The notes under the pieces: model-generated
Told to the model about the DNA's origin: nothing
Seen by the model: only the letters and a program-made list of their open reading frames with translations
The model's database searches: none
In this document: positions 1-64,000 of the stretch, piece by piece
Layout: the number at the start of each line of letters is the position of its first letter
Position numbering within the stretch: position 1 is the stretch's first letter
Program-made: the position numbers and the translations under genes
Origin: Pseudanabaena sp. lw0831
GTDB lineage: Bacteria > Cyanobacteriota > Cyanobacteriia > Pseudanabaenales > Pseudanabaenaceae
Length of the DNA stretch: 64,000 nt
Reading direction: 5' to 3'
NCBI RefSeq assembly: GCF_016584665.1
Contig: NZ_BBJB01000066.1
Span: 62,001-126,000, forward strand

Positions 1-1
1 G

Positions 2-676
2 ATTGTGATGATCAAGGAAAATCTAGAGATAATGTATGCCGACGATCCGAATGTATTTGTGGCGGGAGATTTGGCTTGGTATCCTGTGCGCTACACCCAG
101 AAACGTACTGCGCCTGATGTGATGGTGGTATTTGGTAGGCCAAAGGGCAGACGTGGTTCTTACAAACAATGGTTAGAGGAAAATATTGCTCCGCAGGTTG
201 CTTTTGAAATTTTATCTCCTAGCAATAAAGATCGTCGAGGGCTTGATTCTTTAGAGGAAAAGTTTGAGTTTTATGAACGGTATGGCATTCAGGAATATTA
301 TGCTTACGATCCTGATGATTTGATTTTAGAAGGTTGGCAGCGTCAAGGCGATCGCCTGAGACAGATCCCATCAATGATGAATTGGGTAAGTCCGCTTTTA
401 GGGATTCGCTTTGATTGGGCGGCAGGTGAGGAATTGGTATTGTCGCGTCCTGATGGTCAGCGTTTTTTGTCGCCAGTGCAGTTAGCGAGAAGATTGCAGC
501 AGTCTGAGAGCCAGTTGCAGCTAGAAAGTCAACGCGCTGAGCAAGAGTTTATACGTGCTGAGCAGGAAAGCTTAAGGGCTGGACAGGAAAGTTTAAGGGC
601 TGACCAAGAGAAACTTCGTGCCGATCGCCTTGCCGATCGCTTGCGTGCTATGGGTATCGATCCCGATGGTGAATGA
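2..676 (+). CDS. Uma2-family (DUF820) endonuclease-like protein, 5'-partial
   Basis: The reading frame is open to the left window edge. Family members normally carry about 40-50 more residues before the ADDPNVFVAGDLAWYPV segment, so the N-terminus lies outside the window; the GTG at position 5 is probably internal. Uma2 proteins have a PD-(D/E)XK nuclease-like fold. Visible here are APDVMVVFGRPKG (the PD motif), the following QVAFEILSPSN strand carrying the acidic residue, and YYAYDP. The last ~55 residues are heptad-like repeats (RAEQEFI, RAEQESL, RADQEKL) that should form a charged coiled coil ending in RLRAMGIDPDG, a tail often seen in cyanobacterial members. The role is unknown; the family is greatly expanded in cyanobacteria and this window has four more loci. 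Family assignment is secure, function is not. Confidence 0.85.
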   Translation: MVMIKENLEIMYADDPNVFVAGDLAWYPVRYTQKRTAPDVMVVFGRPKGRRGSYKQWLEENIAPQVAFEILSPSNKDRRGLDSLEEKFEFYERYGIQEYYAYDPDDLILEGWQRQGDRLRQIPSMMNWVSPLLGIRFDWAAGEELVLSRPDGQRFLSPVQLARRLQQSESQLQLESQRAEQEFIRAEQESLRAGQESLRADQEKLRADRLADRLRAMGIDPDGE

Positions 677-994
677 GGAACTGTAGGGGCTTTGCATTTG
701 CGCCACAATATTCGAACTCCTCACAAAAAATCTCGATTTGCAAATGCTTTACCCTCTTCGCTCCCATAGATAAATTGTGGCTGCGTTGTGGGGGGTGGGC
801 GCAGCATCACTGTTCGGAGCTTGTGGTGATATGCGTGGATGGTGGCGGTAATGCTTCGCCTCTAAGAGATTTTGATATTTTTAGTGAATATTTGGTTATA
901 TTTTTTTTGTTACGAATACCTATTGTTGGGAATATCGCTTTATGCTGGCTAATAAGCGACTGCAGGTTTTGATGTAAATGTGAGGATGTGGGCG
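677..994. other. Gene-free stretch between the Uma2 and CHAT genes
   Basis: About 320 bases without a convincing gene. An open frame on the plus strand (673-972) overlaps the Uma2 stop, but its product is rich in Cys, Trp and aromatic residues with no recognisable family and no ribosome binding site, so I treat it as chance. The stretch presumably holds the promoter of the CHAT gene. I see no strong hairpin. Confidence 0.5.
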
Positions 995-3406
995 ATGAAT
1001 AAGATTGTTGGCGTTGCGATGTTGACATTTTTGTCTTGTGGGCAAGTGCAGATAATGATGAGTGAAAGCGTCCAATCGCAAACAACACAAGATCGTAGGT
1101 CAGAAGCAGATCAATTGATTAATCTGGGAAATCAGCAGTTTAACAAGAGTCAGTATCAAGAAGCCTTACAGTCATATCAATTGGCATTAGATATTTACCG
1201 AGCGATAGAGGATCGGAAAGGTGAGGGAAACTCGCTTAACAATCTGGGCAATACATACGACAGCCTCGGACAATATCAAAAAGCGATTGATTTTTTTCAA
1301 CAATCCTTAATAACCGCAAAGCAAATTGGCGATCTTTATTCGGAAGGACGAGTACTTGGCAACTTAGGGCTTGTTTACGATAGCCTAGGACAGTATCAAA
1401 AAGCAATTGATTATCATCAACAATCCTTAGAAATCTCCAAAAAATTGGGTAATCGTATGGGAGAAAATGCTTCGCTCAACAATCTGGGGCTTGCATACGA
1501 CAGTCTTGGACAGTATCAAAAATCTATCGATTATTATCAGCAATCTTTAGCAATCTCTAAACAAGTTGGAGATTTAAATGGACAAGGAATTTCACTCACA
1601 AACTTGGGAACTGCATACAGAAATCTAAGACAGTACCAAAGAGCCATTGATTTTCATCAGCAATCCTTAGCAATCCTTAAGAATAGCGGCGATCGCAATG
1701 GTGAGGCAATTTCGCTCAATAATTTGGGACTAGCCTACCAAGATTTAGGACAGTATCAAAAAGCGATTGATTTGTTCCAGCAGTCTTTAACAATCAAAAA
1801 GCAAATTGGCGATCGCACTAATGAGGGCAATACTCTCAACAACTTAGGAGATTTATTTTCCCAACTCAATCAACCTGAACTAGCGATTCTCTTCTACAAA
1901 CAATCGATCAATGTTAGAGAATCTATCCGCAAAGACATCCGTGGACTCAACCAAGCAGAACAAAAATCCTATCTTGCCACTGTCGAAAAAACATACCGCA
2001 ATCTCGCAGCTCTCCTTCTCAAACAAGACCGCATCCTCGAAGCCCAACAAGTCCTCGACCTCCTCAAAGTCCAAGAACTCAGTGAATACCTGAAAACCGT
2101 ACGCGGTAACGCTCAAACCCAACAGGGAGTAGATCTCCATCGCCCTGAACAAAATATTATTGCCCTCGCCAATGAACTCAATCAATTGCAACAAAAAGAT
2201 CGTGAAGGCAAACTAAACCAATCAGAACAACAACGCCTCGCCCAACTTGTGCAAACCGAACGAGATCAAAACAAGCAATTTAATTCCTTCCTCAATAGCC
2301 CCGAAATCAAAAAACTAATTGCCGAGCTGCGTCGCGTTGAAGAACAACAAAATCTCAACCTCGCCAGTTATCGCAAACTCCAAAAAGATGTTCTTACTCA
2401 AGTTCCCAATTCCGTCCTGCTCTATCCGCTGATCCTTGACGATCGCCTCGAACTAATCATCATCAATGCCAAGACCCCACCCCTACGCCGCACCGTCAAC
2501 ATCAAACGCGAACAACTCAATCAAGAAATAGTTGACTTCCTTAGCGACCTGCGCGATTCTAGCTCCGAAGACGTTAAAGAACCTGCCCAAAATCTCTACA
2601 AATTGCTAATTCAACCCTTTGAAGCAGAACTGAAAGAGCTAAGAATTGACACGATTATTTATGCCCCCGATGGACAACTGCGTTATATTCCCCTCTCGTC
2701 TCTCTACGATGGCAAACAATGGCTAGCCGAGAAGTATCGTGTCAACAATATCACTGCCGAATCCCTCACATCCTTTGCGCCTAAACCACTTGCGAAACCA
2801 CGCATCTTTGCAGGTGCATTTGGCGGCAAAGCAGGTGACAAAACCCGTGCAGGATTTGATGGCTTACCTGCCACCCTCACTGAAGTCCAAAAAATTGCTA
2901 GTCTTTTCCCCAATACCACTACCTTCACCGAATCAGAATTTAGCAAACAAATCACTGCAACCAAAGCCAATTCCCATACGATTCTGCATCTTGCTACTCA
3001 TGGAGAGCTATCAGTGGGAACTCCTGAAGACTCTTTCATTCTCTTTGGCAATGGTGAAAAAGCGACGATTAGAGAGATTCAAGACTGGTCACTGAGTAAT
3101 GTGGATTTAGTCATCCTCAGTGCTTGTCAGTCAGGACTTGGCAGCAAATTAGGCACTGGTGTCGAGATCTTAGGATTGGGCTATCAAATGCAAGCCGCAG
3201 GAGCAAGAGTCGCGATCGCCTCGCTTTGGGCAGTCAATGATGAAGGTACTCAAGCCCTAATGGAAGCTTTCTATGGCGAACTGAAAAAAGGCGATGTTAC
3301 ATCCACTGAGGCTTTACATAGATCACAAGTTGCTCTGATTAAATCAAAGAAATATAATCATCCTAATTATTGGTCGGCATTTTTTGCGATCGGTAATGGG
3401 TTGTAA
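995..3406 (+). CDS. TPR-CHAT domain protein (caspase-like protease), first copy
   Basis: Encodes about 803 residues. After a short hydrophobic N-terminus there are roughly seven tetratricopeptide units of ~40 residues (consensus NLG-AYDSLGQYQKAIDYHQQSL-I), a helical linker, and a C-terminal CHAT domain (about residue 530 to the end). CHAT belongs to the caspase-like clan CD of cysteine peptidases. The dyad is visible: His669 in HLATHGEL and Cys711 in LSACQSG, followed by the conserved GAR-AIASLW segment. Start: the frame also opens with GTG at 980 and ATG at 986, but ATG 995 has GAGG nine bases upstream and gives the best signal-like N-terminus. It converges on a second CHAT gene with a 33-base gap. 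TPR-CHAT proteins are regulated proteases whose TPR part senses a partner; no substrate can be named here. Confidence 0.88.
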   Translation: MNKIVGVAMLTFLSCGQVQIMMSESVQSQTTQDRRSEADQLINLGNQQFNKSQYQEALQSYQLALDIYRAIEDRKGEGNSLNNLGNTYDSLGQYQKAIDFFQQSLITAKQIGDLYSEGRVLGNLGLVYDSLGQYQKAIDYHQQSLEISKKLGNRMGENASLNNLGLAYDSLGQYQKSIDYYQQSLAISKQVGDLNGQGISLTNLGTAYRNLRQYQRAIDFHQQSLAILKNSGDRNGEAISLNNLGLAYQDLGQYQKAIDLFQQSLTIKKQIGDRTNEGNTLNNLGDLFSQLNQPELAILFYKQSINVRESIRKDIRGLNQAEQKSYLATVEKTYRNLAALLLKQDRILEAQQVLDLLKVQELSEYLKTVRGNAQTQQGVDLHRPEQNIIALANELNQLQQKDREGKLNQSEQQRLAQLVQTERDQNKQFNSFLNSPEIKKLIAELRRVEEQQNLNLASYRKLQKDVLTQVPNSVLLYPLILDDRLELIIINAKTPPLRRTVNIKREQLNQEIVDFLSDLRDSSSEDVKEPAQNLYKLLIQPFEAELKELRIDTIIYAPDGQLRYIPLSSLYDGKQWLAEKYRVNNITAESLTSFAPKPLAKPRIFAGAFGGKAGDKTRAGFDGLPATLTEVQKIASLFPNTTTFTESEFSKQITATKANSHTILHLATHGELSVGTPEDSFILFGNGEKATIREIQDWSLSNVDLVILSACQSGLGSKLGTGVEILGLGYQMQAAGARVAIASLWAVNDEGTQALMEAFYGELKKGDVTSTEALHRSQVALIKSKKYNHPNYWSAFFAIGNGL

Positions 3407-3439
3407 AAACCTTCTGCAAAGCTATTTACTGGTTATTTT

Positions 3440-6067
3440 TTAAAGCCAATTACCTAATAAAACGAAAGGAGACCAGTAATAAGGGTGTTGATATTTAGTT
3501 TGCACAAGTAATGCGATTTGAGATTGTCGAAGCGCTTCCGCCTTTTCAGTTTTGCCACTGGCTAACGCCTGATAAAACTCAGTCATAAATAGAGCTGTAG
3601 CTGCATCGTCAACTGACCAAAGCGAGGCTATTGTACTTCTTGCCCCTGCGCGAACTGACATGCCAGCCAAACCCAATGTTGCGCGGTTATCGCCAACAGC
3701 AGTTTGACAAGCACTAAGAATAAGTAACTCCAGCACTTTATCTTGACCTCGGCTTTGAATTAATTGAGTAAGACTCTCTAAATTTAACCTTCCATCCCAA
3801 GTTATCAAAAATGTATCAGAAACTCTAGAACTAAACTGCCCGTGGGTGGCTAAATGAATAACTGGGAAAGGGCTATTTAACAAGGTTTTTCGTAAATTAT
3901 TTTCAGTAAAGTCTTGATTGAGCAGTTCCCTACTGCTGCGAACTTGGGCTTGAATATTCTTTATTTCTTGGAGCACGTTAGGCAGGGCTGTAAATCCATG
4001 TCGCTCCTCTGAGAGTCCTCCTGCCAGAACTGCAATTTTTTCACGTACCAAAGGCTTGGGATCTAGCAGTTGTAATCCGGGGGTAAGAGCAACGCTGTAG
4101 GTTTGGATCAGAAAGTTTTCCCCATCATGGAGACTTGACATGGGAATATTGCGGAGAGAGCCATCGAGAACGAATACCAGAGTTTTAATATTGCCCTTAC
4201 GCAAATCTGCGATCGCAGGTCGAACTAACCAATCATAAACAGTTTGAGATTTGGATAAATAATCTTGGGTTCTGGGTTCGCGTAAATCTATCCGTAGTTC
4301 ATCGACAATTTGCTCAAGTTCCTTTTGGTTGATACTAGTAGAATAACGGCGCAAAGGCTGATCAGTAACACTGAGAATAACTTCTAATCGATCTTCGAGA
4401 ATAATCGGATAAATTACAGCTGCTCGGCGATCGACATCAGCGATTTCTACTGGATTAGCACTGAGGCAGTCAGAGCGCAAAAAATTAGTTAGTTCGGCTA
4501 ATTGCAAAGATTCAATCACATTTTGGGCTTTTTTAAGATTTTTTTGACTAGAAATAGCACCATCTTCTAATAAAAGTAAACTGATCAATTGCCGATAAAT
4601 AGGTTCAACACTTTCGCGAAATGAGAATTGCAATCCCGCATTAACTGATACCAGATCATTACGAATTTGTCGAAGATTTTCCACTGCCTCACTATAAAAT
4701 GCGATCGCACCAGATATATCTCCTTGTGCGTAGCGTAGCCTTCCCAACTGCCATCGCCAGCGATAGACGATATCAAGAGCATTGATCGATTGAGCAATAA
4801 ACAGAGCTTGGTTAGTTAGATCTTCTGCTTCTTTAAATTGCTGAGACTGCTCATATAATGCACCTAGACTTCCTAATGCATGGGCTTTAGCTCTGCGATC
4901 GCCCAATGACTCTGCTTGACGAATAGTTTCAGCTAAGATGTTTGCGGATTTAAGAAGTAAATCCTGCTTACTAGTGGTATTTTGTTTTGCAAGGATAGCT
5001 AGATGCTGAGCGAAATTTAGCTTGGCATATATAGCGCTTCGGCTGGGAAGTAAGCGATCGCTCTGTACTTCAAGGGTGGAGATTAATGTTTGCGCTTCTG
5101 AGAATTTTTTCTCTTCAATCAAAAGACTAAATTGATTGAGTTCTGCTTGGATTTTTCTAAGGGGCGAGGTCGCGTTACCTGCCGCAGCATTGTAAAACTT
5201 GAATGCTGCATTAGAGTCATATTCTGCACGAGCAAGATTTCCTAAACTTAACTGCGTGGCACCAATTTCTGATTTGAGATTCAGCTTGGAGGCGATTTCT
5301 AGGCTTTGCCCTAATAATTTTTTAGTTTTTGGGAAGTCTTCCATCAATAGCAATCGATCGCCTAAACTACGCAATCCACTGGCTTTCAATTCAGAGTCTG
5401 GTTGAGTTTGTAAGGACAGATCGATAATGCTCAGGACTTCCACCATGCGATGATAAAACCCTAAGGCTTTTAATGCTTGAACTTGATTAAGAAGACTAGA
5501 CATTTTGCCTGTGTGGTCTTCAATTTGACTAAAAGTGTTCGTAGCGGTTTGCCATGAGCTTAGAGCTGATTCCATTTGCCCTAAAGCAAACTGCAAGCTA
5601 CCTTGTGTATTAATGGCTTGAGCAAATATTTTAAGTTTGCCTTTGATATTTGGTTGACTTGCTAAAATCTGTAAACTACTAGCGATCGCACTTTTTGCTT
5701 TGTCCCATTCTCCCAATTGTTGATAACCTAGAGAAATATTACTTAATAGCATGGCTTGCCTTAATTGATTATCTTCTGAATCCTTAAGTGCTCTTTGCCA
5801 AACTATGATCGCATCACTAAATTTCCCCTCTGTATAGAATTCTTTGCCCTGTTGAACTAGATCGGAAACATAAGCTTGATTTATCTCGATATTTTGCAAA
5901 GTAACTAACTGCATTCCAGTACTTTGCGTGATTTGAGCGGCGATCGGTTCAATCTCGAAATATTTGTAAGAAGCGGCACTAACAGACCGATTTTCGATTA
6001 TGGGTAAGATCGTTAAAATGAACCCTAAAAGGGAGAATCGGTAAGCGAGGGTTGTTAATGTCTGCAC
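3440..6067 (-). CDS. TPR-CHAT domain protein (caspase-like protease), second copy
   Basis: Encodes 875 residues. The N-terminus (LAYRFSLLGFILTILPII) is a signal peptide or membrane anchor, so the protein may act in the periplasm or at the membrane. TPR-like helical repeats follow (about residues 70-480), then a CHAT domain (about 590-875) with both catalytic positions intact: His742 in HLATHGQF and Cys787 in LSACQTA, then GARSTIASLWSVDD. Its start lies inside the end of the upstream two-partner-secretion gene (13-base overlap), so the two are translationally coupled and probably act together. Compared with the first copy the TPR units are much more diverged. The pairing of a secreted FHA-type protein with a CHAT protease is the main clue to function; target and trigger are unknown. 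Confidence 0.87.
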   Translation of the reverse strand: MQTLTTLAYRFSLLGFILTILPIIENRSVSAASYKYFEIEPIAAQITQSTGMQLVTLQNIEINQAYVSDLVQQGKEFYTEGKFSDAIIVWQRALKDSEDNQLRQAMLLSNISLGYQQLGEWDKAKSAIASSLQILASQPNIKGKLKIFAQAINTQGSLQFALGQMESALSSWQTATNTFSQIEDHTGKMSSLLNQVQALKALGFYHRMVEVLSIIDLSLQTQPDSELKASGLRSLGDRLLLMEDFPKTKKLLGQSLEIASKLNLKSEIGATQLSLGNLARAEYDSNAAFKFYNAAAGNATSPLRKIQAELNQFSLLIEEKKFSEAQTLISTLEVQSDRLLPSRSAIYAKLNFAQHLAILAKQNTTSKQDLLLKSANILAETIRQAESLGDRRAKAHALGSLGALYEQSQQFKEAEDLTNQALFIAQSINALDIVYRWRWQLGRLRYAQGDISGAIAFYSEAVENLRQIRNDLVSVNAGLQFSFRESVEPIYRQLISLLLLEDGAISSQKNLKKAQNVIESLQLAELTNFLRSDCLSANPVEIADVDRRAAVIYPIILEDRLEVILSVTDQPLRRYSTSINQKELEQIVDELRIDLREPRTQDYLSKSQTVYDWLVRPAIADLRKGNIKTLVFVLDGSLRNIPMSSLHDGENFLIQTYSVALTPGLQLLDPKPLVREKIAVLAGGLSEERHGFTALPNVLQEIKNIQAQVRSSRELLNQDFTENNLRKTLLNSPFPVIHLATHGQFSSRVSDTFLITWDGRLNLESLTQLIQSRGQDKVLELLILSACQTAVGDNRATLGLAGMSVRAGARSTIASLWSVDDAATALFMTEFYQALASGKTEKAEALRQSQIALLVQTKYQHPYYWSPFVLLGNWL

Positions 6068-8484
6068 GATGTTAAAGAATTAATATTTGTTGATCTGAGC
6101 ATAGTATTTGGCTTGTTAGCAATAAGAGCGATGCCACCATCAGTTGCAATCACCCAGTTATTTGCTTCGACAATTTCGAGTTTGGCTTCTGGCTGAGGAT
6201 TGAACGACTGGGAGCTAGATATTACAGGTTCGCTTTCTCCCAAAATGTCATGAGTTAGGCTATCCGTAATTACTTCATTAGGACTTGATGGTAGTCCTCC
6301 TTTACCTGCGATTGTGAACTTACTTTGATTAACATCGGCTTGGCAACGTTGCACAATTAACCTACTTGAATCGTCAATTTTTATAGGAACTCTGCTTAGG
6401 GATCTACTGGGATCTGCTTCAAAGATATTTAATTGAACCACGCCATTAAAATCAGCTCCTAGATCTGAACTGGCTGTGATATCGTTTTTGGGTGTTAGTC
6501 CGCGACGAAAGGCTGTCCCAAAGATGCCAGCCGCACTAATAGTTATTCGACCACCAGATGCTTGCTGGGCATTGGCGGTAATATCGCTATTCTCAAAAGC
6601 TACCAGAGTATCAGTCACAATCTTGATATTACCGCCAGTAGCTAAACCAAAAGCATTTGCCTGAATTCGACTATTGTTAAATAGTTGGAGGTTTGAAGTA
6701 TTTAGAAAAATATTCCCTTCCACACCAGCTCTAGTTGAGGCATCCACGCCGCTACTGCGATCGAGGCGCATAAAATTTGCTGAAATTTGAATGTTGCCAG
6801 CCCCTTTGACTCCTGCTATATCAGAGACTGAGATAATAGCACCGCGATCGACGACTAAGCGATCGCTAATAACTGTTATGTTCCCGCCATTCCCTTGAGC
6901 TGTGTCTTCAACTCTAGCAGCTAAAGACGAAGGGCGATCATTAATGGAGCGACCAATAATCTCCACACTATCTAAAGCTGTCACCCAAATAGAACCAGCA
7001 TCGCCTTTACCAAAGGTACTAGATGAAATTCCAGCCCCATCTTGCAGAGAAAGCTTTGACGTATTGATGAAAATATCTCCAGCTTTTCCTTCTCCACTCC
7101 GACCGACCGAAATCACGAAACCACTGGGATCTCTGCCATTTGGAACAGCACCAATCGCCTCTATGCTCTCGGAAGCTTTTATTGTAATTGAGCCGCCGAT
7201 ACCTTTCCCTTGGACATCAGCCGAAATCTGGGATCTTTGGAGAGATAGTTTTGCTGTCTCGACGATTAGGTTGCCACCTTTTCCATTGGCACTGCCTCTG
7301 AGAGTTGCAGTTATAAAACTATTGATTGCTTCTACATTCTCAGAAGTTTTGATTGATAAGTCCCCTCCAATTCCGTTGCCTAGATTGTTCGTCGAAATCA
7401 CAGCTCCATCTTTCATGAAAAATTTTGCTGCTTCAACAATCATATTGCCGCCATTTCCTGTGGCATTAGGTCTGATCTCTGACACTAAACCGCTTGCGAA
7501 ACGTAGATCTGGAGAAGTACCTGTTAATTCTACTTTGTCAGAAGCTTTGACCAATAATGTGCCGCCATTTTGATTTCCGATTGTGCTGGATTGAATTTGC
7601 GATCCACCAATGAGAGAAATATTTTTTCCTCTGACCTGAATATTGCCACTGCCTAATCCACTCGCATCTACAGAAGCTTTGCCTGAGAGGCGAATATCTT
7701 GAAATATTGTCGCAGCACCATAAGACAACTTTAGCCCTTGATTGGTAGAATTCAGTTGTACTTGTCCAAAGCTTCCTAAACTGCCAAGTTCGATGTTGCC
7801 ACCTGCCGTTTTCAAAGTACCGCCTGCGATCGCAATATCGCCTCCGACCAAAGCAAGAGTCTGGGAAGAATCCACCCGCAACCCCAAGGAGGTGTCAATT
7901 AAATTAGAAGTGGTTCTAATGCCACCGCCGTTTCCTAGTACAGAGATTGGTTGGGGATTGCTCCCCATCTGTAAACCTAATGGCGCACTTATGGTTAATA
8001 ATGCAGAAGCCTGAGGATTAACAGCACTAAATTGAGAACCATCAGCAAAGTTAATACTATTAGCAGTACTTGCAACGAAAGAACCACGGATATCCAATCT
8101 AGCATCCGCACCAAAGACAATGCCATTGGGATTAATCAAATAAAGATTAGCCAATCCATTTGTTTTGAGAATCCCATTGATTTGAGAACTGGAACTTCCA
8201 GTAACTCGCGTGAGAATATTTTGAATATCTATAGCATTGTTAAAAAAAGCTGTGTTAGCTGTTGCGACTGAAAAATCTAAAAAGCTATGAAAAAGATTAT
8301 TCCCAGCCCTAGTACCACCTGTAATATTAATGATATTTGCATTAATTGTGACAACAGAATTTTGAGGCAAACTAGCGTCAGGCAATATTTGCGCCTGAGC
8401 GAAATAATTAATACTTGAATATTCACTCACCCACCAACACAGAGAAGCTAGAAAACATAAAGGAATGGAGGTTGATTGTTTCAT
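6055..8484 (-). CDS. Two-partner-secretion (FHA-type) domain secreted protein
   Basis: About 809 residues from the chosen start. A signal peptide (CFLASLCWWVSEYSS, ending near AQAQ) precedes the TPS/haemagglutination-activity domain: GGTRAGNNLFHSFLDFSV, then NILTRVTG, INGILKTNG and LYLINPNGIVFGADARLDIRGSFVAST. The rest is low-complexity parallel beta-helix sequence with repeated A-G-G-I-I motifs. Such proteins cross the outer membrane through a TpsB (FhaC/ShlB) pore, but none is encoded here. Start: an upstream in-frame ATG at 8541 lies inside a palindromic repeat; ATG 8484 has AGGA about 12 bases upstream and directly precedes the signal sequence. It overlaps the downstream CHAT gene by 13 bases. 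Probably a surface adhesin or sensor that works with the CHAT protease (inference). Confidence 0.85.
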   Translation of the reverse strand: MKQSTSIPLCFLASLCWWVSEYSSINYFAQAQILPDASLPQNSVVTINANIINITGGTRAGNNLFHSFLDFSVATANTAFFNNAIDIQNILTRVTGSSSSQINGILKTNGLANLYLINPNGIVFGADARLDIRGSFVASTANSINFADGSQFSAVNPQASALLTISAPLGLQMGSNPQPISVLGNGGGIRTTSNLIDTSLGLRVDSSQTLALVGGDIAIAGGTLKTAGGNIELGSLGSFGQVQLNSTNQGLKLSYGAATIFQDIRLSGKASVDASGLGSGNIQVRGKNISLIGGSQIQSSTIGNQNGGTLLVKASDKVELTGTSPDLRFASGLVSEIRPNATGNGGNMIVEAAKFFMKDGAVISTNNLGNGIGGDLSIKTSENVEAINSFITATLRGSANGKGGNLIVETAKLSLQRSQISADVQGKGIGGSITIKASESIEAIGAVPNGRDPSGFVISVGRSGEGKAGDIFINTSKLSLQDGAGISSSTFGKGDAGSIWVTALDSVEIIGRSINDRPSSLAARVEDTAQGNGGNITVISDRLVVDRGAIISVSDIAGVKGAGNIQISANFMRLDRSSGVDASTRAGVEGNIFLNTSNLQLFNNSRIQANAFGLATGGNIKIVTDTLVAFENSDITANAQQASGGRITISAAGIFGTAFRRGLTPKNDITASSDLGADFNGVVQLNIFEADPSRSLSRVPIKIDDSSRLIVQRCQADVNQSKFTIAGKGGLPSSPNEVITDSLTHDILGESEPVISSSQSFNPQPEAKLEIVEANNWVIATDGGIALIANKPNTMLRSTNINSLTSCRH

Positions 8485-8532
8485 GGCTTTAGAAAATCCT
8501 AAGGGATGAAAATCAAATAACTTATGCAATTC

Positions 8533-8585
8533 AAAACCCAATATTATTATGGCGGGCTTCGCCCGTCGTAATAATATTGGGTTTT
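8533..8585. repeat. Long intergenic palindrome (AAAACCCAA class), likely terminator
   Basis: An inverted repeat with arms AAAACCCAATATTATTAT and ATAATAATATTGGGTTTT around a GGCGGGCTTCGCCC core. It lies between the stop of the minus-strand DUF928 gene and the start of the TPS gene, so it can act as a terminator for the former on the minus strand. A member of the palindrome family found throughout this window. Confidence 0.75.
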
Positions 8586-8628
8586 ATTTAATTTGCGATC
8601 CTAAAGATATTTAAAGTTCGCTTTGAGA

Positions 8629-9396
8629 TTAATTCTCAGCTTGACAACAGGTCGTAAAGCTTTGCTTGATCATCTCTGGAGCGATGTTTGCCGACTTAAG
8701 GAAAACTGCCCATTCAGTGAATACTTTGCGATCGCTGGGCTGAGAATTCGCCAATGCTGCCAAAGTCTCGATACTATCGTACCAAATTCCCTCAGCAGCA
8801 TAAATAGCTAACTGGTCCAAAGGCTTGGCTTCTCTAAGCTTCTGTGACAAATTGGGCTTGAGTTGAACGCGACGGACAAATCCATTAGCGGTCTCATTCT
8901 TCAATGACAATCTCCATTCATAGGTACTATCATTTTGGAGCGTGGGAGATGATTTAGGGAGGGTAATTCCGACAATTCCACCAGAAGTTTTTACTGGAAA
9001 AGAGAATCTGTGAATCTTTTTGATTTGAGAGGGAAGATGTTGGTACAGCGTAAAAATGGCAGTGCCAGAAGTTCTTGGCAAGCTGATATAAAAGGTAGGA
9101 CGTTCAGAAACTGTTAAAGGATAATAATCTAGCTTGCTAATCGCCGATACTGGTAGTAATGGAATTAAGCAAGAATTAACCTCGTAGCATTCAACGGGGC
9201 GAGTCCCGCCTGCGGTAGTCGGATCTTTGGGAACCCCTGAGCCTTTAGGCGGAATAAATTCAGCTTTTACTTTTTGAGAAGTAAAAGCTTCAGATTGAGC
9301 CGCTAATTTGTCATTTGTTAGACTGCTTGATCCTAAATTTAATAAGATGACCAAGGCAGTAGTTTTTATGCAAATATTTAAAGCCTGTGTAAACAT
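8629..9396 (-). CDS. DUF928 domain protein
   Basis: About 255 residues with an N-terminal signal sequence (CIKTTALVILLNLGSS). DUF928 hallmarks are GGTRPVEC near residue 65, the SERPTFYISLPRTSGTAIFTL segment, a GIVGITLPKS strand, the TYEWRLSL strand with FVRRVQL after it, and YAAEGIWYDSIETLA near the C-terminus. DUF928 proteins are predicted exported cyanobacterial proteins of unknown function, in my recollection often encoded beside CHASE2 and CHAT genes. The first in-frame ATG (9432) would leave only 8 bases to the divergent CHASE2 gene; ATG 9396 has AAGAGA upstream and fits the signal peptide better. Followed on the same strand by the TPS and CHAT genes, so the three may be one transcription unit interrupted by a hairpin. 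Confidence 0.82.
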   Translation of the reverse strand: MFTQALNICIKTTALVILLNLGSSSLTNDKLAAQSEAFTSQKVKAEFIPPKGSGVPKDPTTAGGTRPVECYEVNSCLIPLLPVSAISKLDYYPLTVSERPTFYISLPRTSGTAIFTLYQHLPSQIKKIHRFSFPVKTSGGIVGITLPKSSPTLQNDSTYEWRLSLKNETANGFVRRVQLKPNLSQKLREAKPLDQLAIYAAEGIWYDSIETLAALANSQPSDRKVFTEWAVFLKSANIAPEMIKQSFTTCCQAEN

Positions 9397-9440
9397 AGCT
9401 AAAATTCTCTTAGGATGATCCAAATGTACCATTTTAAAGT

Positions 9441-11210
9441 ATGAAACAGGGGTCTAGGCTAGGTATATATTTACTAACTACTACCCTAGTGGGACTGATA
9501 GGACTAGGTAGTCATTTTGGTTTGTTTGCAATTTTTGAGTTAAGAGCTTATGACGCATTAAAGCAAATTAGCCCAAAAGAAGAACGCGATCGCCGAATTG
9601 TGATTGTTGAGATCGATGAAGAAGGCATTAAAAAAATGGGTAAATGGCCAATGTCCGATCGCGATATGGCTTTACTAATCCGCAATCTCAAGACTCAGCA
9701 GCCAGCAGTCATCGGTATTGACATCTACCGCAATCTTCCGATCGAGCCAGGACAAGAAGAACTCGCAGAAATCTTTGCAAATACATCTAATTTAATTGGG
9801 ATTGCTAAAATTTCTAGAGAGTCAGTGCCACCGCCACCGATCTTAGAATCGAAAGGTCAAATAGGAGCCAGTGACTTGGTTCTAGATATTGACGGCAAAA
9901 TTCGGCGCAATTTAATTTTTATTAGCGATCGCCAATCATTTGGAACAAAACTGGCTACTACTTATCTCGCGCAAAAAGGGATAAGTTTTAATCCAGACGA
10001 TACAGATCGCAATAAATTTCGCTTAGGTAAAGCGAAATTTTTGCCGCTTACAGGTAATGAAGGCGAATATAACTCTGACAACACTGATGGTTACCAAACG
10101 CTGTTTAACTATCGCGGCGAAGCTAAAGACTTTGAAACCATTTCCGTAACCAATGTCCTCGAAAATCTTATCCCTACCGACTTACTTCGCGATCGCATTG
10201 TGTTAGTTGGGACAACTGCTCCGAGCTTAAACGATATGCACCAAAGTCCCTACAATCCTAGTTTAATGGCAGGAGTAATCGTCCATGCTAACAGCACCAG
10301 TCAAATTATCAGTGCGGCTCTAGATGGTCGAGTGCTTTTACAAGCAACTAGCAAGCCTTTAAATTATTTATGGATTTTACTATGGGCGATTGTCGGCGCA
10401 ACCTGTGGCGCGAAATTTATTCGTAATTGGCAATCGTCAATTCTGGCTGTATTTTTAGGCTTGATCATAATTACAATTATGGACTACTACGCATTCCAGT
10501 ATGGATGGTGGATTCCGATCATCACGCCGATGGTGTCACTGCTCAGTGTCGCTATCGCAATTACGATTTGGGAGCTAGGACGATATCTGAGGCTCTCCTA
10601 TAAACGCCTAGAAGAGTATGCTCGTGATCTCGAACAAAAAGTCAGCGATCGCACGATCGAACTTCAACGGGCTAATTTAGAGCTATCGCGCCTAGCGCAT
10701 GTAGATGGCCTAACTCAGATTGCAAATCGTCGTAGCTTTGATGACTTCCTATCTAAAGAATGGCAACGACATCTGCGAGAACAACAACCTTTATCTTTAA
10801 TTCTGATCGATATCGACTATTTCAAGCGCTACAACGATCACTACGGACATCAGGGTGGAGATGAATGCTTGATTCAAGTTGCACAGACGATCAATCTAGT
10901 TCCACAACGCCCATCAGACTTAGTTGCTCGCTACGGTGGGGAGGAATTTGTTGTGGTTTTGCCCAACACTAATACAGAAGGAGCATTAATCTTTGCAGAT
11001 TCGATTCAAAATGCAATTGCAAGTCTTGCCATTCCTCACGAAAAGTCAGATGTAAATGAATATGTCACCTTGAGCTTGGGAGTCGCCTGTCTAATTCCTA
11101 CACCTGACTCTATTGCTGAAGAATTAATTGCCTCTGCCGATCAGTCATTGTATGAAGCCAAGGCGCAAGGTCGCAATCGCGCAATCTCCATGTCAAAACC
11201 CAAGGATTGA
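9441..11210 (+). CDS. CHASE2 sensor-diguanylate cyclase (CHASE2-3TM-GGDEF)
   Basis: Encodes 589 residues. An N-terminal transmembrane helix (IYLLTTTLVGLIGLGSHFGL) leads into a periplasmic CHASE2 domain (about 30-300; note ELRAYDALK, VIGIDIYRNLP and LRDRIVLVGTTAPSLNDMHQSP). Three further membrane helices (about 305-380), a short coiled coil, then a GGDEF domain (about 420-585). The active-site motif is GGEEF at 499-503, with an RxxD inhibitory site (RPSD, 490-493) five residues before it, so the enzyme should make cyclic-di-GMP from two GTP and be product-inhibited. It diverges from the DUF928-TPS-CHAT genes, with which it may share a promoter region. The final codons are read from the left arm of a palindrome. 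Confidence 0.93.
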   Translation: MKQGSRLGIYLLTTTLVGLIGLGSHFGLFAIFELRAYDALKQISPKEERDRRIVIVEIDEEGIKKMGKWPMSDRDMALLIRNLKTQQPAVIGIDIYRNLPIEPGQEELAEIFANTSNLIGIAKISRESVPPPPILESKGQIGASDLVLDIDGKIRRNLIFISDRQSFGTKLATTYLAQKGISFNPDDTDRNKFRLGKAKFLPLTGNEGEYNSDNTDGYQTLFNYRGEAKDFETISVTNVLENLIPTDLLRDRIVLVGTTAPSLNDMHQSPYNPSLMAGVIVHANSTSQIISAALDGRVLLQATSKPLNYLWILLWAIVGATCGAKFIRNWQSSILAVFLGLIIITIMDYYAFQYGWWIPIITPMVSLLSVAIAITIWELGRYLRLSYKRLEEYARDLEQKVSDRTIELQRANLELSRLAHVDGLTQIANRRSFDDFLSKEWQRHLREQQPLSLILIDIDYFKRYNDHYGHQGGDECLIQVAQTINLVPQRPSDLVARYGGEEFVVVLPNTNTEGALIFADSIQNAIASLAIPHEKSDVNEYVTLSLGVACLIPTPDSIAEELIASADQSLYEAKAQGRNRAISMSKPKD

Positions 11211-11243
11211 ATGGCGGCGCTTCGCTATTCAATCCTTGGGTTT
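11195..11243. terminator. Palindrome overlapping the 3' end of the cyclase gene; bidirectional terminator
   Basis: Left arm AAAACCCAAGGATTGAAT, core GGCGGCGCTTCGC, right arm ATTCAATCCTTGGGTTT. The left arm encodes the last residues and TGA stop of the CHASE2-GGDEF gene. It lies between two convergent genes, so it can terminate both strands. Confidence 0.75.
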
Positions 11244-11258
11244 ATGGCCTAATACAAA

Positions 11259-11759
11259 TCACCAAGATAAAAATGCAGCTTCTTCACCTTGCTTGCGCTT
11301 AACTTTAGCATCGCGTTCCACCCAAGAAATTATTTGTGCTACAGTCAAATCTTCAATATGAGCGCTGTAATCTTTCGCGATCGCGACTAATGCTGACATA
11401 GCCGAAATCACCATGCGCGTGAGGAATTTCTCATGGCTAGAAAGATTCGCAGGTGTAACTTCATCCTGACGAGTGTCTTCAAAATCTAAATCAGGATGAG
11501 GTGAAGTCCATTTCAAAAATGCGGCATCTTCACCTTGCTCTTTACGCATCTGGGAATCATGCTCAATCCATTGCACGATTTGACTAGTCCCGATCTCTTC
11601 AGCGTGAATATTCAATTCTTGAGCAATTTTGGTAATGATCCGCATCGATGAAATGGTGATGCGGGTCATAAATTTTTCCATCGTTGAAAGCATTGCCCCA
11701 TCGATCGCATGGGCTTCGGCAAGCGTTAAAAACTGAATTGGGTCTTGGGGAATTGTCAT
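11259..11759 (-). CDS. Uncharacterised protein with two tandem ~65-residue repeats
   Basis: Encodes 166 residues and I do not recognise a named family. It is an internal duplication. Unit 1 (about 23-85) contains MEKFMTRITISSMRIITKIA, then IVQWIEHD and GEDAAFLKW. Unit 2 (about 107-166) contains HEKFLTRMVISAMSALVAIA, then IISWVERD and GEEAAFLSW. Each unit is predicted mostly helical and ends in the same K-QGE-AAFL-W motif. There is no signal peptide and no clear membrane segment; an acidic linker (PDLDFEDTRQDE) joins the units. It lies downstream of the Hlip-like gene on the same strand with a hairpin between them. Probably a soluble cytoplasmic protein; function unknown. Confidence 0.7.
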   Translation of the reverse strand: MTIPQDPIQFLTLAEAHAIDGAMLSTMEKFMTRITISSMRIITKIAQELNIHAEEIGTSQIVQWIEHDSQMRKEQGEDAAFLKWTSPHPDLDFEDTRQDEVTPANLSSHEKFLTRMVISAMSALVAIAKDYSAHIEDLTVAQIISWVERDAKVKRKQGEEAAFLSW

Positions 11760-11786
11760 AAAACGATTACTCTCTGCGATTTAAAA

Positions 11787-11840
11787 AAGAACCAGTTTTT
11801 TTGTGGCGCGGCTTCGCCGCGCCACAAAAAACTGATTCTT
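11787..11840 (-). terminator. Hairpin terminator after the Hlip-like gene
   Basis: Arms AAGAACCAGTTTTTTTGTG and CACAAAAAACTGATTCTT around a GGCGCGGCTTCGCCGCGCC core. It begins two bases past the minus-strand Hlip-like gene and precedes the next minus-strand start. Confidence 0.75.
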
Positions 11841-11841
11841 T

Positions 11842-12087
11842 CTAGGCAATGACTAGCAAGGTAATTCCAATCATTGTCAAGACTAGCAAGGTAATCCCAA
11901 TCATTGCCGAGCGTCCATTCATCTCAAAACGCGCTTCACCTTGCTCATCGCCTTTTTTCTCAACTTGCTTCTCAGATTTCTTCTCGACTTTGTCATCAAA
12001 ATACATCTTGGGTTCGATCGCCCAATTATTTAAGATGCCGCGCTCATCCTTTGTAAAAGCAGTTCGCACTTTCGTTTCTTCGGTCAT
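11842..12087 (-). CDS. High-light-inducible (Hlip/Psb34-like) chlorophyll-binding-type membrane peptide
   Basis: Encodes 81 residues. The N-terminal TKDERGILNNWAIEPKMYFD segment resembles the N-terminal arm of cyanobacterial Hlip and Psb34-type peptides. A very charged Lys/Glu linker follows, then the membrane helix with FEMNGRSAMIG, close to the chlorophyll-binding ExxNxRxAM motif, although only one residue separates Glu55 from Asn57 instead of two. Such peptides sit in the thylakoid membrane and bind chlorophyll and carotenoid during photosystem II assembly and light stress. The helix is unusual: MIGITLLVLT is directly repeated as MIGITLLVIA because of a 30-base tandem duplication, and the protein ends there. 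Family assignment is good; pigment binding is uncertain because of the odd motif spacing. Confidence 0.65.
   Translation of the reverse strand: MTEETKVRTAFTKDERGILNNWAIEPKMYFDDKVEKKSEKQVEKKGDEQGEARFEMNGRSAMIGITLLVLTMIGITLLVIA
11851..11910. repeat. 30-base tandem duplication inside the Hlip-like gene
   Basis: Two adjacent 30-base units, each beginning GACTAGCAAGGTAAT, at 11851-11880 and 11881-11910 with only a few differences. The duplication keeps frame and encodes the doubled MIGITLLV block of the membrane helix. Confidence 0.85.
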
Positions 12088-12298
12088 TAGATTTCATCCT
12101 TTTATATTTTTTTGTTATATCGGTGGCAGTCTATAAGCGACTGCGCGTAGCTGATCATCTATCATCGCTTAGCAATGCTACATGAATCTTAATGTTTGTT
12201 TGATCTTATCGTCTAATGTCAAAATTCAACAAACATCGAATGAGAGATCTCGCGATCGCTAGTAAAGTAGAGATCGCGCCAAGCGCAGAATTTACTTC

Positions 12299-12991
12299 AT
12301 GTTTTTTATGCCCCACTTTTCCCATCTATTTGAGCATTGGCAATCTACCCTCAATTGGTCACCCAACCCAGACCAAATCGATCAATTTGAAAAGCTATAC
12401 GAGCTTGTCTTGGAAGGCAATAGCAAACAAAATCTGACTCGGATTACAGTTGCCGATGATTTTTGGGAAAAGCATTTATGGGATTCGTTACGTGGCGTAT
12501 TAGCTTTTTGGGATCGTGAAGATATTAAGGTAGTTGATATTGGCACAGGCGCAGGTTTTCCCGGTTTACCGATCGCGATCGCCAAGCCGTCATGGCAAGT
12601 CACCTTGCTGGATAGCAAACAAAAAAAGGTTGCTTTTGTCGAAGAAACAATTCAAACTTTGCAATTATCGAATGCGATCGCCCTAGCAGGGCGGAGCGAA
12701 GACATTAATAAGCTCTCTGATTACAAAAAAAAGTATGACTTAGCCCTTGTGCGAGCCGTAGGTAAACCAGATATTTGTGCTGATTACGCATTACCATTTC
12801 TCAAAAAAAGCGGCATAGCAGTACTCTATCGTGGTCAATGGCTACCCGAAGAAAGCGAACAGCTAGATATATTTTGTGAGCAGCAAGGGTTACAAGTCGT
12901 TAAGCAAGATCGCTTTCAAACTCCGCTTACAGCAGGCATTCGCCACAGCGTTTATCTTTCACCCCGTTCAACCTCCAACTCCAACTCATAA
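12299..12991 (+). CDS. rsmG: 16S rRNA (guanine(527)-N(7))-methyltransferase RsmG
   Basis: Encodes 230 residues. A class I SAM methyltransferase that makes m7G527 in 16S rRNA. The family signature is clear: NLTRITVADDFWEKHLWDSL, then the SAM-binding VVDIGTGAGFPGLPIAIAKP loop, VTLLDSKQKKVAFVEE, and the LVRAVGK segment. Length is typical. Start could also be the ATG three codons downstream (12308); neither has a strong ribosome binding site. Its last 40 bases overlap the 3' end of the opposite-strand DUF6761 gene. Confidence 0.95.
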   Translation: MFFMPHFSHLFEHWQSTLNWSPNPDQIDQFEKLYELVLEGNSKQNLTRITVADDFWEKHLWDSLRGVLAFWDREDIKVVDIGTGAGFPGLPIAIAKPSWQVTLLDSKQKKVAFVEETIQTLQLSNAIALAGRSEDINKLSDYKKKYDLALVRAVGKPDICADYALPFLKKSGIAVLYRGQWLPEESEQLDIFCEQQGLQVVKQDRFQTPLTAGIRHSVYLSPRSTSNSNS

Positions 12992-13212
12992 GGAGAAGCA
13001 AAGTTAGAAGAATCATATAGAAATCGGATTACTTCTTCTTCAAGACGGTGAATGTGATGGGCTTCTACAGCGTTAGTAAAGCGCAGAGCCGATAGATAAC
13101 CGTCTAAAAAAAGCCTCATTTCGTCCGTAGCACGATAACCACGTTCTGACATTTCGACGAGGGAGTCGGTAATCTTTTGATAATGACGAATGGCGATCGC
13201 GTCTTGAAGCAT
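12952..13212 (-). CDS. DUF6761-like small conserved cyanobacterial protein
   Basis: Encodes 86 residues resembling the DUF6761 family: ML-DAIAIRHYQKITDSLVEM, DEMRLFLDGYLSALR, then IHRLEEEVIRFLYDSSNF. It is predicted all-helical, soluble and acidic at its C-terminus; function is unknown. The family name is recalled rather than searched. The gene runs toward rsmG and the two coding regions overlap tail to tail by 40 bases, so either transcript contains antisense to the other's end. Confidence 0.7.
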   Translation of the reverse strand: MLQDAIAIRHYQKITDSLVEMSERGYRATDEMRLFLDGYLSALRFTNAVEAHHIHRLEEEVIRFLYDSSNFASPYELELEVERGER

Positions 13213-13362
13213 AGGTCAAGCTGGGAATAACTACCGTCTTAAGTGGGTTTTGCTTAAGTAATAAAATGGTTCCCCTTTAGTTCTAACGAGCGATCGCTAG
13301 TTAAGAAAATTCAACTTTTATCTACTTTCAGCAACATAATTCTACCACTTGGAGATCCGAAA

Positions 13363-13396
13363 AAGCAGAAGGGGTGCATAGCACCCCTTCTGCTTA
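13363..13396. terminator. Hairpin terminator of tsaB
   Basis: Arms AAGCAGAAGGGGTGC and GCACCCCTTCTGCTT around a 4-base loop. The TAA stop of the minus-strand tsaB gene lies at the edge of the stem. Confidence 0.7.
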
Positions 13397-13849
13397 TTGT
13401 TCATAGATTGGCAAAGCATCTTGCCAACTAGGATAAATTCCTGCTTGCCATCGATCGCAAGCGATCGCTAACAAACTTTCGCTCAAAGATAAGTTTGGAG
13501 TAGACTGCTGTGCTCTAGAGACAATTGTCTGGCAGTCAATCCCATATACAGGGATATTTAACTGCTCGCCGATCGTTCTTGCTACAACAATGCCGATCCT
13601 TGTGCCAGTGAAACTACCAATACCTGTGGCGATCGCTAAAAAAGCAAAATCATTCCATGAATGATCACCCACAAACAAACCTAAGCAGTCATGTAACTGT
13701 ACAGATAGCTTTCTGCCTAGTTCCCATGACTGCTGCTTGTGGATAATATAAATTTGAGGATTGCGATCGGAGTTTGGGTTAATTTCCGCGATCGCAAGCT
13801 CTAATTTGGTAGTCGTTGTATGTAAAGCAAGGGCAAAACTTGTGGTCAT
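13394..13849 (-). CDS. tsaB: TsaB, tRNA threonylcarbamoyladenosine biosynthesis subunit
   Basis: Encodes 151 residues. TsaB partners TsaD (and TsaE) in making t6A37 in ANN-decoding tRNAs. The ASKHA-fold signature is present: FALALHTTTTKLELAI at the N-terminus and ATGIGSFTGTRIGIVVARTIGEQLNIPVYGID in the middle. TsaB is normally about 200-230 residues, so this copy lacks much of the C-terminal lobe, ending at WQDALPIYEQ just before a hairpin. TsaB's dimerisation surface with TsaD is in the N-terminal lobe, so it may still function. The product of the small basic gene lies immediately upstream on the same strand (39-base gap). Confidence 0.82.
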   Translation of the reverse strand: MTTSFALALHTTTTKLELAIAEINPNSDRNPQIYIIHKQQSWELGRKLSVQLHDCLGLFVGDHSWNDFAFLAIATGIGSFTGTRIGIVVARTIGEQLNIPVYGIDCQTIVSRAQQSTPNLSLSESLLAIACDRWQAGIYPSWQDALPIYEQ

Positions 13850-13888
13850 GATCTGTAGAATGCTGGTATATAATCACCAGAATTCAAA

Positions 13889-14104
13889 TTAGAATTTATT
13901 GCCACCAGAGCCAGTATCAGCAGCGCCAGTATCGGCTGCACCAGTATCCGCAGCACCATTGGATTCAGAATCTTCAGGATCGTTATAGCTGCCCATTGGT
14001 CTTCTACGTCCAAAGCGACCCATAGGGGTACGCTTACGAAACTTACGCGCATACGCTTGGTTGCGAAGTGCTTTTTCTTTTTTCTGATTGCGGCGCTTAG
14101 CCAT
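13889..14104 (-). CDS. Small, very basic conserved protein with GAADT repeats
   Basis: Encodes 71 residues. The N-terminal half, MAKRRNQKKEKALRNQAYAR and the following KFRKRTPMGRFGRRRP, is strongly basic like a ribosome- or RNA-binding peptide. The C-terminal half is acidic and small-residue rich, with GAADT repeated three times and then GSGG. I recall similar basic starts (MAKRRN-KKEKA-RN-AYAR) in cyanobacterial hypothetical proteins, but no named function. It sits just upstream of tsaB, which suggests a translation-linked role (inference only). A competing frame (13846-14052) is rejected because it lacks this conserved start. Confidence 0.7.
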   Translation of the reverse strand: MAKRRNQKKEKALRNQAYARKFRKRTPMGRFGRRRPMGSYNDPEDSESNGAADTGAADTGAADTGSGGNKF

Positions 14105-14206
14105 TTTAACCTACTGTACCCCTTAGAGATTGAGTCTATTTAAGCTAACACAAAACGAGAACTAGACAAAGCCCAATTATTTTTTAGCAGCAATTCTCAT
14201 TATAAA

Positions 14207-14301
14207 AATTGGTTTTGATGCAAGTCCGCCGTCGGCGGACTTGCATCAAAACCAATTTGGGGATTTTCAGCGCCGTAGGCGCTGAAAATCCCCAAATTGG
14301 T
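14207..14301. repeat. Two overlapping palindromes sharing an ACCAATTT segment
   Basis: Palindrome 1 (14207-14257): AAATTGGTTTTGATGCAAGT, CCGCC core, and its complement ending AAAACCAATTT. Palindrome 2 (about 14252-14300): CCAATTTGGGGATTTTCAGC, GCCGTAGGC core, and GCTGAAAATCCCCAAATTGG. The shared CCAATTT can pair either way, so the outer ends of the two stems are mutually exclusive. The GATTTTCAGC/GCTGAAAATC arms recur at 17110-17165. The site lies between divergent promoters, so termination of a neighbouring gene is not the obvious role. Confidence 0.8.
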
Positions 14302-14350
14302 TTCACTACGACAAAAGTTGCTTCTCGATATTCTATCCGCAATACTTTGA

Positions 14351-14395
14351 AGATTTATAGGTTAGAATATATACATCTTTAAATATAAAAGATCT
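14351..14395 (+). promoter_or_regulatory. Candidate promoter/operator of the arsR-sulP pair
   Basis: A very AT-rich segment 55-100 bases upstream of the arsR start, with an imperfect dyad (AGATTTATA at 14351 and TATAAAAGATCT near 14384, and TATATACAT/CTTTAAATATA between them). ArsR-type regulators bind such AT-rich dyads and usually repress their own operon. Weak evidence. Confidence 0.3.
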
Positions 14396-14448
14396 ACTGA
14401 ATACACATTTGACCTTGTAACTCAATCTCGTAAAGTTAGGAGGTGTAA

Positions 14449-14787
14449 GTGAATAAGGTCGTTCATATGACGTTTCAACCAAGCTATTTCAAAGCTGATT
14501 TATTTAAAGTTTTATCCAATCCTGTTCGGATTCAAATATTAAATGCTTTGCGGATCGGAGAGCAAAGCGTTAATTCGATCGCTCAGTGGATTGAGGCGGA
14601 ACCTTCAGCGGTTTCGCAACAGTTAGCGGTGATGCGGCGATACAACTTAGTGCGATCGCGGAAACAAGGGAACTTTGCTTACTATTCTGTCGGCGATCCC
14701 ACGATTTTTAAGGTATTGGATTCGGCGCTAGAACTTTTTAACAATCACGTAATTGAAATGCGGGAATCACTACAAAAATTGGAGTAA
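14449..14787 (+). CDS. ArsR-family winged-helix repressor without cysteines
   Basis: Encodes 112 residues. The ArsR fold is clear: FKVLSNPVRIQILNALRIGE, then the helix-turn-helix SIAQWIEAEPSAVSQQLAVM and the wing LVRSRKQGNFAYYSVGD. The start is GTG 14449, supported by AGGAGG at 14438-14443 with a 5-base spacer; ATG 14467 would lose that. The protein contains no cysteine at all and lacks the ELCVCDL metal motif, so it is not a thiolate metal or redox sensor of the classical kind. It lies 10 bases before a SulP anion transporter in the same direction, so it almost certainly controls that transporter. The inducer is unknown; an anion or a histidine/acid-bound ligand is possible. Confidence 0.9.
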   Translation: MNKVVHMTFQPSYFKADLFKVLSNPVRIQILNALRIGEQSVNSIAQWIEAEPSAVSQQLAVMRRYNLVRSRKQGNFAYYSVGDPTIFKVLDSALELFNNHVIEMRESLQKLE

Positions 14788-14797
14788 TTAGAATCTC

Positions 14798-16516
14798 ATG
14801 GCACAAGCAGGAAGCTTAGCTAGAAACAATCCAATCCCAAAAAATCAAATTCCAAAAAATTCTCCCTTCAAGGGACTGTTTAGTAATTTTCGTGGCGATT
14901 TGACGGGAGGTCTTACCGCCGCAGTCGTCGCTTTACCCTTGGCGCTTGCCTTTGCCGTCGCCAGTGGTGTGGAGCCAAAGGCAGGACTTTATACAGCGAT
15001 CGTCGCTGGAGTGGTTGCCGCCGTATTTGGTGGCTCACCTGTACAGATTACGGGACCAACGGGGGCAATGGCGGTCGTCTTAGTCGGAATCGTTGCCAAG
15101 TATGGGCTTGAAAAAGTTTGGATTGCAGGTGTGATGGCAGGCATCATCCAAATTGCGCTTGGTGTTGCAAAACTAGGACGGTTAGTGAAGTTTATTCCCT
15201 ATCCTGTCACAGCAGGTTTTACAAATGGGATTGCCGTAATTATTTTCTGTGGGCAGTTAAATAATTTCTTTGGGTTACATCTCCCAAATCAAGAGCATTT
15301 CTTGCAAGCGCTTTGGCAAACGGTCACGAATTTAGAAGGCTATAACTGGTTAGCGATCGCCTTAGCGCTCTTAACCATTGGCACAAAATTATTATGGAAT
15401 CGGATCAATCAATCGATTCCAGGATCTTTAGTCGGTTTAGTCGTCGCTACCATAGCTGCCGTAATCGTCAAATCGCAATGGAATCTCGAAGTACCCACGA
15501 TTGGGCTGATTCCTCAATCTTTACCGATGCCTCAATCGATTCCCCATTGGAATGATTTTCGATTGATTCGTGAGTTAATTAATCCCGCGATCGCACTGGC
15601 AGCATTGGGCAGTATTGAATCTCTACTCGCAGCCGTCGTTGCCGATGGTATGAGTGTTAGCGATCGCCACAACAGCGATCGGGAATTAATCGGGCAAGGA
15701 CTAGCAAATATGATCGTGCCATTTTTCGGCGGTATTCCTGCGACTGGGGCGATCGCAAGGACTGCGGTGAATGTGCGTGCTGGTGGCAAAACTCGCTTAT
15801 CGGGAGTGATTCACGGTGTGGCACTTGCCCTGATCGTATTAGCATTTGCGCCTCTTGCCTCGCAAGTTCCCCTTGCCGCCCTCGCTGGGATTCTAATGAT
15901 TACCAGTATTCGCATGATGGAGTGGGAAGCGATCGGCTTGCTGATCCATACCACCTATGCTGATTTTGGGGTAATGATGCTGACATGGCTAGTTACCGTC
16001 TGTTTTGATCTAGTTTTAGCGGTGGAAGTTGGTCTGATTGCCGCAGGTATTCTCTTTATTAAGCGGATGAGTGAACTCAGTCTAGTGAAAATGCCTGAAG
16101 ATAACGTCTTTCTTGCTGGTGTTCCTCTCGACTTTGGTAAACAAATCGCCATTTATCGGATTGATGGTCCGATGTTCTTTGGCGCTGCGGAGAGCTTTGT
16201 TACGTTCTTGCGTGATGCGCCTGAAGTTAAATTCTTGATTTTGAGAATGCGCTATGTACCGAGTATGGATACAACAGGCTTAGTTGCACTAGAAGAGATT
16301 TATCACGATCTGCAACGCCATAATTGTCAATTAATTTTGAGTGGTTTGCGTCCTGAAGTCGAGCAGTTATTAGAGCGCAGTGGATTACTCAAGGAAATTG
16401 GACATGAAAATTGTTTTGAGTCAACTAATGATGCTCTGCGAAAGATTATGCCAAATAACAACAAGACTCAAGAGGCTGCTGCGTTAAGTGAAAAAATACT
16501 GGTTACCAAACCATAA
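14798..16516 (+). CDS. SulP-family inorganic anion transporter with STAS domain
   Basis: Encodes 572 residues: a cytoplasmic N-terminus, a 12-14-helix SLC26/SulP membrane domain (about 28-430) and a C-terminal STAS domain (about 448-550). Signatures include FRGDLTGGLTAAVVALPLAL, FGGSPVQITGPTGAMAVV, SDRHNSDRELIGQGLANMIV and, in STAS, VKFLILRMRYVPSMDTTGL. Members carry sulfate or bicarbonate (BicA) or other anions; the sequence alone does not decide. Co-transcribed with the ArsR-type repressor 10 bases upstream, suggesting conditional expression. It ends at a bidirectional terminator. Sulfate or bicarbonate uptake at the plasma membrane is the best guess. Confidence 0.9.
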   Translation: MAQAGSLARNNPIPKNQIPKNSPFKGLFSNFRGDLTGGLTAAVVALPLALAFAVASGVEPKAGLYTAIVAGVVAAVFGGSPVQITGPTGAMAVVLVGIVAKYGLEKVWIAGVMAGIIQIALGVAKLGRLVKFIPYPVTAGFTNGIAVIIFCGQLNNFFGLHLPNQEHFLQALWQTVTNLEGYNWLAIALALLTIGTKLLWNRINQSIPGSLVGLVVATIAAVIVKSQWNLEVPTIGLIPQSLPMPQSIPHWNDFRLIRELINPAIALAALGSIESLLAAVVADGMSVSDRHNSDRELIGQGLANMIVPFFGGIPATGAIARTAVNVRAGGKTRLSGVIHGVALALIVLAFAPLASQVPLAALAGILMITSIRMMEWEAIGLLIHTTYADFGVMMLTWLVTVCFDLVLAVEVGLIAAGILFIKRMSELSLVKMPEDNVFLAGVPLDFGKQIAIYRIDGPMFFGAAESFVTFLRDAPEVKFLILRMRYVPSMDTTGLVALEEIYHDLQRHNCQLILSGLRPEVEQLLERSGLLKEIGHENCFESTNDALRKIMPNNNKTQEAAALSEKILVTKP

Positions 16517-16547
16517 ACGAAAGGCGGTGCTAAGCATCGCCTTTCGT
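16517..16547. terminator. Bidirectional terminator between sulP-type and kinase genes
   Basis: Perfect inverted repeat ACGAAAGGCGGTGC / GCATCGCCTTTCGT with a short loop, placed between convergent genes; the kinase stop codon touches the right arm. Confidence 0.8.
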
Positions 16548-17071
16548 CAGTCGATCCACTCGTTGTCTAGTTTTTGATCGCGCAACAAGATTCGATCGAA
16601 GCCTTCGCTTAGGGTGGGTGGGTTATAGGCTAGGGTGCGATACATTTCTACTACGACATCTTCAGGGACAACGCGATCGCGCATATCATTTCGTGACAAA
16701 CAAATCCAGAGCGGCACATCTAGCCAAATTCCTGTAATTGGCTTAAATCCATGTTCTTTGGCAAGGTCAATAATATTTTTACGATATTCGCGTTTATAGT
16801 TTGTGGCATCATATATTACAGATTGTTGCGATTTCGCTGCATTGGCAAATGACCGTTGTACCTGCGCCCAGATTTCTGCCCAGTCTCCCTGCATTTCGGC
16901 TGATCCATAGAGTGATTCTCGAATGCGATCGGGGCTGATTAGTTGGGTTTGCCCATGGGTGAGGCTGCTACTATTCTGACGAGAAGTCTGATTAGTAGCA
17001 CGCAACATCTTCTTAGCGAGGCTAGATTTACCGCTCGCGGGTACACCAATTAGGATAATTACACTTGCCAT
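16547..17071 (-). CDS. P-loop kinase resembling polynucleotide kinase
   Basis: Encodes 174 residues. The Walker A motif GVPASGKSS is at residues 8-16; QLISPDRIRESLYGS, then SVIYDATNYKREYRK (the Walker-B-like and substrate segment), WLDVPLWICLSRNDMRDR, and VVPEDVVVEMYRTL with the lid arginines follow. This order is like the 5'-kinase domain of T4-type polynucleotide kinases and related AAA/zeta-like ATPases. Single domain, soluble. The substrate is unknown: nucleic-acid 5' ends or a small molecule. Divergent from gpx, with a palindrome between. Confidence 0.8.
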   Translation of the reverse strand: MASVIILIGVPASGKSSLAKKMLRATNQTSRQNSSSLTHGQTQLISPDRIRESLYGSAEMQGDWAEIWAQVQRSFANAAKSQQSVIYDATNYKREYRKNIIDLAKEHGFKPITGIWLDVPLWICLSRNDMRDRVVPEDVVVEMYRTLAYNPPTLSEGFDRILLRDQKLDNEWID

Positions 17072-17109
17072 GCGATCGCTATAAAAAGCTAAGTAAGTTT
17101 TTTAACTAT

Positions 17110-17165
17110 GCAGCAATTTTAGGATTTTCAGCACCGCAGGTGCTGAAAATCCTAAAATTACTGCT
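17110..17165. repeat. Palindrome (GATTTTCAGC subfamily) between divergent genes
   Basis: Arms CAGCAATTTTAGGATTTTCA + GCACC and their complement, with a GCA loop. The GGATTTTCAGC-[A/G]CCG core and its complement are the same as in palindrome 2 at 14252-14300. It lies between the divergent kinase and glutathione peroxidase starts, so both genes would have it in or next to their 5' regions. Confidence 0.8.
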
Positions 17166-17203
17166 GATGCTAACAATCATCAAATAACTCTAAAAACGAA
17201 AAT

Positions 17204-17677
17204 ATGTCCACACTCTACGATTTCAAGATTACTAACATCGATGGTCAACCAGTCGATCTCGCTCAGTACAAAGGTAAGGTTGCCTTGGTTGTCAATGTCG
17301 CCTCCAAATGTGGCTACACCAAACAGTACAAGGGACTAGAATCTCTTTATCGTGAATACAAAGACAAAGGCTTTGAGATTCTCGGTTTTCCTAGTAATGA
17401 CTTCGGCGCACAGGAACCAGGAACTGAGGCAGAAATCAAGAGCTTTTGTTCTCTCACCTACGATGTCACCTTTGATATGTTTAGTAAGGTGAAGGTAAGT
17501 GGTAGTGGTATAGCCGATACTTACAAGTATCTCACTGAGACCACAGGTAGCCAAGTGCAGTGGAACTTCAATAAGTTTCTAGTCGATAAAGAAGGTAAGG
17601 TCGTGAAATATTTTCCTTCCAGCGTTGCGCCTGAAGATGCTGGACTGCGTAAAGATATCGAAGCACTTTTGGGCTAA
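17204..17677 (+). CDS. Glutathione peroxidase-like thiol peroxidase
   Basis: Encodes 157 residues, a single thioredoxin-fold domain of normal length. The peroxidatic Cys36 (NVASKCGYT), Gln70 (FGAQEPG) and Trp120 (QWNFNKF) of the catalytic tetrad are present. Cys is used rather than selenocysteine. FCSLTYDVTFDMF carries Cys82, the probable resolving cysteine, which makes this the GPx-like thioredoxin-dependent type that reduces hydrogen and lipid peroxides. No signal peptide, so cytoplasmic. It is followed by a short hairpin terminator. Confidence 0.93.
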   Translation: MSTLYDFKITNIDGQPVDLAQYKGKVALVVNVASKCGYTKQYKGLESLYREYKDKGFEILGFPSNDFGAQEPGTEAEIKSFCSLTYDVTFDMFSKVKVSGSGIADTYKYLTETTGSQVQWNFNKFLVDKEGKVVKYFPSSVAPEDAGLRKDIEALLG

Positions 17678-17686
17678 TTTTTATAT

Positions 17687-17716
17687 AAATGGTGGCGCGA
17701 AGCGCCACCATTTTTT
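17687..17716 (+). terminator. Rho-independent terminator of the peroxidase gene
   Basis: Stem AAATGGTGGCGC / GCGCCACCATTT with loop GAA, followed by a T-run, 10 bases after the stop codon. Confidence 0.85.
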
Positions 17717-17794
17717 GGGTGAAGTGTTTAAGCTCACACATCAATGACATATACTTCGATAATCTAGTATTTACAGACCTTTGCGCTTAACTAA

Positions 17795-17853
17795 AACCCA
17801 AGATATTTTTTAAAAGTGTTGCTTTGCAACACTTTTAAAAAATATCTTGTGGT
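17795..17853. repeat. Palindrome (AAAAGTGTTGC subfamily) upstream of ppk1
   Basis: Arms ACCCAAGATATTTTTTAAAA + GTGTTGC and complement around loop TTT. The TTTTTTAAAAGTGTTGC core recurs at 56843-56903 and 61309-61367, each preceded by a related TTGCGCT flank. It lies about 60 bases upstream of ppk1 and about 120 bases after the gpx stop. Confidence 0.8.
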
Positions 17854-17909
17854 TCTTGTGATAGCAAATTGCTGAAAGTGATTTTACGCAAGCCGATATC
17901 TTTGCTCCT

Positions 17910-20111
17910 ATGACCAGAATAAAAAAAGATTTAGCCAAAAAAGATTCAGAAGTTGACATCATCGAAATTGACATGATCGAAACGACTATTGAGTCGATAG
18001 GAAACTCAGAATCTATATCAGAGACAATTGACGAACAAGATGAAAAGTCAGTTGATCTCGCCATGTATTTCTTTAATCGTGAACTAAGCTGGATTGCTTT
18101 TAATAAGAGAGTTTTAAGCGAAGGGATTGACTCGCGCACATCATTGCTAGAAAGAGCTAAATTTTTTGCGATTTTCAGTACTAACCTTGATGAATTTTTT
18201 ATGGTTAGAGTCGCTCGGGTAAAGAAGAAGTTTGCCGAGCAAATGGATATTATTTCCGATGATGGGCTTAATCCAGAAAAGCAGTTGCAAGTAATTCGTG
18301 AGGCTCTTGTGCCATTGGTCACGATGCAGCATGAATTTTTTGAGAATATCCTGCGTCCAGAATTACACAATCATGGAGTGAAGATCTTAGACTACAAGGA
18401 TATCGATAAGAAACATCAGCGATATCTCAAAACCTATTTCCAAGACAAATTATTTGCTGTTCTCACTCCACTAGCAGTCGATCCTGCGCATCCATTCCCA
18501 TACATTTCTAATCTCAGCCTCAATTTGGTCGTGATCGTGCGCGATCGCGAAACTAAGGAAAAAAACTTTGCGCGGGTCAAAGTACCAAATGTGTTGCCAC
18601 GCTTTGTCAAAATTCCTGAGACCGACGATCATACCTTTGTACCTTTGGAACAAGTAATTGCTCATAATCTTGATGCATTATTTCCTGGGATGGAGATTGT
18701 CAGTTATTATCCATTTCGGATTACCCGTGATGCGCAGCTTGACATCGAAGAAGAAGAAGCAGATGACCTGATTTCGGCTCTGCAAGAAGAGTTGCGCAAG
18801 CAGAAATTTGGCTCAGTCGTGCGTATGGAAATCGCCAGTGATATCCCGCCAGAAATCCGTAAAGAGTTAATCGAGCAATTGGGGATTACCGAAGCAGATG
18901 TGTATGATATTCCCGGATTAATTGGCTTAGGAGGTCTGATGGCGATCTCTTTTTTGCCAATGCCTGAGCATCAGGATAAGCCTTGGAAATCTGTAACTCA
19001 TCCACGATTGAAGCAAGGGGATGAAGATGGCAAGAACATTTTTGATGTCATCAGCGAAGGTGATTTTTTAGTTCATCATCCTTATCAGTCTTTCACAACA
19101 ACAGTGCAGCGATTTATTGAAGATGCCGCAAATGACGATGATGTACTAGCGATTAAACAAACTCTATATCGCACATCTGGAGATTCGCCAATTGTCCATG
19201 CATTGATTCGGGCGGCGGAGAATGGCAAGCAGGTAGCGGTATTAGTAGAGCTAAAAGCGAGATTTGATGAGGCGAATAACATTCTCTGGGCGAAGAAGCT
19301 AGAAAATGCGGGAGTACATGTCGTATATGGCTTTAAGAATCTCAAAACCCACACCAAAACTGCTCTGGTGGTAAGGCAAGAAGGCGATCGCTTAGTGCGT
19401 TATGTCCATATTGGTACTGGCAATTACAACCCCAAAACGGCGAGATTTTACAGCGATCTTGGTATTTTTAGCTGTAATGATAATTTGGGTGCAGATTTGA
19501 CTGATCTGTTTAACTACCTGACTGGTTATTCCCGTCAGCGTGACTATCGCAAGCTTCTAGTTGCGCCTGTAAATATGCGCGAGAAGTTCTTGAGCCTGAT
19601 CCATCGCGAAATCGAACATCAAAAGCAAGGCTATCCTTCCTACATCATTGCCAAAATGAACTCATTGGTTGATCCTGAGATTATCTCGGCTCTATATGAG
19701 GCTTCGCAAGTCGGTGTAAATATCGATCTGATCATTCGTGGTATTTGCTGTATTCGTCCGAAGGTGAAGGGATTAAGCGATCGCATAAGGGTAATCAGTG
19801 TAATCGGTCGTTTTCTAGAACATTCACGCATCTTCTACTTTAGTAATGGCGGTGAAGAGCAGGTATATATCGGTAGTGCCGACTGGATGCCCAGAAACCT
19901 TGATGCAAGGGTTGAGGTGATTACCCCTGTTGAGGAAGGATCTCTGATCAAAGAACTTAAGCAGATTCTGGAAATTATCCTAGCTGATAATCGTCAAGCT
20001 TGGGATCTTAAAGCAGATGGAACCTATATTCAGAGGGTTCCTAAGGATGGAGAGCCTGAAATGAGTTCGCAAAAGCATTTCATGTCGCAAGGTAGACCTG
20101 AATTTGCCTAG
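17910..20111 (+). CDS. ppk1: Polyphosphate kinase 1
   Basis: Encodes 733 residues. Reversibly polymerises the gamma-phosphate of ATP into polyphosphate. After an acidic ~50-residue extension, the N domain begins at YFFNRELSWIAFNKRVL, with FFAIFSTNLDEFFMVRVA next. The autophosphorylated His is His500 in RYVHIGTGNYNPKTARFYSD, and the second catalytic His is His638 in FLEHSRIFYFSNG. DVLAIKQTLYRTSGDSPIV and VYIGSADWMPRNLD are also family-typical. Cytoplasmic, peripheral membrane. Monocistronic by appearance. Confidence 0.97.
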   Translation: MTRIKKDLAKKDSEVDIIEIDMIETTIESIGNSESISETIDEQDEKSVDLAMYFFNRELSWIAFNKRVLSEGIDSRTSLLERAKFFAIFSTNLDEFFMVRVARVKKKFAEQMDIISDDGLNPEKQLQVIREALVPLVTMQHEFFENILRPELHNHGVKILDYKDIDKKHQRYLKTYFQDKLFAVLTPLAVDPAHPFPYISNLSLNLVVIVRDRETKEKNFARVKVPNVLPRFVKIPETDDHTFVPLEQVIAHNLDALFPGMEIVSYYPFRITRDAQLDIEEEEADDLISALQEELRKQKFGSVVRMEIASDIPPEIRKELIEQLGITEADVYDIPGLIGLGGLMAISFLPMPEHQDKPWKSVTHPRLKQGDEDGKNIFDVISEGDFLVHHPYQSFTTTVQRFIEDAANDDDVLAIKQTLYRTSGDSPIVHALIRAAENGKQVAVLVELKARFDEANNILWAKKLENAGVHVVYGFKNLKTHTKTALVVRQEGDRLVRYVHIGTGNYNPKTARFYSDLGIFSCNDNLGADLTDLFNYLTGYSRQRDYRKLLVAPVNMREKFLSLIHREIEHQKQGYPSYIIAKMNSLVDPEIISALYEASQVGVNIDLIIRGICCIRPKVKGLSDRIRVISVIGRFLEHSRIFYFSNGGEEQVYIGSADWMPRNLDARVEVITPVEEGSLIKELKQILEIILADNRQAWDLKADGTYIQRVPKDGEPEMSSQKHFMSQGRPEFA

Positions 20112-20191
20112 AAATAAGCATTAGCCTTGTACTCAAGTGCGAAGTTCAAAGCTCAAACCCATTGAAACGGTTTAATTAAGAGTATTCTGTT

Positions 20192-20240
20192 GTCCACTTC
20201 AGTGGACTTGAGCTTTTAGCCCAGAACTTGAGTTCTTGGT
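20192..20240. repeat. Pair of small hairpins after ppk1
   Basis: GTCCACTTCAGTGGAC (20192-20207) is a perfect palindrome, and AGAACTTGAGTTCT follows about 20 bases later. They lie between convergent ppk1 and a Uma2 gene and may terminate either. Confidence 0.45.
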
Positions 20241-20250
20241 TTCTTTGCTT

Positions 20251-20904
20251 TCATTCACTGGGAGGCAATTGATTTAACCATGCCCGAAACTCTCGACATA
20301 GCACACTCATCGGCAGATTGTCACTGCGTTCTAAAAATGACGAAATTCCTTCAGAAACTGGAATTGATGGAAAAATCAAACTAATTGCAGAACTTCCATA
20401 CTTCCCATTCTGCAATAGATTAATTTCTAACCTGCCATTCCTAATTCTCCAAATTTCGGCAACTCCCAAAGCCTCATACGCGCTCATTTGAGTCTGTGAA
20501 GTTAGATCTACCTCGATCGCCAGATCAGGCACGGGATCGACATCTAGATCAATCCGCTTCAGCCCAATTGCTGCCCGATAGTTCTGAATATAAAAACAAT
20601 CATCTGGTTCGATCCCTGCTTGCATCCTACGATTTTTGAAAGTAGTGGAACCTAAAGATTCCCAATCTAAGTCAAGTTCATTTAATAAAATCTTTAGTAA
20701 ATCACTCACAATGACCTTATTGCGTTCATGTTCTGGTAATGGCATCCTAAACTCTAAAACTCCTTTGGAATAGGCAATATGCGAATGACGATGCTCTCCA
20801 AGATCTGCCAAAATATCCTCAAATTCCTGCCAGCTAATCTTATCAAGGATAACTCTTTGTCCTTCTTGTAATTGGATTTGGGCGATCGCTATTTTTACAG
20901 GCAT
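20251..20904 (-). CDS. Uma2-family endonuclease-like protein
   Basis: Encodes about 217 residues from ATG 20904, which has GGAG nine bases upstream; two earlier in-frame ATGs (20931, 20913) lack a usable spacing. PD-(D/E)XK-like signature: ISWQEFEDILADLGEHRHSH, VLEFRMPLPEHERNKVIVS, IEPDDCFYIQNY, then PDLAIEVDLTSQT and the YEALGVAEIWRIRNG segment. The C-terminal ~60 residues are longer than in small members. Function unknown; adjacent to another Uma2 gene on the same strand with a 53-base gap. Confidence 0.85.
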   Translation of the reverse strand: MPVKIAIAQIQLQEGQRVILDKISWQEFEDILADLGEHRHSHIAYSKGVLEFRMPLPEHERNKVIVSDLLKILLNELDLDWESLGSTTFKNRRMQAGIEPDDCFYIQNYRAAIGLKRIDLDVDPVPDLAIEVDLTSQTQMSAYEALGVAEIWRIRNGRLEINLLQNGKYGSSAISLIFPSIPVSEGISSFLERSDNLPMSVLCREFRAWLNQLPPSE

Positions 20905-20957
20905 ACCTATCATCTCCAAATGATTGAGCAACGTTTTTACGAAATTCGCGCAAGGTC

Positions 20958-21545
20958 TTAATTGGTGAACTCGTTAGCATATTTTTGTTCAAAGGCGGTC
21001 ATTGCGTCTAACTGCGAATCCATCAACAAACATTCTTCTAAATGGGCTATATCCAGATGTGGCAACCAGACGCTTGTTTTAACTTCCACATACTCGCCAT
21101 GCTCTAAGTGATAAATACTAATTCTGCCATCATACCAAAACCAAACTTCAGAAATGTTTCTTAATTGATACTTTCTTAGCTTTTTAATGCCGCCGCTAGT
21201 AACCACGACTTCTATACACAAGTCCGTCTGTTTGGGATCATTACCAAAAGCAAAGGATAAGTCAGCCTGAAACTCAAGCTTTGGCTCAACAGTTTGTGTA
21301 TAAGCACCTGTTGCCGTGAAACGAATACGATTGATGACGAAGTAAGAAATAAGTAAAGCCCCAAGCAAACTGGATATCATTTCATGCAGTAAACCAATAC
21401 CCATAATTTCTAGTTCTCCCTCACAATAGATCATCCGCACACCACCAATTTCATCAAAGGCGGATTGCAAAGTTTTAAACTGCTCCCAAGTTACAGATCT
21501 TTTCACAAGATATTGGTTTTCTGCCTTAGCTAAAGTTTGGTTCAT
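20958..21545 (-). CDS. Uma2-family endonuclease-like protein
   Basis: Encodes about 195 residues from ATG 21545, preceded by AAAGG; the earlier in-frame ATG (21593) lies inside a palindrome and adds a segment with no family similarity. Visible features: VTWEQFKTLQSAF, MIYCEGELEIMGIGLLHE, FQADLSFAFG, TDLCIEVVVTSGG and YQLRNISEVWFWYDG, all in Uma2 order. It precedes the next Uma2 gene, so the two are probably co-transcribed. Function unknown. Confidence 0.83.
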   Translation of the reverse strand: MNQTLAKAENQYLVKRSVTWEQFKTLQSAFDEIGGVRMIYCEGELEIMGIGLLHEMISSLLGALLISYFVINRIRFTATGAYTQTVEPKLEFQADLSFAFGNDPKQTDLCIEVVVTSGGIKKLRKYQLRNISEVWFWYDGRISIYHLEHGEYVEVKTSVWLPHLDIAHLEECLLMDSQLDAMTAFEQKYANEFTN

Positions 21546-21584
21546 CGCTTTGCCTTTGCTATTGAGTACTTTCAGTATAATATC

Positions 21585-21639
21585 AAAACCCAAGAAGAGA
21601 ATAGCGGCGCGAAGCGCCGCTATTCTCTTCTTGGGTTTT
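21585..21639 (-). terminator. Long perfect palindrome (AAAACCCAA class) after bioB
   Basis: AAAACCCAAGAAGAGAATAG, core CGGCGC-GAA-GCGCCG, and CTATTCTCTTCTTGGGTTTT: a 26-base perfect stem. It lies about 30 bases downstream of the minus-strand bioB stop and about 40 upstream of the next minus-strand start. Confidence 0.85.
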
Positions 21640-21670
21640 ATGTACTAATACACTTGGCGACAGCTAGAAA

Positions 21671-22609
21671 TTAAACAAGTTCCTTCGGTTTTACACCTAG
21701 TTTTTGGAACATCTCCGCATCATCTTGCCAGTCTGGATTTGCAGTGGTGAGTAGTTTCTCACTAGAGAAGATAGAATTTGCGCCTGCGAGAAAGCAGAGA
21801 GCTTGATCGGAAACGCTGAGCCGATCTCGTCCTGCGGAAAGTCTCACAACTGCCTTAGGCATCAGGATTCTCGCGGTTGCGACCATCCGCACTAAAACTA
21901 AAGGATCGATCGCTTCAAGATCGCCAAATGGAGTTCCTGTAACGGGAGATAATGCATTAATTGGCACTGATTCAGGTTGTGGCGTGAGGTTTGCTAATGT
22001 GTGCAAAAGATCAATGCGATCGCTGTCAGTCTCACCCATGCCGACGATGCCGCCACAACAAACTTGAATACCCGCTTCGGAGACATGCTGAATCGTCTCG
22101 AGGCGATCGCGATAGGTTCGCGTTGTGATAATTTCGGGATAGAAACTTTCGGAAGTATCGAGATTATGGTTATAGGCTGTTAAGCCCGCTTTCGCTAAGC
22201 GCTGAGCTTGATCTGGGCGCAACATCCCCATCGTTACACAGGCTTCCATTTCCATCCCTGCTACGGCTTCAACCATTTGCAAAACCCGCTCAAACTCTTC
22301 ACCATCAGGCGCATTGCGCCATGCTGCTCCCATACAAAAACGAGTTGCACCATGCTTTTTGGCTTCTTGTGCTTGACTGATTACCTCATCTAGTGGCAAC
22401 AGCGGATAAGTCTCTACCCCTGTCGGATAGCGCGAGCTTTGAGGGCAATATTTACAATCTTCAGGACAACGACCTGATTTGATGTTTGATAGAGTGCACA
22501 TCTGCACAGCATCAGTTTGATGATATTGTCGATGTACTGATTGCGCCTCAAAAACTAGTGACAGCAAGGGCTTATGATAAATTTCGGTAACAGATTCAAG
22601 GGAGATCAA
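21671..22609 (-). CDS. bioB: Biotin synthase
   Basis: Encodes 312 residues. Radical-SAM enzyme that inserts sulfur into dethiobiotin. The [4Fe-4S] cysteines are Cys48, Cys52 and Cys55 in GRCPEDCKYC; RYPTGVETYPLL, CMGAAWRNAPDGEEFERVL, AYNHNLDTSESFYPEIITTR and VCCGGIVGMGET follow in the family order. RLSAGRDRLSV carries the conserved Arg near the [2Fe-2S] site. Normal length. Followed by a long palindrome terminator. Confidence 0.97.
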   Translation of the reverse strand: MISLESVTEIYHKPLLSLVFEAQSVHRQYHQTDAVQMCTLSNIKSGRCPEDCKYCPQSSRYPTGVETYPLLPLDEVISQAQEAKKHGATRFCMGAAWRNAPDGEEFERVLQMVEAVAGMEMEACVTMGMLRPDQAQRLAKAGLTAYNHNLDTSESFYPEIITTRTYRDRLETIQHVSEAGIQVCCGGIVGMGETDSDRIDLLHTLANLTPQPESVPINALSPVTGTPFGDLEAIDPLVLVRMVATARILMPKAVVRLSAGRDRLSVSDQALCFLAGANSIFSSEKLLTTANPDWQDDAEMFQKLGVKPKELV

Positions 22610-22703
22610 AAGAGTATTTATGCTTACGACATAATGATAGCGATCGCCATTGTACTGTGAAGGAATACCGCTTGAGAGCGCGATCGCAATACTTCTTTAT
22701 GTT

Positions 22704-22729
22704 AGAGTGTGCCCCTGCGGGTGCACTCT
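22704..22729 (-). terminator. Hairpin terminator of sqdX
   Basis: AGAGTGTGCCC / GGGTGCACTCT with a short loop, just beyond the minus-strand sqdX stop and upstream of bioB. Confidence 0.7.
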
Positions 22730-22736
22730 CAAGTAT

Positions 22737-23864
22737 TTAAACAATTAAAACGGGTTTACAAGCCTCTATTGTCTGTTCATAATAATTTTGCAATTGTCGC
22801 GTGGCAGCATCCCAACCCCACTTTTCAGCCTCTAGACGTGCTTCGATGCACATATATTGATTACGATTTTGCAAAAGATTTTGAGTTGCCAAAGTTAAGC
22901 CATTGCTATCATTAGGCTCAAACAAATAGCCGTTAATGCCATTGGTGACAATATCAGGAATCCCGCCTGAATTTGCGGCAACAACTGGACAACCAGCCGC
23001 CATTGCTTCGAGCAAAACTAAGCCCAGAGTCTCAGTACGCGATGGGAATAAAAAAGCATCACTTGACGCAAAAGCGGCGGCAAGATCGTCACCACGTAAA
23101 TAGCCCACAAAATTAGTGTTGGTATCTGCAAAAATCTTCTCAAGTTCCTGACGATAGGGTCCATTCCCAACTAGTGCAAGACGGCTATTTGGGATTGCTT
23201 GCAGCACTGGCAAGATATTCTGAATTTCTTTTTCCGCAGAGAGTCTGCCCACATATAGAAATAAGATAGCTTCGGGATGACCTTGGGTGAGATGCGATCG
23301 CATTTCGGCACTTTTAAATCTTGGATGAAACTGCACGGTATCGACACCACGTTGCCAAAGATCTAGCCGCTCAACACCATGCGATCGCAGTTCATCGATC
23401 ATTACTGTCGAAGTACAAAGGTTTAGAGCTGCTTGATTGTGAGTGTTTTTGACCAATTCCCACATCAAGCCTTCAAGGAATCCCAATCCGTAATGCTGCA
23501 AATATTGGGGTAAATGCGTGTGATAGGAAGCCATAAGCGGATAATTCATCGATTTGGCATAATATAAACCTGCCATGCCCAAAATTGCAGGATTTACAAT
23601 ATGAATAATATCGGGTTTGAACTCCTCTAGCGCATAGCCAATCGAAGGACGTGGGAGAGCTACTTTTAGTTCTGGATATAGCGGGAAGTCAAAGGCTGAT
23701 ACGCCATAAATCTGTGCGCCACAGTATTCTTTAAGTCCACCATCGGGCGAAAACACCAATACTTGGTTACCGAGCTTGACCAGATATTCGACGGTATATT
23801 TGAGGCGAGTAACGATGCCATCAATTTTTGGCAAAAATGTCTCGGTAAATATGGCGATACGCAT
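22737..23864 (-). CDS. sqdX: Sulfoquinovosyltransferase SqdX
   Basis: Encodes about 375 residues from ATG 23864 (MRIAIFTETFLPKIDGIV), the standard SqdX start; an upstream in-frame ATG (23909) adds 15 atypical residues. A GT-B (GT4) glycosyltransferase that moves sulfoquinovose from UDP-sulfoquinovose to diacylglycerol, the last step of sulfolipid SQDG synthesis. Diagnostic stretches: IYGVSAFDFPLYPELKVALP, IHIVNPAILGMAGLYYAK, ASYHTHLPQYLQHYGLG, LWQRGVDTVQFHP, LYVGRLSAEKEIQ and the donor-site SRTETLGLVLLEAMAAGCP. Acts at the thylakoid or plasma membrane. Monocistronic with its own terminator. Confidence 0.95.
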   Translation of the reverse strand: MRIAIFTETFLPKIDGIVTRLKYTVEYLVKLGNQVLVFSPDGGLKEYCGAQIYGVSAFDFPLYPELKVALPRPSIGYALEEFKPDIIHIVNPAILGMAGLYYAKSMNYPLMASYHTHLPQYLQHYGLGFLEGLMWELVKNTHNQAALNLCTSTVMIDELRSHGVERLDLWQRGVDTVQFHPRFKSAEMRSHLTQGHPEAILFLYVGRLSAEKEIQNILPVLQAIPNSRLALVGNGPYRQELEKIFADTNTNFVGYLRGDDLAAAFASSDAFLFPSRTETLGLVLLEAMAAGCPVVAANSGGIPDIVTNGINGYLFEPNDSNGLTLATQNLLQNRNQYMCIEARLEAEKWGWDAATRQLQNYYEQTIEACKPVLIV

Positions 23865-24062
23865 AGTGATGACTGTACGGAATCGTTGGCTATGGGCTGA
23901 CAGCATCATACTATGGTAGGTAATCTCCTATACAAATAAAAAGTCAAATCCTCATAGCTGGGTTAATTGTGTAAAGGAAAGTTTACTTAATGCTGACCTG
24001 TGCGATCGCTATCATCAGCCACAGGCGATCGCCGAGTTCGTTTAGTTATTGATTTGTATAGA

Positions 24063-24639
24063 TTAGCCAAGGCTGACATTTTCATAAATTTCTTCAAAGG
24101 AAATGTCAAATTTTACTGTTTGTAAAGATAATGCTAAATTATCATTTCGATATTCAGATAATATCCATTTGCCCTGATTAATTTTATTGAATTGCATTAT
24201 ATAATATTGATATTGGCTAATTAAAATATATTCTTTGAACTCAGGAATTGAGCGATAATAATAAAACTTTTCGCCTTGATCGTAATTTTGTGTTGATTTT
24301 GATAGAACTTCGACAATCAAATAGGGATTTGTTATGATTGTTTGGTTATTTCCGTAATAATTAGGTTCACCTTCAATCAGCATCACATCAGGATAAGTTG
24401 CCTCTGAGTAAGAAGGAATCCAGAGCTTAACATCAACCGATAAATATGTTGTATTTTTGTTTTTTGAGTGCAAATTTTAAGTTTGTGGCAAAATTTAAGG
24501 CGATTTTGTTATGGTCTGTTGTTCCACCCGTCATGCCAATAATTTCTCCATTTTTATATTCATTTTTTTCAGTAGCAATTTCTTCCATTGCTAAATATTC
24601 GTCAAATGTGTAAGTTTGATTGATTAAAGTAACTGTCAT
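24063..24639 (-). pseudogene. Uma2-family gene broken by a frameshift
   Basis: Two partly overlapping frames together make one Uma2 protein. The 5' part (24639 down to 24433) encodes YTFDEYLAMEEIATEKNEYK, GEIIGMTGGTTDHNKIALN and then LKFALKKQKYNIFIG before a stop. The 3' part (from about 24473) continues YLSVDVKLWIPSYSEATYPD, VMLIEGEPNYYG, YLIVEVLSKSTQNYD and EKFYYYRSIPEFKEYILI in the next frame. A one-base change beside the A-rich stretch CTCAAAAAACAAAAATAC would restore a normal ~190-residue protein. The region is more AT-rich than its neighbours. A sequencing error in the A-run, or slippage that corrects the frame, cannot be excluded. Confidence 0.8.
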
Positions 24640-24699
24640 ATTTTTTCTCCAGTTAAAAATTTATTGATATTGATTTTGTCTAGTGATCGCTTCAAATTG

Positions 24700-25317
24700 T
24701 TAATTACCCGCTTGGAAAATCTGATTAGCCGTCAAATTCAATTCTGGAAAAGTTGGCGATATAACTCGCTCATCTTCTCTAAAAGCAGTTACTTGATACT
24801 CCCCATCAACTAACTCATGCACTAAAATTGTTGGCTGCTTAGGATTACCAATAAACCTTCTACCACCAATTCCTAAATAATCCACAATCCAATACTCAGG
24901 AATCCCCATCTCCTCATAATCTTTAACCTTAGTGAAATAATCAACCCGCCAATTAGTACTCACCACCTCGATCGCAATGACAACAGATGCTCCCTGAGTG
25001 ACTGTAGATTGACTCTCCCACAATTGCTCATTTACTAAATTAGAAGTCTTTAAAATTAAGACATCAGGCAAATAAGCCGATTCAGCATCAGGTACTTTCA
25101 CGAAAGCTTGACTAGGCAAAAAGTAAGGAAGATTTGCTTGTCTAACCAGAAAAGCAAGTTCTATGGTTAAAAAACCCTTCACTTGCTCATGCTTTCCAAC
25201 AGGTTGTGGCATCTCAACAATTACTCCATCATGAAGTTCATAAAGTCTATTCTCTGGCTTCCATGCGGCAAATTCTGCAAAAGTTACCAATTCAGTCTTA
25301 GCTAAAGCTTGAACCAT
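24700..25317 (-). CDS. Uma2-family endonuclease-like protein
   Basis: Encodes 205 residues. Family order: FAEFAAWKPENRLYELHDG, VIVEMPQPVGKHEQVKGF, PDAESAYLPDVLIL (PD motif), VVIAIEVVSTNWRVDY with the acidic and basic catalytic positions, and DYEEMGIPEYWIVDYLG. Intact, unlike the frameshifted copy 60 bases downstream on the same strand. Function unknown. Confidence 0.88.
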   Translation of the reverse strand: MVQALAKTELVTFAEFAAWKPENRLYELHDGVIVEMPQPVGKHEQVKGFLTIELAFLVRQANLPYFLPSQAFVKVPDAESAYLPDVLILKTSNLVNEQLWESQSTVTQGASVVIAIEVVSTNWRVDYFTKVKDYEEMGIPEYWIVDYLGIGGRRFIGNPKQPTILVHELVDGEYQVTAFREDERVISPTFPELNLTANQIFQAGN

Positions 25318-25623
25318 TTTTGTTTACCTATCTTGCGAACTAAGTTCTCATATTATAGTCAGAGCCTTGAAACTCATTCAATCACTCCATTACAAAGTCA
25401 TAATTTCAGTCGAGTCATTTCCTACAAACTCTGATTTTATATTTCGCAATTACTTAAGATTAGTGATTGATTTTATATTAACGTAGCATTTTTGAGTGAT
25501 ATTCGCAGTCGAGGTCTGACAAAAATCTCACAAAAAGTTGTCCGACCTAACAAGTTTAACAAGCCTCGCAAAATAGCAAGGCTTGTTAAATTTATAGGTT
25601 TGTGTAAAGCGAGATCGCTAAAA
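25318..25623. other. Gene-free stretch between a Uma2 gene and ilvN
   Basis: About 306 bases with no gene. It holds the promoter side of the Uma2 gene and, at 25557-25590, the ilvN terminator. Otherwise nothing recognised. Confidence 0.6.
25557..25590 (-). terminator. Hairpin terminator of ilvN
   Basis: TTAACAAGCCTCGC / GCAAGGCTTGTTAA around a 6-base AT-rich loop, about 35 bases past the minus-strand ilvN stop. The outer parts (CCTAACAAG, TTTATAGG) can extend the stem weakly. Confidence 0.75.
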
Positions 25624-26163
25624 TTAGAAATTAGATACGGCGCTGCCTAGGCTATGTTTGGAGATTTTGAGATATTCCGTGTTAACCCCCGATTCGCGGG
25701 TTAACGAGACCTTGCCAGTACGAGCAATTTCGCGAATGCCAAACTTGTTTAACATCTTCAAAATAGCCACCATCTTCCCAGGATCGCCGACCACTTCGAT
25801 TGTCAAGAAATCATCAGCCACGTCAACAATACGGGCGCGGAAAATCTGAGATATTTCAATAATTTCCGATCGCACATTTGGAGCGGCATTTACCTTAACG
25901 AGCATCAGCTCGCGCTCAACACAAGGAATATCGGTAAAGTCAAGAATTGTGATCACATTGATCAGTTTATGCAACTGCTTCGTGATTTGCTCAATCGTGT
26001 GATCGTCGCCAGAGACCACCATCGTAATGCGCGTAAATCCATCTTGCTCGGCAGTCCCGACCGCAAGGCTCTCGATATTAAAACCTCGGCGGGCGAACAA
26101 GCTAGCAATGCGGGTCAGCACGCCTGCCTCATCTTGGACGACAACGGAGAGAGTATGTTTCAT
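25624..26163 (-). CDS. ilvN: Acetolactate synthase small (regulatory) subunit
   Basis: Encodes 179 residues (also called ilvH). The ACT domain at the N-terminus, [20 protein letters not shown] then [16 protein letters not shown], binds valine for feedback inhibition of branched-chain amino acid synthesis. The C-terminal domain includes [24 protein letters not shown] and GVNTEYL. Length and motifs are normal. The large subunit is not in the window. Confidence 0.96.
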
Positions 26164-26329
26164 GGTGACAAATTCGGCAAATAAACAGCACAGTAGACTA
26201 TATTAATGACTTTGGTTACCTTATTGCGATTATCAAGATACATATTGATAACGATTTAGGTGCTTTGCTCTCAAAACTAAGGGGGCTGCTTCATGCCCCT
26301 CTTAGGTAATATATTCAAACTTCAAAAAT

Positions 26330-27193
26330 ATGACTGCTCAGTTTCATCATGTTCCCGTACTTGCCGAGCCAGCGATCGCAGGTTTAGAGATTATTTCAGA
26401 TGGTATATACCTCGATTGCACAGTTGGCGGTGGTGGACATAGCTCGTTAATTTTGCAAGGGGCGGAAAATGTGCGTTTAGTAGCGATCGATCTCGATGAA
26501 ATGGCGATCGCGGCGGCAACCGAAAAACTTGCAGATTATATAAATCAAGTAACCTTTTGGCGTGGCAACTTTTGTGAATATAAACCTTCGGCAGATTTAA
26601 AATTTGATGGCATCCTTGCCGATTTGGGTGTAAGTTCAACGCAGTTTGATGTTGCTGAGCGAGGGTTTAGCTTTCGAGAGTCGGGCGATCTTGACATGCG
26701 GATGGATAATCGCCAGACTCTGACTGCTGCGGAAATTATCAATCACTACAAAGAAGTTGAACTTGCGGATATATTTTTTAAACTGGGAGAAGAGAGACTT
26801 TCGCGACGAATTGCCCGTCAAATTGTGGAGAAGCGTCCATTTAAAACTACGTTGGAACTTGCCAATGCCATTTCTGCTTGCGTCCCCGCCAGCTATCGAC
26901 ATGGCAGAATCCATCCTGCCACGCGCACATTTCAGGCCCTAAGAATTGCTGTAAATCGTGAATTGGAGAGCCTCGAAAAATGGCTAGCTGTATCTCCAGA
27001 TTGGCTAAAAACAGGTGGTAAAATTGCCGTAATTACTTTCCACAGTCTGGAAGATCGCATTGTCAAGCATACATTTCGTGAAGACGATCGCTTACAGGTT
27101 CTCACCAAAAAAGTAATCATCGCTACGGATGAAGAAACTCGCGCAAATCCTAGAGCGAGATCGGCGAAGTTACGCATTGCCCAGAGGATTTAA
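26330..27193 (+). CDS. rsmH: 16S rRNA (cytosine(1402)-N(4))-methyltransferase RsmH
   Basis: Encodes 287 residues. Makes m4C1402 in 16S rRNA. Signatures: FHHVPVLAEPAIAGL, the SAM loop YLDCTVGGGGHSSLIL, DGILADLGVSSTQFD, ERGFSFRESGDLDMRMD, RRIARQIVEKRPF and the closing GKIAVITFHSLEDRIVKHTF. Normal length. Not in the usual mra/fts cluster here; the next gene is a sensor kinase. Confidence 0.97.
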   Translation: MTAQFHHVPVLAEPAIAGLEIISDGIYLDCTVGGGGHSSLILQGAENVRLVAIDLDEMAIAAATEKLADYINQVTFWRGNFCEYKPSADLKFDGILADLGVSSTQFDVAERGFSFRESGDLDMRMDNRQTLTAAEIINHYKEVELADIFFKLGEERLSRRIARQIVEKRPFKTTLELANAISACVPASYRHGRIHPATRTFQALRIAVNRELESLEKWLAVSPDWLKTGGKIAVITFHSLEDRIVKHTFREDDRLQVLTKKVIIATDEETRANPRARSAKLRIAQRI

Positions 27194-27267
27194 TCAATTT
27201 ATACTTGTAGCACTTGAGTGCTAGGCGTTCTTATATGTACACCATAGCCCCGCAAGGTGATGAAACA

Positions 27268-30200
27268 ATGAACAAAATGACAATCCTTTGCGTGGATGAT
27301 GAACGCAACGTTTTACTCACCCTCAGAAATCAATTAATGAGGTATTTCCCTAACTATGCGATCGAAATCGCAGAAAGTGGCGAAGAAGCATTGACTTTGG
27401 TTGAAGATCTACTGTCCAATGGGATAGAAATCCCCCTAGTGATTGCCGATCAGATCATGCCAAATATGCAGGGAGATCAAGTCTTGATTGAACTTCATAC
27501 TCGACATCCTGAGATCTTAAAAGTCATGCTGACTGGTCAAGCAAGCGCAGAGGCTATAGCCAATGTGGTCAATCGAGGTAATCTCTATCGCTTTATATCA
27601 AAACCTTGGAATGAAGTCGATCTCAAATTGACAGTAACAGAAGCTGTGCGGAGCTACGAACAAGAAAAGAAAATTGCCCAGCAGCAGGTATCTCTACATC
27701 AAGCTAACGATCAACTAGAGTTATTAAATGCCGACTTAGAAAACCTCGTGCTGCAACGAAACAGTCAGGTCTATTCACTACTGAATAACATTCCCCACAT
27801 TGCTTGGCTAAAGGATCGAGATGGGCGATTTCTGGCAGTTAATGAGTCATTTGCCCAAGCCTGTGGTTATGATTCTTCACAATTAGTTGGACTGACCGAT
27901 CTAGATGTTTGGGATCAAGAATTAGCTGAAACCTATCGCAGTGACGATTTTGAGGTAATGAGATCTGGTAAACAAAAACGGGTTGAGGAAAAACTAATTA
28001 CATCTGATGGAAGCCCTCAATGGATTGAGACATTTAAAGCCCCAGTTTTTGGCGATCGCAACGAACCCATCGGAACAGCCGGAATTGCAATGGATATTAG
28101 CGATCGCAAACAGTCAGAACTGACCCTACAGAGTTTGATGGAAGGCACAGCTTCAGTAACTGGCGCAGACTTCTTTTTCTGTTTAGCAGAGAAAATTGCC
28201 ATTGCTCTAGATGTATCTCATATCTGTATCAGCAAAAAGGTCGGGGAAAGGCTAGAAACATTAGCCGTCTATTATGACCAACAATTTCAGCCAAATGTAA
28301 TCTATGAAATTGCGAATACCCCATGTGCTGAAGTAATCAAGCAGGGTATTTATTACTGTCTCAAAGGTGTTCAAGGCTGTTTCCCTCTAGATGAATTTCT
28401 TGTCCAAATCGAGTCTGAGAGTTATATGGGTCTTGCCATCAAAAATGAATTCAACGAAACGATTGGTGTTATTAATATTCTCAGTCGTAAGTCCATCGCC
28501 AACCCAAAACGCGCTGAGATATTACTAAAGATCTTTGCAGCAAGGGCTGGTGCTGAATTAGAAAGATTACAGACCCTAGAAAGCCTACAACAATTGAATT
28601 CAAGCCTAGAAATGCGGGTACAAGAGCGAACTCAAGCCCTGCAAGAATCTCGTAACATGTTACAATTGGTACTTGATACCATTCCCCAACGGGTTTTCTG
28701 GAAAGATCTACAGTCGCGTTTTTTAGGCTGTAACCCAGCGTTTGCCAATGACTATCAACTCACTGACGATCAAATTATCGGCAAAACTGATTTTGAGCTA
28801 CCTTGGAGTGAGTGGGCTTCTCTCTATCGTGCTGATGACGCTATAGTCATGGAGACTAAAATCCCAAAATTGGACTATGAACAACCCACCAGCGATCTAA
28901 ATGGGGAACAGACATGGATTCGTAGTAGCAAAATCCCTTTAACAAATACCCAAGGAGAGGTGATCGGGGTTCTCGGTTGTTACGACGATATTAGCGATCG
29001 CAAACGCTCAGAACAACAACTCCAGTCAGAGAGACTGCGTTTACAACTGGCTCTCGAAGTAATGGAGATGGGAACTTGGGAGTCTAACTTGGATACTGGG
29101 ATCTGGTCAGCAAAGACAGAATCCATTTTTGGCTATGAGACTGGGACATTCTCTGGCGATCGCGAAGCCTTTTTAAAACTAGTTTATCTCGAAGATCAAG
29201 AACGAGTGTTTCAATCTCTCTACCATAGCTTTACTACACAGTCCCCATACAACATTGAATATCGTATTAACCGTAATAATGATGGAGAGATACGTTGGGT
29301 AGCAGTAAATGGAAAAGTTGTTGAAAACGAAGATGGGAATGGATTAAGAATTGTGGGTGTAGCTCGTGATATTACCGATCGTAAACAAGCTGAAATTGTC
29401 TTGAGACAATATAAACGGATGGTGGAGATCGCTCCAGTCGGCATGGCACTAGTTGACCAAGATTATACCTATCGCTTGGTAAATCAAACCTATTTACAGC
29501 ACAATGAGCGGCAATTGGAGGAGATTGTTGGACAATCTATTCAAGATATCATGGGGAATGATACATTCCAAAACCTTGTCAGGCCAAGGTTTGATCGATG
29601 TCTTGCTGGTGAAACGATTGATTATGGGGATTGGTTCTATTTTAAGAAGGCAGGTAATCGATTTGTCAGTGCAACCTATTCTCCTTATTTTGAAGTCGAT
29701 GGCACGATCACTGGTGTGGTGATCAGTAATCGAGATGTGACGGAGCGTCGAGAAGCAGAGATTTCACTGCAAGATAGTGAAGAACGGTTGCGTCTTGCCT
29801 TGACCGCAGCCAATCAAGGACTCTATGATCTTAATCCCCAATCGGGGGCAACCGTTGTCAGTCCAGAATATGCCACTATGTTAGGTTACAGCCCTGAGGA
29901 GTTACAAGAGAGTCGATCTAAGTGGATCGAACGACTCCATCCAGACGATCTGGCGACAGTTACAAAAACCTATCGAGATTATGTTAATAGGAAGCTTCAT
30001 CATTACAAGGTAGAGTTTCGTCATCGCACTAAAAATGGCGACTGGAAATGGATTCTCTCCCTTGGGAAAATTGTGGAATGGGACGATAGTGGTCAGCCAT
30101 TGCGAATGTTGGGAACGCATACTGATATAAGCGATCGCAAACGAGCCGAGCTAGAGCTTGATCAGCTTTTACAAGAACTATCTCAATTGAATAGCAAGCT

Positions 30201-31128
30201 AGAGAAAGCGAATCATCAACTCGAAGACTACTCTCAAACTCTTGAGCAGCGTGTCCAAGAACGCACTAATGAACTCAATAGTGCTCAAGAGCGGATTATT
30301 GCCCAAGAAAAGCTTGCCTCGTTAGGTACGCTTACCGCAGGAATCGCTCACGAGATGCGTAACCCTCTCAACTTTGTCAAAAACTATGCAGAAGGTTCCA
30401 TAGATCTATCTCGAGAACTACTTGAGATTTTGCGACCGATTTTTTCTTCTCAAGAACCGCAAACAGCCTCCTCGATCGAAACTCTAATCATCGACTTACA
30501 GGAGAATGCCTCGACAATCCATCGACATAGCCTCCGAGCCGCAGAGATTATTGACAGTATGATGCAACATTCCCGTTGCGAACCTGCTTCAATGCAGCCC
30601 ACAAGACTTAACAACTTGCTTGATGAAGCTGTGAAACTAGCCTGTCATAGCAAACGGGTACAAGATATTAACTTCAATGTCTCTATTCACACCAACTATG
30701 ATCCAGAAGTGGATCTGGTTAACGTAATTTCTAATACCCTCATGCGAGCTTTCATTAATTTAATCGATAACGCCTATGATGCGATGCGCTCCAAGGAGAT
30801 GCAGTTAAATGTAGATGATACACAGCCCAGCACATACATACCTAGCCTCACAGTTTCTACTCAACTGGTGGGAGAGAAAGTAGAAATCTGTATTCGTGAT
30901 AATGGTTGTGGTCTTGCCCCTCAGATCCAATCTAAAATCCTTGATCCATTCTTTACAACTAAGCCTCCTGGGGCAGGAACTGGGCTGGGGCTTTCACTTA
31001 CCCATGACATTATCGTTAAGCAACATCAAGGAACGTTGGTGATTAACAGCGAACTAAACGAGTTTACTGAGATTTTGATCGCAATTCCGCTTCACTTACC
31101 AAACATTCAAAGCTTTGCTCTGAAGTAA
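27268..31128 (+). CDS. Receiver-first multi-PAS/GAF sensor histidine kinase
   Basis: Encodes 1286 residues from ATG 27268, which has AAGG about 10 bases upstream; earlier TTG and ATG codons (27214, 27235) add only unrelated sequence. Order: receiver domain (5-125) with phospho-acceptor Asp61 in VIADQIMP; PAS (~170-277); GAF (~287-434); four more PAS/PAC units (~464-577, 592-707, 719-824, 841-957), each PAC ending in a DISDRK-type motif; a coiled coil (~960-1010); HisKA with His1028 in GIAHEMRNPLNFVKN; and HATPase (~1158-1277) with NLIDNAYDAM, DNGCGL and GLGLSL. No membrane helices, so it is cytoplasmic. The N-terminal receiver suggests it is an intermediate of a phosphorelay. Signal unknown. 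Confidence 0.92.
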   Translation: MNKMTILCVDDERNVLLTLRNQLMRYFPNYAIEIAESGEEALTLVEDLLSNGIEIPLVIADQIMPNMQGDQVLIELHTRHPEILKVMLTGQASAEAIANVVNRGNLYRFISKPWNEVDLKLTVTEAVRSYEQEKKIAQQQVSLHQANDQLELLNADLENLVLQRNSQVYSLLNNIPHIAWLKDRDGRFLAVNESFAQACGYDSSQLVGLTDLDVWDQELAETYRSDDFEVMRSGKQKRVEEKLITSDGSPQWIETFKAPVFGDRNEPIGTAGIAMDISDRKQSELTLQSLMEGTASVTGADFFFCLAEKIAIALDVSHICISKKVGERLETLAVYYDQQFQPNVIYEIANTPCAEVIKQGIYYCLKGVQGCFPLDEFLVQIESESYMGLAIKNEFNETIGVINILSRKSIANPKRAEILLKIFAARAGAELERLQTLESLQQLNSSLEMRVQERTQALQESRNMLQLVLDTIPQRVFWKDLQSRFLGCNPAFANDYQLTDDQIIGKTDFELPWSEWASLYRADDAIVMETKIPKLDYEQPTSDLNGEQTWIRSSKIPLTNTQGEVIGVLGCYDDISDRKRSEQQLQSERLRLQLALEVMEMGTWESNLDTGIWSAKTESIFGYETGTFSGDREAFLKLVYLEDQERVFQSLYHSFTTQSPYNIEYRINRNNDGEIRWVAVNGKVVENEDGNGLRIVGVARDITDRKQAEIVLRQYKRMVEIAPVGMALVDQDYTYRLVNQTYLQHNERQLEEIVGQSIQDIMGNDTFQNLVRPRFDRCLAGETIDYGDWFYFKKAGNRFVSATYSPYFEVDGTITGVVISNRDVTERREAEISLQDSEERLRLALTAANQGLYDLNPQSGATVVSPEYATMLGYSPEELQESRSKWIERLHPDDLATVTKTYRDYVNRKLHHYKVEFRHRTKNGDWKWILSLGKIVEWDDSGQPLRMLGTHTDISDRKRAELELDQLLQELSQLNSKLEKANHQLEDYSQTLEQRVQERTNELNSAQERIIAQEKLASLGTLTAGIAHEMRNPLNFVKNYAEGSIDLSRELLEILRPIFSSQEPQTASSIETLIIDLQENASTIHRHSLRAAEIIDSMMQHSRCEPASMQPTRLNNLLDEAVKLACHSKRVQDINFNVSIHTNYDPEVDLVNVISNTLMRAFINLIDNAYDAMRSKEMQLNVDDTQPSTYIPSLTVSTQLVGEKVEICIRDNGCGLAPQIQSKILDPFFTTKPPGAGTGLGLSLTHDIIVKQHQGTLVINSELNEFTEILIAIPLHLPNIQSFALK

Positions 31129-31184
31129 AACCCATATTTTTGTAAAAGCCATGCGAAGCATGGCTTTTACAAAAATATGGGTTT
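31128..31184. terminator. Long perfect palindrome between convergent kinase and dusA genes
   Basis: AAACCCATATTTTTGTAAAA, GCCATGC-GAA-GCATGGC, TTTTACAAAAATATGGGTTT: a perfect stem of about 27 bases, touching the kinase stop. Bidirectional terminator. Confidence 0.85.
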
Positions 31185-31191
31185 GCATTGG

Positions 31192-32211
31192 TCACAAACT
31201 GCTAACGGCGGCGATCGCTTCACGAATTACTTCGGAACCTGCGCCAGCAATACAAGATTTATCTGTAAGAATTCGCTTCCAGATCCGACTGCCAGCCTGA
31301 CCGTGAAACAATTGCAGCATATGACGAGTAATTTTATGTAACCTCAATCCTTTAGCTGTCCATTGATCAATATATTCAATCATCGCTTCGGCAACCTCAA
31401 CACGGCTACGAATAGGAGTTTCTTCACCAAAAAACTCGAGATCGCATATGGAAAACAAATAGGGATTGTCATAAGCCGCACGACCAATCATCACTGCATC
31501 GACATACTGCAACTGTTCATGGGCTTGCTCTAGGGTTGTAAATCCACCATTAATCTCAATAAATAAATAAGGGAATTCTTTCTTTAGTAGATGCACATCG
31601 GCATAGCGCAAAGGTGGAACTTCGCGATTGTCTTTGGGGCTTAGCCCCTGTAGCCATGCTTTCCTTGCATGAACTGAGAAGCGCTGACAACCTGCTTCTG
31701 ACAGAATCCGTACAAAGTTTTGCATATCTTCGTAACGATCTAAATCATCGACTCCGATACGATGCTTGACTGATACAGGAATTTTGGCGGCGGCGATCAT
31801 TGCTTCAATACATTTCGCCACGCGATCGGGGGTTTTCATCAAACAAGCACCAAAATGCCCACTCTGAACGCGATCGCTAGGACAGCCCACATTCAAATTA
31901 ATTTCGTCATAACCCATCGATTCAGCAAGCCTCGCACATTCGGCGAGGTCTTGAGGATTGTCGCCGCCCACTTGTAAAGCGAGGGGATTTTCCATCGGAG
32001 AGAAGCCTAACAGGTAGTCTTTATCACCATGCTTAATCGCTGCACTGGTCACCATTTCTGTATATAGCAAAGTCCGCCTCGTGATTTGGCGCATGAAATA
32101 GCGATAATGGCGATCGGTGCGATCCATCATCGGCGCGATGCTAAGGGGATAGGTTTGGAGGCGATCGCTAGGTTCCTGTGTAGGAAGCAGTATTTCCGAT
32201 AAACGAGTCAT
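31192..32211 (-). CDS. dusA: tRNA-dihydrouridine(20/20a) synthase DusA
   Basis: Encodes 339 residues. FMN enzyme that reduces U20/U20a in the tRNA D-loop using NADPH. Family landmarks: YPLSIAPMMDRTDRHYRYFM, EMVTSAAIKHGD, EINLNVGCPSDRVQSGHFGA followed by the catalytic Cys in CLM, VSVKHRIGVDD, FSVHARKAWLQGLSPKDNRE (the DusA-specific stretch), NGGFTT and MIGRAAYDNPYLF. Normal length; divergent from purN. Confidence 0.95.
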   Translation of the reverse strand: MTRLSEILLPTQEPSDRLQTYPLSIAPMMDRTDRHYRYFMRQITRRTLLYTEMVTSAAIKHGDKDYLLGFSPMENPLALQVGGDNPQDLAECARLAESMGYDEINLNVGCPSDRVQSGHFGACLMKTPDRVAKCIEAMIAAAKIPVSVKHRIGVDDLDRYEDMQNFVRILSEAGCQRFSVHARKAWLQGLSPKDNREVPPLRYADVHLLKKEFPYLFIEINGGFTTLEQAHEQLQYVDAVMIGRAAYDNPYLFSICDLEFFGEETPIRSRVEVAEAMIEYIDQWTAKGLRLHKITRHMLQLFHGQAGSRIWKRILTDKSCIAGAGSEVIREAIAAVSSL

Positions 32212-32224
32212 GGCAAAATCAGAG

Positions 32225-32261
32225 CTATATAGAGGCAGTGCTTCGCGCTGCCTCTATATAG
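32225..32261. repeat. Palindrome in the divergent dusA-purN promoter region
   Basis: CTATATAGAGGCAG + TGC and its complement CTGCCTCTATATAG around loop TTCGC. It lies 14 bases upstream of dusA and 44 upstream of purN, so it would be in the 5' leader of one or both. Confidence 0.75.
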
Positions 32262-32304
32262 TAAGCTTGTGACTGCGCTTTTTGTTTAGAGGTCTTGAAG
32301 ATTC

Positions 32305-32925
32305 GTGAGTTCGCCAGTTCTGCCCGAAAGTCCATCTAGTTCCAATTCTGTTACGATTCTGGGCGTTCTCGCTTCGGGAAGTGGTAGCAATTTCGAGGCG
32401 ATCGCCTTTGCGATCGAGAATGGAGAACTGCAAGCCAAAATCGCCTTAGTCATCTATAACGAACCTGATGCATTTGCAAAGCAACGTGCTGAAAAATTTG
32501 GCATCCCTGCAATTTTAGTCAATCATCGTGATTACAAGTCTCGCCAATCCCTTGATCGCGCCATCATCGATATTCTCAAGCAATATCATGTCGATTTGGT
32601 GATCATGGCAGGCTGGATGCGAATTGTCACCCAAGTTTTAATCGATGCTTTCCCAGAACGCATTCTGAATATTCATCCCAGCTTGCTACCAAGCTTCAAA
32701 GGTATTCATGCGATCGAGCAAGCCTTTAACTATGGGGTCAAGGTTACGGGCTGCACTGTACATTTACTCAGCCTCGAAGTCGATAGCGGTAAAATTCTCA
32801 AGCAAGCTGCTGTTCCCGTGCTTCCTGACGATACTCTAGAAGATCTCCAAAAGCGTATCCAAGTTCAAGAGCATATTATTTATCCTGAGGCGATCGCAGA
32901 ATATAGTGATCGCCTCACTAAATAA
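32305..32925 (+). CDS. purN: Phosphoribosylglycinamide formyltransferase (GAR transformylase)
   Basis: Encodes 206 residues with a GTG start. Transfers formyl from 10-formyl-THF to GAR in purine synthesis. Motifs: ILGVLASGSGSNFEAIA (phosphate loop), VIMAGWMRIVT, the catalytic Asn-His in NIHPSLLPSFKGIHAIEQA, TGCTVHLLSLEVDSGKIL with the catalytic Asp, and QAAVPVLPDDT. The N-terminal 15 residues are a Ser/Pro extension. The 3' end runs into a long palindrome that precedes murE. Confidence 0.96.
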   Translation: MSSPVLPESPSSSNSVTILGVLASGSGSNFEAIAFAIENGELQAKIALVIYNEPDAFAKQRAEKFGIPAILVNHRDYKSRQSLDRAIIDILKQYHVDLVIMAGWMRIVTQVLIDAFPERILNIHPSLLPSFKGIHAIEQAFNYGVKVTGCTVHLLSLEVDSGKILKQAAVPVLPDDTLEDLQKRIQVQEHIIYPEAIAEYSDRLTK

Positions 32926-32979
32926 ACCCAAAAAGGAGAGGCGGCGCATCGCGCCGTCTCTCCTTTTTGGGTTTTATTT
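32921..32979 (+). terminator. Long perfect palindrome (AAACCCAA class) at the purN 3' end
   Basis: AATAAACCCAAAAAGGAGAG, GCGGCGC-ATC-GCGCCGT, CTCTCCTTTTTGGGTTTTATT. The left arm overlaps the purN stop codon. It separates purN from murE on the same strand. Confidence 0.85.
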
Positions 32980-33046
32980 AGTTGTCACAAATCAAGATTT
33001 CGTGTCAGAATTCTGGGATATTTTGTGCTTGAAGGATCGAGAAATT

Positions 33047-34543
33047 ATGCGTTTAGGACAATTGCTAGCGTTAGCAGGGTATCAAAATTCTCAGCCTGAA
33101 CTAGATGGGCTAGAAATAAAGCGTGTAATTACAGATTCACGGGCTTGTCAAGCTGGGGACTTATTTATCGGGATGACGGGGACACAGGTGGATGGGGGCA
33201 AATTTGCACCACAGGCGATCGCACAGGGAGCGATCGCAGCCATCGTCTCCCGTGCAGCTTTTGGTGATTTATCTGAGCAAGATCAGGTAAAGGCGATCGC
33301 CGTTGACGATGTGGTTGTCGCTTGCAGCCAAATCGCAACAGCGTTTTATGACTATCCTGCTCAAAAACTGAAATTGGTAGGCGTGACAGGTACAAATGGC
33401 AAAACTACCACCACGCACTTGATCGAGTTTTTACTGCAAACCCAATATGCATCGGCTTTATTTGGGACACTTTATACCCGTTGGGCTGGCTATTCTAAGA
33501 CGGCAAGCCATACCACGCCCTTTGCCGTGGACTTACAGGCGCAACTTGCCGATGCGATCGCCGCAGGTTGTGATGTGGGATTGATGGAGATTAGCTCCCA
33601 TGCTTTAGACCAAAGGCGTGTATTGGGTTGCCCCTTCGAGGTGGCGGTATTTACCAATTTGACCCAAGATCACTTGGATTATCACAAAGACATCGAGACT
33701 TATTTTCAGGCAAAGGCTTTGCTATTTAGCGATATTTATTTGCAAGGTAGAGCGATTATCAATTTTGATGATGCCTTTGGACAGCGTTTGGAGCAAATGA
33801 TCCGCGACAAACCAATCTGGACTTATAGCATTAGTAATTCCCAAGCCGATTTTTATACTGAAAACTTGACCTATTTGCCTAATGGCGCAACGGGAACATT
33901 ACATACACCACAGGGAGCGATCGCTTTTACCTCACCGCTAGTAGGTCGGTTTAATGTCGAGAATATCTTGGCAGCGATCGCTACGGCTTTGCATATGGGG
34001 ATGAGTCTTGCCGAAGTGGTCAGCCGCTTGCCAGAATTTAAAAACGTGCCTGGGCGCGTCGAACGTGTGCAAGTCAGCGACGATCAAGATGTGACGGTCG
34101 TGGTGGACTATGCTCACACCCCTGACAGTCTCGAAAACCTATTGAAAGCGATGCGTCCCTTTACCCAGCGTGAATTAATCTGTGTGTTTGGTTGTGGCGG
34201 CGATCGCGATCGCACTAAGCGTCCGTTAATGGGTGGGATTGCCGCCAGACTCGCTGATCGCGTTTATGTAACTTCTGACAATCCCCGTACTGAAGATCCC
34301 CAGCGAATTTTGGATGATGTCTTAGTTGGAGTCAAAGCTGATATCGGTGATAAGCCAATGACTATCGAAGGCGATCGACATAAATGCATCCAAACAGCCA
34401 TTGCGAAAGCTCAATCAGGCGATACAATTCTGATCGCTGGAAAAGGTCATGAAGACTATCAAATCATTGGGCGAGAAAAAATCCATTTTGATGATCGCGA
34501 AGAGGCTCAATCAGCTTTAATCCTTCGCCACAACTTGGCTTAA
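33047..34543 (+). CDS. murE: UDP-MurNAc-L-Ala-D-Glu:meso-diaminopimelate ligase MurE
   Basis: Encodes about 498 residues from ATG 33047 (MRLGQLLALAGY), with AAGGA upstream. The same frame is open back into purN and through a palindrome, but that extension has no family similarity. ATP-dependent ligase adding meso-DAP to the peptidoglycan stem in the cytoplasm. Visible: ATP loop VGVTGTNGKTTTTHLIEFL, MEISSHALDQRR, FTNLTQDHLDYH, VVVDYAHTPDSLENLL, CVFGCGGDRDRTKRP and TSDNPRTEDP, where DNPR is the motif that selects meso-DAP over lysine. AGKGHEDYQII is near the C-terminus. Confidence 0.96.
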   Translation: MRLGQLLALAGYQNSQPELDGLEIKRVITDSRACQAGDLFIGMTGTQVDGGKFAPQAIAQGAIAAIVSRAAFGDLSEQDQVKAIAVDDVVVACSQIATAFYDYPAQKLKLVGVTGTNGKTTTTHLIEFLLQTQYASALFGTLYTRWAGYSKTASHTTPFAVDLQAQLADAIAAGCDVGLMEISSHALDQRRVLGCPFEVAVFTNLTQDHLDYHKDIETYFQAKALLFSDIYLQGRAIINFDDAFGQRLEQMIRDKPIWTYSISNSQADFYTENLTYLPNGATGTLHTPQGAIAFTSPLVGRFNVENILAAIATALHMGMSLAEVVSRLPEFKNVPGRVERVQVSDDQDVTVVVDYAHTPDSLENLLKAMRPFTQRELICVFGCGGDRDRTKRPLMGGIAARLADRVYVTSDNPRTEDPQRILDDVLVGVKADIGDKPMTIEGDRHKCIQTAIAKAQSGDTILIAGKGHEDYQIIGREKIHFDDREEAQSALILRHNLA

Positions 34544-34601
34544 TAAAAACAAGAATCTATATGGCGAGCCTTGTTCGCAGCATAGATTCTTGTTTTTATT
34601 A
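34542..34601 (+). terminator. Long hairpin terminator of murE
   Basis: AATAAAAACAAGAATCTAT... and ...ATAGATTCTTGTTTTTATT around a GGCGAGCCTTGTTCGC core with mismatches. The left arm overlaps the murE stop. Confidence 0.75.
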
Positions 34602-34629
34602 GTTGTTGGTCACATGTGTAGGAAAGGTT

Positions 34630-34720
34630 AATTAAATGTAGGATGCGTTAGTGAAACGTAACGCATCAATTAGTTGTCAATGATGGGTTACGCTATCGCT
34701 AACCCATCCTACGTTTAATT
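34630..34720. repeat. MITE-like element with 21-base terminal inverted repeats
   Basis: Left end AATTAAATGTAGGATGCGTT and right end AACCCATCCTACGTTTAATT are inverted repeats with two mismatches across about 21 bases. The inside has a second short inverted pair (GTTAGTG...CGTAAC / GGTTACGCTATCGCTAACC). No coding capacity. The TAGGATGCGTTA motif resembles a repeat I recall from many bacterial genomes. Probably a non-autonomous mobile repeat or its remnant. Confidence 0.6.
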
Positions 34721-34765
34721 CCAACAACTTACTTACTAGGCAAAAACACGTAAGGAGTATCGGTT

Positions 34766-34831
34766 ATGATGCAAAAGGAAGTATATTCAGAACCAAGTCG
34801 CGCTTATCAATTTCAAGTTCATTCACATTAG
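34766..34831 (+). CDS. Possible 21-residue leader peptide upstream of cyaC-type gene
   Basis: ATG 34766 is preceded by AAGGAG at 34752-34757 with an 8-base spacer, one of the better ribosome binding sites in the window. The product MMQKEVYSEPSRAYQFQVHS-H matches no family I know. It ends 63 bases before the adenylate cyclase start. It may be a translated leader or chance. Confidence 0.35.
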   Translation: MMQKEVYSEPSRAYQFQVHSH

Positions 34832-34894
34832 TGTTCTCTGATACTTTAAATCCAGAGTGTTTCGGCATCAAAATTTTTAGGAAGAAGTAGCTCC

Positions 34895-37800
34895 ATGGGT
34901 TCGCAAAATGCCCCCAAACCTAAGTTGCTAGTTATCGATGATGAACCCGATAACTTGGATTTACTATTTCGGACTTTTTATAGAGATTATCAAGTTTTGC
35001 GCGCCAATAGTGGCTTGGAAGCCCTAGAATTACTCGATCGCGAAGGGGAAGTCGCAGTAATTATCTCCGACCAAAGAATGCCGATCATGAGTGGAACCGA
35101 ATTTTTGAGTCAAATGGCGGTTAAATATCCCGACACAATGAGGATTATTTTGACTGGCTATACCGATGTTGAGGATTTAGTTGAGGCGATTAACACTTGT
35201 AAGGTATTTAAATATGTCACTAAGCCTTGGGACGAAGTAGAACTCAGAAATGTAGTAAGCCAAGCCATTGATACTCACAATGTCCTGCGAAATCGAACTG
35301 CTGAGCTACGCCGCACCCTGCGCCAACAATCGCTCCTAAATGCGATCGCTTCATCAGTGGATAGTGCCGCACCATATCGAGAAATTATTGCCTCGATCGC
35401 AGAATCTATCGCCCGTAATTTTGATGTTTCAGGCAGCATCTTAAGGCTATCAGAAGCGAGAATACTTTCAGAAGACTATTTTGCCTATTGCAGTCAACCG
35501 ATCACTATTTTGCCACAGCTATCGAAGATTCTCACCTTGCGATCGCAGGTTGTCGCAATTAGTAACATTGAAGACGATCAGCGTGTTTCTGAATCTGATA
35601 AGTCTATCTATGCTGATGCGAATATCAAATCAGTTCTATTTGTTCCCCTTGAAGTTCAGCAAGAATGCTTGGCTATGCTAGCCCTATATCATTGCGAAAG
35701 TCCACATTTATGGAGTAGCGATGAATTAGACTTAATTGAGTTAGCAGCCGATCAGGCTGCGATCGTCAGTTCTCGCGCCAGAGCCTACGATCGCATTCAG
35801 GAACTTGCGAAAAGAGAATCTTTACTAAATACGATAACGAGTACAATCCGCTCCAGCCTTGATCCTCAGAAGATTTTCGCCTCAATTACTCAGCAATTAG
35901 GTCAAGCCTTAAATTCTGAAAGCTGTGCTTTGTCTTTATGGACAGAAGAAGATCATTACTTGCGCTGTGTCGGCTTACATTTGCTCGATCCGAATGAAGT
36001 AATTCATGATCGGTCAAATCCGAACGAACCTGCATTACCACAATCGATTGCGAATATTTCGGTTAACCCAGTCTTTCAAGCTTTAATTGAATCCAAGCAA
36101 CCCGTGGCAATCTCGGATTTACGTGAAAATCCAGAATGGAATATTGCCGATTTGCCATTACGTTCAATTGCCCGATCGCTGCTCATGGTTCCACTACTAT
36201 CTGACGGCAAGATTATTGGCAGTATTTCCATGCGTCAAAACAGTCTGCCACGACAATGGCAACCTGAAGAAGTATCTCTGGTACAAGCCGTGGCAGCTCA
36301 AGCCGCCATCGCCGTACAGCAAGCTAATCTCTTTCAAAAAACTCGCCAACAAGCACAGCAACTTCTTGAACTTGATCGCCAAAAAACCGAATTCTTTCAA
36401 AATCTGTCCCATGAATTCCGCACCCCTCTCACCCTCACCATTGGCCCCTTAGAAGCCGCGATCGAGAAATCCCAATCGCTTCCACTTGAACAATCGGTGA
36501 TTGCTTTACGCAATTGCCGTCGGTTGCTGCGTCTAGTCAATCAACTACTGGACATCCAACGTCTTGACGCTGGGAAAATGCAAGCTTGTTTCCATCCTTG
36601 CAATCTTGTCGAATTTACGAGCCAGACCATTGATGCTTTTCGTCCTTATTGCGATCGCAAAAATATTCATCTGTTTAGTGAGTTTAGCGAATGTCCAGAA
36701 ATCTATCTAGACTTAGAGAAGTTTGACAAGGTGCTCTACAATCTGCTGTCTAATGCAATGAAATTCACGCCTAGCAACGGTAGCGTTACTATTAATATTT
36801 CTGCCGATCCGGATGGCAAACATTGTATTCTCAGCGTGCATGATACTGGAATAGGCATTCGTCAAGATCAAATTCCATTTCTATTTGATCGTTTTCGTCA
36901 AGCTGAAGGTTCTGTCAATCGTAGTTATGAAGGCAGTGGCTTAGGTTTATCGCTGGTCAAAGAATTGGTAAATCTGCACGGTGGAAACATTTCCGTTACC
37001 TCAGATTATGGCTATGGGACAACCTTTATGATCGCCATTCCCACAGGTAAAAAACATTTACCCGCCAATCAAGTTACCAACTTACCTGCGGATCTCCAAA
37101 TATCGAGAGCATCAGTAGAACTTGCAGATCTAGAAACTGACTTGGGTTTAGAAGAAGATATTTTCATTACTGATAGTGAACATGAAGAATCTCCACTTAC
37201 ACCTACAGGTAAAATCTTAATCGTTGACGACAATCGCGATCTGCGGGGATATTTACGAAGGGTTCTCAATCAGGCTGGCTATAGTGTGATCTCGGCTCAT
37301 AATGGCGCTCATGGCTATACTCAAGCTCAGGAATATCGCCCTGATCTAATCGTTACCGATTTGATGATGCCTCAAGTTTCAGGTTTAGACTTAATTGCCA
37401 TGATTCGCCAAGATCCTCAATTATCGGGTATTCCGATGATTTTGCTGACTGCCAAAGCTAACGAAGAGACACGCATTGAAGGTACAGAGATGGGGGCTGA
37501 TGCATACTTAGCCAAGCCTTTTAACGATCGCGAATTGTTAGCGGAAGTTCGCAATTTATTAGCCCTCAAGACCAATGAGCGGCGCGTTGCTCAACTCAAT
37601 CTCTATTTAACCGAATCAGTTCTCAAGCGCTTTCTTCCCCCTAGCTTAGTTGCAAAAGCTGCTACAGGTGAACTCAGTCTCGATTTGCGTCCTGAGCCAA
37701 GGATGATCACAGTTCTATTTACGGATATTGTCGGCTTTACTTCCCTTGCCAATACCTTGCGATCGCGTCGTGTTGCCGAACTTCTCAATCAATATCTCGG

Positions 37801-38251
37801 TGCAATGACGGAAGCGATTTTTGCTAATGGTGGCACGGTCGATAAATTTATGGGCGATGGCATCATGGCTCTGTTTGGTGCGCCCGAAGATTGCAGTCCC
37901 AATGAACAAGTACGCCGCGCTGTTCAGACTGCGAAACATATGCAGCGATCGCTAGCTGTACTAAATGAGGAATGGGCTGCTCATGGCATTCCCAAGGTTA
38001 GATTTCGCTGTGGTATTCATCAAGGTACAGCCGTAGTTGGCATGTTTGGCAGTGCCGAGAGATCGGACTACACGGCGATCGGACCGACAGTAAATATTGC
38101 TGCACGTATCCAATCGGCGGCGGAACCTGATTGCATTCTCGTATCGGCGGCAGTTGCTGATTATCTTAATGATGAGGAACTTCGCAAGCGCGAACCTCTC
38201 AAGCTTAAAGGTGTTGATGAAACTGTGCTCACATTTTTTGTAGATAGTTAA
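34895..38251 (+). CDS. cyaC: CyaC-type hybrid kinase-adenylate cyclase
   Basis: Encodes 1118 residues. Order: receiver 1 (9-125, Asp59 in IISDQRMP); GAF (~147-295); GAF (~305-478); HisKA with His506 in NLSHEFRTPLTLTIGPLEA; HATPase (~600-725; NLLSNAMKFTP, DTGIGI, GSGLGLSLV); receiver 2 (~772-890, Asp822 in IVTDLMMP); class III cyclase (~925-1110). Metal-binding Asp944 (LFTDIVGF) and Asp988 (GDGIMALFG) are present, and Lys984 with Asp1058 (RSDYTAIG) is the adenine-type pair, so the product should be cAMP. This receiver-kinase-receiver-cyclase layout is that of cyanobacterial CyaC. Cytoplasmic. His-Asp phosphotransfer within the chain probably controls the cyclase. Confidence 0.92.
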   Translation: MGSQNAPKPKLLVIDDEPDNLDLLFRTFYRDYQVLRANSGLEALELLDREGEVAVIISDQRMPIMSGTEFLSQMAVKYPDTMRIILTGYTDVEDLVEAINTCKVFKYVTKPWDEVELRNVVSQAIDTHNVLRNRTAELRRTLRQQSLLNAIASSVDSAAPYREIIASIAESIARNFDVSGSILRLSEARILSEDYFAYCSQPITILPQLSKILTLRSQVVAISNIEDDQRVSESDKSIYADANIKSVLFVPLEVQQECLAMLALYHCESPHLWSSDELDLIELAADQAAIVSSRARAYDRIQELAKRESLLNTITSTIRSSLDPQKIFASITQQLGQALNSESCALSLWTEEDHYLRCVGLHLLDPNEVIHDRSNPNEPALPQSIANISVNPVFQALIESKQPVAISDLRENPEWNIADLPLRSIARSLLMVPLLSDGKIIGSISMRQNSLPRQWQPEEVSLVQAVAAQAAIAVQQANLFQKTRQQAQQLLELDRQKTEFFQNLSHEFRTPLTLTIGPLEAAIEKSQSLPLEQSVIALRNCRRLLRLVNQLLDIQRLDAGKMQACFHPCNLVEFTSQTIDAFRPYCDRKNIHLFSEFSECPEIYLDLEKFDKVLYNLLSNAMKFTPSNGSVTINISADPDGKHCILSVHDTGIGIRQDQIPFLFDRFRQAEGSVNRSYEGSGLGLSLVKELVNLHGGNISVTSDYGYGTTFMIAIPTGKKHLPANQVTNLPADLQISRASVELADLETDLGLEEDIFITDSEHEESPLTPTGKILIVDDNRDLRGYLRRVLNQAGYSVISAHNGAHGYTQAQEYRPDLIVTDLMMPQVSGLDLIAMIRQDPQLSGIPMILLTAKANEETRIEGTEMGADAYLAKPFNDRELLAEVRNLLALKTNERRVAQLNLYLTESVLKRFLPPSLVAKAATGELSLDLRPEPRMITVLFTDIVGFTSLANTLRSRRVAELLNQYLGAMTEAIFANGGTVDKFMGDGIMALFGAPEDCSPNEQVRRAVQTAKHMQRSLAVLNEEWAAHGIPKVRFRCGIHQGTAVVGMFGSAERSDYTAIGPTVNIAARIQSAAEPDCILVSAAVADYLNDEELRKREPLKLKGVDETVLTFFVDS

Positions 38252-38262
38252 GAAATTAGTAA

Positions 38263-38279
38263 GGTGGGCATTGCCCACC
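38263..38279. terminator. Short palindrome between convergent cyaC and ictB genes
   Basis: GGTGGGCATTGCCCACC is a near-perfect palindrome 11 bases past the cyaC stop and 12 before the ictB stop. Confidence 0.6.
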
Positions 38280-38291
38280 CTACGCTACTTT

Positions 38292-39635
38292 TTATGCTTC
38301 ATTCCTGATTGGAGCAATATAGAAGCTGCTGCTGAGCGCGATCGCAAGCCACCAAAGTAATTGCACTTGAGGTCGATACCAAACCGTATCGACTAAGCCA
38401 TGAACCATCATGCCCACGATTGTCGCGATCGCAGCGATAATCCATAAGCCACTAGCATCGCGATCTCTTCTTAAACGATTCAGTGCTATCCATGCTTGGC
38501 GAAAGATGGAGAGAATTAGCCAGCCATAGCAAATTACACCGATAATTCCTGTCTCAACGGTGATCTCTAATGGCACTGAATAAGTCCCCAGAGCGCTATA
38601 GCCCGATCTCTGATAGAGCGGATAAACTAGGTTAAAAGCTTTATTTCCAGGTCCAATCCCTAAAATCGGCTTGGCTTTGATCATATTTAATACAGCCTGC
38701 CAGACATTGACCCGAAAGGCGTTGCTGCTATCTTCAGTGCCAAAAATACTGCCAACCCGCTTACGCAATGTCGGGACGAGAATTGTTCCTAGGGCGATCG
38801 CACCCGCAGTTCCGCCAAAAGTAGCTGGCAAAGTCCAAGTCGGTAAACGCTTGCCCCACCAATACACTAATAGAAGCACTAGGGCAAAGCTTTCAGCCGC
38901 CAATCCCATTAGTCCGCCACGGCTTTGGGTCTGAGTAATGCAAAATGCGCCTAATATGGCAGCGATCGCGCCCAATATTTTCATTCCCCAACTGCGCCAA
39001 TGAATCGCGGCGATCGCACCTAGGGGTAACGCTGGCACTAGATATCCAGCTAGCAGATTCGGATTGCCAAGAAAACTATAAACGCGCGTAGTTCCCGCCG
39101 TCTCGGAAGTAACATCAGTCCATGTAGCTAGTTCGGGTGCGCCGAGATACCATTGCTGCACTGCGTAGGCACAAACCACTAATGCGGTTACCAAATATGT
39201 ACCTACTAAAACCGATCGCCAACCCAAGCGCATCATCCGACTCATTGATACGAAGGCAAGCATATAAATTGTCAGCTTGACCATGCCATCAAGTGCAGCT
39301 ACTCGTACAGGTGAAATTAAAGTGGCAATAAGTGCGATCGCCCAATAACTGATCAGAGGCAAATGAATCGGTGTCCAAATTGGTACTGATTGATCCGCCT
39401 CATCCCGCCGATCGCTAAGCCACATCATCAACCATGCGATCGCTACAGCCGCCCCAATTACCCCAGTTTGAGCATTCTCTAGAAACGGTAAAGTGGCAAT
39501 GAGGATAATTAACAAACCGCCCAAAAATTTCGCGCCGACCAAGCGACTACCTTCGCGCCAAGCCTGTAACGGGCTTATTAACTGCAAAAATTTACTGTAG
39601 ACATGGATAAATGGTAGTTGGAGCTTGAGATTCAT
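38292..39635 (-). CDS. ictB: IctB family membrane protein
   Basis: Encodes 447 residues with about ten membrane helices. O-antigen-ligase-like (Wzy/WaaL fold) protein named IctB in cyanobacteria. It was first linked to inorganic carbon accumulation, but transport activity is disputed. Landmarks: LQAWREGSRLVGAKFLGGLL, YSFLGNPNLLAGYLVPALPL, TQTQSRGGLMGLA, ILGIGPGNKAFNLVYPLYQR and ALGTYSVPLEITVETG with the conserved charged residues of the ligase fold. Plasma membrane. Monocistronic. Confidence 0.92.
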   Translation of the reverse strand: MNLKLQLPFIHVYSKFLQLISPLQAWREGSRLVGAKFLGGLLIILIATLPFLENAQTGVIGAAVAIAWLMMWLSDRRDEADQSVPIWTPIHLPLISYWAIALIATLISPVRVAALDGMVKLTIYMLAFVSMSRMMRLGWRSVLVGTYLVTALVVCAYAVQQWYLGAPELATWTDVTSETAGTTRVYSFLGNPNLLAGYLVPALPLGAIAAIHWRSWGMKILGAIAAILGAFCITQTQSRGGLMGLAAESFALVLLLVYWWGKRLPTWTLPATFGGTAGAIALGTILVPTLRKRVGSIFGTEDSSNAFRVNVWQAVLNMIKAKPILGIGPGNKAFNLVYPLYQRSGYSALGTYSVPLEITVETGIIGVICYGWLILSIFRQAWIALNRLRRDRDASGLWIIAAIATIVGMMVHGLVDTVWYRPQVQLLWWLAIALSSSFYIAPIRNEA

Positions 39636-39742
39636 ACAGGGAAAATTAACTGGTTATGGACAGCGCAAAAATATTAGGTCTAAGAGACCTTACACCTTGT
39701 ATCTTAGAAGAAAAGCATCAGTAGTAATTATTTTTTAAAGCA

Positions 39743-40066
39743 ATGACGGATAGACTTGACTCCGCAGAAGCCTACAACGATCGCGGTATGGAACGTGCCG
39801 AAAATGAAGATTTTGCAGGTGCAATCGCTGACTACACCGCCGCGATCGCCCTCGATCCCAACTATGCTGAGGCATACTACAATCGCGCCTACGATCGCTC
39901 TGAAATTGAGGACTATGCTGGTGCGATCGAGGATTATAACAAGGTGATCGAAATCGCTCCCGATGCTGCCCCTGCCTATTTTAATCGTGGCTTAGCCAAG
40001 GCAAAACTTGGTGATGCTGAAGGGGCAAATGCTGACTGTGAATATGCCAAAACTCTAGGATTATAG
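39743..40066 (+). CDS. Small TPR-repeat protein
   Basis: Encodes 107 residues that are almost entirely three tetratricopeptide repeats: AEAYNDRGMERAENEDFAGA, AEAYYNRAYDRSEIEDYAGA and APAYFNRGLAKAKLGDAEGA, each with the alternating small and aromatic TPR positions. Acidic and soluble, with no signal peptide. Likely a protein-interaction module; partner unknown. Confidence 0.88.
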   Translation: MTDRLDSAEAYNDRGMERAENEDFAGAIADYTAAIALDPNYAEAYYNRAYDRSEIEDYAGAIEDYNKVIEIAPDAAPAYFNRGLAKAKLGDAEGANADCEYAKTLGL

Positions 40067-40078
40067 ACAAAAATGTTT

Positions 40079-40111
40079 AGTATAGTTTTTAGGCTATACT
40101 TAGGCTATACT
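40079..40111 (+). promoter_or_regulatory. Candidate mazEF operator
   Basis: AGTATAG (40079-40085) is an inverted copy of CTATACT, which occurs twice (40094-40100 and 40105-40111) in an 11-base direct repeat TAGGCTATACT. The array ends 24 bases before the antitoxin start. MazE-type antitoxins usually repress their own promoter at such dyads. Confidence 0.5.
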
Positions 40112-40135
40112 TCTTAAGCTTTGGACAGCAAAATT

Positions 40136-40384
40136 ATGTTCGTTAGAGTACAGAAATGGGGAAACAGTCAAGGAATCAGATTGAGTAAAGAGATATTAAA
40201 TCAAGCAAATATCTTGATTGGAGATGAGTTGGAGGTTATCAGTATAGAAGATCGATTGGTTATTAAGCCAGTTCGTAAAATTCGAGGGAAGTACAAAATC
40301 GAGGATTTAGTTGCCAAGTTGCCTCCTAACTATCAAGTCGAAGAGTTGGATTGGGGTAGCCCTGTAGGTATGGAAGTTTGGTAA
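40136..40384 (+). CDS. mazE: MazE-type (AbrB-fold) antitoxin
   Basis: Encodes 82 residues from ATG 40136; an upstream TTG (40121) is less likely. The SpoVT/AbrB swapped-hairpin domain is clear: VRVQKWGNSQGIRLSKEILN then GDELEVISIEDRLVIKPVRK. The C-terminal YKIEDLVAKLPPNYQVEELD + WGSPVGMEVW is the disordered toxin-binding tail. The toxin ATG follows its TAA directly, so the pair is translationally coupled. Probably autoregulates through the upstream CTATACT repeats. Confidence 0.92.
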   Translation: MFVRVQKWGNSQGIRLSKEILNQANILIGDELEVISIEDRLVIKPVRKIRGKYKIEDLVAKLPPNYQVEELDWGSPVGMEVW

Positions 40385-40720
40385 ATGTCTAACTACATTC
40401 CTAAAAAAGGTGATTTGATCATCATTACTTTTGATCCACAGTCAGGGCATGAACAGAAAGGTCGAAGACCTGCTTTAGTTGTGAGTAATAGCGTTTTTAA
40501 TCAACATACTGGATTCGCAATTGTCTGCCCAGTTACAAATACATATCGTGATTCCCCATTTCATGTGTCGATCGACAATAGTAAAACGTTAACTGGTTAT
40601 GTGATGGTAGAGCAAGTCAAGTCTATTGATTACCAATCGAGAAAAATAAAATGGATAGAGGCTGCTTCCAATGATTTACTTGCTGAAGTTTTGAGCATTT
40701 TAGATGCTTGTATTTATTGA
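40385..40720 (+). CDS. mazF: MazF-family endoribonuclease toxin
   Basis: Encodes 111 residues in the PemK/MazF fold: YIPKKGDLIIITFDPQSGHE then QKGRRPALVVSN (with the catalytic Arg), FAIVCPVTNTYRDSPFHV with the conserved Thr, and GYVMVEQVKSIDY. Cleaves mRNA at short sequences when not bound by MazE. Full length, so likely active. Its stop is followed by a MITE-like repeat. Confidence 0.93.
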   Translation: MSNYIPKKGDLIIITFDPQSGHEQKGRRPALVVSNSVFNQHTGFAIVCPVTNTYRDSPFHVSIDNSKTLTGYVMVEQVKSIDYQSRKIKWIEAASNDLLAEVLSILDACIY

Positions 40721-40732
40721 GTTAGAATTAGG

Positions 40733-40838
40733 CTAAGTACCTCGGCATAATTAAAAACCAGAGCCAGAATCTGTACCGCCCGCTGCGCGGGCGGTACAGA
40801 TTCTGGGGTTTTATATTTGATTATACCGAGGTACTTAG
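40733..40838. repeat. MITE-like element with nested palindromes
   Basis: Outer inverted repeats CTAAGTACCTCGGCATAAT (40733-40751) and ATTATACCGAGGTACTTAG (40820-40838) match at 18 of 19 bases. Nested inside is a second palindrome, AAAACCAGAGCCAGAATCTG ... CAGATTCTGGGGTTTT with a CCGCCCGCTGCGCGGGCGG core. The inner part belongs to the window's general palindrome family; the outer ends look like transposon termini. 106 bases, no coding capacity, between mazF and ubiD. Confidence 0.7.
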
Positions 40839-40875
40839 TATCATTACATCATTTCCCTAGCGCCACTAAATCCCT

Positions 40876-42393
40876 ATGCCCCGTGACCTGCGATCGTTTC
40901 TCAATCTGCTCGAAGAACGCAAACAACTCCATCGCGTTAAAGCCCTTGTCGATTCTGAATTAGAAATTGCGGAGATTAGCAATCGTCTTTTACAGTCGGC
41001 TGGGCCAGCGCTACTATTTGAGAATGTCAAGGGTTATAAAACACCAGTTGCTGTAAATCTATTGGGGACAGTTGAGCGGGTCTGCTGGGCGATGGGCATG
41101 AAGGAGCAATCGGAATTAGAAGTACTCGGCGTAAAATTAGGAAAGCTGCAAAGCCCGAAACCACCAAAAAAAATCTCTCAAGCGATCGAGTTCGGCAAGA
41201 TTCTCTTTGATGTAGTTAAGTCTCGTCCTCAAAAAGTTCTCTTTGGAAATGCGCCTTGTCAAGAAATCATCCTGCAAGGCGATGATGTCGATCTTGATCA
41301 GATTCCCATTCTCAAGCCCTATCCTAAAGATGGGGGGCGGGCAGTGACTCTTGCCTTAGTTATCACTAGAGATGTCGAGAATGGTATTCCTAATGTGGGC
41401 GTATACCGCTTGCAGCAGCAGTCTAAAAACACGATGACGGTGCAATGGCTGTCAGTACGTGGCGGCGCAAGACATTTACGCAAAGCAACTGAGGCGGGAA
41501 AGAAACTGGAAATTGCGATCGCGATCGGTGTTGATCCAGTTCTGATCATGGCGGCAGCAACTCCAATTCCTATAGATCTATCAGAATGGATTTTTGCAGG
41601 ACTCTATGGCAATGAAGGCGTACAGCTTACTAAATGTAAAACCCTTAACTTAGAAGTTCCCGCCTGTGCGGAATATGTTTTAGAAGGCACGATTACGCCC
41701 CATGAAGTGGGAACTGATGGGCCATTTGGCGATCATATGGGCTATTACGGCGGTATTAACGATCAAGCGCCATTGATTAGATTTCATTGCATGACTCACC
41801 GCAAAGATCCGATTTATCTGACTACCTTTAGTGGCTTGCCTCCCAAGGAAGAAGCGATGATAGCGATCGCTCTAAATCGCATTTATACCCCCATCCTTCG
41901 CCAACAGGTTTCCGAAATTACCGATTTCTTTTTACCAATGGAAGCGCTGTCATATAAAGCCGCAATTATTTCGATCAAAAAAGCTTATCCTGGGCAAGCT
42001 AGACGCGCTGCCCTCGCATTCTGGAGCGCCTTGCCACAGTTTACCTATACCAAATTTGTGATCGTCGTTGACCACACAATTAACATTCGCGATCCGCGTA
42101 TGGTAGTTTGGGCGCTCAGTTCCAAGGTTGACCCCACTCGCGATGTATTTATCTTGCCCGATAATCCCTTTGATTCCCTTGATTTTGCCTGTGAGAAGGA
42201 AGGTCTAGGCGGACGTATGGGAATTGATGCGACGACTAAGATCTATCCTGAAACCGATCGCGATTGGGGAGATCCATTAGAGAGCGATCCTGATGTGGCG
42301 GATATGGTAACGCGCCGTTGGGCTGAATATGGTTTAGCCGACTTGAAGCTGGATGGAGCCGATCCTAATTTGTTTGGCTATGACATGCACTAA
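40876..42393 (+). CDS. ubiD: UbiD-family decarboxylase
   Basis: Encodes 505 residues. Prenylated-FMN-dependent decarboxylase; in cyanobacteria the likely reaction is removal of the carboxyl from a prenylated 4-hydroxybenzoate in plastoquinone synthesis. Landmarks: MPRDLRSFLNLLEERKQLHR, PALLFENVKGYKTPVAVNLL, IPILKPYPKDGGRAVTLALV, VGVYRLQQQSKNTMTVQWL, GTDGPFGDHMGYYGG and HRKDPIYLTTFSGLPPKEE. The Arg and Glu residues of the conserved E-R-E network fall in these blocks. Full length. The flavin prenyltransferase (ubiX) is not in the window. Confidence 0.93.
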   Translation: MPRDLRSFLNLLEERKQLHRVKALVDSELEIAEISNRLLQSAGPALLFENVKGYKTPVAVNLLGTVERVCWAMGMKEQSELEVLGVKLGKLQSPKPPKKISQAIEFGKILFDVVKSRPQKVLFGNAPCQEIILQGDDVDLDQIPILKPYPKDGGRAVTLALVITRDVENGIPNVGVYRLQQQSKNTMTVQWLSVRGGARHLRKATEAGKKLEIAIAIGVDPVLIMAAATPIPIDLSEWIFAGLYGNEGVQLTKCKTLNLEVPACAEYVLEGTITPHEVGTDGPFGDHMGYYGGINDQAPLIRFHCMTHRKDPIYLTTFSGLPPKEEAMIAIALNRIYTPILRQQVSEITDFFLPMEALSYKAAIISIKKAYPGQARRAALAFWSALPQFTYTKFVIVVDHTINIRDPRMVVWALSSKVDPTRDVFILPDNPFDSLDFACEKEGLGGRMGIDATTKIYPETDRDWGDPLESDPDVADMVTRRWAEYGLADLKLDGADPNLFGYDMH

Positions 42394-42401
42394 CAATCGT
42401 G

Positions 42402-42437
42402 ATAGATGCGGCGCTTTGCGACCCATCTATTTTTTTA
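42402..42437 (+). terminator. Terminator after ubiD
   Basis: ATAGATG ... CATCTAT with an imperfect CGGCGCTTTGCG inner stem, then TTTTTTT. It overlaps the end of the opposite-strand Rpn-type gene. Confidence 0.55.
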
Positions 42438-43350
42438 ATTTTTTTGAGGAACGCTTTACTTTTGATGCATTAGGAATCTGGGACTGTTTTGTCTGGAGGA
42501 GTTGTAGTTTTTTAACTTGTTTTAAGGTTAACCCTGTAAACTGGGCAACTAAATCAATGGAAACGTTGGAACGCACCATGTTTATGGCGATTTGGTTTCT
42601 TTCCTTAGTCTTACCTTCAGCTATGCCTTCAGCTATGCCTTCAGCCTTGCCTTCAGCTATGCCTTCAGCTATGCCTTCAGCCTTGCCTTCAGCCTTGCCT
42701 TCAGCCTTGCCTTCAGCCTTGCCTTCCAGCAGAATTTCTTGATAAATCACTGATTCCTTCATGATTTCGCTCCTTAAAAGTCTTTGGATGATTTCTTTGT
42801 CTAGGGCTATGCCAGATATTATAGCTGTCGATGCGGCTACGTTACTTTGGACTTGTTTATCGGTAATATTTTCAATTTGCCTTGCAACTTTTCTTAATGT
42901 TTCTTCAGGGTTGTCGGTTTGGGACAGTGTGGCAAATGGTAAAAGCCCTGAATATTTTTGAAATATTTCGGTTGGCTGCTCCCAGAGACGGATTACGTTG
43001 AATTGATGATTTAGTTCTCTTAAATTAAAGGTATTTTCATATACCAAGGGTGATTGGCTGGGGGTGAGATAAATAACTACTTGATGAATCTCCTTTTCAG
43101 GAAATCTCCGATATAGCCTCAGCCGATAATCAGCCATGCGAAAAGGAATATTTTTATTTGGGTCGGTTTGAAATTCAATATGCAGGATCAGTTCTGTTGA
43201 TTCTAGAAATATAATTGAGTCAGCGCGGATCGGCTCGACTGAAAGTTCCGACGGTTCGAGTTTGGTTAGAGGGATAGATTTTCCTAATATCCAACTCGCA
43301 AAGTCTTTGGAGAAGCTCTCTGCCAGAAATTTACAGATGTTATCGATCAT
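42427..43350 (-). CDS. Rpn-family (PD-(D/E)XK) recombination-promoting nuclease/transposase-like protein
   Basis: Encodes 307 residues. The N-terminal ~190 residues form the Rpn/DUF4351-type nuclease domain: DNICKFLAESFSKDFASWIL, VEPIRADSIIFLES with the first acidic residue, LILHIEFQTDPNKNIPFRM with the E-x-Q catalytic strand, YRLRLYRRFPEKEIHQVVIY, then a helical part. After residue ~230 come ten units of EGKA or EGIA, then a Lys-rich tail (LKQVKKLQLLQTKQ). The EG-A tract is a low-complexity helix common in this family. Related proteins promote RecA-independent recombination; the local role is unknown. It lies next to pseudopilin genes but is probably not part of that operon. Confidence 0.85.
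   Translation of the reverse strand: MIDNICKFLAESFSKDFASWILGKSIPLTKLEPSELSVEPIRADSIIFLESTELILHIEFQTDPNKNIPFRMADYRLRLYRRFPEKEIHQVVIYLTPSQSPLVYENTFNLRELNHQFNVIRLWEQPTEIFQKYSGLLPFATLSQTDNPEETLRKVARQIENITDKQVQSNVAASTAIISGIALDKEIIQRLLRSEIMKESVIYQEILLEGKAEGKAEGKAEGKAEGIAEGIAEGKAEGIAEGIAEGKTKERNQIAINMVRSNVSIDLVAQFTGLTLKQVKKLQLLQTKQSQIPNASKVKRSSKKLKK
42612..42727. repeat. 12-base tandem repeat in the Rpn-type gene
   Basis: About ten in-frame copies of CTTCAGCTATGC or CTTCAGCCTTGC, encoding the EGIA/EGKA tract. The copy number is likely variable between strains. Confidence 0.9.
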
Positions 43351-43362
43351 TGAGAAATTTTA

Positions 43363-43953
43363 TCATTGATTACATTCTTCGTTTTCAGCTACACGCATAG
43401 CACCTAATATTGTCGAGATAATCACACATTTTTTGCGATCGCCAGATCTACTCACAAAAGTGATCCGACCCATTTCACCTAGACCGTTGGGATTACCCTT
43501 AGATTTAAACTGAACACGATATACGTTTGGATCTGGAACTGCCGTCAGTTGTGTAAATGTTGTCCTTGGTTGCATTTCTGTATTCTCAACAATTCGTACG
43601 CCTCCATCGAAATTTTGCCAAGGCAGGTTGTCCCAATATTCTTTCGTCATTGATGATGGAGGAGCTTGGTGCACTGCGTATTGGGCAAAGTTAGGCATAT
43701 TTCTAAAAGTTACTTGCCACATGGTTTGGGTGCGTTTAGCATTACTTTGAGCTAGGCGCAGAGTGCTAAATGCTTGACTTTGGGCAGTGTTGAGTCTTTG
43801 GTTATTGGCAAATCCTAACCAAGATGGTGCGGATATAGCTGCCAAAATGCCAATCATCGCCATCACAACTAAGACTTCGATCAGTGTAAACCCGATGATT
43901 GTAGAACGGCGATCGCGCTTTCTTGATCGATATCCTCTGACAATTAGTGTCAT
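43363..43953 (-). CDS. Pseudopilin of the hps operon (GspH/FimT-like)
   Basis: Encodes 196 residues. The type IV prepilin site GFTLIEVLVVMAMIGILAAI follows a basic 20-residue leader; cleavage would be after the Gly by PilD-type peptidase. Glu at +5 is present. The C-terminal domain is beta-rich with GVRIVENTEMQ and GRITFVSRSGDRKKC, like minor pseudopilins. Very similar to the next gene upstream at SAPSWLGFANNQRLN against APSWLGFVNNQRIN, so the two are paralogues. Last gene of the minus-strand hps row; a palindrome separates the two. Confidence 0.88.
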   Translation of the reverse strand: MTLIVRGYRSRKRDRRSTIIGFTLIEVLVVMAMIGILAAISAPSWLGFANNQRLNTAQSQAFSTLRLAQSNAKRTQTMWQVTFRNMPNFAQYAVHQAPPSSMTKEYWDNLPWQNFDGGVRIVENTEMQPRTTFTQLTAVPDPNVYRVQFKSKGNPNGLGEMGRITFVSRSGDRKKCVIISTILGAMRVAENEECNQ

Positions 43954-44030
43954 TTTTCTGTGACTTTTAACTATAATTATCTGGCAATTATAGTATTTAT
44001 TTAATGATTATGGATAATTTTAGAGGCTAA

Positions 44031-44086
44031 TAAACCCAATAAAAGAGCTTCAGCGCAAAGCGCCGCAGCTCTTTTATTGGGTTTTA
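44031..44086 (-). terminator. Long palindrome (AAACCCAA class) between two pseudopilin genes
   Basis: AAACCCAATAAAAGAGCT, core CAGCGC-AAA-GCGCCG, AGCTCTTTTATTGGGTTT. It lies about 40 bases past the stop of the upstream pseudopilin gene and 78 bases before the next minus-strand start, so it may reduce expression of the last gene. Confidence 0.8.
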
Positions 44087-44126
44087 TGTCTTAAGTAAAA
44101 CTTGCATTGCTATATCTAAAATTGGA

Positions 44127-44792
44127 TCAAATTGGGTTTATACAGCTTCCATCAGAACCTGAGACAATAGCTCCAAGTAGAGTTCTGATGGCAATCCACC
44201 TAATTCTAGGACTGTTGTCTACAGATAGGTTTATACAAATAGGATAAACCAACTGATTGCCAGGGTCATACACAAGCCCTCTCGAATCAAACTGTATTGT
44301 ATAGGGGCTAGCTAAGATGGTTGGAGCCACAGCAGGAGTGATCGAGCCACCTGATGTTACACTCGAAATCCTAACACCTGGCTCTAGAGATTGTAGACCA
44401 GCACCAGTTCTGACATTATCTATCTGATAGGCATTTGTAGTTTGCCCAGTCGTAAAAGTAATTTGAGTTCTATTTGCATTACTAGAACTACGGATTTTTG
44501 CATCTGATTGGGCAACTTTAATTGCTTGGAAGATTTTGGTTTGAGAAGCATTAATGCGTTGGTTATTGACAAAACCTAACCAAGATGGCGCAGCGATCGC
44601 ACTGAGGATGCCAACCATGATCATCACAACCAGAACCTCTAAAAGTGTAAACCCTAGAGATTTGGAATAGCGATCGCGGCGTTTTTTGGGAGTTGTAAAT
44701 GCTAGAACTTTGCGCTGATTTGTGACAATCAAGCTTCGGAAGAAGCTTGACAAATTTCTAGGAAGGTTACTAAAAAAATTGGAAGTAAACAT
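44127..44792 (-). CDS. Pseudopilin of the hps operon (GspH/FimT-like)
   Basis: Encodes about 221 residues from ATG 44792, with AAGGTG 12 bases upstream; a GTG at 44807 is the alternative. The prepilin site is GFTLLEVLVVMIMVGILSAI with Glu+5, after a long basic leader (about 45 residues). APSWLGFVNNQRINASQTKI is shared with the downstream paralogue. The C-terminal beta domain has YTIQFDSRGLVYDPGNQLVY and a Cys pair (ICIN, SCIN). Eight bases lie between the HpsC-type stop and the GTG start, so they are likely co-transcribed. Confidence 0.87.
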   Translation of the reverse strand: MFTSNFFSNLPRNLSSFFRSLIVTNQRKVLAFTTPKKRRDRYSKSLGFTLLEVLVVMIMVGILSAIAAPSWLGFVNNQRINASQTKIFQAIKVAQSDAKIRSSSNANRTQITFTTGQTTNAYQIDNVRTGAGLQSLEPGVRISSVTSGGSITPAVAPTILASPYTIQFDSRGLVYDPGNQLVYPICINLSVDNSPRIRWIAIRTLLGAIVSGSDGSCINPI

Positions 44793-44814
44793 TTTTTTGG
44801 ATTTCACCTTGTTA

Positions 44815-46233
44815 CTACTTACCTAAACCGATCTGACTACGCCCAAAGCTCCGCACATCAGCGGTTGGGAAAAACGTAATATTATTTGCTGTTGGCGCTC
44901 TCCTAGTTCTATCAGTCGCAGGAGTTGTCAACCGCGCGATCGCATTACCGCGCATGAAGATTCTGGCTGTAACTGTATTTGGAGAAACACAAGCATAAAA
45001 ACTACTCAGCCTTGAAGGATTACTGCCACCGATAGCAGAATCAGCAAAATTGGCAGGAATTCTCTGCGTGAAGTTATTTGCAGGATCTGTCGTACCAACT
45101 CCCACCGAAGGATCGTCACAATCCAGATTTTTATTTGGAGTAGTAGCATCATTCCTGCCAATAGGAATCTTAAAGGCAGCGGTAGCTGAAGCAGGAATTC
45201 CAGTACCAGCCGCAACTACATCACCACCTTGGTTGGTGTTATAGGCAGTATCGTCGATAAAGTCTACAAGGGTGACAAAAGGACTAAGGGTAAAATTAAA
45301 ATCGTCAAACTTTTTCCAAGATGTTAGTCCACCTGCGGTTGAGAAGTCGGGTCGATTAAATCCTACGGATGGAGAAATGAAATATTGATTACGATCTTCT
45401 AGAGGAACAGGAACTGTGATCAACGGGGAAATGTTGATGGGCAATCTCGTAGTTACTTGTGTTGCTGCTGGGCAGCCGACAGACCCGATCGCGCCGCCAT
45501 TACTACAATAACCCACATACCCATCTTTGATCTCCCATCTCAAAATCCGAGCAGTCTGTGACCAGCCACTTGTATTGTTGCTAGCAATAGTTGGGTCATC
45601 GTTTTTTAGGTAATAGGCGACCAGAGCATAGGTGTATGTGTCTCTCCCGTAGGCTCTACTATTAGCACCACTACTACTTGTCCTACAGTCTGTTAATTCT
45701 GTTAGTGATGCTGGTGGTGTTGCTGCTGCATTATTTACATAGGGCATACAACCAATAAATTCATCAGGCGGCACTAGATAGGTTGCCGCTGGATTGCTAT
45801 AGCTTGATCTTGCGTCGGGATCAAAAGTAAATCTTTTCCAAAAAACTAAGATCGGGGTACAGGTATTAGAGGTTTGATTACATTCAGTACTGGGACCTGT
45901 TGTTTGCATATGTGGTAGTTGACTATTGATCGAAGCCAGCCCTTCTGCACCATAGATATAAATTGCTTCTTGCAGATCGTCTGCTATGTAGCTAATGGCT
46001 GCTTGAAGTTCTTCTTGAGCATTGGTCTTAACTGTCTCTTTCCGATCGCTATCTAGCACACCCACCAAAAATCCCAGCATGATCGCAACCATCAACGAGG
46101 CAATCAGAGCCGCCACTAACAACTCAATCAAGGTAAACCCAGAGGCAAAACCTTGACGATGCCGAGATTTTGGCGATCGCAATAGCCATTTGTGTTGCCG
46201 AAATGCCATTATTTTATGGAGAAGTTTTTTCAT
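44815..46233 (-). CDS. hpsC: Hormogonium polysaccharide secretion pseudopilin HpsC
   Basis: Encodes 472 residues. The prepilin motif GFTLIELLVAALIASLMVAI follows a basic leader ending in KSRHRQGFAS. Then comes the long helix ERKETVKTNAQEELQAAISY and DDLQEAIYIYGAEGL, and a large extracellular domain rich in Asn, Thr, Pro and Cys. It is the PilW/PulJ-like pseudopilin known as HpsC in filamentous cyanobacteria. In Nostoc the hps genes are needed for polysaccharide secretion and gliding of hormogonia. It follows hpsB on the same strand with a 41-base gap. Confidence 0.85.
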   Translation of the reverse strand: MKKLLHKIMAFRQHKWLLRSPKSRHRQGFASGFTLIELLVAALIASLMVAIMLGFLVGVLDSDRKETVKTNAQEELQAAISYIADDLQEAIYIYGAEGLASINSQLPHMQTTGPSTECNQTSNTCTPILVFWKRFTFDPDARSSYSNPAATYLVPPDEFIGCMPYVNNAAATPPASLTELTDCRTSSSGANSRAYGRDTYTYALVAYYLKNDDPTIASNNTSGWSQTARILRWEIKDGYVGYCSNGGAIGSVGCPAATQVTTRLPINISPLITVPVPLEDRNQYFISPSVGFNRPDFSTAGGLTSWKKFDDFNFTLSPFVTLVDFIDDTAYNTNQGGDVVAAGTGIPASATAAFKIPIGRNDATTPNKNLDCDDPSVGVGTTDPANNFTQRIPANFADSAIGGSNPSRLSSFYACVSPNTVTARIFMRGNAIARLTTPATDRTRRAPTANNITFFPTADVRSFGRSQIGLGK

Positions 46234-46274
46234 AGGACAGATTGCCTTACTTGATTAGCCTTACTTGATTACTG

Positions 46275-47102
46275 TTACGAGCCAATGCCCTTTTTGATGT
46301 CATCAATATTTTTGGGATTGACAGTAGGCAGAAAAATCTGCGATCGCATTGTCACAATCGGACATCTACTCGTACCTGTACTAGAAAATGGGGTTTTACT
46401 TTGAGCACATTCAGGTTCTGTCCCAACTCTAGGTAACGCAGCTCCTGCTGATAGTGCATCGGCACGGTAGACTCTAATCGCTAGCCAGAAACCTTGATTT
46501 TTGAGGTCAGTAGATGCAGTTGCTACTGCGCTAAATGGACCACTTCGCATGGGCTGAATAAAGAAGTCTTGCGGATCGTCGACACTAAATCCATTGCCAT
46601 TAGCATCAACACAGACACCAGGGACTTTTCCTGCTGGAACATTATTTGCAAGGCTGTTATTACAGATTGTCGCGGGTGGAAAGCTAGTTGTAGTTGGTGG
46701 CTGAACCGTTTTAGTTGGATCAAGTGGAGCAGCTGGATCTTCAAATGAATATTGATCTTGAGAATTTGGCTGACTTATAACAAGATTGTTTGGGAAGTTG
46801 GTAACGTCAATGACTCCGCCTCTTACAGCATCGATATATGACCTTCCTGCCTGAGTCGCCTGATCGATCCTTCTGGCGTTGACTCTTGCTGAGGTGGAAA
46901 GCGCGACCATCGGTGCGATCGATACAATTAATATCCCGACTACTACCGCCGCCACCAGAGATTCTAGTATGGTGAAACCAGCCGCTTCTGACTCAAGCGA
47001 TCGCCTGGTCTTGAGAAGATGGGACAGATAACCCGCCAAAGAAGGAGCCATATATGGCTTACTAGTCTTAGCACCGTCAGCTTTGCAATTTCGATTTAAC
47101 AT
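46275..47102 (-). CDS. hpsB: Hormogonium polysaccharide secretion pseudopilin HpsB
   Basis: Encodes 275 residues. A 40-residue leader precedes GFTILESLVAAVVVGILIVS (prepilin site, Glu+5 present). Then RVNARRIDQATQAGRSYIDA and VRGG, and a disulfide-capable domain with GKVPGVCVDANGNGFSVDD and CAQSKTPFSSTGTSRCPIV. Matches HpsB in organisation. It lies between hpsA and hpsC; a perfect hairpin sits in the hpsA-hpsB gap. Confidence 0.85.
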   Translation of the reverse strand: MLNRNCKADGAKTSKPYMAPSLAGYLSHLLKTRRSLESEAAGFTILESLVAAVVVGILIVSIAPMVALSTSARVNARRIDQATQAGRSYIDAVRGGVIDVTNFPNNLVISQPNSQDQYSFEDPAAPLDPTKTVQPPTTTSFPPATICNNSLANNVPAGKVPGVCVDANGNGFSVDDPQDFFIQPMRSGPFSAVATASTDLKNQGFWLAIRVYRADALSAGAALPRVGTEPECAQSKTPFSSTGTSRCPIVTMRSQIFLPTVNPKNIDDIKKGIGS

Positions 47103-47191
47103 AACCCACCATCATCAAAGAACAAGGACAAAGCATTTAAATTTTAATCGCACTTAATTGCCAAAAATCGCCAAAATCAGAATCTTAACTA

Positions 47192-47240
47192 TCAATCCTC
47201 TTTAATCCTTTCCTCATCAAAGAGGATTAAAGAGGATTGA
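47192..47240 (-). terminator. Intra-operon hairpin between hpsA and hpsB
   Basis: TCAATCCTCTTTAATCCT (47192-47209) and AGGATTAAAGAGGATTGA (47223-47240) are a perfect 18-base inverted repeat with a 13-base loop. On the minus strand it follows the hpsA stop by one base and precedes hpsB by 90 bases. It could act as a partial terminator or mRNA stabiliser that sets the ratio of giant HpsA to pseudopilins. Confidence 0.7.
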
Positions 47241-47241
47241 G

Positions 47242-50200
47242 TTATTCATATGTAATGGTTGGATTATCACCTGCTGTGGTAGTTCCGTACCTTGGAAAAT
47301 CGCAAGCGGAACGGCGATCGCTACCGCGCAAAGCGCGTTTGACATAGTTGGTTGGTGTAGTACCTTCTCTTTGCGCCCTACCCACATTCACAGCGGCAGT
47401 ACCAGCAACAGTGAGCGCTGTTGGATTAGCTGGCTCCAAAGCACAGAGCAGAGCCTCAACCCAAGCATCATCACCACTGATCTCTCTAAAGAACTCATTA
47501 GAACCAGCAATTGGTACGGCAAAGCGCTCAGCAAAGCGATCGGGTTGCTGTGTCAGCAGACCCACATCATAGCCCCAGAGACGAATCGGAGGAGAATAGT
47601 AAGGGAGTTGTTGACCTGTAGCTGACTGATAGAATAACTTATAGCCACTCAGCCCTGAGGAAGTCGGTAGCGCAGGATTCATAAAGATGGTCTTCATATC
47701 ACTGTAAGCCCCGACCGAAGGATTGTTGACCAAAGGGCCTGTAATTGCAAAGGGCGCAGTTGCAAAACGACTCCTTGTATTTTGGATAAATCCACCTGCG
47801 ATCTTGACTGGTACATTTTGCCAATTTTCAAGGAATCGGACAAAGTTGGCTAAGCCGCCACCTGTCTCACCTGTTGGGAAAGCGGGTGTCGGCAAGACAG
47901 TACCTGCGCTCACTCCTACTATAGAATTAATAGTGCTAGATACTGTATAGCTTATACCGTTTCTAGAAGGTGTACTACCTGCGACGAAGTACACATTAAC
48001 TTCAGTTTGGGTCGGACGAATCGTCCATTGACCAGTTGATGCACCAGGCGTACCGTTAATACCACCAGAAGCTGGCTGAGAAATGGAAGGATTATTGTTT
48101 GCGGTGGCATCGGGGACATGAAGTTGTAACACAGGTAATAGTGCGGGCTGATCGACCTCCGTCATTGCGGTAAACAATGTCGCATCGTTGATTGCTGGAT
48201 CTGTAGCACGGAATCCTAAGAAGCGTACACCTCGGAAGGATGTAAACTCGTCCATTACCGCTAGTTCTGATGTATTGGCTATAGTAGAAGCAGCATTTGG
48301 CATCGTACCGATGAAGTTACCAGTCACTACACTTGGTCTACTTGCAGTACCAGAAAACGCTAAGTTAGCAGGCCCAACCGTTAAAGTACCACCTCCTGTG
48401 GCAGCAGTTATTGTGGTTACAGAACCACCCAAAGTATCGCTCACCGTAAAAGTAGTCGCTGAAGGAGTGGACAGCACATAATAAACCCTGCCGTTAGTCA
48501 AACCTGTAGGAAGAGAATTAGTTGAACTATTGAAATAAACAGGTTTGCCGATTGGGAAGTTATGTGATGTCGTCGTCGTAATTGTATTTGATGCTGAAGC
48601 TACAAATGTAGGATTTGCATCAACCTTGGAGAAGACCCAGAAAATGTTGTTTGGATCGACTCCATCCAGCTTGATGCGGAAGCTATTAAACACAACGTCT
48701 TCAGCAGAGTCAGCCATCATAACGAAGACAGGGCTAGGACCGCGACGGATACTTGTAGGTGTACAAGTACTGCCAGCCCCTGTAACAGGATCAACACAGT
48801 TGGCTCTAAAGGTAAGCGTACCTGTCAGAGTTCTTGTACCTCCGACTACCGTACCTAAGCTCACGGATGGATCGGCTGCACCCAAATTCTTCAAGTTGTA
48901 AACATGAACCTTGTTATTGGCAAAGGTGTTAATGGCTCCAAGGGAAAGATTAATATTAGAGCTAATGTCGATAGTTCCAGAGCCATTGCTAGTAAGGTCG
49001 ATCGCAGGACCTCCTAATGAGGTTGACAGCTTGAACTTAGAGACCGTTGTTGATGTCGATACATCTTTGTCGCGAACGTAGTATGTCGTGATTGGGGCTA
49101 GTGGTGGTGTTGCTGCTGGCAGTGAACCTGGACCAAAAACAATAGGCTGGTTATTGGTAAAAGTATTACCTGGCAATATAAGTTCATTCGTTGCAATATC
49201 TACCGTTGTGGCACTTGCAGTAAACGAAAGTTTTCCAAAGTCAGGCGCAGGAGTATTTGTACCATTGTTACCGTTTGTAGAGGCATTAGGTGATAAGCCA
49301 ATAAAACCAGCATTACCAGGTACAAGTAGAGCGCTGCGTAGACCAGTACCAGCGGCTAGACTTGGGAAAGTGCCTGTAGGAGCAGTACCCATGAAGTTAG
49401 AGATCGCAGCACCAGGGGTATTAGTTCCCGTGGGACAACTACCAGTCGTGATGTCTCTCTGTGTCTGAGTTGTACCATTCGCAAGATTCAGAATCTTATC
49501 TATGGACTGATAAGCACGGGAATTGCCAGTACCACCACATACCGCAAAGGTAGTAGCAGGTTGAACTGAACTGGTAGTACTCTGCGAACTGATGTTGTCA
49601 CTGGGGAAGTGTGGGTTATAAGGCAGATTAAGATTGAGTAGATTAGCTGTAGATGCACTAGTATTGAAAGCCGCAGTCTCCGTAGAGCATCGCTCATCGA
49701 CAATCCCAGTACTTGAGTTAATACAAACAGTATCAGGAAGTAAAAGCCTTCCTGTGCTGTTTAAGTTGGCTCTTCCCGCACCACCGATCGCAGGGAAACT
49801 CAAGTTATTGATAAAGAGGTTACTAGCTGAATAGCTAATATTGTTTCCTTCTCCAATCCAGTTACCAGCGCTGCCTGCTGCCTTGTACCAAAGCGTTCCA
49901 TTTGCTGTGGGAGGCAAGCTGTTTGACATCTGCTGACCATTGTTGCTACCAGTGGTGAGGTTACCAGGCAACATTGGAATTTCACCTAGAGCTTCAGGGC
50001 GCTGAGGAATGTCAGGGAAAATCCCACTCTCTAGAGATAGCGTCGCTTGACCAGTGCCTAGAGCCGTTAGATCAATTACTGCACCGTTTAATGTTGTCGA
50101 AAGCTTAAATGTATCTCCGACCACATCACGAACATAGTAAGTCGAACCTACCGCCAATGCTGGTGTTGCTACTGGCACTGTGCCACCAGTAACCGACAAA

Positions 50201-53200
50201 GTGAGAGCATCGCCATTGGAAAAGCGCGATCCTAATATACTGAATGTATCATTTAAAAGATTAATAGTATCGATTCTATTATCGCGAACTATTATTGATT
50301 GACCTGTACCTTGAGCCGTCAAATCGATCGCAGCACCACCTAAGGTCGTCGCGAGCCTGAATGTTTCGGTTGAGGGATCTACATCACGAACATAGTAAGT
50401 CTGACCTGCAACTAATGCTGGCGCTGCTGTTGGCAATGTCCCGCCGATACTGGGCGACACAATCACAGCGTCACCATTCGCAAAGTTATTTCCCTTGACC
50501 GTAAATGTATTGTTTGTAATATCTACAGCACTTTCAATTTCAAATGAATTACTCCATACAAATTGACCTATGGTACTACCAGTGCTGCCATTCCAAGATG
50601 GTGGTGTAAATGGACGAGGACGAGTGTCAGTTGTACCTGAATGGTAGAAAGGATAAGACGCAGCTGGAGGTACGATCGTAGAGAAAGGCATACCCATGCT
50701 ACGGGCGCTACTTGGAAGCTTTGGCAAGTATTCCTGCAAATAAACGCGAGGGTACATTGTCAACGGAGGAGTTGGAGGAGGTGTTGGAGGTGTTGGAGTT
50801 GGAGGAGGTGTTGGAGGTGTTGGTGTTGGAGGTGTTGGAGGTGTTGGAGGTGTTGGAGGTGTTGGTGTTGGAGGTGTTGGACAAGCTCCAGGAGTAGTTA
50901 TTCTATCGTCATTGTTGTTTCGAGTAATTCCAGAACCACAAGCTGCGGTTGTGGTAGCGATTTGAAGACGTCCTCTGACATCTGTAATAGCTCCATAAGT
51001 CGTTAAAGGTCCTTGAAGGTTATTAAGTTTTACCCGAAACTCTTCTTGGTTTTCATCAGTGCTATCACGAACAACCAAAACTGTGAGTGTCTTAGTGTTA
51101 GGATCGGTGGCTGTGTTTGTTGGACCTGTCCAAGAGACGACAGTACAGTACTCTGTAGCAGGGCATGATTCATTCTCAGGAGGAATAGTTCCAGTTGCTA
51201 CGCCAGCCGTGCTACTAGCTGCAACTGGAAGTCGAGGGAATATGTTAGTAGTAGCTGTCGCAATAGGTGCAGCGACGTTGACAAGACCTGCCGATGTCGT
51301 CATCAATAGGTTAAGACCAACTGTACCATTGTAAAAAGAATTGATGTAATCGGTTTTAGTGTTAGCTATCGGATCTGCGAACAAAGAGAATGGTGAACCT
51401 ACCGCACCTGGTGTAGCACCACCGCTATTGTAGGCAGTTACTCTGACCTTTACAGTTTCTCCAGCCGACAGAAGACCACGGTTTTGGATCGTTACAGGAA
51501 AGTTATAGCGGCGATAAACTGCATTGTTTGTGCTCCTTCTTTGATCATTGGTGATCGCAGCACCTAAAAGATTGTCATTTTGGAAGTCTCCAGGTGTTGG
51601 GCTGGTTATATTACCTGTGCCTGCTGCCCAAGTCGGTGTTGCAATAAGTGGTGTCCAATCAGGAGCAGGTAAATTTGTACCACTAGCACCTATAGCAATT
51701 AGCTGTGACTCCAGCCTTCCATCAGTAGCTGTTAATACAGGAGTGTTCTGATCTCTTCTTCGTCCCTCAGGCTGATCTACATTGCCGCCTAGACTGACTG
51801 TAATGCCCGAATCAGGACAACCGACAGTTCCATAGCTATTTTTATTACCCAAGGTAAAGGGCGCTCCCAAGCCTCCCATAATCATGGGATACGTATAACC
51901 AGTTGCGAGATCGCCATTTTGCACACCAATTGCCATCGGCCAAGTCTGATTGCTTCCAGGGCAGGAGCCAGCAAAAATCAGTTGGTTATTGCCATCTTTA
52001 TAAATATCGTCAAAGCGCAAGAACGAAAGACGACGAGGATAGCGCCAATCATTTGGATCGATGTAGCGTGGTGCTCCAGTCGATGGAGTGGGAGTATTTG
52101 TAGGTGCTGGGGTAGTTATATTTCCAGCCGCATCAAAGGTAGGTAATGTGGTTGTCCCTGCACCCTCCTTAAACCAATCAGTAGAAGTACATTCACTAAC
52201 TGGCAGCTTACGGCAAATCTCCATGCCGTACTCATTAAAGGCAATCCGACGTTGTACAGGCGTAACCCCGTTGGCATTGTAACTAGCGAGGTTGCCGTTA
52301 ACCGCAGGAGTCGCATCAGGGTCACCCATCCAAGTAGTGGTATTTGCCCCCGCACCACCATCCGAGTTTCTGGTTCTCAGCCATGGCGAACTCGTCACAA
52401 AATTGTTATTAAAGAATCCATTGCGACGTAGATCGAGTACATAGCTACTGTCTTTCAGCTCTTCAGAACTGGTATTGAGTTGTGACTGCCAGTTGATGCT
52501 AGTAGATGTATAGGCATTGTTGCGAAGGTCAAAGTCACCATCAGTACGATAGCCATCACGGAAGTTTGCAGACAAGACAGTTACCGCATCAGCTAATACT
52601 GTTGCTGGTCTCCACTCATCACCAAGTGTACAGTTGGCATTAGAAGTAGGACGGCAGGCAAAGTTAGCATCGAGGCGATCAGCCGCTCCATTGTCGGCAT
52701 GGCGCTGATAGAAGTTATTCCAGATCAGCGTTGGCGTGGCGATATTTTCATTGAGAAGTTGCGTAAATTCTTCACGGGTGTGTCTATTAAAGCTCGGTAC
52801 AATCGTCGTACTAGCAGGGTTAACAGGATCGCGTTGAGCCTTAATATATACTGGTAAATTGGATACGAGGGTTAAGCCCTTTTCGCCTTTAGTTGCTTCT
52901 GTCCAAGGGAAAGTCGCATAGGTGGCATTAGAAACAAGTGCAGTACCATCCACATTCGCAAGGTTGGCATTATTGAGGCTACTGCGCCAGAGGCGATAGC
53001 CATTGATCAGACGAATACTGCTAGGCTTGCGCGTAGGATCGAGCAGGAAGTCAGTCGAGCTAAGGTTTTTACGTCTTCCCAGAGATGTCGGGGTGGGGTT
53101 TCCAGAACCATCTTTATCGTAATAGCTCAGATCTTCGAGCGCATCTTCACGGGAGGCATAGACGATGCCGCTATAGGGCAGCATATAGTCTGTGGCTACA

Positions 53201-56200
53201 CCCGAATTATTACCACCAGAGATCGTTGCACCTCTTAGCCGATCCATATCAATATCGGTGGTTCGGATTTCGAGGGGTTGACGTTGCTCGATTTCTAGAT
53301 CGTAAATATCACCACGATTGGGAACACGTATAGCAAGTCCATCACCCGACGAGGGGTTATTGCCACTAGCAGATTCTGTCAATGACTCGTTGCGATTAAG
53401 AGCGTTGACCTCACGGCCATCAAGGAAAGAACTTTCACGGAAAGTACCATGAGGTAGCTGTACACTACTTACAGCAGGATTACCTGCGAGTGCTGCTGGG
53501 GTAATCGTCGCCAAAGCAGCGCTCGTATTCGCAAGGGTCAGCGTGTTATCAAGGATCTGCAAGGCACAGAGATTGGAGTCAAGGGTAGACTGTTGCGGTA
53601 AGGTTAAACCTGCGGCTGCACCAGTTGTTACAGCTTTATCAACAATAATTTTCTTCAGAACTTCGCGTAATGGCTCATTCGCAAAGCGTCCATTAGGGAA
53701 GATCAGGTTAGCCTGATAGGCAAGTCTCTCTCCATAAGGACTAGCGGTATTGCTGGGTTGTCTAGCAGGATCTTTAAACTTGAAGATTCCACCCGCAGGG
53801 TTACTAACTGTCGCAGTACTGTCATAGAACAAGCCACTTGCGGCGTTAAATGCAATACCACTAAAGGTGACAGTGGTAGATGCAGAGGTTAGACCAACGT
53901 TATAGACTAAACCGTTATTAGAGCGTCCATTCGGATCAGGATTCCAAGGTGCAGGCGTAACTCCAATTGGTGCGTTTCTTGCAGTAATGGGAGTCGATGG
54001 ATCGTAGTAGCTGCTAACACAGGCGATCGGTGCTTGGTAATTAGTTGGCGAACTGATCGCATTAAACGCATCATATTTATAGTGATAAACTGCTGTTGCC
54101 CGCATTTGCAGATCGCCTTTGCGAGTGTCACCAGCGCCACCTGTCATTGGCATCGAGTCTGGCCAAACGACATAATTTCTGGGTTGTTGTTCGCGATCGC
54201 TATTTGTGTCAACTGTGGCGTTAAATGTCGCCGCAAACTTCAGTTCATCGACCTTGTTATTTGGATCGCTAGCATCCGTATAATCATTAATCGGATTGTT
54301 TACCTGACCATTCCAAAGCGGAGCGCTAGATTCATCCCACAAATTTGGCGAAGCTGTTGTATCATCTGGCAATCCAGTACGGAACCTTGGCAAGAAGGTG
54401 TCTTCAGGACGACGGCTATAAATACCTGCATTGGTGACTACTCGCAGTCCACCAGTACGGGGTGAAGTCTCAGGGGTTAGTGTGGTTGGATTAAGTGGAT
54501 CGGTGACCGCAGGATCGAGAGCTGCTGAGATTTCCCAGAAACCACCGCGATCAGATACCCCAAGGTTGCTAAGCGGAATCGAACGAGTCTCACGATAGCG
54601 TGCTACTGAGCCAGCCGTAGTCTCATTATTGACATTCCAAAATACAGAGGAATTGGTGGTGAGCGGGTTGAGCACTTTTTCGCCAACAAATTCTAGTGCT
54701 CCGCTGGTGGTATTCTTCTTGAGCCATTTAGCAGGTAAACTATTACCCACCAAAATGCGATCTCCGATCATTAATTCATTATTATTTGCAGTAACTACAG
54801 CATCGGGATCACTCGCAGAAAGGTTAAGTCTGTTGGCTGTCTGGAGCAATGTGATCCCAGTCGGGTCGGAAATTGCCACTGCTCCCCCAACACTAGTATC
54901 AAATCCAGCCCCTGTGGATAGATCGAAAGTCCCAATTCCTCTACCAAAATTGGGGTTAGCATAAAGCGGCAACATCCATTTAATTGGCGGTGCTAGCTCT
55001 GGTGGCTGGGTTACATCGCTGTTAGGAATTGGAGTGAGGGTAGGAGGAAGCGAAGGATCTATTTGACCAAATGCAACTTCACGGAAGGAAACTTTGCGAG
55101 TGCGTTCGCTAAAATAAGCCGTATAAGCAGAACGTCTAGCTGCATTTACCTCCGTTTGTGAAGATAGAGCTTCATCTTGAATGCGCCTGACGAGATCTGA
55201 TTGGACAGATGCGGGATCTTTGACACCTGCATAAATTAGGTTACTCGTACTGAAGTTGACAGGTAATGGGAAATTAACTGTAGCCTGACCACGTAGTGCG
55301 ATCGCAGCATCCACCAGAGCGCCAATACGGGTGTTGTAAGCAAAGTCATTCAGGGCTAGGTCAGAGCTGAGGTTACCTGCGACAGTGCTGTTGACACTTT
55401 GATTAGTCTCATCAAGCTCGATGATCCCAGTTCGACCAGCCACAGATGCTACAGGTGGTACACCAGCCCCACGGAATAGATGTACATTGACCTTGCCCGA
55501 AGCGCTATTAGATAGGTTGGCAGGATTGTTGCTAACCGCATCCCCTTCAACTACGTTACCTGCGACAATGATTTCGCTATTCTTTTTCTCGTAATAGCAA
55601 GAGCCGAAAAGGTCTGGATTAGGTGTAACTCCATTGGTAGCCGAACCACCAGAGCTACTGACTTGATAGAGCGTAATCGGACTGTTTGCCGCTGCGCCAA
55701 CCATCAGGTTGCCCGCACTATACATTCTTCCATTTAGACGGAAGGTAGCAATGTTAACGAGTTCTGTATCTCCTTCAAAGAAAACTGCGTTATTGTTTTG
55801 GGGCGATCGGGCGCGGTCTTGTTGAAGTTCGACAGCGCTGATGGCATTTAAGCCATTATAAACTTCGTAGTCCGCCGCCGCAGTAACTGGAAAGACTGGA
55901 AAACTTTGCGTATCTTTAATAGGAACAGTAACTGCATAAACAAAGAATGATTTACGGAGTTTGTTATCACTGGAGTTTGTCCAGCCACCATCCCCAGCAA
56001 TATTCGTAACGCCACCAGTAGAAACACAAGCTCCTGAGAGTGTAGTCTCATCCATCGGCAAGGCTCTTGACTCGATTGGGACTACAGGACGGGAGGTGAC
56101 AGATGGTGGTCGAGCGCGAAAGAGAATACTGTATAGCCCGTAAGAATCGAACTTCCCATTGTTATCGGTGTCTATAGGGAACTTCCATGCGGTAGAGACA

Positions 56201-56718
56201 TATTCTCTGTTCTCGATTTGCCCATTGGTGTAATTGATGCCTGCGGAAGGCGTAAAGTTATAAACTAGTTGTAAGCGAGTTTCGTCAGGCAAAGTATATT
56301 TGCCACTGTCGCTAGTGATAACGCTGTCTAAGGTTAGTTCGGGAGGTGTGGTACGTGGTAATTTACCGTCATTCAAAAGCGCGTCAATTTTGGCACGGGC
56401 GCGATCGATGATTGGAGTAGCTGCACTTCTAAAAACTTGCTCTGTCCTTGTATTAGCAGCAGTTTGCGCCCGTTCAGAAGATCTAGACACGGTAGTTACC
56501 ACTAACAAGGTAACCACCAAAGTCACTAAGGTCACAGTTGGCAATACAAATCCAGCCGCGCCGCCCTTTCGTTGCCCCTTGGTTGCGCCAAGTAATTGCC
56601 GCACAAAGCGACGGCTAATACGAATTGGGCTACCGATTTTATTTAGCCATTTTCTTAACTTGGCGATAAACTCGGCAAAAAAGCGATTAATTTTACGGCT
56701 TTGCTTAGAATCAGACAT
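47242..56718 (-). CDS. hpsA: Giant hormogonium polysaccharide biosynthesis protein HpsA
   Basis: Encodes 3158 residues, by my recollection about twice the usual HpsA length. A basic cytoplasmic N-terminus is followed by a prepilin-like segment (residues 52-78: GGAAGFVLPTVTLVTLVVTL and a few hydrophobic residues), then the conserved QVFRSAATPIIDRARAKIDA region. The rest is a large Asn/Thr/Ser/Pro-rich extracellular part. Residues ~1944-1985 are a Pro/Thr stalk (PPTP units). Four copies of a ~80-residue beta module lie at about 2054-2139, 2142-2226, 2498-2581 and 2703-2789, each with a TYYVRDV-like core and most with IDLT-GTG. A segment near 1880 (LTVLVVRDSTDENQEEFRV) looks Calx-beta-like. First gene of the minus-strand hps row. 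Probably a surface fibre or secretion-linked protein for slime and gliding. Confidence 0.87.
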   Translation of the reverse strand: MSDSKQSRKINRFFAEFIAKLRKWLNKIGSPIRISRRFVRQLLGATKGQRKGGAAGFVLPTVTLVTLVVTLLVVTTVSRSSERAQTAANTRTEQVFRSAATPIIDRARAKIDALLNDGKLPRTTPPELTLDSVITSDSGKYTLPDETRLQLVYNFTPSAGINYTNGQIENREYVSTAWKFPIDTDNNGKFDSYGLYSILFRARPPSVTSRPVVPIESRALPMDETTLSGACVSTGGVTNIAGDGGWTNSSDNKLRKSFFVYAVTVPIKDTQSFPVFPVTAAADYEVYNGLNAISAVELQQDRARSPQNNNAVFFEGDTELVNIATFRLNGRMYSAGNLMVGAAANSPITLYQVSSSGGSATNGVTPNPDLFGSCYYEKKNSEIIVAGNVVEGDAVSNNPANLSNSASGKVNVHLFRGAGVPPVASVAGRTGIIELDETNQSVNSTVAGNLSSDLALNDFAYNTRIGALVDAAIALRGQATVNFPLPVNFSTSNLIYAGVKDPASVQSDLVRRIQDEALSSQTEVNAARRSAYTAYFSERTRKVSFREVAFGQIDPSLPPTLTPIPNSDVTQPPELAPPIKWMLPLYANPNFGRGIGTFDLSTGAGFDTSVGGAVAISDPTGITLLQTANRLNLSASDPDAVVTANNNELMIGDRILVGNSLPAKWLKKNTTSGALEFVGEKVLNPLTTNSSVFWNVNNETTAGSVARYRETRSIPLSNLGVSDRGGFWEISAALDPAVTDPLNPTTLTPETSPRTGGLRVVTNAGIYSRRPEDTFLPRFRTGLPDDTTASPNLWDESSAPLWNGQVNNPINDYTDASDPNNKVDELKFAATFNATVDTNSDREQQPRNYVVWPDSMPMTGGAGDTRKGDLQMRATAVYHYKYDAFNAISSPTNYQAPIACVSSYYDPSTPITARNAPIGVTPAPWNPDPNGRSNNGLVYNVGLTSASTTVTFSGIAFNAASGLFYDSTATVSNPAGGIFKFKDPARQPSNTASPYGERLAYQANLIFPNGRFANEPLREVLKKIIVDKAVTTGAAAGLTLPQQSTLDSNLCALQILDNTLTLANTSAALATITPAALAGNPAVSSVQLPHGTFRESSFLDGREVNALNRNESLTESASGNNPSSGDGLAIRVPNRGDIYDLEIEQRQPLEIRTTDIDMDRLRGATISGGNNSGVATDYMLPYSGIVYASREDALEDLSYYDKDGSGNPTPTSLGRRKNLSSTDFLLDPTRKPSSIRLINGYRLWRSSLNNANLANVDGTALVSNATYATFPWTEATKGEKGLTLVSNLPVYIKAQRDPVNPASTTIVPSFNRHTREEFTQLLNENIATPTLIWNNFYQRHADNGAADRLDANFACRPTSNANCTLGDEWRPATVLADAVTVLSANFRDGYRTDGDFDLRNNAYTSTSINWQSQLNTSSEELKDSSYVLDLRRNGFFNNNFVTSSPWLRTRNSDGGAGANTTTWMGDPDATPAVNGNLASYNANGVTPVQRRIAFNEYGMEICRKLPVSECTSTDWFKEGAGTTTLPTFDAAGNITTPAPTNTPTPSTGAPRYIDPNDWRYPRRLSFLRFDDIYKDGNNQLIFAGSCPGSNQTWPMAIGVQNGDLATGYTYPMIMGGLGAPFTLGNKNSYGTVGCPDSGITVSLGGNVDQPEGRRRDQNTPVLTATDGRLESQLIAIGASGTNLPAPDWTPLIATPTWAAGTGNITSPTPGDFQNDNLLGAAITNDQRRSTNNAVYRRYNFPVTIQNRGLLSAGETVKVRVTAYNSGGATPGAVGSPFSLFADPIANTKTDYINSFYNGTVGLNLLMTTSAGLVNVAAPIATATTNIFPRLPVAASSTAGVATGTIPPENESCPATEYCTVVSWTGPTNTATDPNTKTLTVLVVRDSTDENQEEFRVKLNNLQGPLTTYGAITDVRGRLQIATTTAACGSGITRNNNDDRITTPGACPTPPTPTPPTPPTPPTPPTPTPPTPPPTPTPPTPPPTPPLTMYPRVYLQEYLPKLPSSARSMGMPFSTIVPPAASYPFYHSGTTDTRPRPFTPPSWNGSTGSTIGQFVWSNSFEIESAVDITNNTFTVKGNNFANGDAVIVSPSIGGTLPTAAPALVAGQTYYVRDVDPSTETFRLATTLGGAAIDLTAQGTGQSIIVRDNRIDTINLLNDTFSILGSRFSNGDALTLSVTGGTVPVATPALAVGSTYYVRDVVGDTFKLSTTLNGAVIDLTALGTGQATLSLESGIFPDIPQRPEALGEIPMLPGNLTTGSNNGQQMSNSLPPTANGTLWYKAAGSAGNWIGEGNNISYSASNLFINNLSFPAIGGAGRANLNSTGRLLLPDTVCINSSTGIVDERCSTETAAFNTSASTANLLNLNLPYNPHFPSDNISSQSTTSSVQPATTFAVCGGTGNSRAYQSIDKILNLANGTTQTQRDITTGSCPTGTNTPGAAISNFMGTAPTGTFPSLAAGTGLRSALLVPGNAGFIGLSPNASTNGNNGTNTPAPDFGKLSFTASATTVDIATNELILPGNTFTNNQPIVFGPGSLPAATPPLAPITTYYVRDKDVSTSTTVSKFKLSTSLGGPAIDLTSNGSGTIDISSNINLSLGAINTFANNKVHVYNLKNLGAADPSVSLGTVVGGTRTLTGTLTFRANCVDPVTGAGSTCTPTSIRRGPSPVFVMMADSAEDVVFNSFRIKLDGVDPNNIFWVFSKVDANPTFVASASNTITTTTSHNFPIGKPVYFNSSTNSLPTGLTNGRVYYVLSTPSATTFTVSDTLGGSVTTITAATGGGTLTVGPANLAFSGTASRPSVVTGNFIGTMPNAASTIANTSELAVMDEFTSFRGVRFLGFRATDPAINDATLFTAMTEVDQPALLPVLQLHVPDATANNNPSISQPASGGINGTPGASTGQWTIRPTQTEVNVYFVAGSTPSRNGISYTVSSTINSIVGVSAGTVLPTPAFPTGETGGGLANFVRFLENWQNVPVKIAGGFIQNTRSRFATAPFAITGPLVNNPSVGAYSDMKTIFMNPALPTSSGLSGYKLFYQSATGQQLPYYSPPIRLWGYDVGLLTQQPDRFAERFAVPIAGSNEFFREISGDDAWVEALLCALEPANPTALTVAGTAAVNVGRAQREGTTPTNYVKRALRGSDRRSACDFPRYGTTTAGDNPTITYE
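50763..50884. repeat. GGTGTTGGA minisatellite in hpsA
   Basis: Irregular tandem units GGAGGTGTT, GGTGTTGGA and GGAGGAGGT encoding the PPTP stalk. Prone to length change by slippage without loss of frame, since units are multiples of three. Confidence 0.88.
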
Positions 56719-56814
56719 AACTATTTACCAACCTGACTGCAATATATTACCCAAGCAAATTGCAAAAGTTACAAAAAATTTGATCTGATATGGCGATCGC
56801 CGTTTTATAGCTGT

Positions 56815-56903
56815 TGCCATGCAGCGGTTTACGCTCAAAGTCGAACCAATAAATTTTTTAAAAGTGTTGCTTCGCAACATTTTTAAAAAATTTATTGTGG
56901 TTC
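56815..56903. repeat. Palindrome (AAAAGTGTTGC subfamily) with conserved left flank
   Basis: The palindrome at 56843-56903 has arms GAACCAATAAATTTTTTAAA + AGTGTTGC and complement around TTC. Its left flank GCGGTTTACGCTCAAAGTC resembles the flank GCGCTTTGCGCTCAAACCC of the copy at 61285, so the repeat unit is longer than the stem. Confidence 0.8.
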
Positions 56904-56971
56904 TAACAAAAAAAAGATAGGTAGGGTGGACAATGCTCACTTTACCAATTGCTATGAGTTTGGACAAATTC

Positions 56972-57024
56972 AACCCCAAGAAGTGAATGGCGGCGCAAAG
57001 CGCCGCCATTCACTTCTTGGGGTT
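56972..57024. repeat. Long perfect palindrome (ACCCCAAG class)
   Basis: AACCCCAAGAAGTGAATGGC, GGCGC-AAA-GCGCC, GCCATTCACTTCTTGGGGTT: perfect stem of about 25 bases. It lies between divergent hpsA and the JmjC gene, so it is not the terminator of either. Confidence 0.85.
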
Positions 57025-57188
57025 ACGTCATCCGCAGCTATAATTTGGGAATATTAATGTAATAAGGTGTAATAAGGCGTAATTATGCAGATATGAATTT
57101 GCGATCGCATATTTATATCTGCATAACTTGTCGAATAAAATGCTAGAAATATGACAACTCTAACAAGAGAGTCTCAAAAGAGGGTCTT

Positions 57189-58298
57189 ATGCAGCAAAAA
57201 TCTACTACCCAATCTAATATCCAAACAGCCCAAACTAGATTCTCTACTTTCGATCCACGTTATTTTTCTCAGATTATAGCTACTTCTGAGCCGATTACCG
57301 ATGAGTGGCGGCGTTGGATTGCGGATAGTAAGTTTGCAGGTGTTGATGATTCCATAATTGTGCAACAGCTAATTATGCATGGAATTAGTCCTAGTTCAGC
57401 AAAGTTAGAAGTAGGCTCCATCAGTCGAAACCCTTATTTTCAATCGGGACATAAATTTGTCCAATTACTTCAAAAATCAGAATCCCACGCCAATATTCTC
57501 TCTGAGTTAGCATCACTGGCTCCTCATTCGCAAACCATTGACAGCAAACCTAATATTTCACGGGCTGATTTCTTAGAAAATTACTACGCTAAAAATATCC
57601 CTCTAATTCTCACTGATATTACGAAAAATTGGTCAGCACTTTCGCTTTGGAATCCTGAATATTTAAAGGAAAATTATGGTCAGGTCGAGGTAGAAGTGCA
57701 AAGCGATCGCAATAGCGATCGTTTATATGAGCTTAATATTGATAAACATCGCCAAAAGATGCAAATGGCTGATTATGCTGACAATGTAGTAAATGGGGGT
57801 GCAACGAACAACTATTATATGGTGGCAAACAATGGCAATATCGAAAAAACTGCTTTGCGCGGTTTGCTAGATGATATTGAGATATTTCCCGAATATCTCG
57901 ATCCTCAAAATATTAACGGCACTACTTTCTTTTGGTTTGGTCCTGCTGGAACGATTACTCCTTTACATCATGATCCAGTTAATCTGATATTTGTCCAAGT
58001 CTATGGTCGCAAAGTATGGAAGATTATTCCGCCATATTACACCCATAGGCTTTATAACTATCGAGGGGTTTTTAGTGCAGTAGATGTCGAAAAACCAGAC
58101 TATGAGAAGTATCCATCATTTCATCAAATCCCCATTATCGAAGTGACTTTAAATCCAGGGGACGCTATCTTTATGCCTGTTGGATGGTGGCACGCTGTCA
58201 AATCTCTGGATATCAGCATTTCCATGTCTTTTACTAATTTTGTGTTTCCCAATAAATACGAATGGAAGTTTCCATCAATTACAAATCATAAAAATTAA
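57189..58298 (+). CDS. JmjC/cupin-like Fe(II)/2-oxoglutarate oxygenase
   Basis: Encodes 369 residues. The C-terminal ~230 residues are a JmjC-like cupin-8 domain: ISRADFLENYYAKNIPLILT, NYYMVANNGN, FFWFGPAGTITPLHHDPVNL with the metal HxD at His260/Asp262, VYGRKVWKIIPPYY and the distal His335 in MPVGWWHAVKSLD. These are the facial-triad ligands, so it should hydroxylate a protein or small molecule. The N-terminal ~90 residues hold a separate helical module: WRRWIADSKFAGVDDSIIVQ then QLIMHGISPSSAKLEVGSIS with PYFQSG. I recall such modules ahead of several unrelated enzymes. Soluble. Substrate unknown. Confidence 0.87.
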   Translation: MQQKSTTQSNIQTAQTRFSTFDPRYFSQIIATSEPITDEWRRWIADSKFAGVDDSIIVQQLIMHGISPSSAKLEVGSISRNPYFQSGHKFVQLLQKSESHANILSELASLAPHSQTIDSKPNISRADFLENYYAKNIPLILTDITKNWSALSLWNPEYLKENYGQVEVEVQSDRNSDRLYELNIDKHRQKMQMADYADNVVNGGATNNYYMVANNGNIEKTALRGLLDDIEIFPEYLDPQNINGTTFFWFGPAGTITPLHHDPVNLIFVQVYGRKVWKIIPPYYTHRLYNYRGVFSAVDVEKPDYEKYPSFHQIPIIEVTLNPGDAIFMPVGWWHAVKSLDISISMSFTNFVFPNKYEWKFPSITNHKN

Positions 58299-58342
58299 AC
58301 AAAAAAATCGCCTGCTACGCAGGCGATTTTTTTGTTTAATTT
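58292..58342. terminator. Bidirectional terminator after the JmjC gene
   Basis: AAATTAAACAAAAAAATCGC, CTG-CTACG-CAG, GCGATTTTTTTGTTTAATTT; overlaps the JmjC stop and faces the decayed glycosyltransferase gene. Confidence 0.85.
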
Positions 58343-58887
58343 TTATATAAATTTAATTTTCTTTGCTGCATGAAAACACATTTTTAGCAATATAAGCCCT
58401 CCTTGAATATGACTAATATTAGATTTGCCATAGGTGCGAGGGAAATAGCGAACGGGAATATCTGTAATCTTTAAGCCTAACTTAGCAGCCCCAAAGAGTA
58501 GATCAAAGTCTCCAAAAGGATCAATGTCTCCAAAGAAATCTCGATTTGCTGCCAACTTTTGGTAGTTTTGGCGCGATATTGCTTTTGTAGCGCATAGTGA
58601 GTCTTTTAGTCGAATATCTCTGACGAGCAAAATGACTCAGCATCTAAGACTATAAAATCTAATTGAGGATAGAGTGTTTGAGCTTGCTTTACTGCATGTA
58701 GATTTTGTTCAATTCTTGATCCATAGCTTGGCTGCAAAGAGTTAAGTAAATATCCAAGATTAGATCCAACCTCTAAAACTTTTGTTTCTTTCTGAATAAA
58801 AGTTTTATAAAACTTTTCGATGTCTTGATAATAATAAATATTAAGATCGCGCCATTTCTGTAGATTATTGCGAGAAGAACCATTCAT
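58343..58887 (-). pseudogene. Remnant of a methyltransferase-glycosyltransferase (GT2) gene
   Basis: Two frames that belong to one ancestral protein. The 5' part (58887-58606) has a SAM-methyltransferase start: LQKWRDLNIYYYQDIEKFYK then KVLEVGSNLGYLLNSLQPSY, ending at LDAESFCSSEIFD. The 3' part (from about 58630) is only the end of a GT2 domain: DSLCATKAISRQNY, FFGDIDPFGDFDLLFGAAKL and ITDIPVRYFPRTYGKSNIS. The rest of the methyltransferase and the catalytic GT2 core (several hundred codons) are missing, and the junction also shifts frame. So an internal deletion killed the gene. Its ATG shares the sequence CATG with the start of the divergent membrane gene. Confidence 0.8.
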
Positions 58888-60532
58888 GAATCAACAGCCT
58901 CCCACAATCACAAAGATTTCTGACACTGATATTTCCAAAATATTTATATTCAAAGATATTGGGATCATCTTAATTGCAGTCATAGCACAATGTTGGTGGA
59001 CGAGTTTTTTTGTTTCTACAAAAGTAGGACTATTGAATTTTTTACCAGCTTTAGTTTTTATGGGATTGTGGTATTGGTTTACCAAGTTATCACTTGGTAT
59101 TCAATATTCTAAATGGTATTTTCTATTAGGTTTCTTAATAACCTTAAGATTGCCTATTACGATCGCACCTCAATTAGAGTTTCTGAGTTGGATTCTCTAT
59201 CTCAGTATAATTGGCTTAATCGGATATAAATTTTTTGAATATTTTCATCAGCGTAAGCAATTAATTGTTTTAAGTTTAACAATTATAATTATTCTTTTTA
59301 ATTCTTGTACGCATTTATTCCTAGATTCGCCCTTCACATATTCCTTTCGGCTTCTAAGCCAACTGCCTTCTAACTATATAGCAGGAAAAGACAATAATCT
59401 GACTTGGGAATGTTCTTACGAAGATTCTAGTTTACCTGTGCATTGCGATATGCGTCATTTTATTCCATCCGAAAAAATATTTACAGAGCCTACTTATGAT
59501 GCCAGCTTTTCTGTATTTTTAAATCGTTTCTTTTATGGCTATATCAATTCATTGGTGGGGATACAAGGGCATCGTTGGTTTATGAGTATTAGTCTAAATA
59601 TTTTCCTTTGGATAAGTTCATGTATAGCGATATATCGAATTGGAGAAATTGCTAATCTAGACGAAAGGATGCGGAATATCGCTATTCTATGCTGTGCATC
59701 AAGTTGGGGTTTTGTACATTTTGTTGCCCAGCCTTCTCCGCATATGACAGCTTTTGCTTTTGCATCGATTATCCTATGGGCAACCCTCGAATTAACCCAC
59801 GATGAATTTCTTAATCATCCATTGCTAATACTACTAATTGTATCTGGTTCATTAGTTTATGATATTTACCCCTTAATTCTAATCAGTTCGATTTTATTGT
59901 TTATCTATAAACGTCCAATTCTTGGTGTTTTAGTCCCGTTGTTATCGATCGCATTAAACGTATTTTGGAAATATATTTCGCTTCAACAAATCCTAGGCAC
60001 ATTAGGGAATATTCAAAGTCTTAGCAGTCCATCTAGCAATCTTACTTATAGTTTCCAAAATTGGACTAAAGCAATTTTAAGTTTAGATTTTGGTCGAATC
60101 TGGCAGTTTTTATCCAATGGATTTATGTCTTATTTATATGGTGGCATGATATTTGGAGCGATCGCTTCTACAGGTTTGTTGATTTATCTTATTATCCAGA
60201 AAAAAGATGATACAAATCCTGACGATCATCAACTGCTATTTACACTTTTATTTACAATTACGGCTTGCTTTTGTACTGTGATGTTAATTGCTATGTTTTT
60301 TGTTGCAGCTCAGTCAGAAATCTGGAGTCCGACCAAGTTTTTGCCTCGATTTGCTTTTTATATTTATCCAGCTAATACTCTAGCGATCGCATTTTTAGCT
60401 AGTAAGTTTATAAATCGTTGGAGCTATTTGGCTCCAATCCTAACGTTTATAGTTGCGAACTCAACCATCATCAAGCTTGCTTCGATGTCTGCATTTTTTG
60501 AATATGGTTTAGTTGGGCTGTATTGGCAGTAG
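58886..60532 (+). CDS. Polytopic membrane protein of unknown function
   Basis: Encodes about 548 residues from ATG 58886; a TTG 18 bases earlier is less likely. There are roughly 10-12 hydrophobic helices, the first near IGIILIAVIAQCWWTSFFV. A ~100-residue exported loop (about 165-225) includes LTWECSYEDSSLPVHCDMRH with two Cys that could pair. The layout resembles GT-C glycosyltransferases or polymer flippases but I see no diagnostic motif, so I leave it unnamed. It is very AT-rich (many Ile, Phe, Lys codons), unlike its housekeeping neighbours, consistent with accessory origin, as is the decayed glycosyltransferase beside it. Confidence 0.75.
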   Translation: MNQQPPTITKISDTDISKIFIFKDIGIILIAVIAQCWWTSFFVSTKVGLLNFLPALVFMGLWYWFTKLSLGIQYSKWYFLLGFLITLRLPITIAPQLEFLSWILYLSIIGLIGYKFFEYFHQRKQLIVLSLTIIIILFNSCTHLFLDSPFTYSFRLLSQLPSNYIAGKDNNLTWECSYEDSSLPVHCDMRHFIPSEKIFTEPTYDASFSVFLNRFFYGYINSLVGIQGHRWFMSISLNIFLWISSCIAIYRIGEIANLDERMRNIAILCCASSWGFVHFVAQPSPHMTAFAFASIILWATLELTHDEFLNHPLLILLIVSGSLVYDIYPLILISSILLFIYKRPILGVLVPLLSIALNVFWKYISLQQILGTLGNIQSLSSPSSNLTYSFQNWTKAILSLDFGRIWQFLSNGFMSYLYGGMIFGAIASTGLLIYLIIQKKDDTNPDDHQLLFTLLFTITACFCTVMLIAMFFVAAQSEIWSPTKFLPRFAFYIYPANTLAIAFLASKFINRWSYLAPILTFIVANSTIIKLASMSAFFEYGLVGLYWQ

Positions 60533-60590
60533 TTCTAAACAAAAAATGAGAGGTGGCTCTTTGTACCGCCTCTCATCTTTTGTTTAGAAC
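60533..60590. terminator. Bidirectional terminator between two membrane-protein genes
   Basis: GTTCTAAACAAAAAATGAGA, GGTGGC/ACCGCC, TCTCATCTTTTGTTTAGAAC. It overlaps the stop of the gene on the right. Confidence 0.8.
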
Positions 60591-61198
60591 AGTTGGACTG
60601 GTTTGGTTGTGGCATAGCTGATGGCTCTGATCGCAAAGCCGATCGCTAGACTAATAATGGTCACTCCACCAAATAATTGCCAAAGCATTTTTTGAGGGAT
60701 ATCGATATAGGCGAATTGCCGACCAATGAGGGTAATCGCGGCGGCAATCGCACCGATTACTATGCTGGTTAACCAGCTTGATGGAGTCTGTAAAATTAGC
60801 AGCGCCATCTGCACCATAAATCCAATCGTGATCAGTGTGGCGACAATTTCAAGGATAGATAGCTTTTTTTCTGGCGCAGGATCGTAACGGACATCTTGAA
60901 AACCGAGCAAATACATTCCTAGGCAAACACCCGCAGTAATCAAACTGTAGGTAAGATCAGAGGTCTGCCAATAGACTGTAATCACTGCTGCGATCGCAGC
61001 CAACAGTCCCCCGACACTCTGAGGGATGGCAAATATGCCAACTACCGCAAGCATAAACAAAAAAACCAAGCCTAGGTAGTCGCCAAAATAAAATAAAGTG
61101 CTTAACTGAGAGCCTATCCACCCATAGGCGATCGCGATCGCGGTTAGAGAAATTAGCAAGCGATACCCAATTTCAAGTCTTCCGATTTTGAGCGCCAT
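60584..61198 (-). CDS. Six-helix membrane protein of unknown function
   Basis: Encodes 204 residues, about six hydrophobic helices (for example YRLLISLTAIAIAYGWIGSQ, LGLVFLFMLAVVGIFAIP, LSILEIVATLITIGFMVQMA). One charged loop (QDVRYDPAPEKKL) sits mid-protein. No signature of a known transporter or enzyme. It lies downstream of the DUF58 gene on the same strand with a repeat cluster between. Function unknown. Confidence 0.72.
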   Translation of the reverse strand: MALKIGRLEIGYRLLISLTAIAIAYGWIGSQLSTLFYFGDYLGLVFLFMLAVVGIFAIPQSVGGLLAAIAAVITVYWQTSDLTYSLITAGVCLGMYLLGFQDVRYDPAPEKKLSILEIVATLITIGFMVQMALLILQTPSSWLTSIVIGAIAAAITLIGRQFAYIDIPQKMLWQLFGGVTIISLAIGFAIRAISYATTKPVQLF

Positions 61199-61284
61199 AA
61201 GATGCCACCAGTTTTTTTGTCGCTGCGAACGTAAAAATTGCGAAGTTAACGCGATATCAAAAAGTATAGCAATCGTTAGCCCGT

Positions 61285-61393
61285 CTTACAGCGCTTTGCG
61301 CTCAAACCCGAACCAATAATTTTTTAAAAGTGGTGCTTCGCACCACTTTTAAAAAATTATTGGTTCGTTTGAGGCGGGCAAAGTCCGCCTCAA
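61285..61393. repeat. Composite repeat: AAAAGTGGTGC palindrome plus a second hairpin
   Basis: Left flank GCGCTTTGCGCTCAAACCC, then a near-perfect stem at 61309-61367 (CGAACCAATAATTTTTTAAA + AGTGGTGC and complement, loop TTC), then TTGAGGCGGGC-AAAG-CCGCCTCAA (61369-61393). The first two parts match the element at 56815-56903. Lies between the DUF58 stop and the start of the downstream membrane-protein gene. Confidence 0.8.
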
Positions 61394-61413
61394 CAATTTG
61401 GGGTTTTGTAAAG

Positions 61414-62676
61414 CTAAAGCGTTAGATATTCTTGAAGTTGCGATCGCAAAGATTTATAACTTAAATCTTCAGTGTCTAAGATTGTTTCAATTGTTAAACC
61501 TAGCGATCTCTGATTGGGAACTGATACTTTGGATGATTGTCCTGACGATTGCCACAGCACCCAACGACTACCAAAGGGTAAATAGGCGATGCTATCGTTG
61601 CGATGGGATAGCCACACCACGGGTAGATCTGGCAAATCTTTGAGAATATCTGCGGGTTTTTCGGAAATATTCACGGCAGCTAAGGTTTCTAATACTGCGC
61701 GATCGCTCTGGACAATACCTGTGTCATGTGTCCAAAGTCTGACGCTCAACTTTGACTTTTGAGCATAGAAATAGAGCGAAGCTGCTGTCACTACTGCTTC
61801 TTCAAAGGCTTCAGGCTCCCATCCAACAGAATTGTCAAGGGCGATCGCGACTTCTTGTCCCCCAATCGTCACTTCCAATTCCCGCACCCGCAATTCACCA
61901 AACTTGGCACTTGTCCGCCAATGGATTAATCTGGTCGGATCGCCCCAGCGATAGGGGCGCAAGGTTTTAGTTAAACCTTCCGTTGCATTGCTGTAGTTAT
62001 GCTCATCGCTATATTGACGCGGACTTGTCTCACTTCCTAATTGATCGACCAATGGACAGAGATCGAGGGGTAGCACTGTTGGATAAACGATCGCTTTCTG
62101 TCCCGATGGACAAGCACGACGACTGCGGAATAATCCTAAGGGGCTGGAAGTAGCAATTTCTGTAGATCGAAACAAAAATACACCGCGCTTTGCGGTTTTC
62201 GCTTCATACGTCCAGTGATATTCTTGCAGCGGCGCAATCAACTCGATCACCATGTCTTGCTGCAAAATATTCGAGAGATTTTCTGGCAAAATATCCCGAA
62301 CTTCCAGCAATCTCTTTTCAGTTCGCCCCGTATTTTGAATCGTCAAATCTACCCATAGATCATCACCGACACTAACTGGATCAATTTGCGATCGCACCAC
62401 CACCATTTCTGCGAGTAAGCGTTTTGGCATCACCGCCCCCACAATCAATAGTGCTAAACTCACACCACTAATTACATATAGCCAACCTGCAAGGGTATTT
62501 GTCGCGGCCATAAAAAAGAACAGCGTTAATGCGGTATACATTCCCCCAATAAATTCTGGTGTCGCAAATCGCGATTCTAACCATTTAAAAAAACGTTTAA
62601 TCTTAGAAATCTTTTTGGGTTTAGGACTACGTTGTTTGCGATCGCTAGAGATACTTGACATATCGTTTTTTGACAT
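61414..62676 (-). CDS. DUF58 domain protein
   Basis: Encodes 420 residues. Two N-terminal helices (~43-80) anchor it. The middle has the beta domain (VSVGDDLWVDLTIQNTGRTE). The DUF58 signature is YSDEHNYSNATEGLTKTLRP followed by YRWGDPTRLIHWRTSAKFGE and LRVRELE. The C-terminal part is a VWA-like fold (GGQEVAIALDNSVGW). DUF58 proteins usually act with a MoxR ATPase, which is not in this neighbourhood. Function unknown; possibly membrane-complex assembly. Confidence 0.88.
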   Translation of the reverse strand: MSKNDMSSISSDRKQRSPKPKKISKIKRFFKWLESRFATPEFIGGMYTALTLFFFMAATNTLAGWLYVISGVSLALLIVGAVMPKRLLAEMVVVRSQIDPVSVGDDLWVDLTIQNTGRTEKRLLEVRDILPENLSNILQQDMVIELIAPLQEYHWTYEAKTAKRGVFLFRSTEIATSSPLGLFRSRRACPSGQKAIVYPTVLPLDLCPLVDQLGSETSPRQYSDEHNYSNATEGLTKTLRPYRWGDPTRLIHWRTSAKFGELRVRELEVTIGGQEVAIALDNSVGWEPEAFEEAVVTAASLYFYAQKSKLSVRLWTHDTGIVQSDRAVLETLAAVNISEKPADILKDLPDLPVVWLSHRNDSIAYLPFGSRWVLWQSSGQSSKVSVPNQRSLGLTIETILDTEDLSYKSLRSQLQEYLTL

Positions 62677-62711
62677 ATTTTAATGCATTAAGTAGTTGGG
62701 GAATAAAAAAG

Positions 62712-62765
62712 CAAACCCAAAAAGACAAATCGCCCGCGTAGCGGACAATTTGTCTTTTTGGGTTT
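62712..62765 (-). terminator. Long palindrome (AAACCCAA class) after the ECF-S-like gene
   Basis: CAAACCCAAAAAGACAAAT, CGCCCGCGTAGCGGACA, ATTTGTCTTTTTGGGTTTG. It lies 15 bases past the minus-strand stop and before the DUF58 start. Confidence 0.8.
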
Positions 62766-62779
62766 GGTGAGTAAGTGAG

Positions 62780-63568
62780 CTAATAAATTGCTTCCTTTGG
62801 TTTTACCAAATTAATCGCTCTCAAGCCCGAAATCACGCCAGTACCAATAACAGCACCAGATAGCCCCCGCATGGCATTCTCGACAGGAATAATCGGAATT
62901 AACATATTCCAAATTGGTTCTGGCCAGTTGAATAAATAATAAGTAAATGGAACTTGGCTAAGGTGAGCCAGTCCGCAAATTGTCCAAGTGCCACAAAAAA
63001 TCCCGATCGCTACTTTTACAAGGTTATTGCTACTAATCAAACGTGCAAATAATGTGCGAGTTGGCAACACAAATAGTAATAAGGCTGACCAGTCGATAAA
63101 GGCTCCTGCCACAAAAGTATTTACAGGAATCCCATTACGTATAACCGCTAAGTAAGCATAAGCCGCAAGCTCGATCGCAAACAAAATCGTTAATCCCAAA
63201 TACCAATATTGGCGCTTTTGTCCAATTACCATCGAGCCTGCCGCAAAGCTAGCAATTACTGCTCCCCAAATTGCGATCGCGGGAACTCCTGCTGTATAGG
63301 GTGCAAGAAATACGCCGATTAATGTGCCGATGCCGCTAGCTAATGCACCTGCTAAGGGACCAAGCAACCAACCTAGCAGAGGATAAATACTTTGACTAAG
63401 GGGAATGCCTTTGCCTGAGCCAAGCACAATCGAAAAAGGAATAAATGCTAAAACGGTAGCAACGGCGGCGAGGACAATAATATAAGCGATCGGTGCGCCG
63501 TCGATTGCTGCACCGCCCATAGTTTTCACTTCTCGTTCTACGCCTTCGGGGATTTGATTTTCGGTCAT
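62780..63568 (-). CDS. Multipass membrane protein resembling an ECF-transporter S component
   Basis: Encodes about 262 residues from ATG 63568 (MTENQIPEGVEREVK); an earlier ATG (63589) is less likely. Six or more helices. The N-terminal stretch VLAFIPFSIVLGSGKGIPLS followed by YPLLGWLLGPLAGALASGIG resembles the substrate-binding S component of ECF transporters, with a small-residue-rich coupling helix. No A or T components lie nearby; many S components share a module encoded elsewhere. Substrate unknown. The assignment is by overall pattern. Confidence 0.6.
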   Translation of the reverse strand: MTENQIPEGVEREVKTMGGAAIDGAPIAYIIVLAAVATVLAFIPFSIVLGSGKGIPLSQSIYPLLGWLLGPLAGALASGIGTLIGVFLAPYTAGVPAIAIWGAVIASFAAGSMVIGQKRQYWYLGLTILFAIELAAYAYLAVIRNGIPVNTFVAGAFIDWSALLLFVLPTRTLFARLISSNNLVKVAIGIFCGTWTICGLAHLSQVPFTYYLFNWPEPIWNMLIPIIPVENAMRGLSGAVIGTGVISGLRAINLVKPKEAIY

Positions 63569-63589
63569 AGCGATTTCACTGCATATCAA

Positions 63590-63647
63590 TTACGAATTAC
63601 GAATTGTGAATTACGAATTATTTTTTTATAATTCGTAATTCGTAATT
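63590..63647. repeat. AATTACG short tandem and inverted repeat
   Basis: AATTACGAATTACGAATTGT, then AATTACGAATTA, a T-run, and TAATTCGTAATTCGTAATT: several copies of AATTACG in direct then inverted order. A simple AT-rich repeat between divergent genes. Confidence 0.75.
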
Positions 63648-63803
63648 ATCAAGTCATTTTTGAGACTTGGCAAATAGGCGATCGCTAAAAACTCAAAAAA
63701 AAACTTGTAAATTATTGACTTTAATTCTCAAATAAGCGTAAGCTATTTTTAAAAGTTATTGCAAGTATTAGTCATTAGTATATTGACTGTTTTCAAAAAA
63801 TCA

Positions 63804-64000
63804 ATGAAAAAAATTTCGTGTTTACCTATTAATCTTGCTGTATTTGCAGGATTAATATCTTTGGTAGGATTAACCGCCTGTACAGGAAATACTCCACAGA
63901 CTCCATCCCAGACTAATGCAGCTCAGACATCTACTCCAGCGAAGGAGTCAGCCCCAGAAACAAAGCCTACTCCTACTGAAGTAGCACAGGCACCGCTCAA
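63804..64000 (+). CDS. Lipoprotein, 3'-partial
   Basis: ATG 63804 opens a frame that continues past the right edge. The N-terminus is a lipoprotein signal: MKKISCLPINLAVFAGLISL then VGLTACTGN, with the lipobox LTAC and Cys near residue 30. The mature start is a Thr/Pro/Ala/Gln linker (TPQTPSQTNAAQTSTPAKES) typical of anchored lipoproteins. The folded domain is outside the window, so identity is unknown. Supported by the sharp signal sequence and an open frame of 65 codons. Confidence 0.7.
   Translation, partial: MKKISCLPINLAVFAGLISLVGLTACTGNTPQTPSQTNAAQTSTPAKESAPETKPTPTEVAQAPL

Follow-up and report, generated by a model that had tools for sequence, protein, structure and literature searches.

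In Pseudomonas aeruginosa, the TPS adhesin CdrA stays attached through a cysteine hook at its C-terminus (PMC7616799), and periplasmic LapG releases it when c-di-GMP is low; according to a 2017 review, maturation protease genes appear outside TPS operons (PMC5422565). In cyanobacteria, Dgc2 of Leptolyngbya boryana, a CHASE2-GGDEF enzyme, suppresses motility and biofilm (PMC10581220), and a DUF928-CHASE2-WD40 array has been reported in Nostoc punctiforme, the one of seven surveyed cyanobacteria to have it (PMC5587647). Here, we analysed a 64,000-nt stretch of DNA from Pseudanabaena sp. lw0831 (contig NZ_BBJB01000066.1, positions 62,001-126,000; hereafter the window), in which CHAT, TPS, DUF928 and CHASE2 genes lie side by side (Table 1). 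As in Dgc2, CHASE2 stands ahead of GGDEF in the window sensor; Dgc2 differs in having a PAS domain, and no cassette has been described for it (PMC10581220). As in the Nostoc punctiforme array, DUF928 adjoins CHASE2, but CHAT and TPS are unmentioned for that array (PMC5587647). With the CdrAB-LapG-LapD system the cassette shares a TPS adhesin, a candidate C-terminal cysteine anchor, a putative periplasmic cysteine protease and a link to c-di-GMP, whereas its protease is a CHAT protein encoded next to TpsA and its sensor a CHASE2 protein with variable outputs. When sought with Pfam, neither a LapG-family protease nor a LapD receptor was found, CHAT and CHASE2-GGDEF being the only matches of that kind; by analogy, the cassette would function in the manner of CdrA-LapG-LapD, though built from unrelated parts, rather than being a member of that system. 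A sequence-only reading of this DNA had held that the genes were not described as one system, and on searching the open-access literature on CHAT with TPS/FHA in cyanobacteria we came across no account of the four-family set: its parts are known, and the set is, as far as could be searched, apparently undescribed.

The gene layout given by that reading was confirmed base for base, i.e., the gene order, the His/Cys dyads (H669/C711 in CHAT1, numbered from the ATG at 995, and H742/C787 in CHAT2, each from HLATHG and LSAC motifs), the 33-base gap between the convergent CHAT genes (3407-3439) and the 13-base overlap of CHAT2 with TpsA (6055-6067). Pfam E-values were 6e-57 and 8e-61 for CHAT, 4e-59 for TPS and 6e-41 for DUF928, and the sensor open reading frame matched both CHASE2 (7e-64) and GGDEF (9e-56). 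Its GGDEF signature RPSDLVARYGGEEF, comprising the active site (here GGEEF) and RxxD, is intact, as in a CHASE2 diguanylate cyclase. For TpsA, the ATG at 8484 is a likelier start than the TTG at 8541, where the open reading frame opens. A promoter scan returned background level (26 found, 22.6 expected).

Table 1. Features of the cassette and its surroundings, in window coordinates.
Feature	Position	Strand	Description
CHAT1	995..3406	+	ORF 980-3406, ATG at 995; exported-looking TPR-CHAT; neighbour, not core
CHAT2	3440..6067	-	Core; N-terminus signal-peptide-like (about aa 1-32), TPR solenoid aa 58-475, CHAT aa 607-873, His742/Cys787
TpsA (TPS/FHA-type exoprotein)	6055..8484	-	Core; TPS domain aa 50-303, NPNG motif
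TpsA C-terminal two-cysteine region	6055..6345	-	C733 ... GKGGLP ... EANNW ... C826; candidate anchor, candidate CHAT target
Hairpin between DUF928 and TpsA	8536..8582	.	20-bp arms; z -6.9; possible terminator or attenuator
DUF928	8629..9432	-	Core; signal helix, Ig-like beta sandwich aa 113-188, helical C-terminus aa 193-255
CHASE2-GGDEF	9441..11210	+	Core; CHASE2 aa 20-320, GGDEF aa 419-580; divergent from DUF928

Among 80 DUF928 loci of other cyanobacteria, CHASE2 was present in 51, CHAT in 37 and TPS in 30, versus 0 of 40 random windows of the same genomes for each of the three. Co-occurrence no higher than chance had been named by the sequence-only reading as what would refute it; by these counts and those given below such an outcome is clearly excluded, and the view that the families form one recurring set is supported. 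A 26-row DUF928 alignment yielded no usable conserved stretch for a direct scan, and therefore CHAT2 served as the anchor: 30 of the 80 named loci anchored on CHAT2 relatives carry all four families, across at least 14 named genera, and the cassette-bearing strains include Calothrix sp. PCC 7103, Oscillatoria sp. PCC 10802 and Scytonema sp. NIES-4073. Within Pseudanabaena sp. lw0831, a 10-kb radius around the eight DUF928 genes takes in CHASE2 for four of them, TPS for four (binomial 8e-5 each) and a CHAT of any kind for four (8e-3). For CHATs of the cassette clade the count is 3/8 (about 2e-4 by the same binomial formula), leaving out the CHAT of locus C67, which falls outside this clade.

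CHAT2 was placed in this cassette CHAT clade (100/100). Its structure was predicted with a pLDDT of 86, and the best PDB match was Csx29 (8eey_B), followed by separase, among others. The CHAT fold together with the His/Cys dyad is that of a CHAT (clan CD) peptidase, and this intact dyad and predicted fold mark CHAT2 as a putative cysteine protease. As in Csx29/Craspase and separase, by structure match, the CHAT domain with its dyad follows helical repeats, and HetF is a further TPR-CHAT protease. The cassette CHAT differs from Csx29 and separase in looking exported, in belonging to a TPS cassette, and in standing without a gRAMP/Cas7-11 or cohesin partner; the Csx29 NCBIfam model gave 22 bits for CHAT1 against a cut-off of 300, and no match for CHAT2. 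Across the clade the catalytic motifs are retained (HxxTH in 80/81, SAC in 79/81). An N-terminal hydrophobic segment occurs in 93% of cassette CHATs vs 34% of control ORFs, a later TM-like segment in 2% and an AxA-like site in 72/81; as judged from these N-termini, with signal peptides called by a hydropathy rule, the cassette CHATs are probably exported. In discussions of CHAT proteins, the emphasis is often on proteolysis in death or defence. Exported CHATs tied to adhesins would shift this expectation and, if true, give CHAT proteases an envelope role.

The window TpsA has the domain composition of a type Vb exoprotein, with full-length PF05860 and TIGR01901 behind a signal peptide. It resembles FHA, HMW1 and HxuA in its N-terminal TPS domain, NPNG motif, signal peptide and C-terminal cysteines, and departs from them in the lack of an adjacent TpsB, in the CHAT fusions of its family and in a C-terminal region of the GRGGLP/EAxGW type. 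No TpsB is encoded in the window and the six in the genome each lie beside a different TpsA, so secretion of this TpsA would have to use a TpsB in trans, a point against the envelope reading given below. In a sample of 126 TPS proteins from 24 genomes, 34 are single-frame TPS-CHAT fusions, and a cassette CHAT lies no more than 12 kb from 37 of the 92 unfused TPS (1.6 expected); TPS lies directly upstream of CHAT in 35 cases, with gaps of -122 to 448 bases. At their C-terminus the unfused proteins share a conserved two-cysteine region that bears the EAxGW motif and is mostly missing from CHAT-fused TPS. Beyond residue 45, 67/85 tagged TpsA have exactly two cysteines: the first, followed by GRGGLP, lies some 100 aa before the C-terminus, and the second is close to the C-terminus. 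In Pseudanabaena sp. lw0831, all five TpsA beside cassette-clade CHATs have the region and 0/4 other TpsA do. Class-wide, the tag was found in 18/37 TPS beside a cassette CHAT vs 8/55 elsewhere (Fisher 7e-4), and in 2/34 fused proteins. It speaks against the envelope reading that 19/37 TpsA near cassette CHATs have no detectable tag and that 8/55 without such a neighbour carry one. The two-cysteine region probably keeps the end of TpsA on the periplasmic face of the outer membrane. Against such an anchor, the two cysteines are spaced about 95 residues apart, wider than expected for a compact disulfide loop. The idea that EAxGW also tags secreted proteins other than TPS was considered and rejected: its non-TPS carriers sit in these loci and resemble TPS fragments.

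On the sensor side, a fold search with DUF928 brought up nothing beyond weak matches of immunoglobulin type (TM normalised by query length at most 0.26 among the matches listed), and therefore no function was drawn from it. The output domain of the cassette CHASE2 proteins varies between copies, being GGDEF, histidine kinase, nucleotide cyclase, EAL or CHAT, and because it varies, the module does not depend on c-di-GMP. Of the earlier proposal that an extracellular cue gates both CHAT and c-di-GMP, a link between CHASE2 sensing and CHAT has indirect support: 14 of 39 cassette CHASE2 proteins have a CHAT domain of their own, and CHASE2, DUF928 and CHAT distances correlate across loci (rho 0.36-0.62, uncorrected for species history). 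A fixed c-di-GMP output is not supported.

Taken together, action on the adhesin in the cell envelope is the most probable task of the protease. We tentatively favour, with confidence a little short of even, a reading as a widespread cyanobacterial module in which an exported CHAT acts on a C-terminally anchored TpsA in the envelope, alongside a DUF928-CHASE2 sensor with exchangeable outputs. TpsA, as an adhesin-like exoprotein, would leave the cell through a TpsB pore while its two-cysteine region anchors the C-terminus at the outer membrane. The CHAT2 gene overlaps that of TpsA; its product would be exported by its signal peptide and, as a cysteine protease, would process or release the anchored protein. 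DUF928 would be an exported adaptor that partners the periplasmic CHASE2 domain, and the CHASE2 sensor may either report or set the surface state through its output, here c-di-GMP. A surface-contact role, as earlier proposed, is possible. More specifically, release of the two-cysteine-anchored adhesin could be controlled by an exported caspase-like CHAT, coupled through DUF928-CHASE2 to exchangeable second-messenger or phosphorelay outputs; such an operon-encoded switch would be an independent counterpart of LapG/LapD, and we regard it as rather doubtful. The envelope reading, if true, would provide roles for four cyanobacterial families that are expanded but for the most part annotated by domain only, i.e., exported CHAT, TPS, DUF928 and CHASE2.

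TPS divergence barely follows CHAT divergence (rho 0.10), which speaks against tight one-to-one TPS-CHAT recognition. CHAT might instead be an effector, with TpsA carrying or displaying the protease against neighbouring cells or extracellular proteins in the manner of contact-dependent or polymorphic toxins, and DUF928 perhaps protecting the producer. The fusions place CHAT at the TPS C-terminus, which is the toxin position, polymorphic toxins with caspase-like C-terminal domains are described (PMC3482391), and genomes carry several copies. However, the CHAT end holds many invariant columns and is not variable in the way of a CDI/polymorphic toxin, neighbour clustering shows no recurrent small immunity-like gene, and most cassette CHATs stand alone as proteins that bear a predicted export signal of their own; we consider an effector unlikely.

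To about the same degree improbable is that CHAT works within the sensor pathway, activated by the state of TpsA or DUF928 and cutting DUF928, CHASE2 or an envelope regulator in a site-1-protease-like manner, with TpsA as a ligand and not the substrate. The correlated divergence described above, with TPS exchangeable, fits this arrangement, as do the CHAT-CHASE2 fusions and the presence of DUF1822 and a second conserved gene beside CHASE2 in some loci. However, CHAT is often fused to TPS and adjoins it at many loci, and in the CHAT-CHASE2 proteins it lies N-terminal to CHASE2 and is probably cytoplasmic, and so is no stand-in for the exported CHAT.

Envelope action on TpsA also accounts better than programmed death, in which CHAT would be triggered by extracellular cues as the sequence-only reading had suggested, and which we regard as very unlikely: CHAT has a caspase-like fold and Csx29, itself a TPR-CHAT protease, works in a CRISPR defence system, but the cassette CHATs have export-type N-termini, are often fused to secreted TPS and come in several copies per genome, and PADLOC returned no defence system, its matches being limited to a generic TPR model and a single hit in the TPR region. 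Coincidence, with large families, all expanded in these genomes, piling up in the same variable regions, is refuted as extremely improbable by the empty control windows, the distinct CHAT clade, the fusions and the recurrent gene order and overlaps.

CHAT1 was rejected as a core member. The earlier view had taken two CHAT proteases as the unit, but a cassette normally has one, and CHAT1 belongs to a separate, genome-expanded clade and is only an occasional neighbour of the cassette. In the closest relative (G107), a CHAT1-type gene occupies the same convergent position, with just 54% identity.

The five genes of the window were found where the sequence-only reading had placed them, with gap, overlap and dyads all matching, and Pfam assigned them to CHAT (twice), TPS, DUF928 and CHASE2 with GGDEF. 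In the whole genome (118 contigs, 5.26 Mb), which holds 32 CHAT, eight DUF928, nine TPS and nine CHASE2 matches, all four families come together at four places, i.e., the window, C5, C44 and C67; C95 carries one CHAT and two TPS genes, and C16 a single 1505-aa protein composed of TPS and CHAT. The C95 CHAT shares 84% identity with its counterpart in Pseudanabaena sp. SR411, which suggests that this is probably a Pseudanabaena genome. The binomial chance of DUF928 lying this often near CHASE2 is 8e-5, as it is for TPS. The proposed co-occurrence of these families was borne out beyond this genome: among 80 DUF928-anchored loci from 20 other genomes, CHASE2 was present in 51, CHAT in 37, TPS in 30 and the transporter pore TpsB in 13, whereas 40 control stretches of 20 kb, drawn at random from six of these 20 genomes, contained no CHAT, TPS or CHASE2 and one TpsB, these counts being approximate in absolute terms (detection used HMMs made from the window families and iterated on matches) and non-independent, as related genomes are included. 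DUF928 occurred in 26 of 78 genomes sampled across the phylum, all 26 from the window's own class. Anchoring instead on CHAT2 relatives among GTDB genomes yielded 80 named loci, and 30 of these, counting all lengths, hold the complete four-family set; the 48 loci longer than 18 kb include TPS in 36, DUF928 in 38 and CHASE2 in 37. One contig labelled Candidatus Gracilibacteria (L236) has a typical cyanobacterial TPS-CHAT-DUF928 cassette and is probably misbinned.

The treatment of the two CHAT proteins as one unit was not supported. A tree built from 71 CHAT domains puts CHAT2 inside a 46-member clade (support 100/100) to which 30 of the 36 DUF928-locus CHATs belong and the genome of the window contributes no non-cassette member. 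The 80 CHAT2-anchored loci contain 81 CHATs in total. CHAT1 lies in a separate clade (100/99) with 13 further non-cassette CHATs of the genome. In the nearest relative, G107, CHAT2 and TPS are 80% and 72% identical to those of the window, compared with 54% for the convergent CHAT1-type gene, so that CHAT1 may be a local addition. The fourteen CHAT1-type genes, with CHAT1 76% identical to the C44 copy, look like a recent expansion.

Unfused cassette TpsA proteins, the TPS exoproteins, share a conserved end, in which a Cys about 100 residues before the terminus is followed 11-20 residues on by GRGGLP, then by EAxGW, and the final Cys lies close to the terminus. Exactly two Cys past residue 45 were counted in 67 of the 85 TpsA proteins with this region, and the window protein (828 residues) has C733 and C826. 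Within the genome, the region is present in 5/5 TpsA adjoining cassette-clade CHATs and 0/4 others. In 24 genomes spread evenly across the class, there were 126 TPS proteins: 34 are CHAT fusions, 37 have a cassette-type CHAT no more than 12 kb away, and 55 show neither arrangement. The tag was found in 18 of the 37 and eight of the 55 (Fisher 7e-4), and, as weak matches, in two of the 34 fusions. Per-genome counts of tag and cassette CHAT correlate (rho 0.85; 0.73 after removing TPS number). The association is real, yet incomplete.

An N-terminal hydrophobic segment was called, by a hydropathy rule rather than SignalP, in 93% of cassette CHATs versus 34% of control ORFs; a later membrane segment almost never occurs, and 72 of 81 have an AxA-like site. 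Together with the TPS fusions, these segments point to action at the envelope. The predicted structure of CHAT2 (pLDDT 86) comprises a TPR solenoid and the CHAT domain. Compared with PDB structures, it matches Csx29 best; the transmembrane anti-sigma factor DdvA (8rw5 and 8rot) comes second, and separase is also among the matches that follow Csx29.

The TPS adhesins CdrA and HMW1 are kept at the TpsB pore by a cysteine-bearing C-terminal anchor, and CdrA is freed by periplasmic LapG when c-di-GMP is low (PMC5422565, PMC7616799). Because the cassette has a counterpart for each role in the CdrA-LapG system, although the parts are unrelated, we tentatively favour a reading in which CHAT would act on anchored TpsA, at somewhat less than even confidence. 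That CHAT is itself a displayed or delivered protease seems unlikely. The parts of the cassette are already known, and DUF928 beside CHASE2 has one earlier mention (PMC5587647). A 2017 review described TPS operons as apparently devoid of maturation protease genes (PMC5422565). A search of open-access literature turned up no account of TPS, CHAT, DUF928 and CHASE2 as one set.

The c-di-GMP output proposed from sequence would hold for the window copy, which has GGDEF, as does C5; the C44 and C67 cassettes have a histidine kinase and a nucleotide cyclase. Among 39 cassette CHASE2 proteins the output domains are CHAT (14), HATPase (11), nucleotide cyclase (8), GGDEF (5) and EAL (3), and c-di-GMP is therefore one output among several. 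Across loci, with kinship ignored, divergence of CHASE2 follows that of DUF928 (rho 0.62) and CHAT (0.60), and that of TPS barely tracks the other members (about 0.1-0.2). A CHAT working inside the sensor pathway would be as improbable as a displayed one, and action on anchored TpsA ranks above both. CHAT-CHASE2 fusions, with CHAT ahead and FNSC Cys and FAGH His motifs, occur at L187, L192, L200, L240 and other loci; 37 ORFs have both motifs, some genes being counted twice. DUF1822 directly adjoins CHASE2 on the same strand in 28 of 160 loci, followed in some by a conserved 224-aa protein without a Pfam match, possibly, as a guess, sigma-factor-like.

Coordinates of cassette genes, fusions and neighbouring features
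Feature	Place	Coordinates	Strand	Remark
CHAT1	window	995-3406	+	convergent with CHAT2
CHAT2	window	3440-6067	-	
TpsA	window	6055-8484	-	
Hairpin	window	8536-8582		between DUF928 and TpsA; 20-bp arms, z -6.9
DUF928	window	8629-9432	-	
CHASE2-GGDEF	window	9441-11210	+	
Second copy of hairpin core GGCGGGCTTCGCCCG	window	61373-61389		mismatched
TpsA-TpsB fusion	L095	2715-7040		single ORF; two-Cys region precedes POTRA domain
TpsA-TpsB fusion	L120	1-4290		single ORF
TPS-CHAT ORF with glycosyltransferase 2 domain in frame ahead	L079	4028-9496		real fusion or readthrough
CHAT-CHASE2 fusion	L263, own genome	10338-12785		
DUF1822	L240	15830-16804		
DUF1822	L263, own genome	8611-9600
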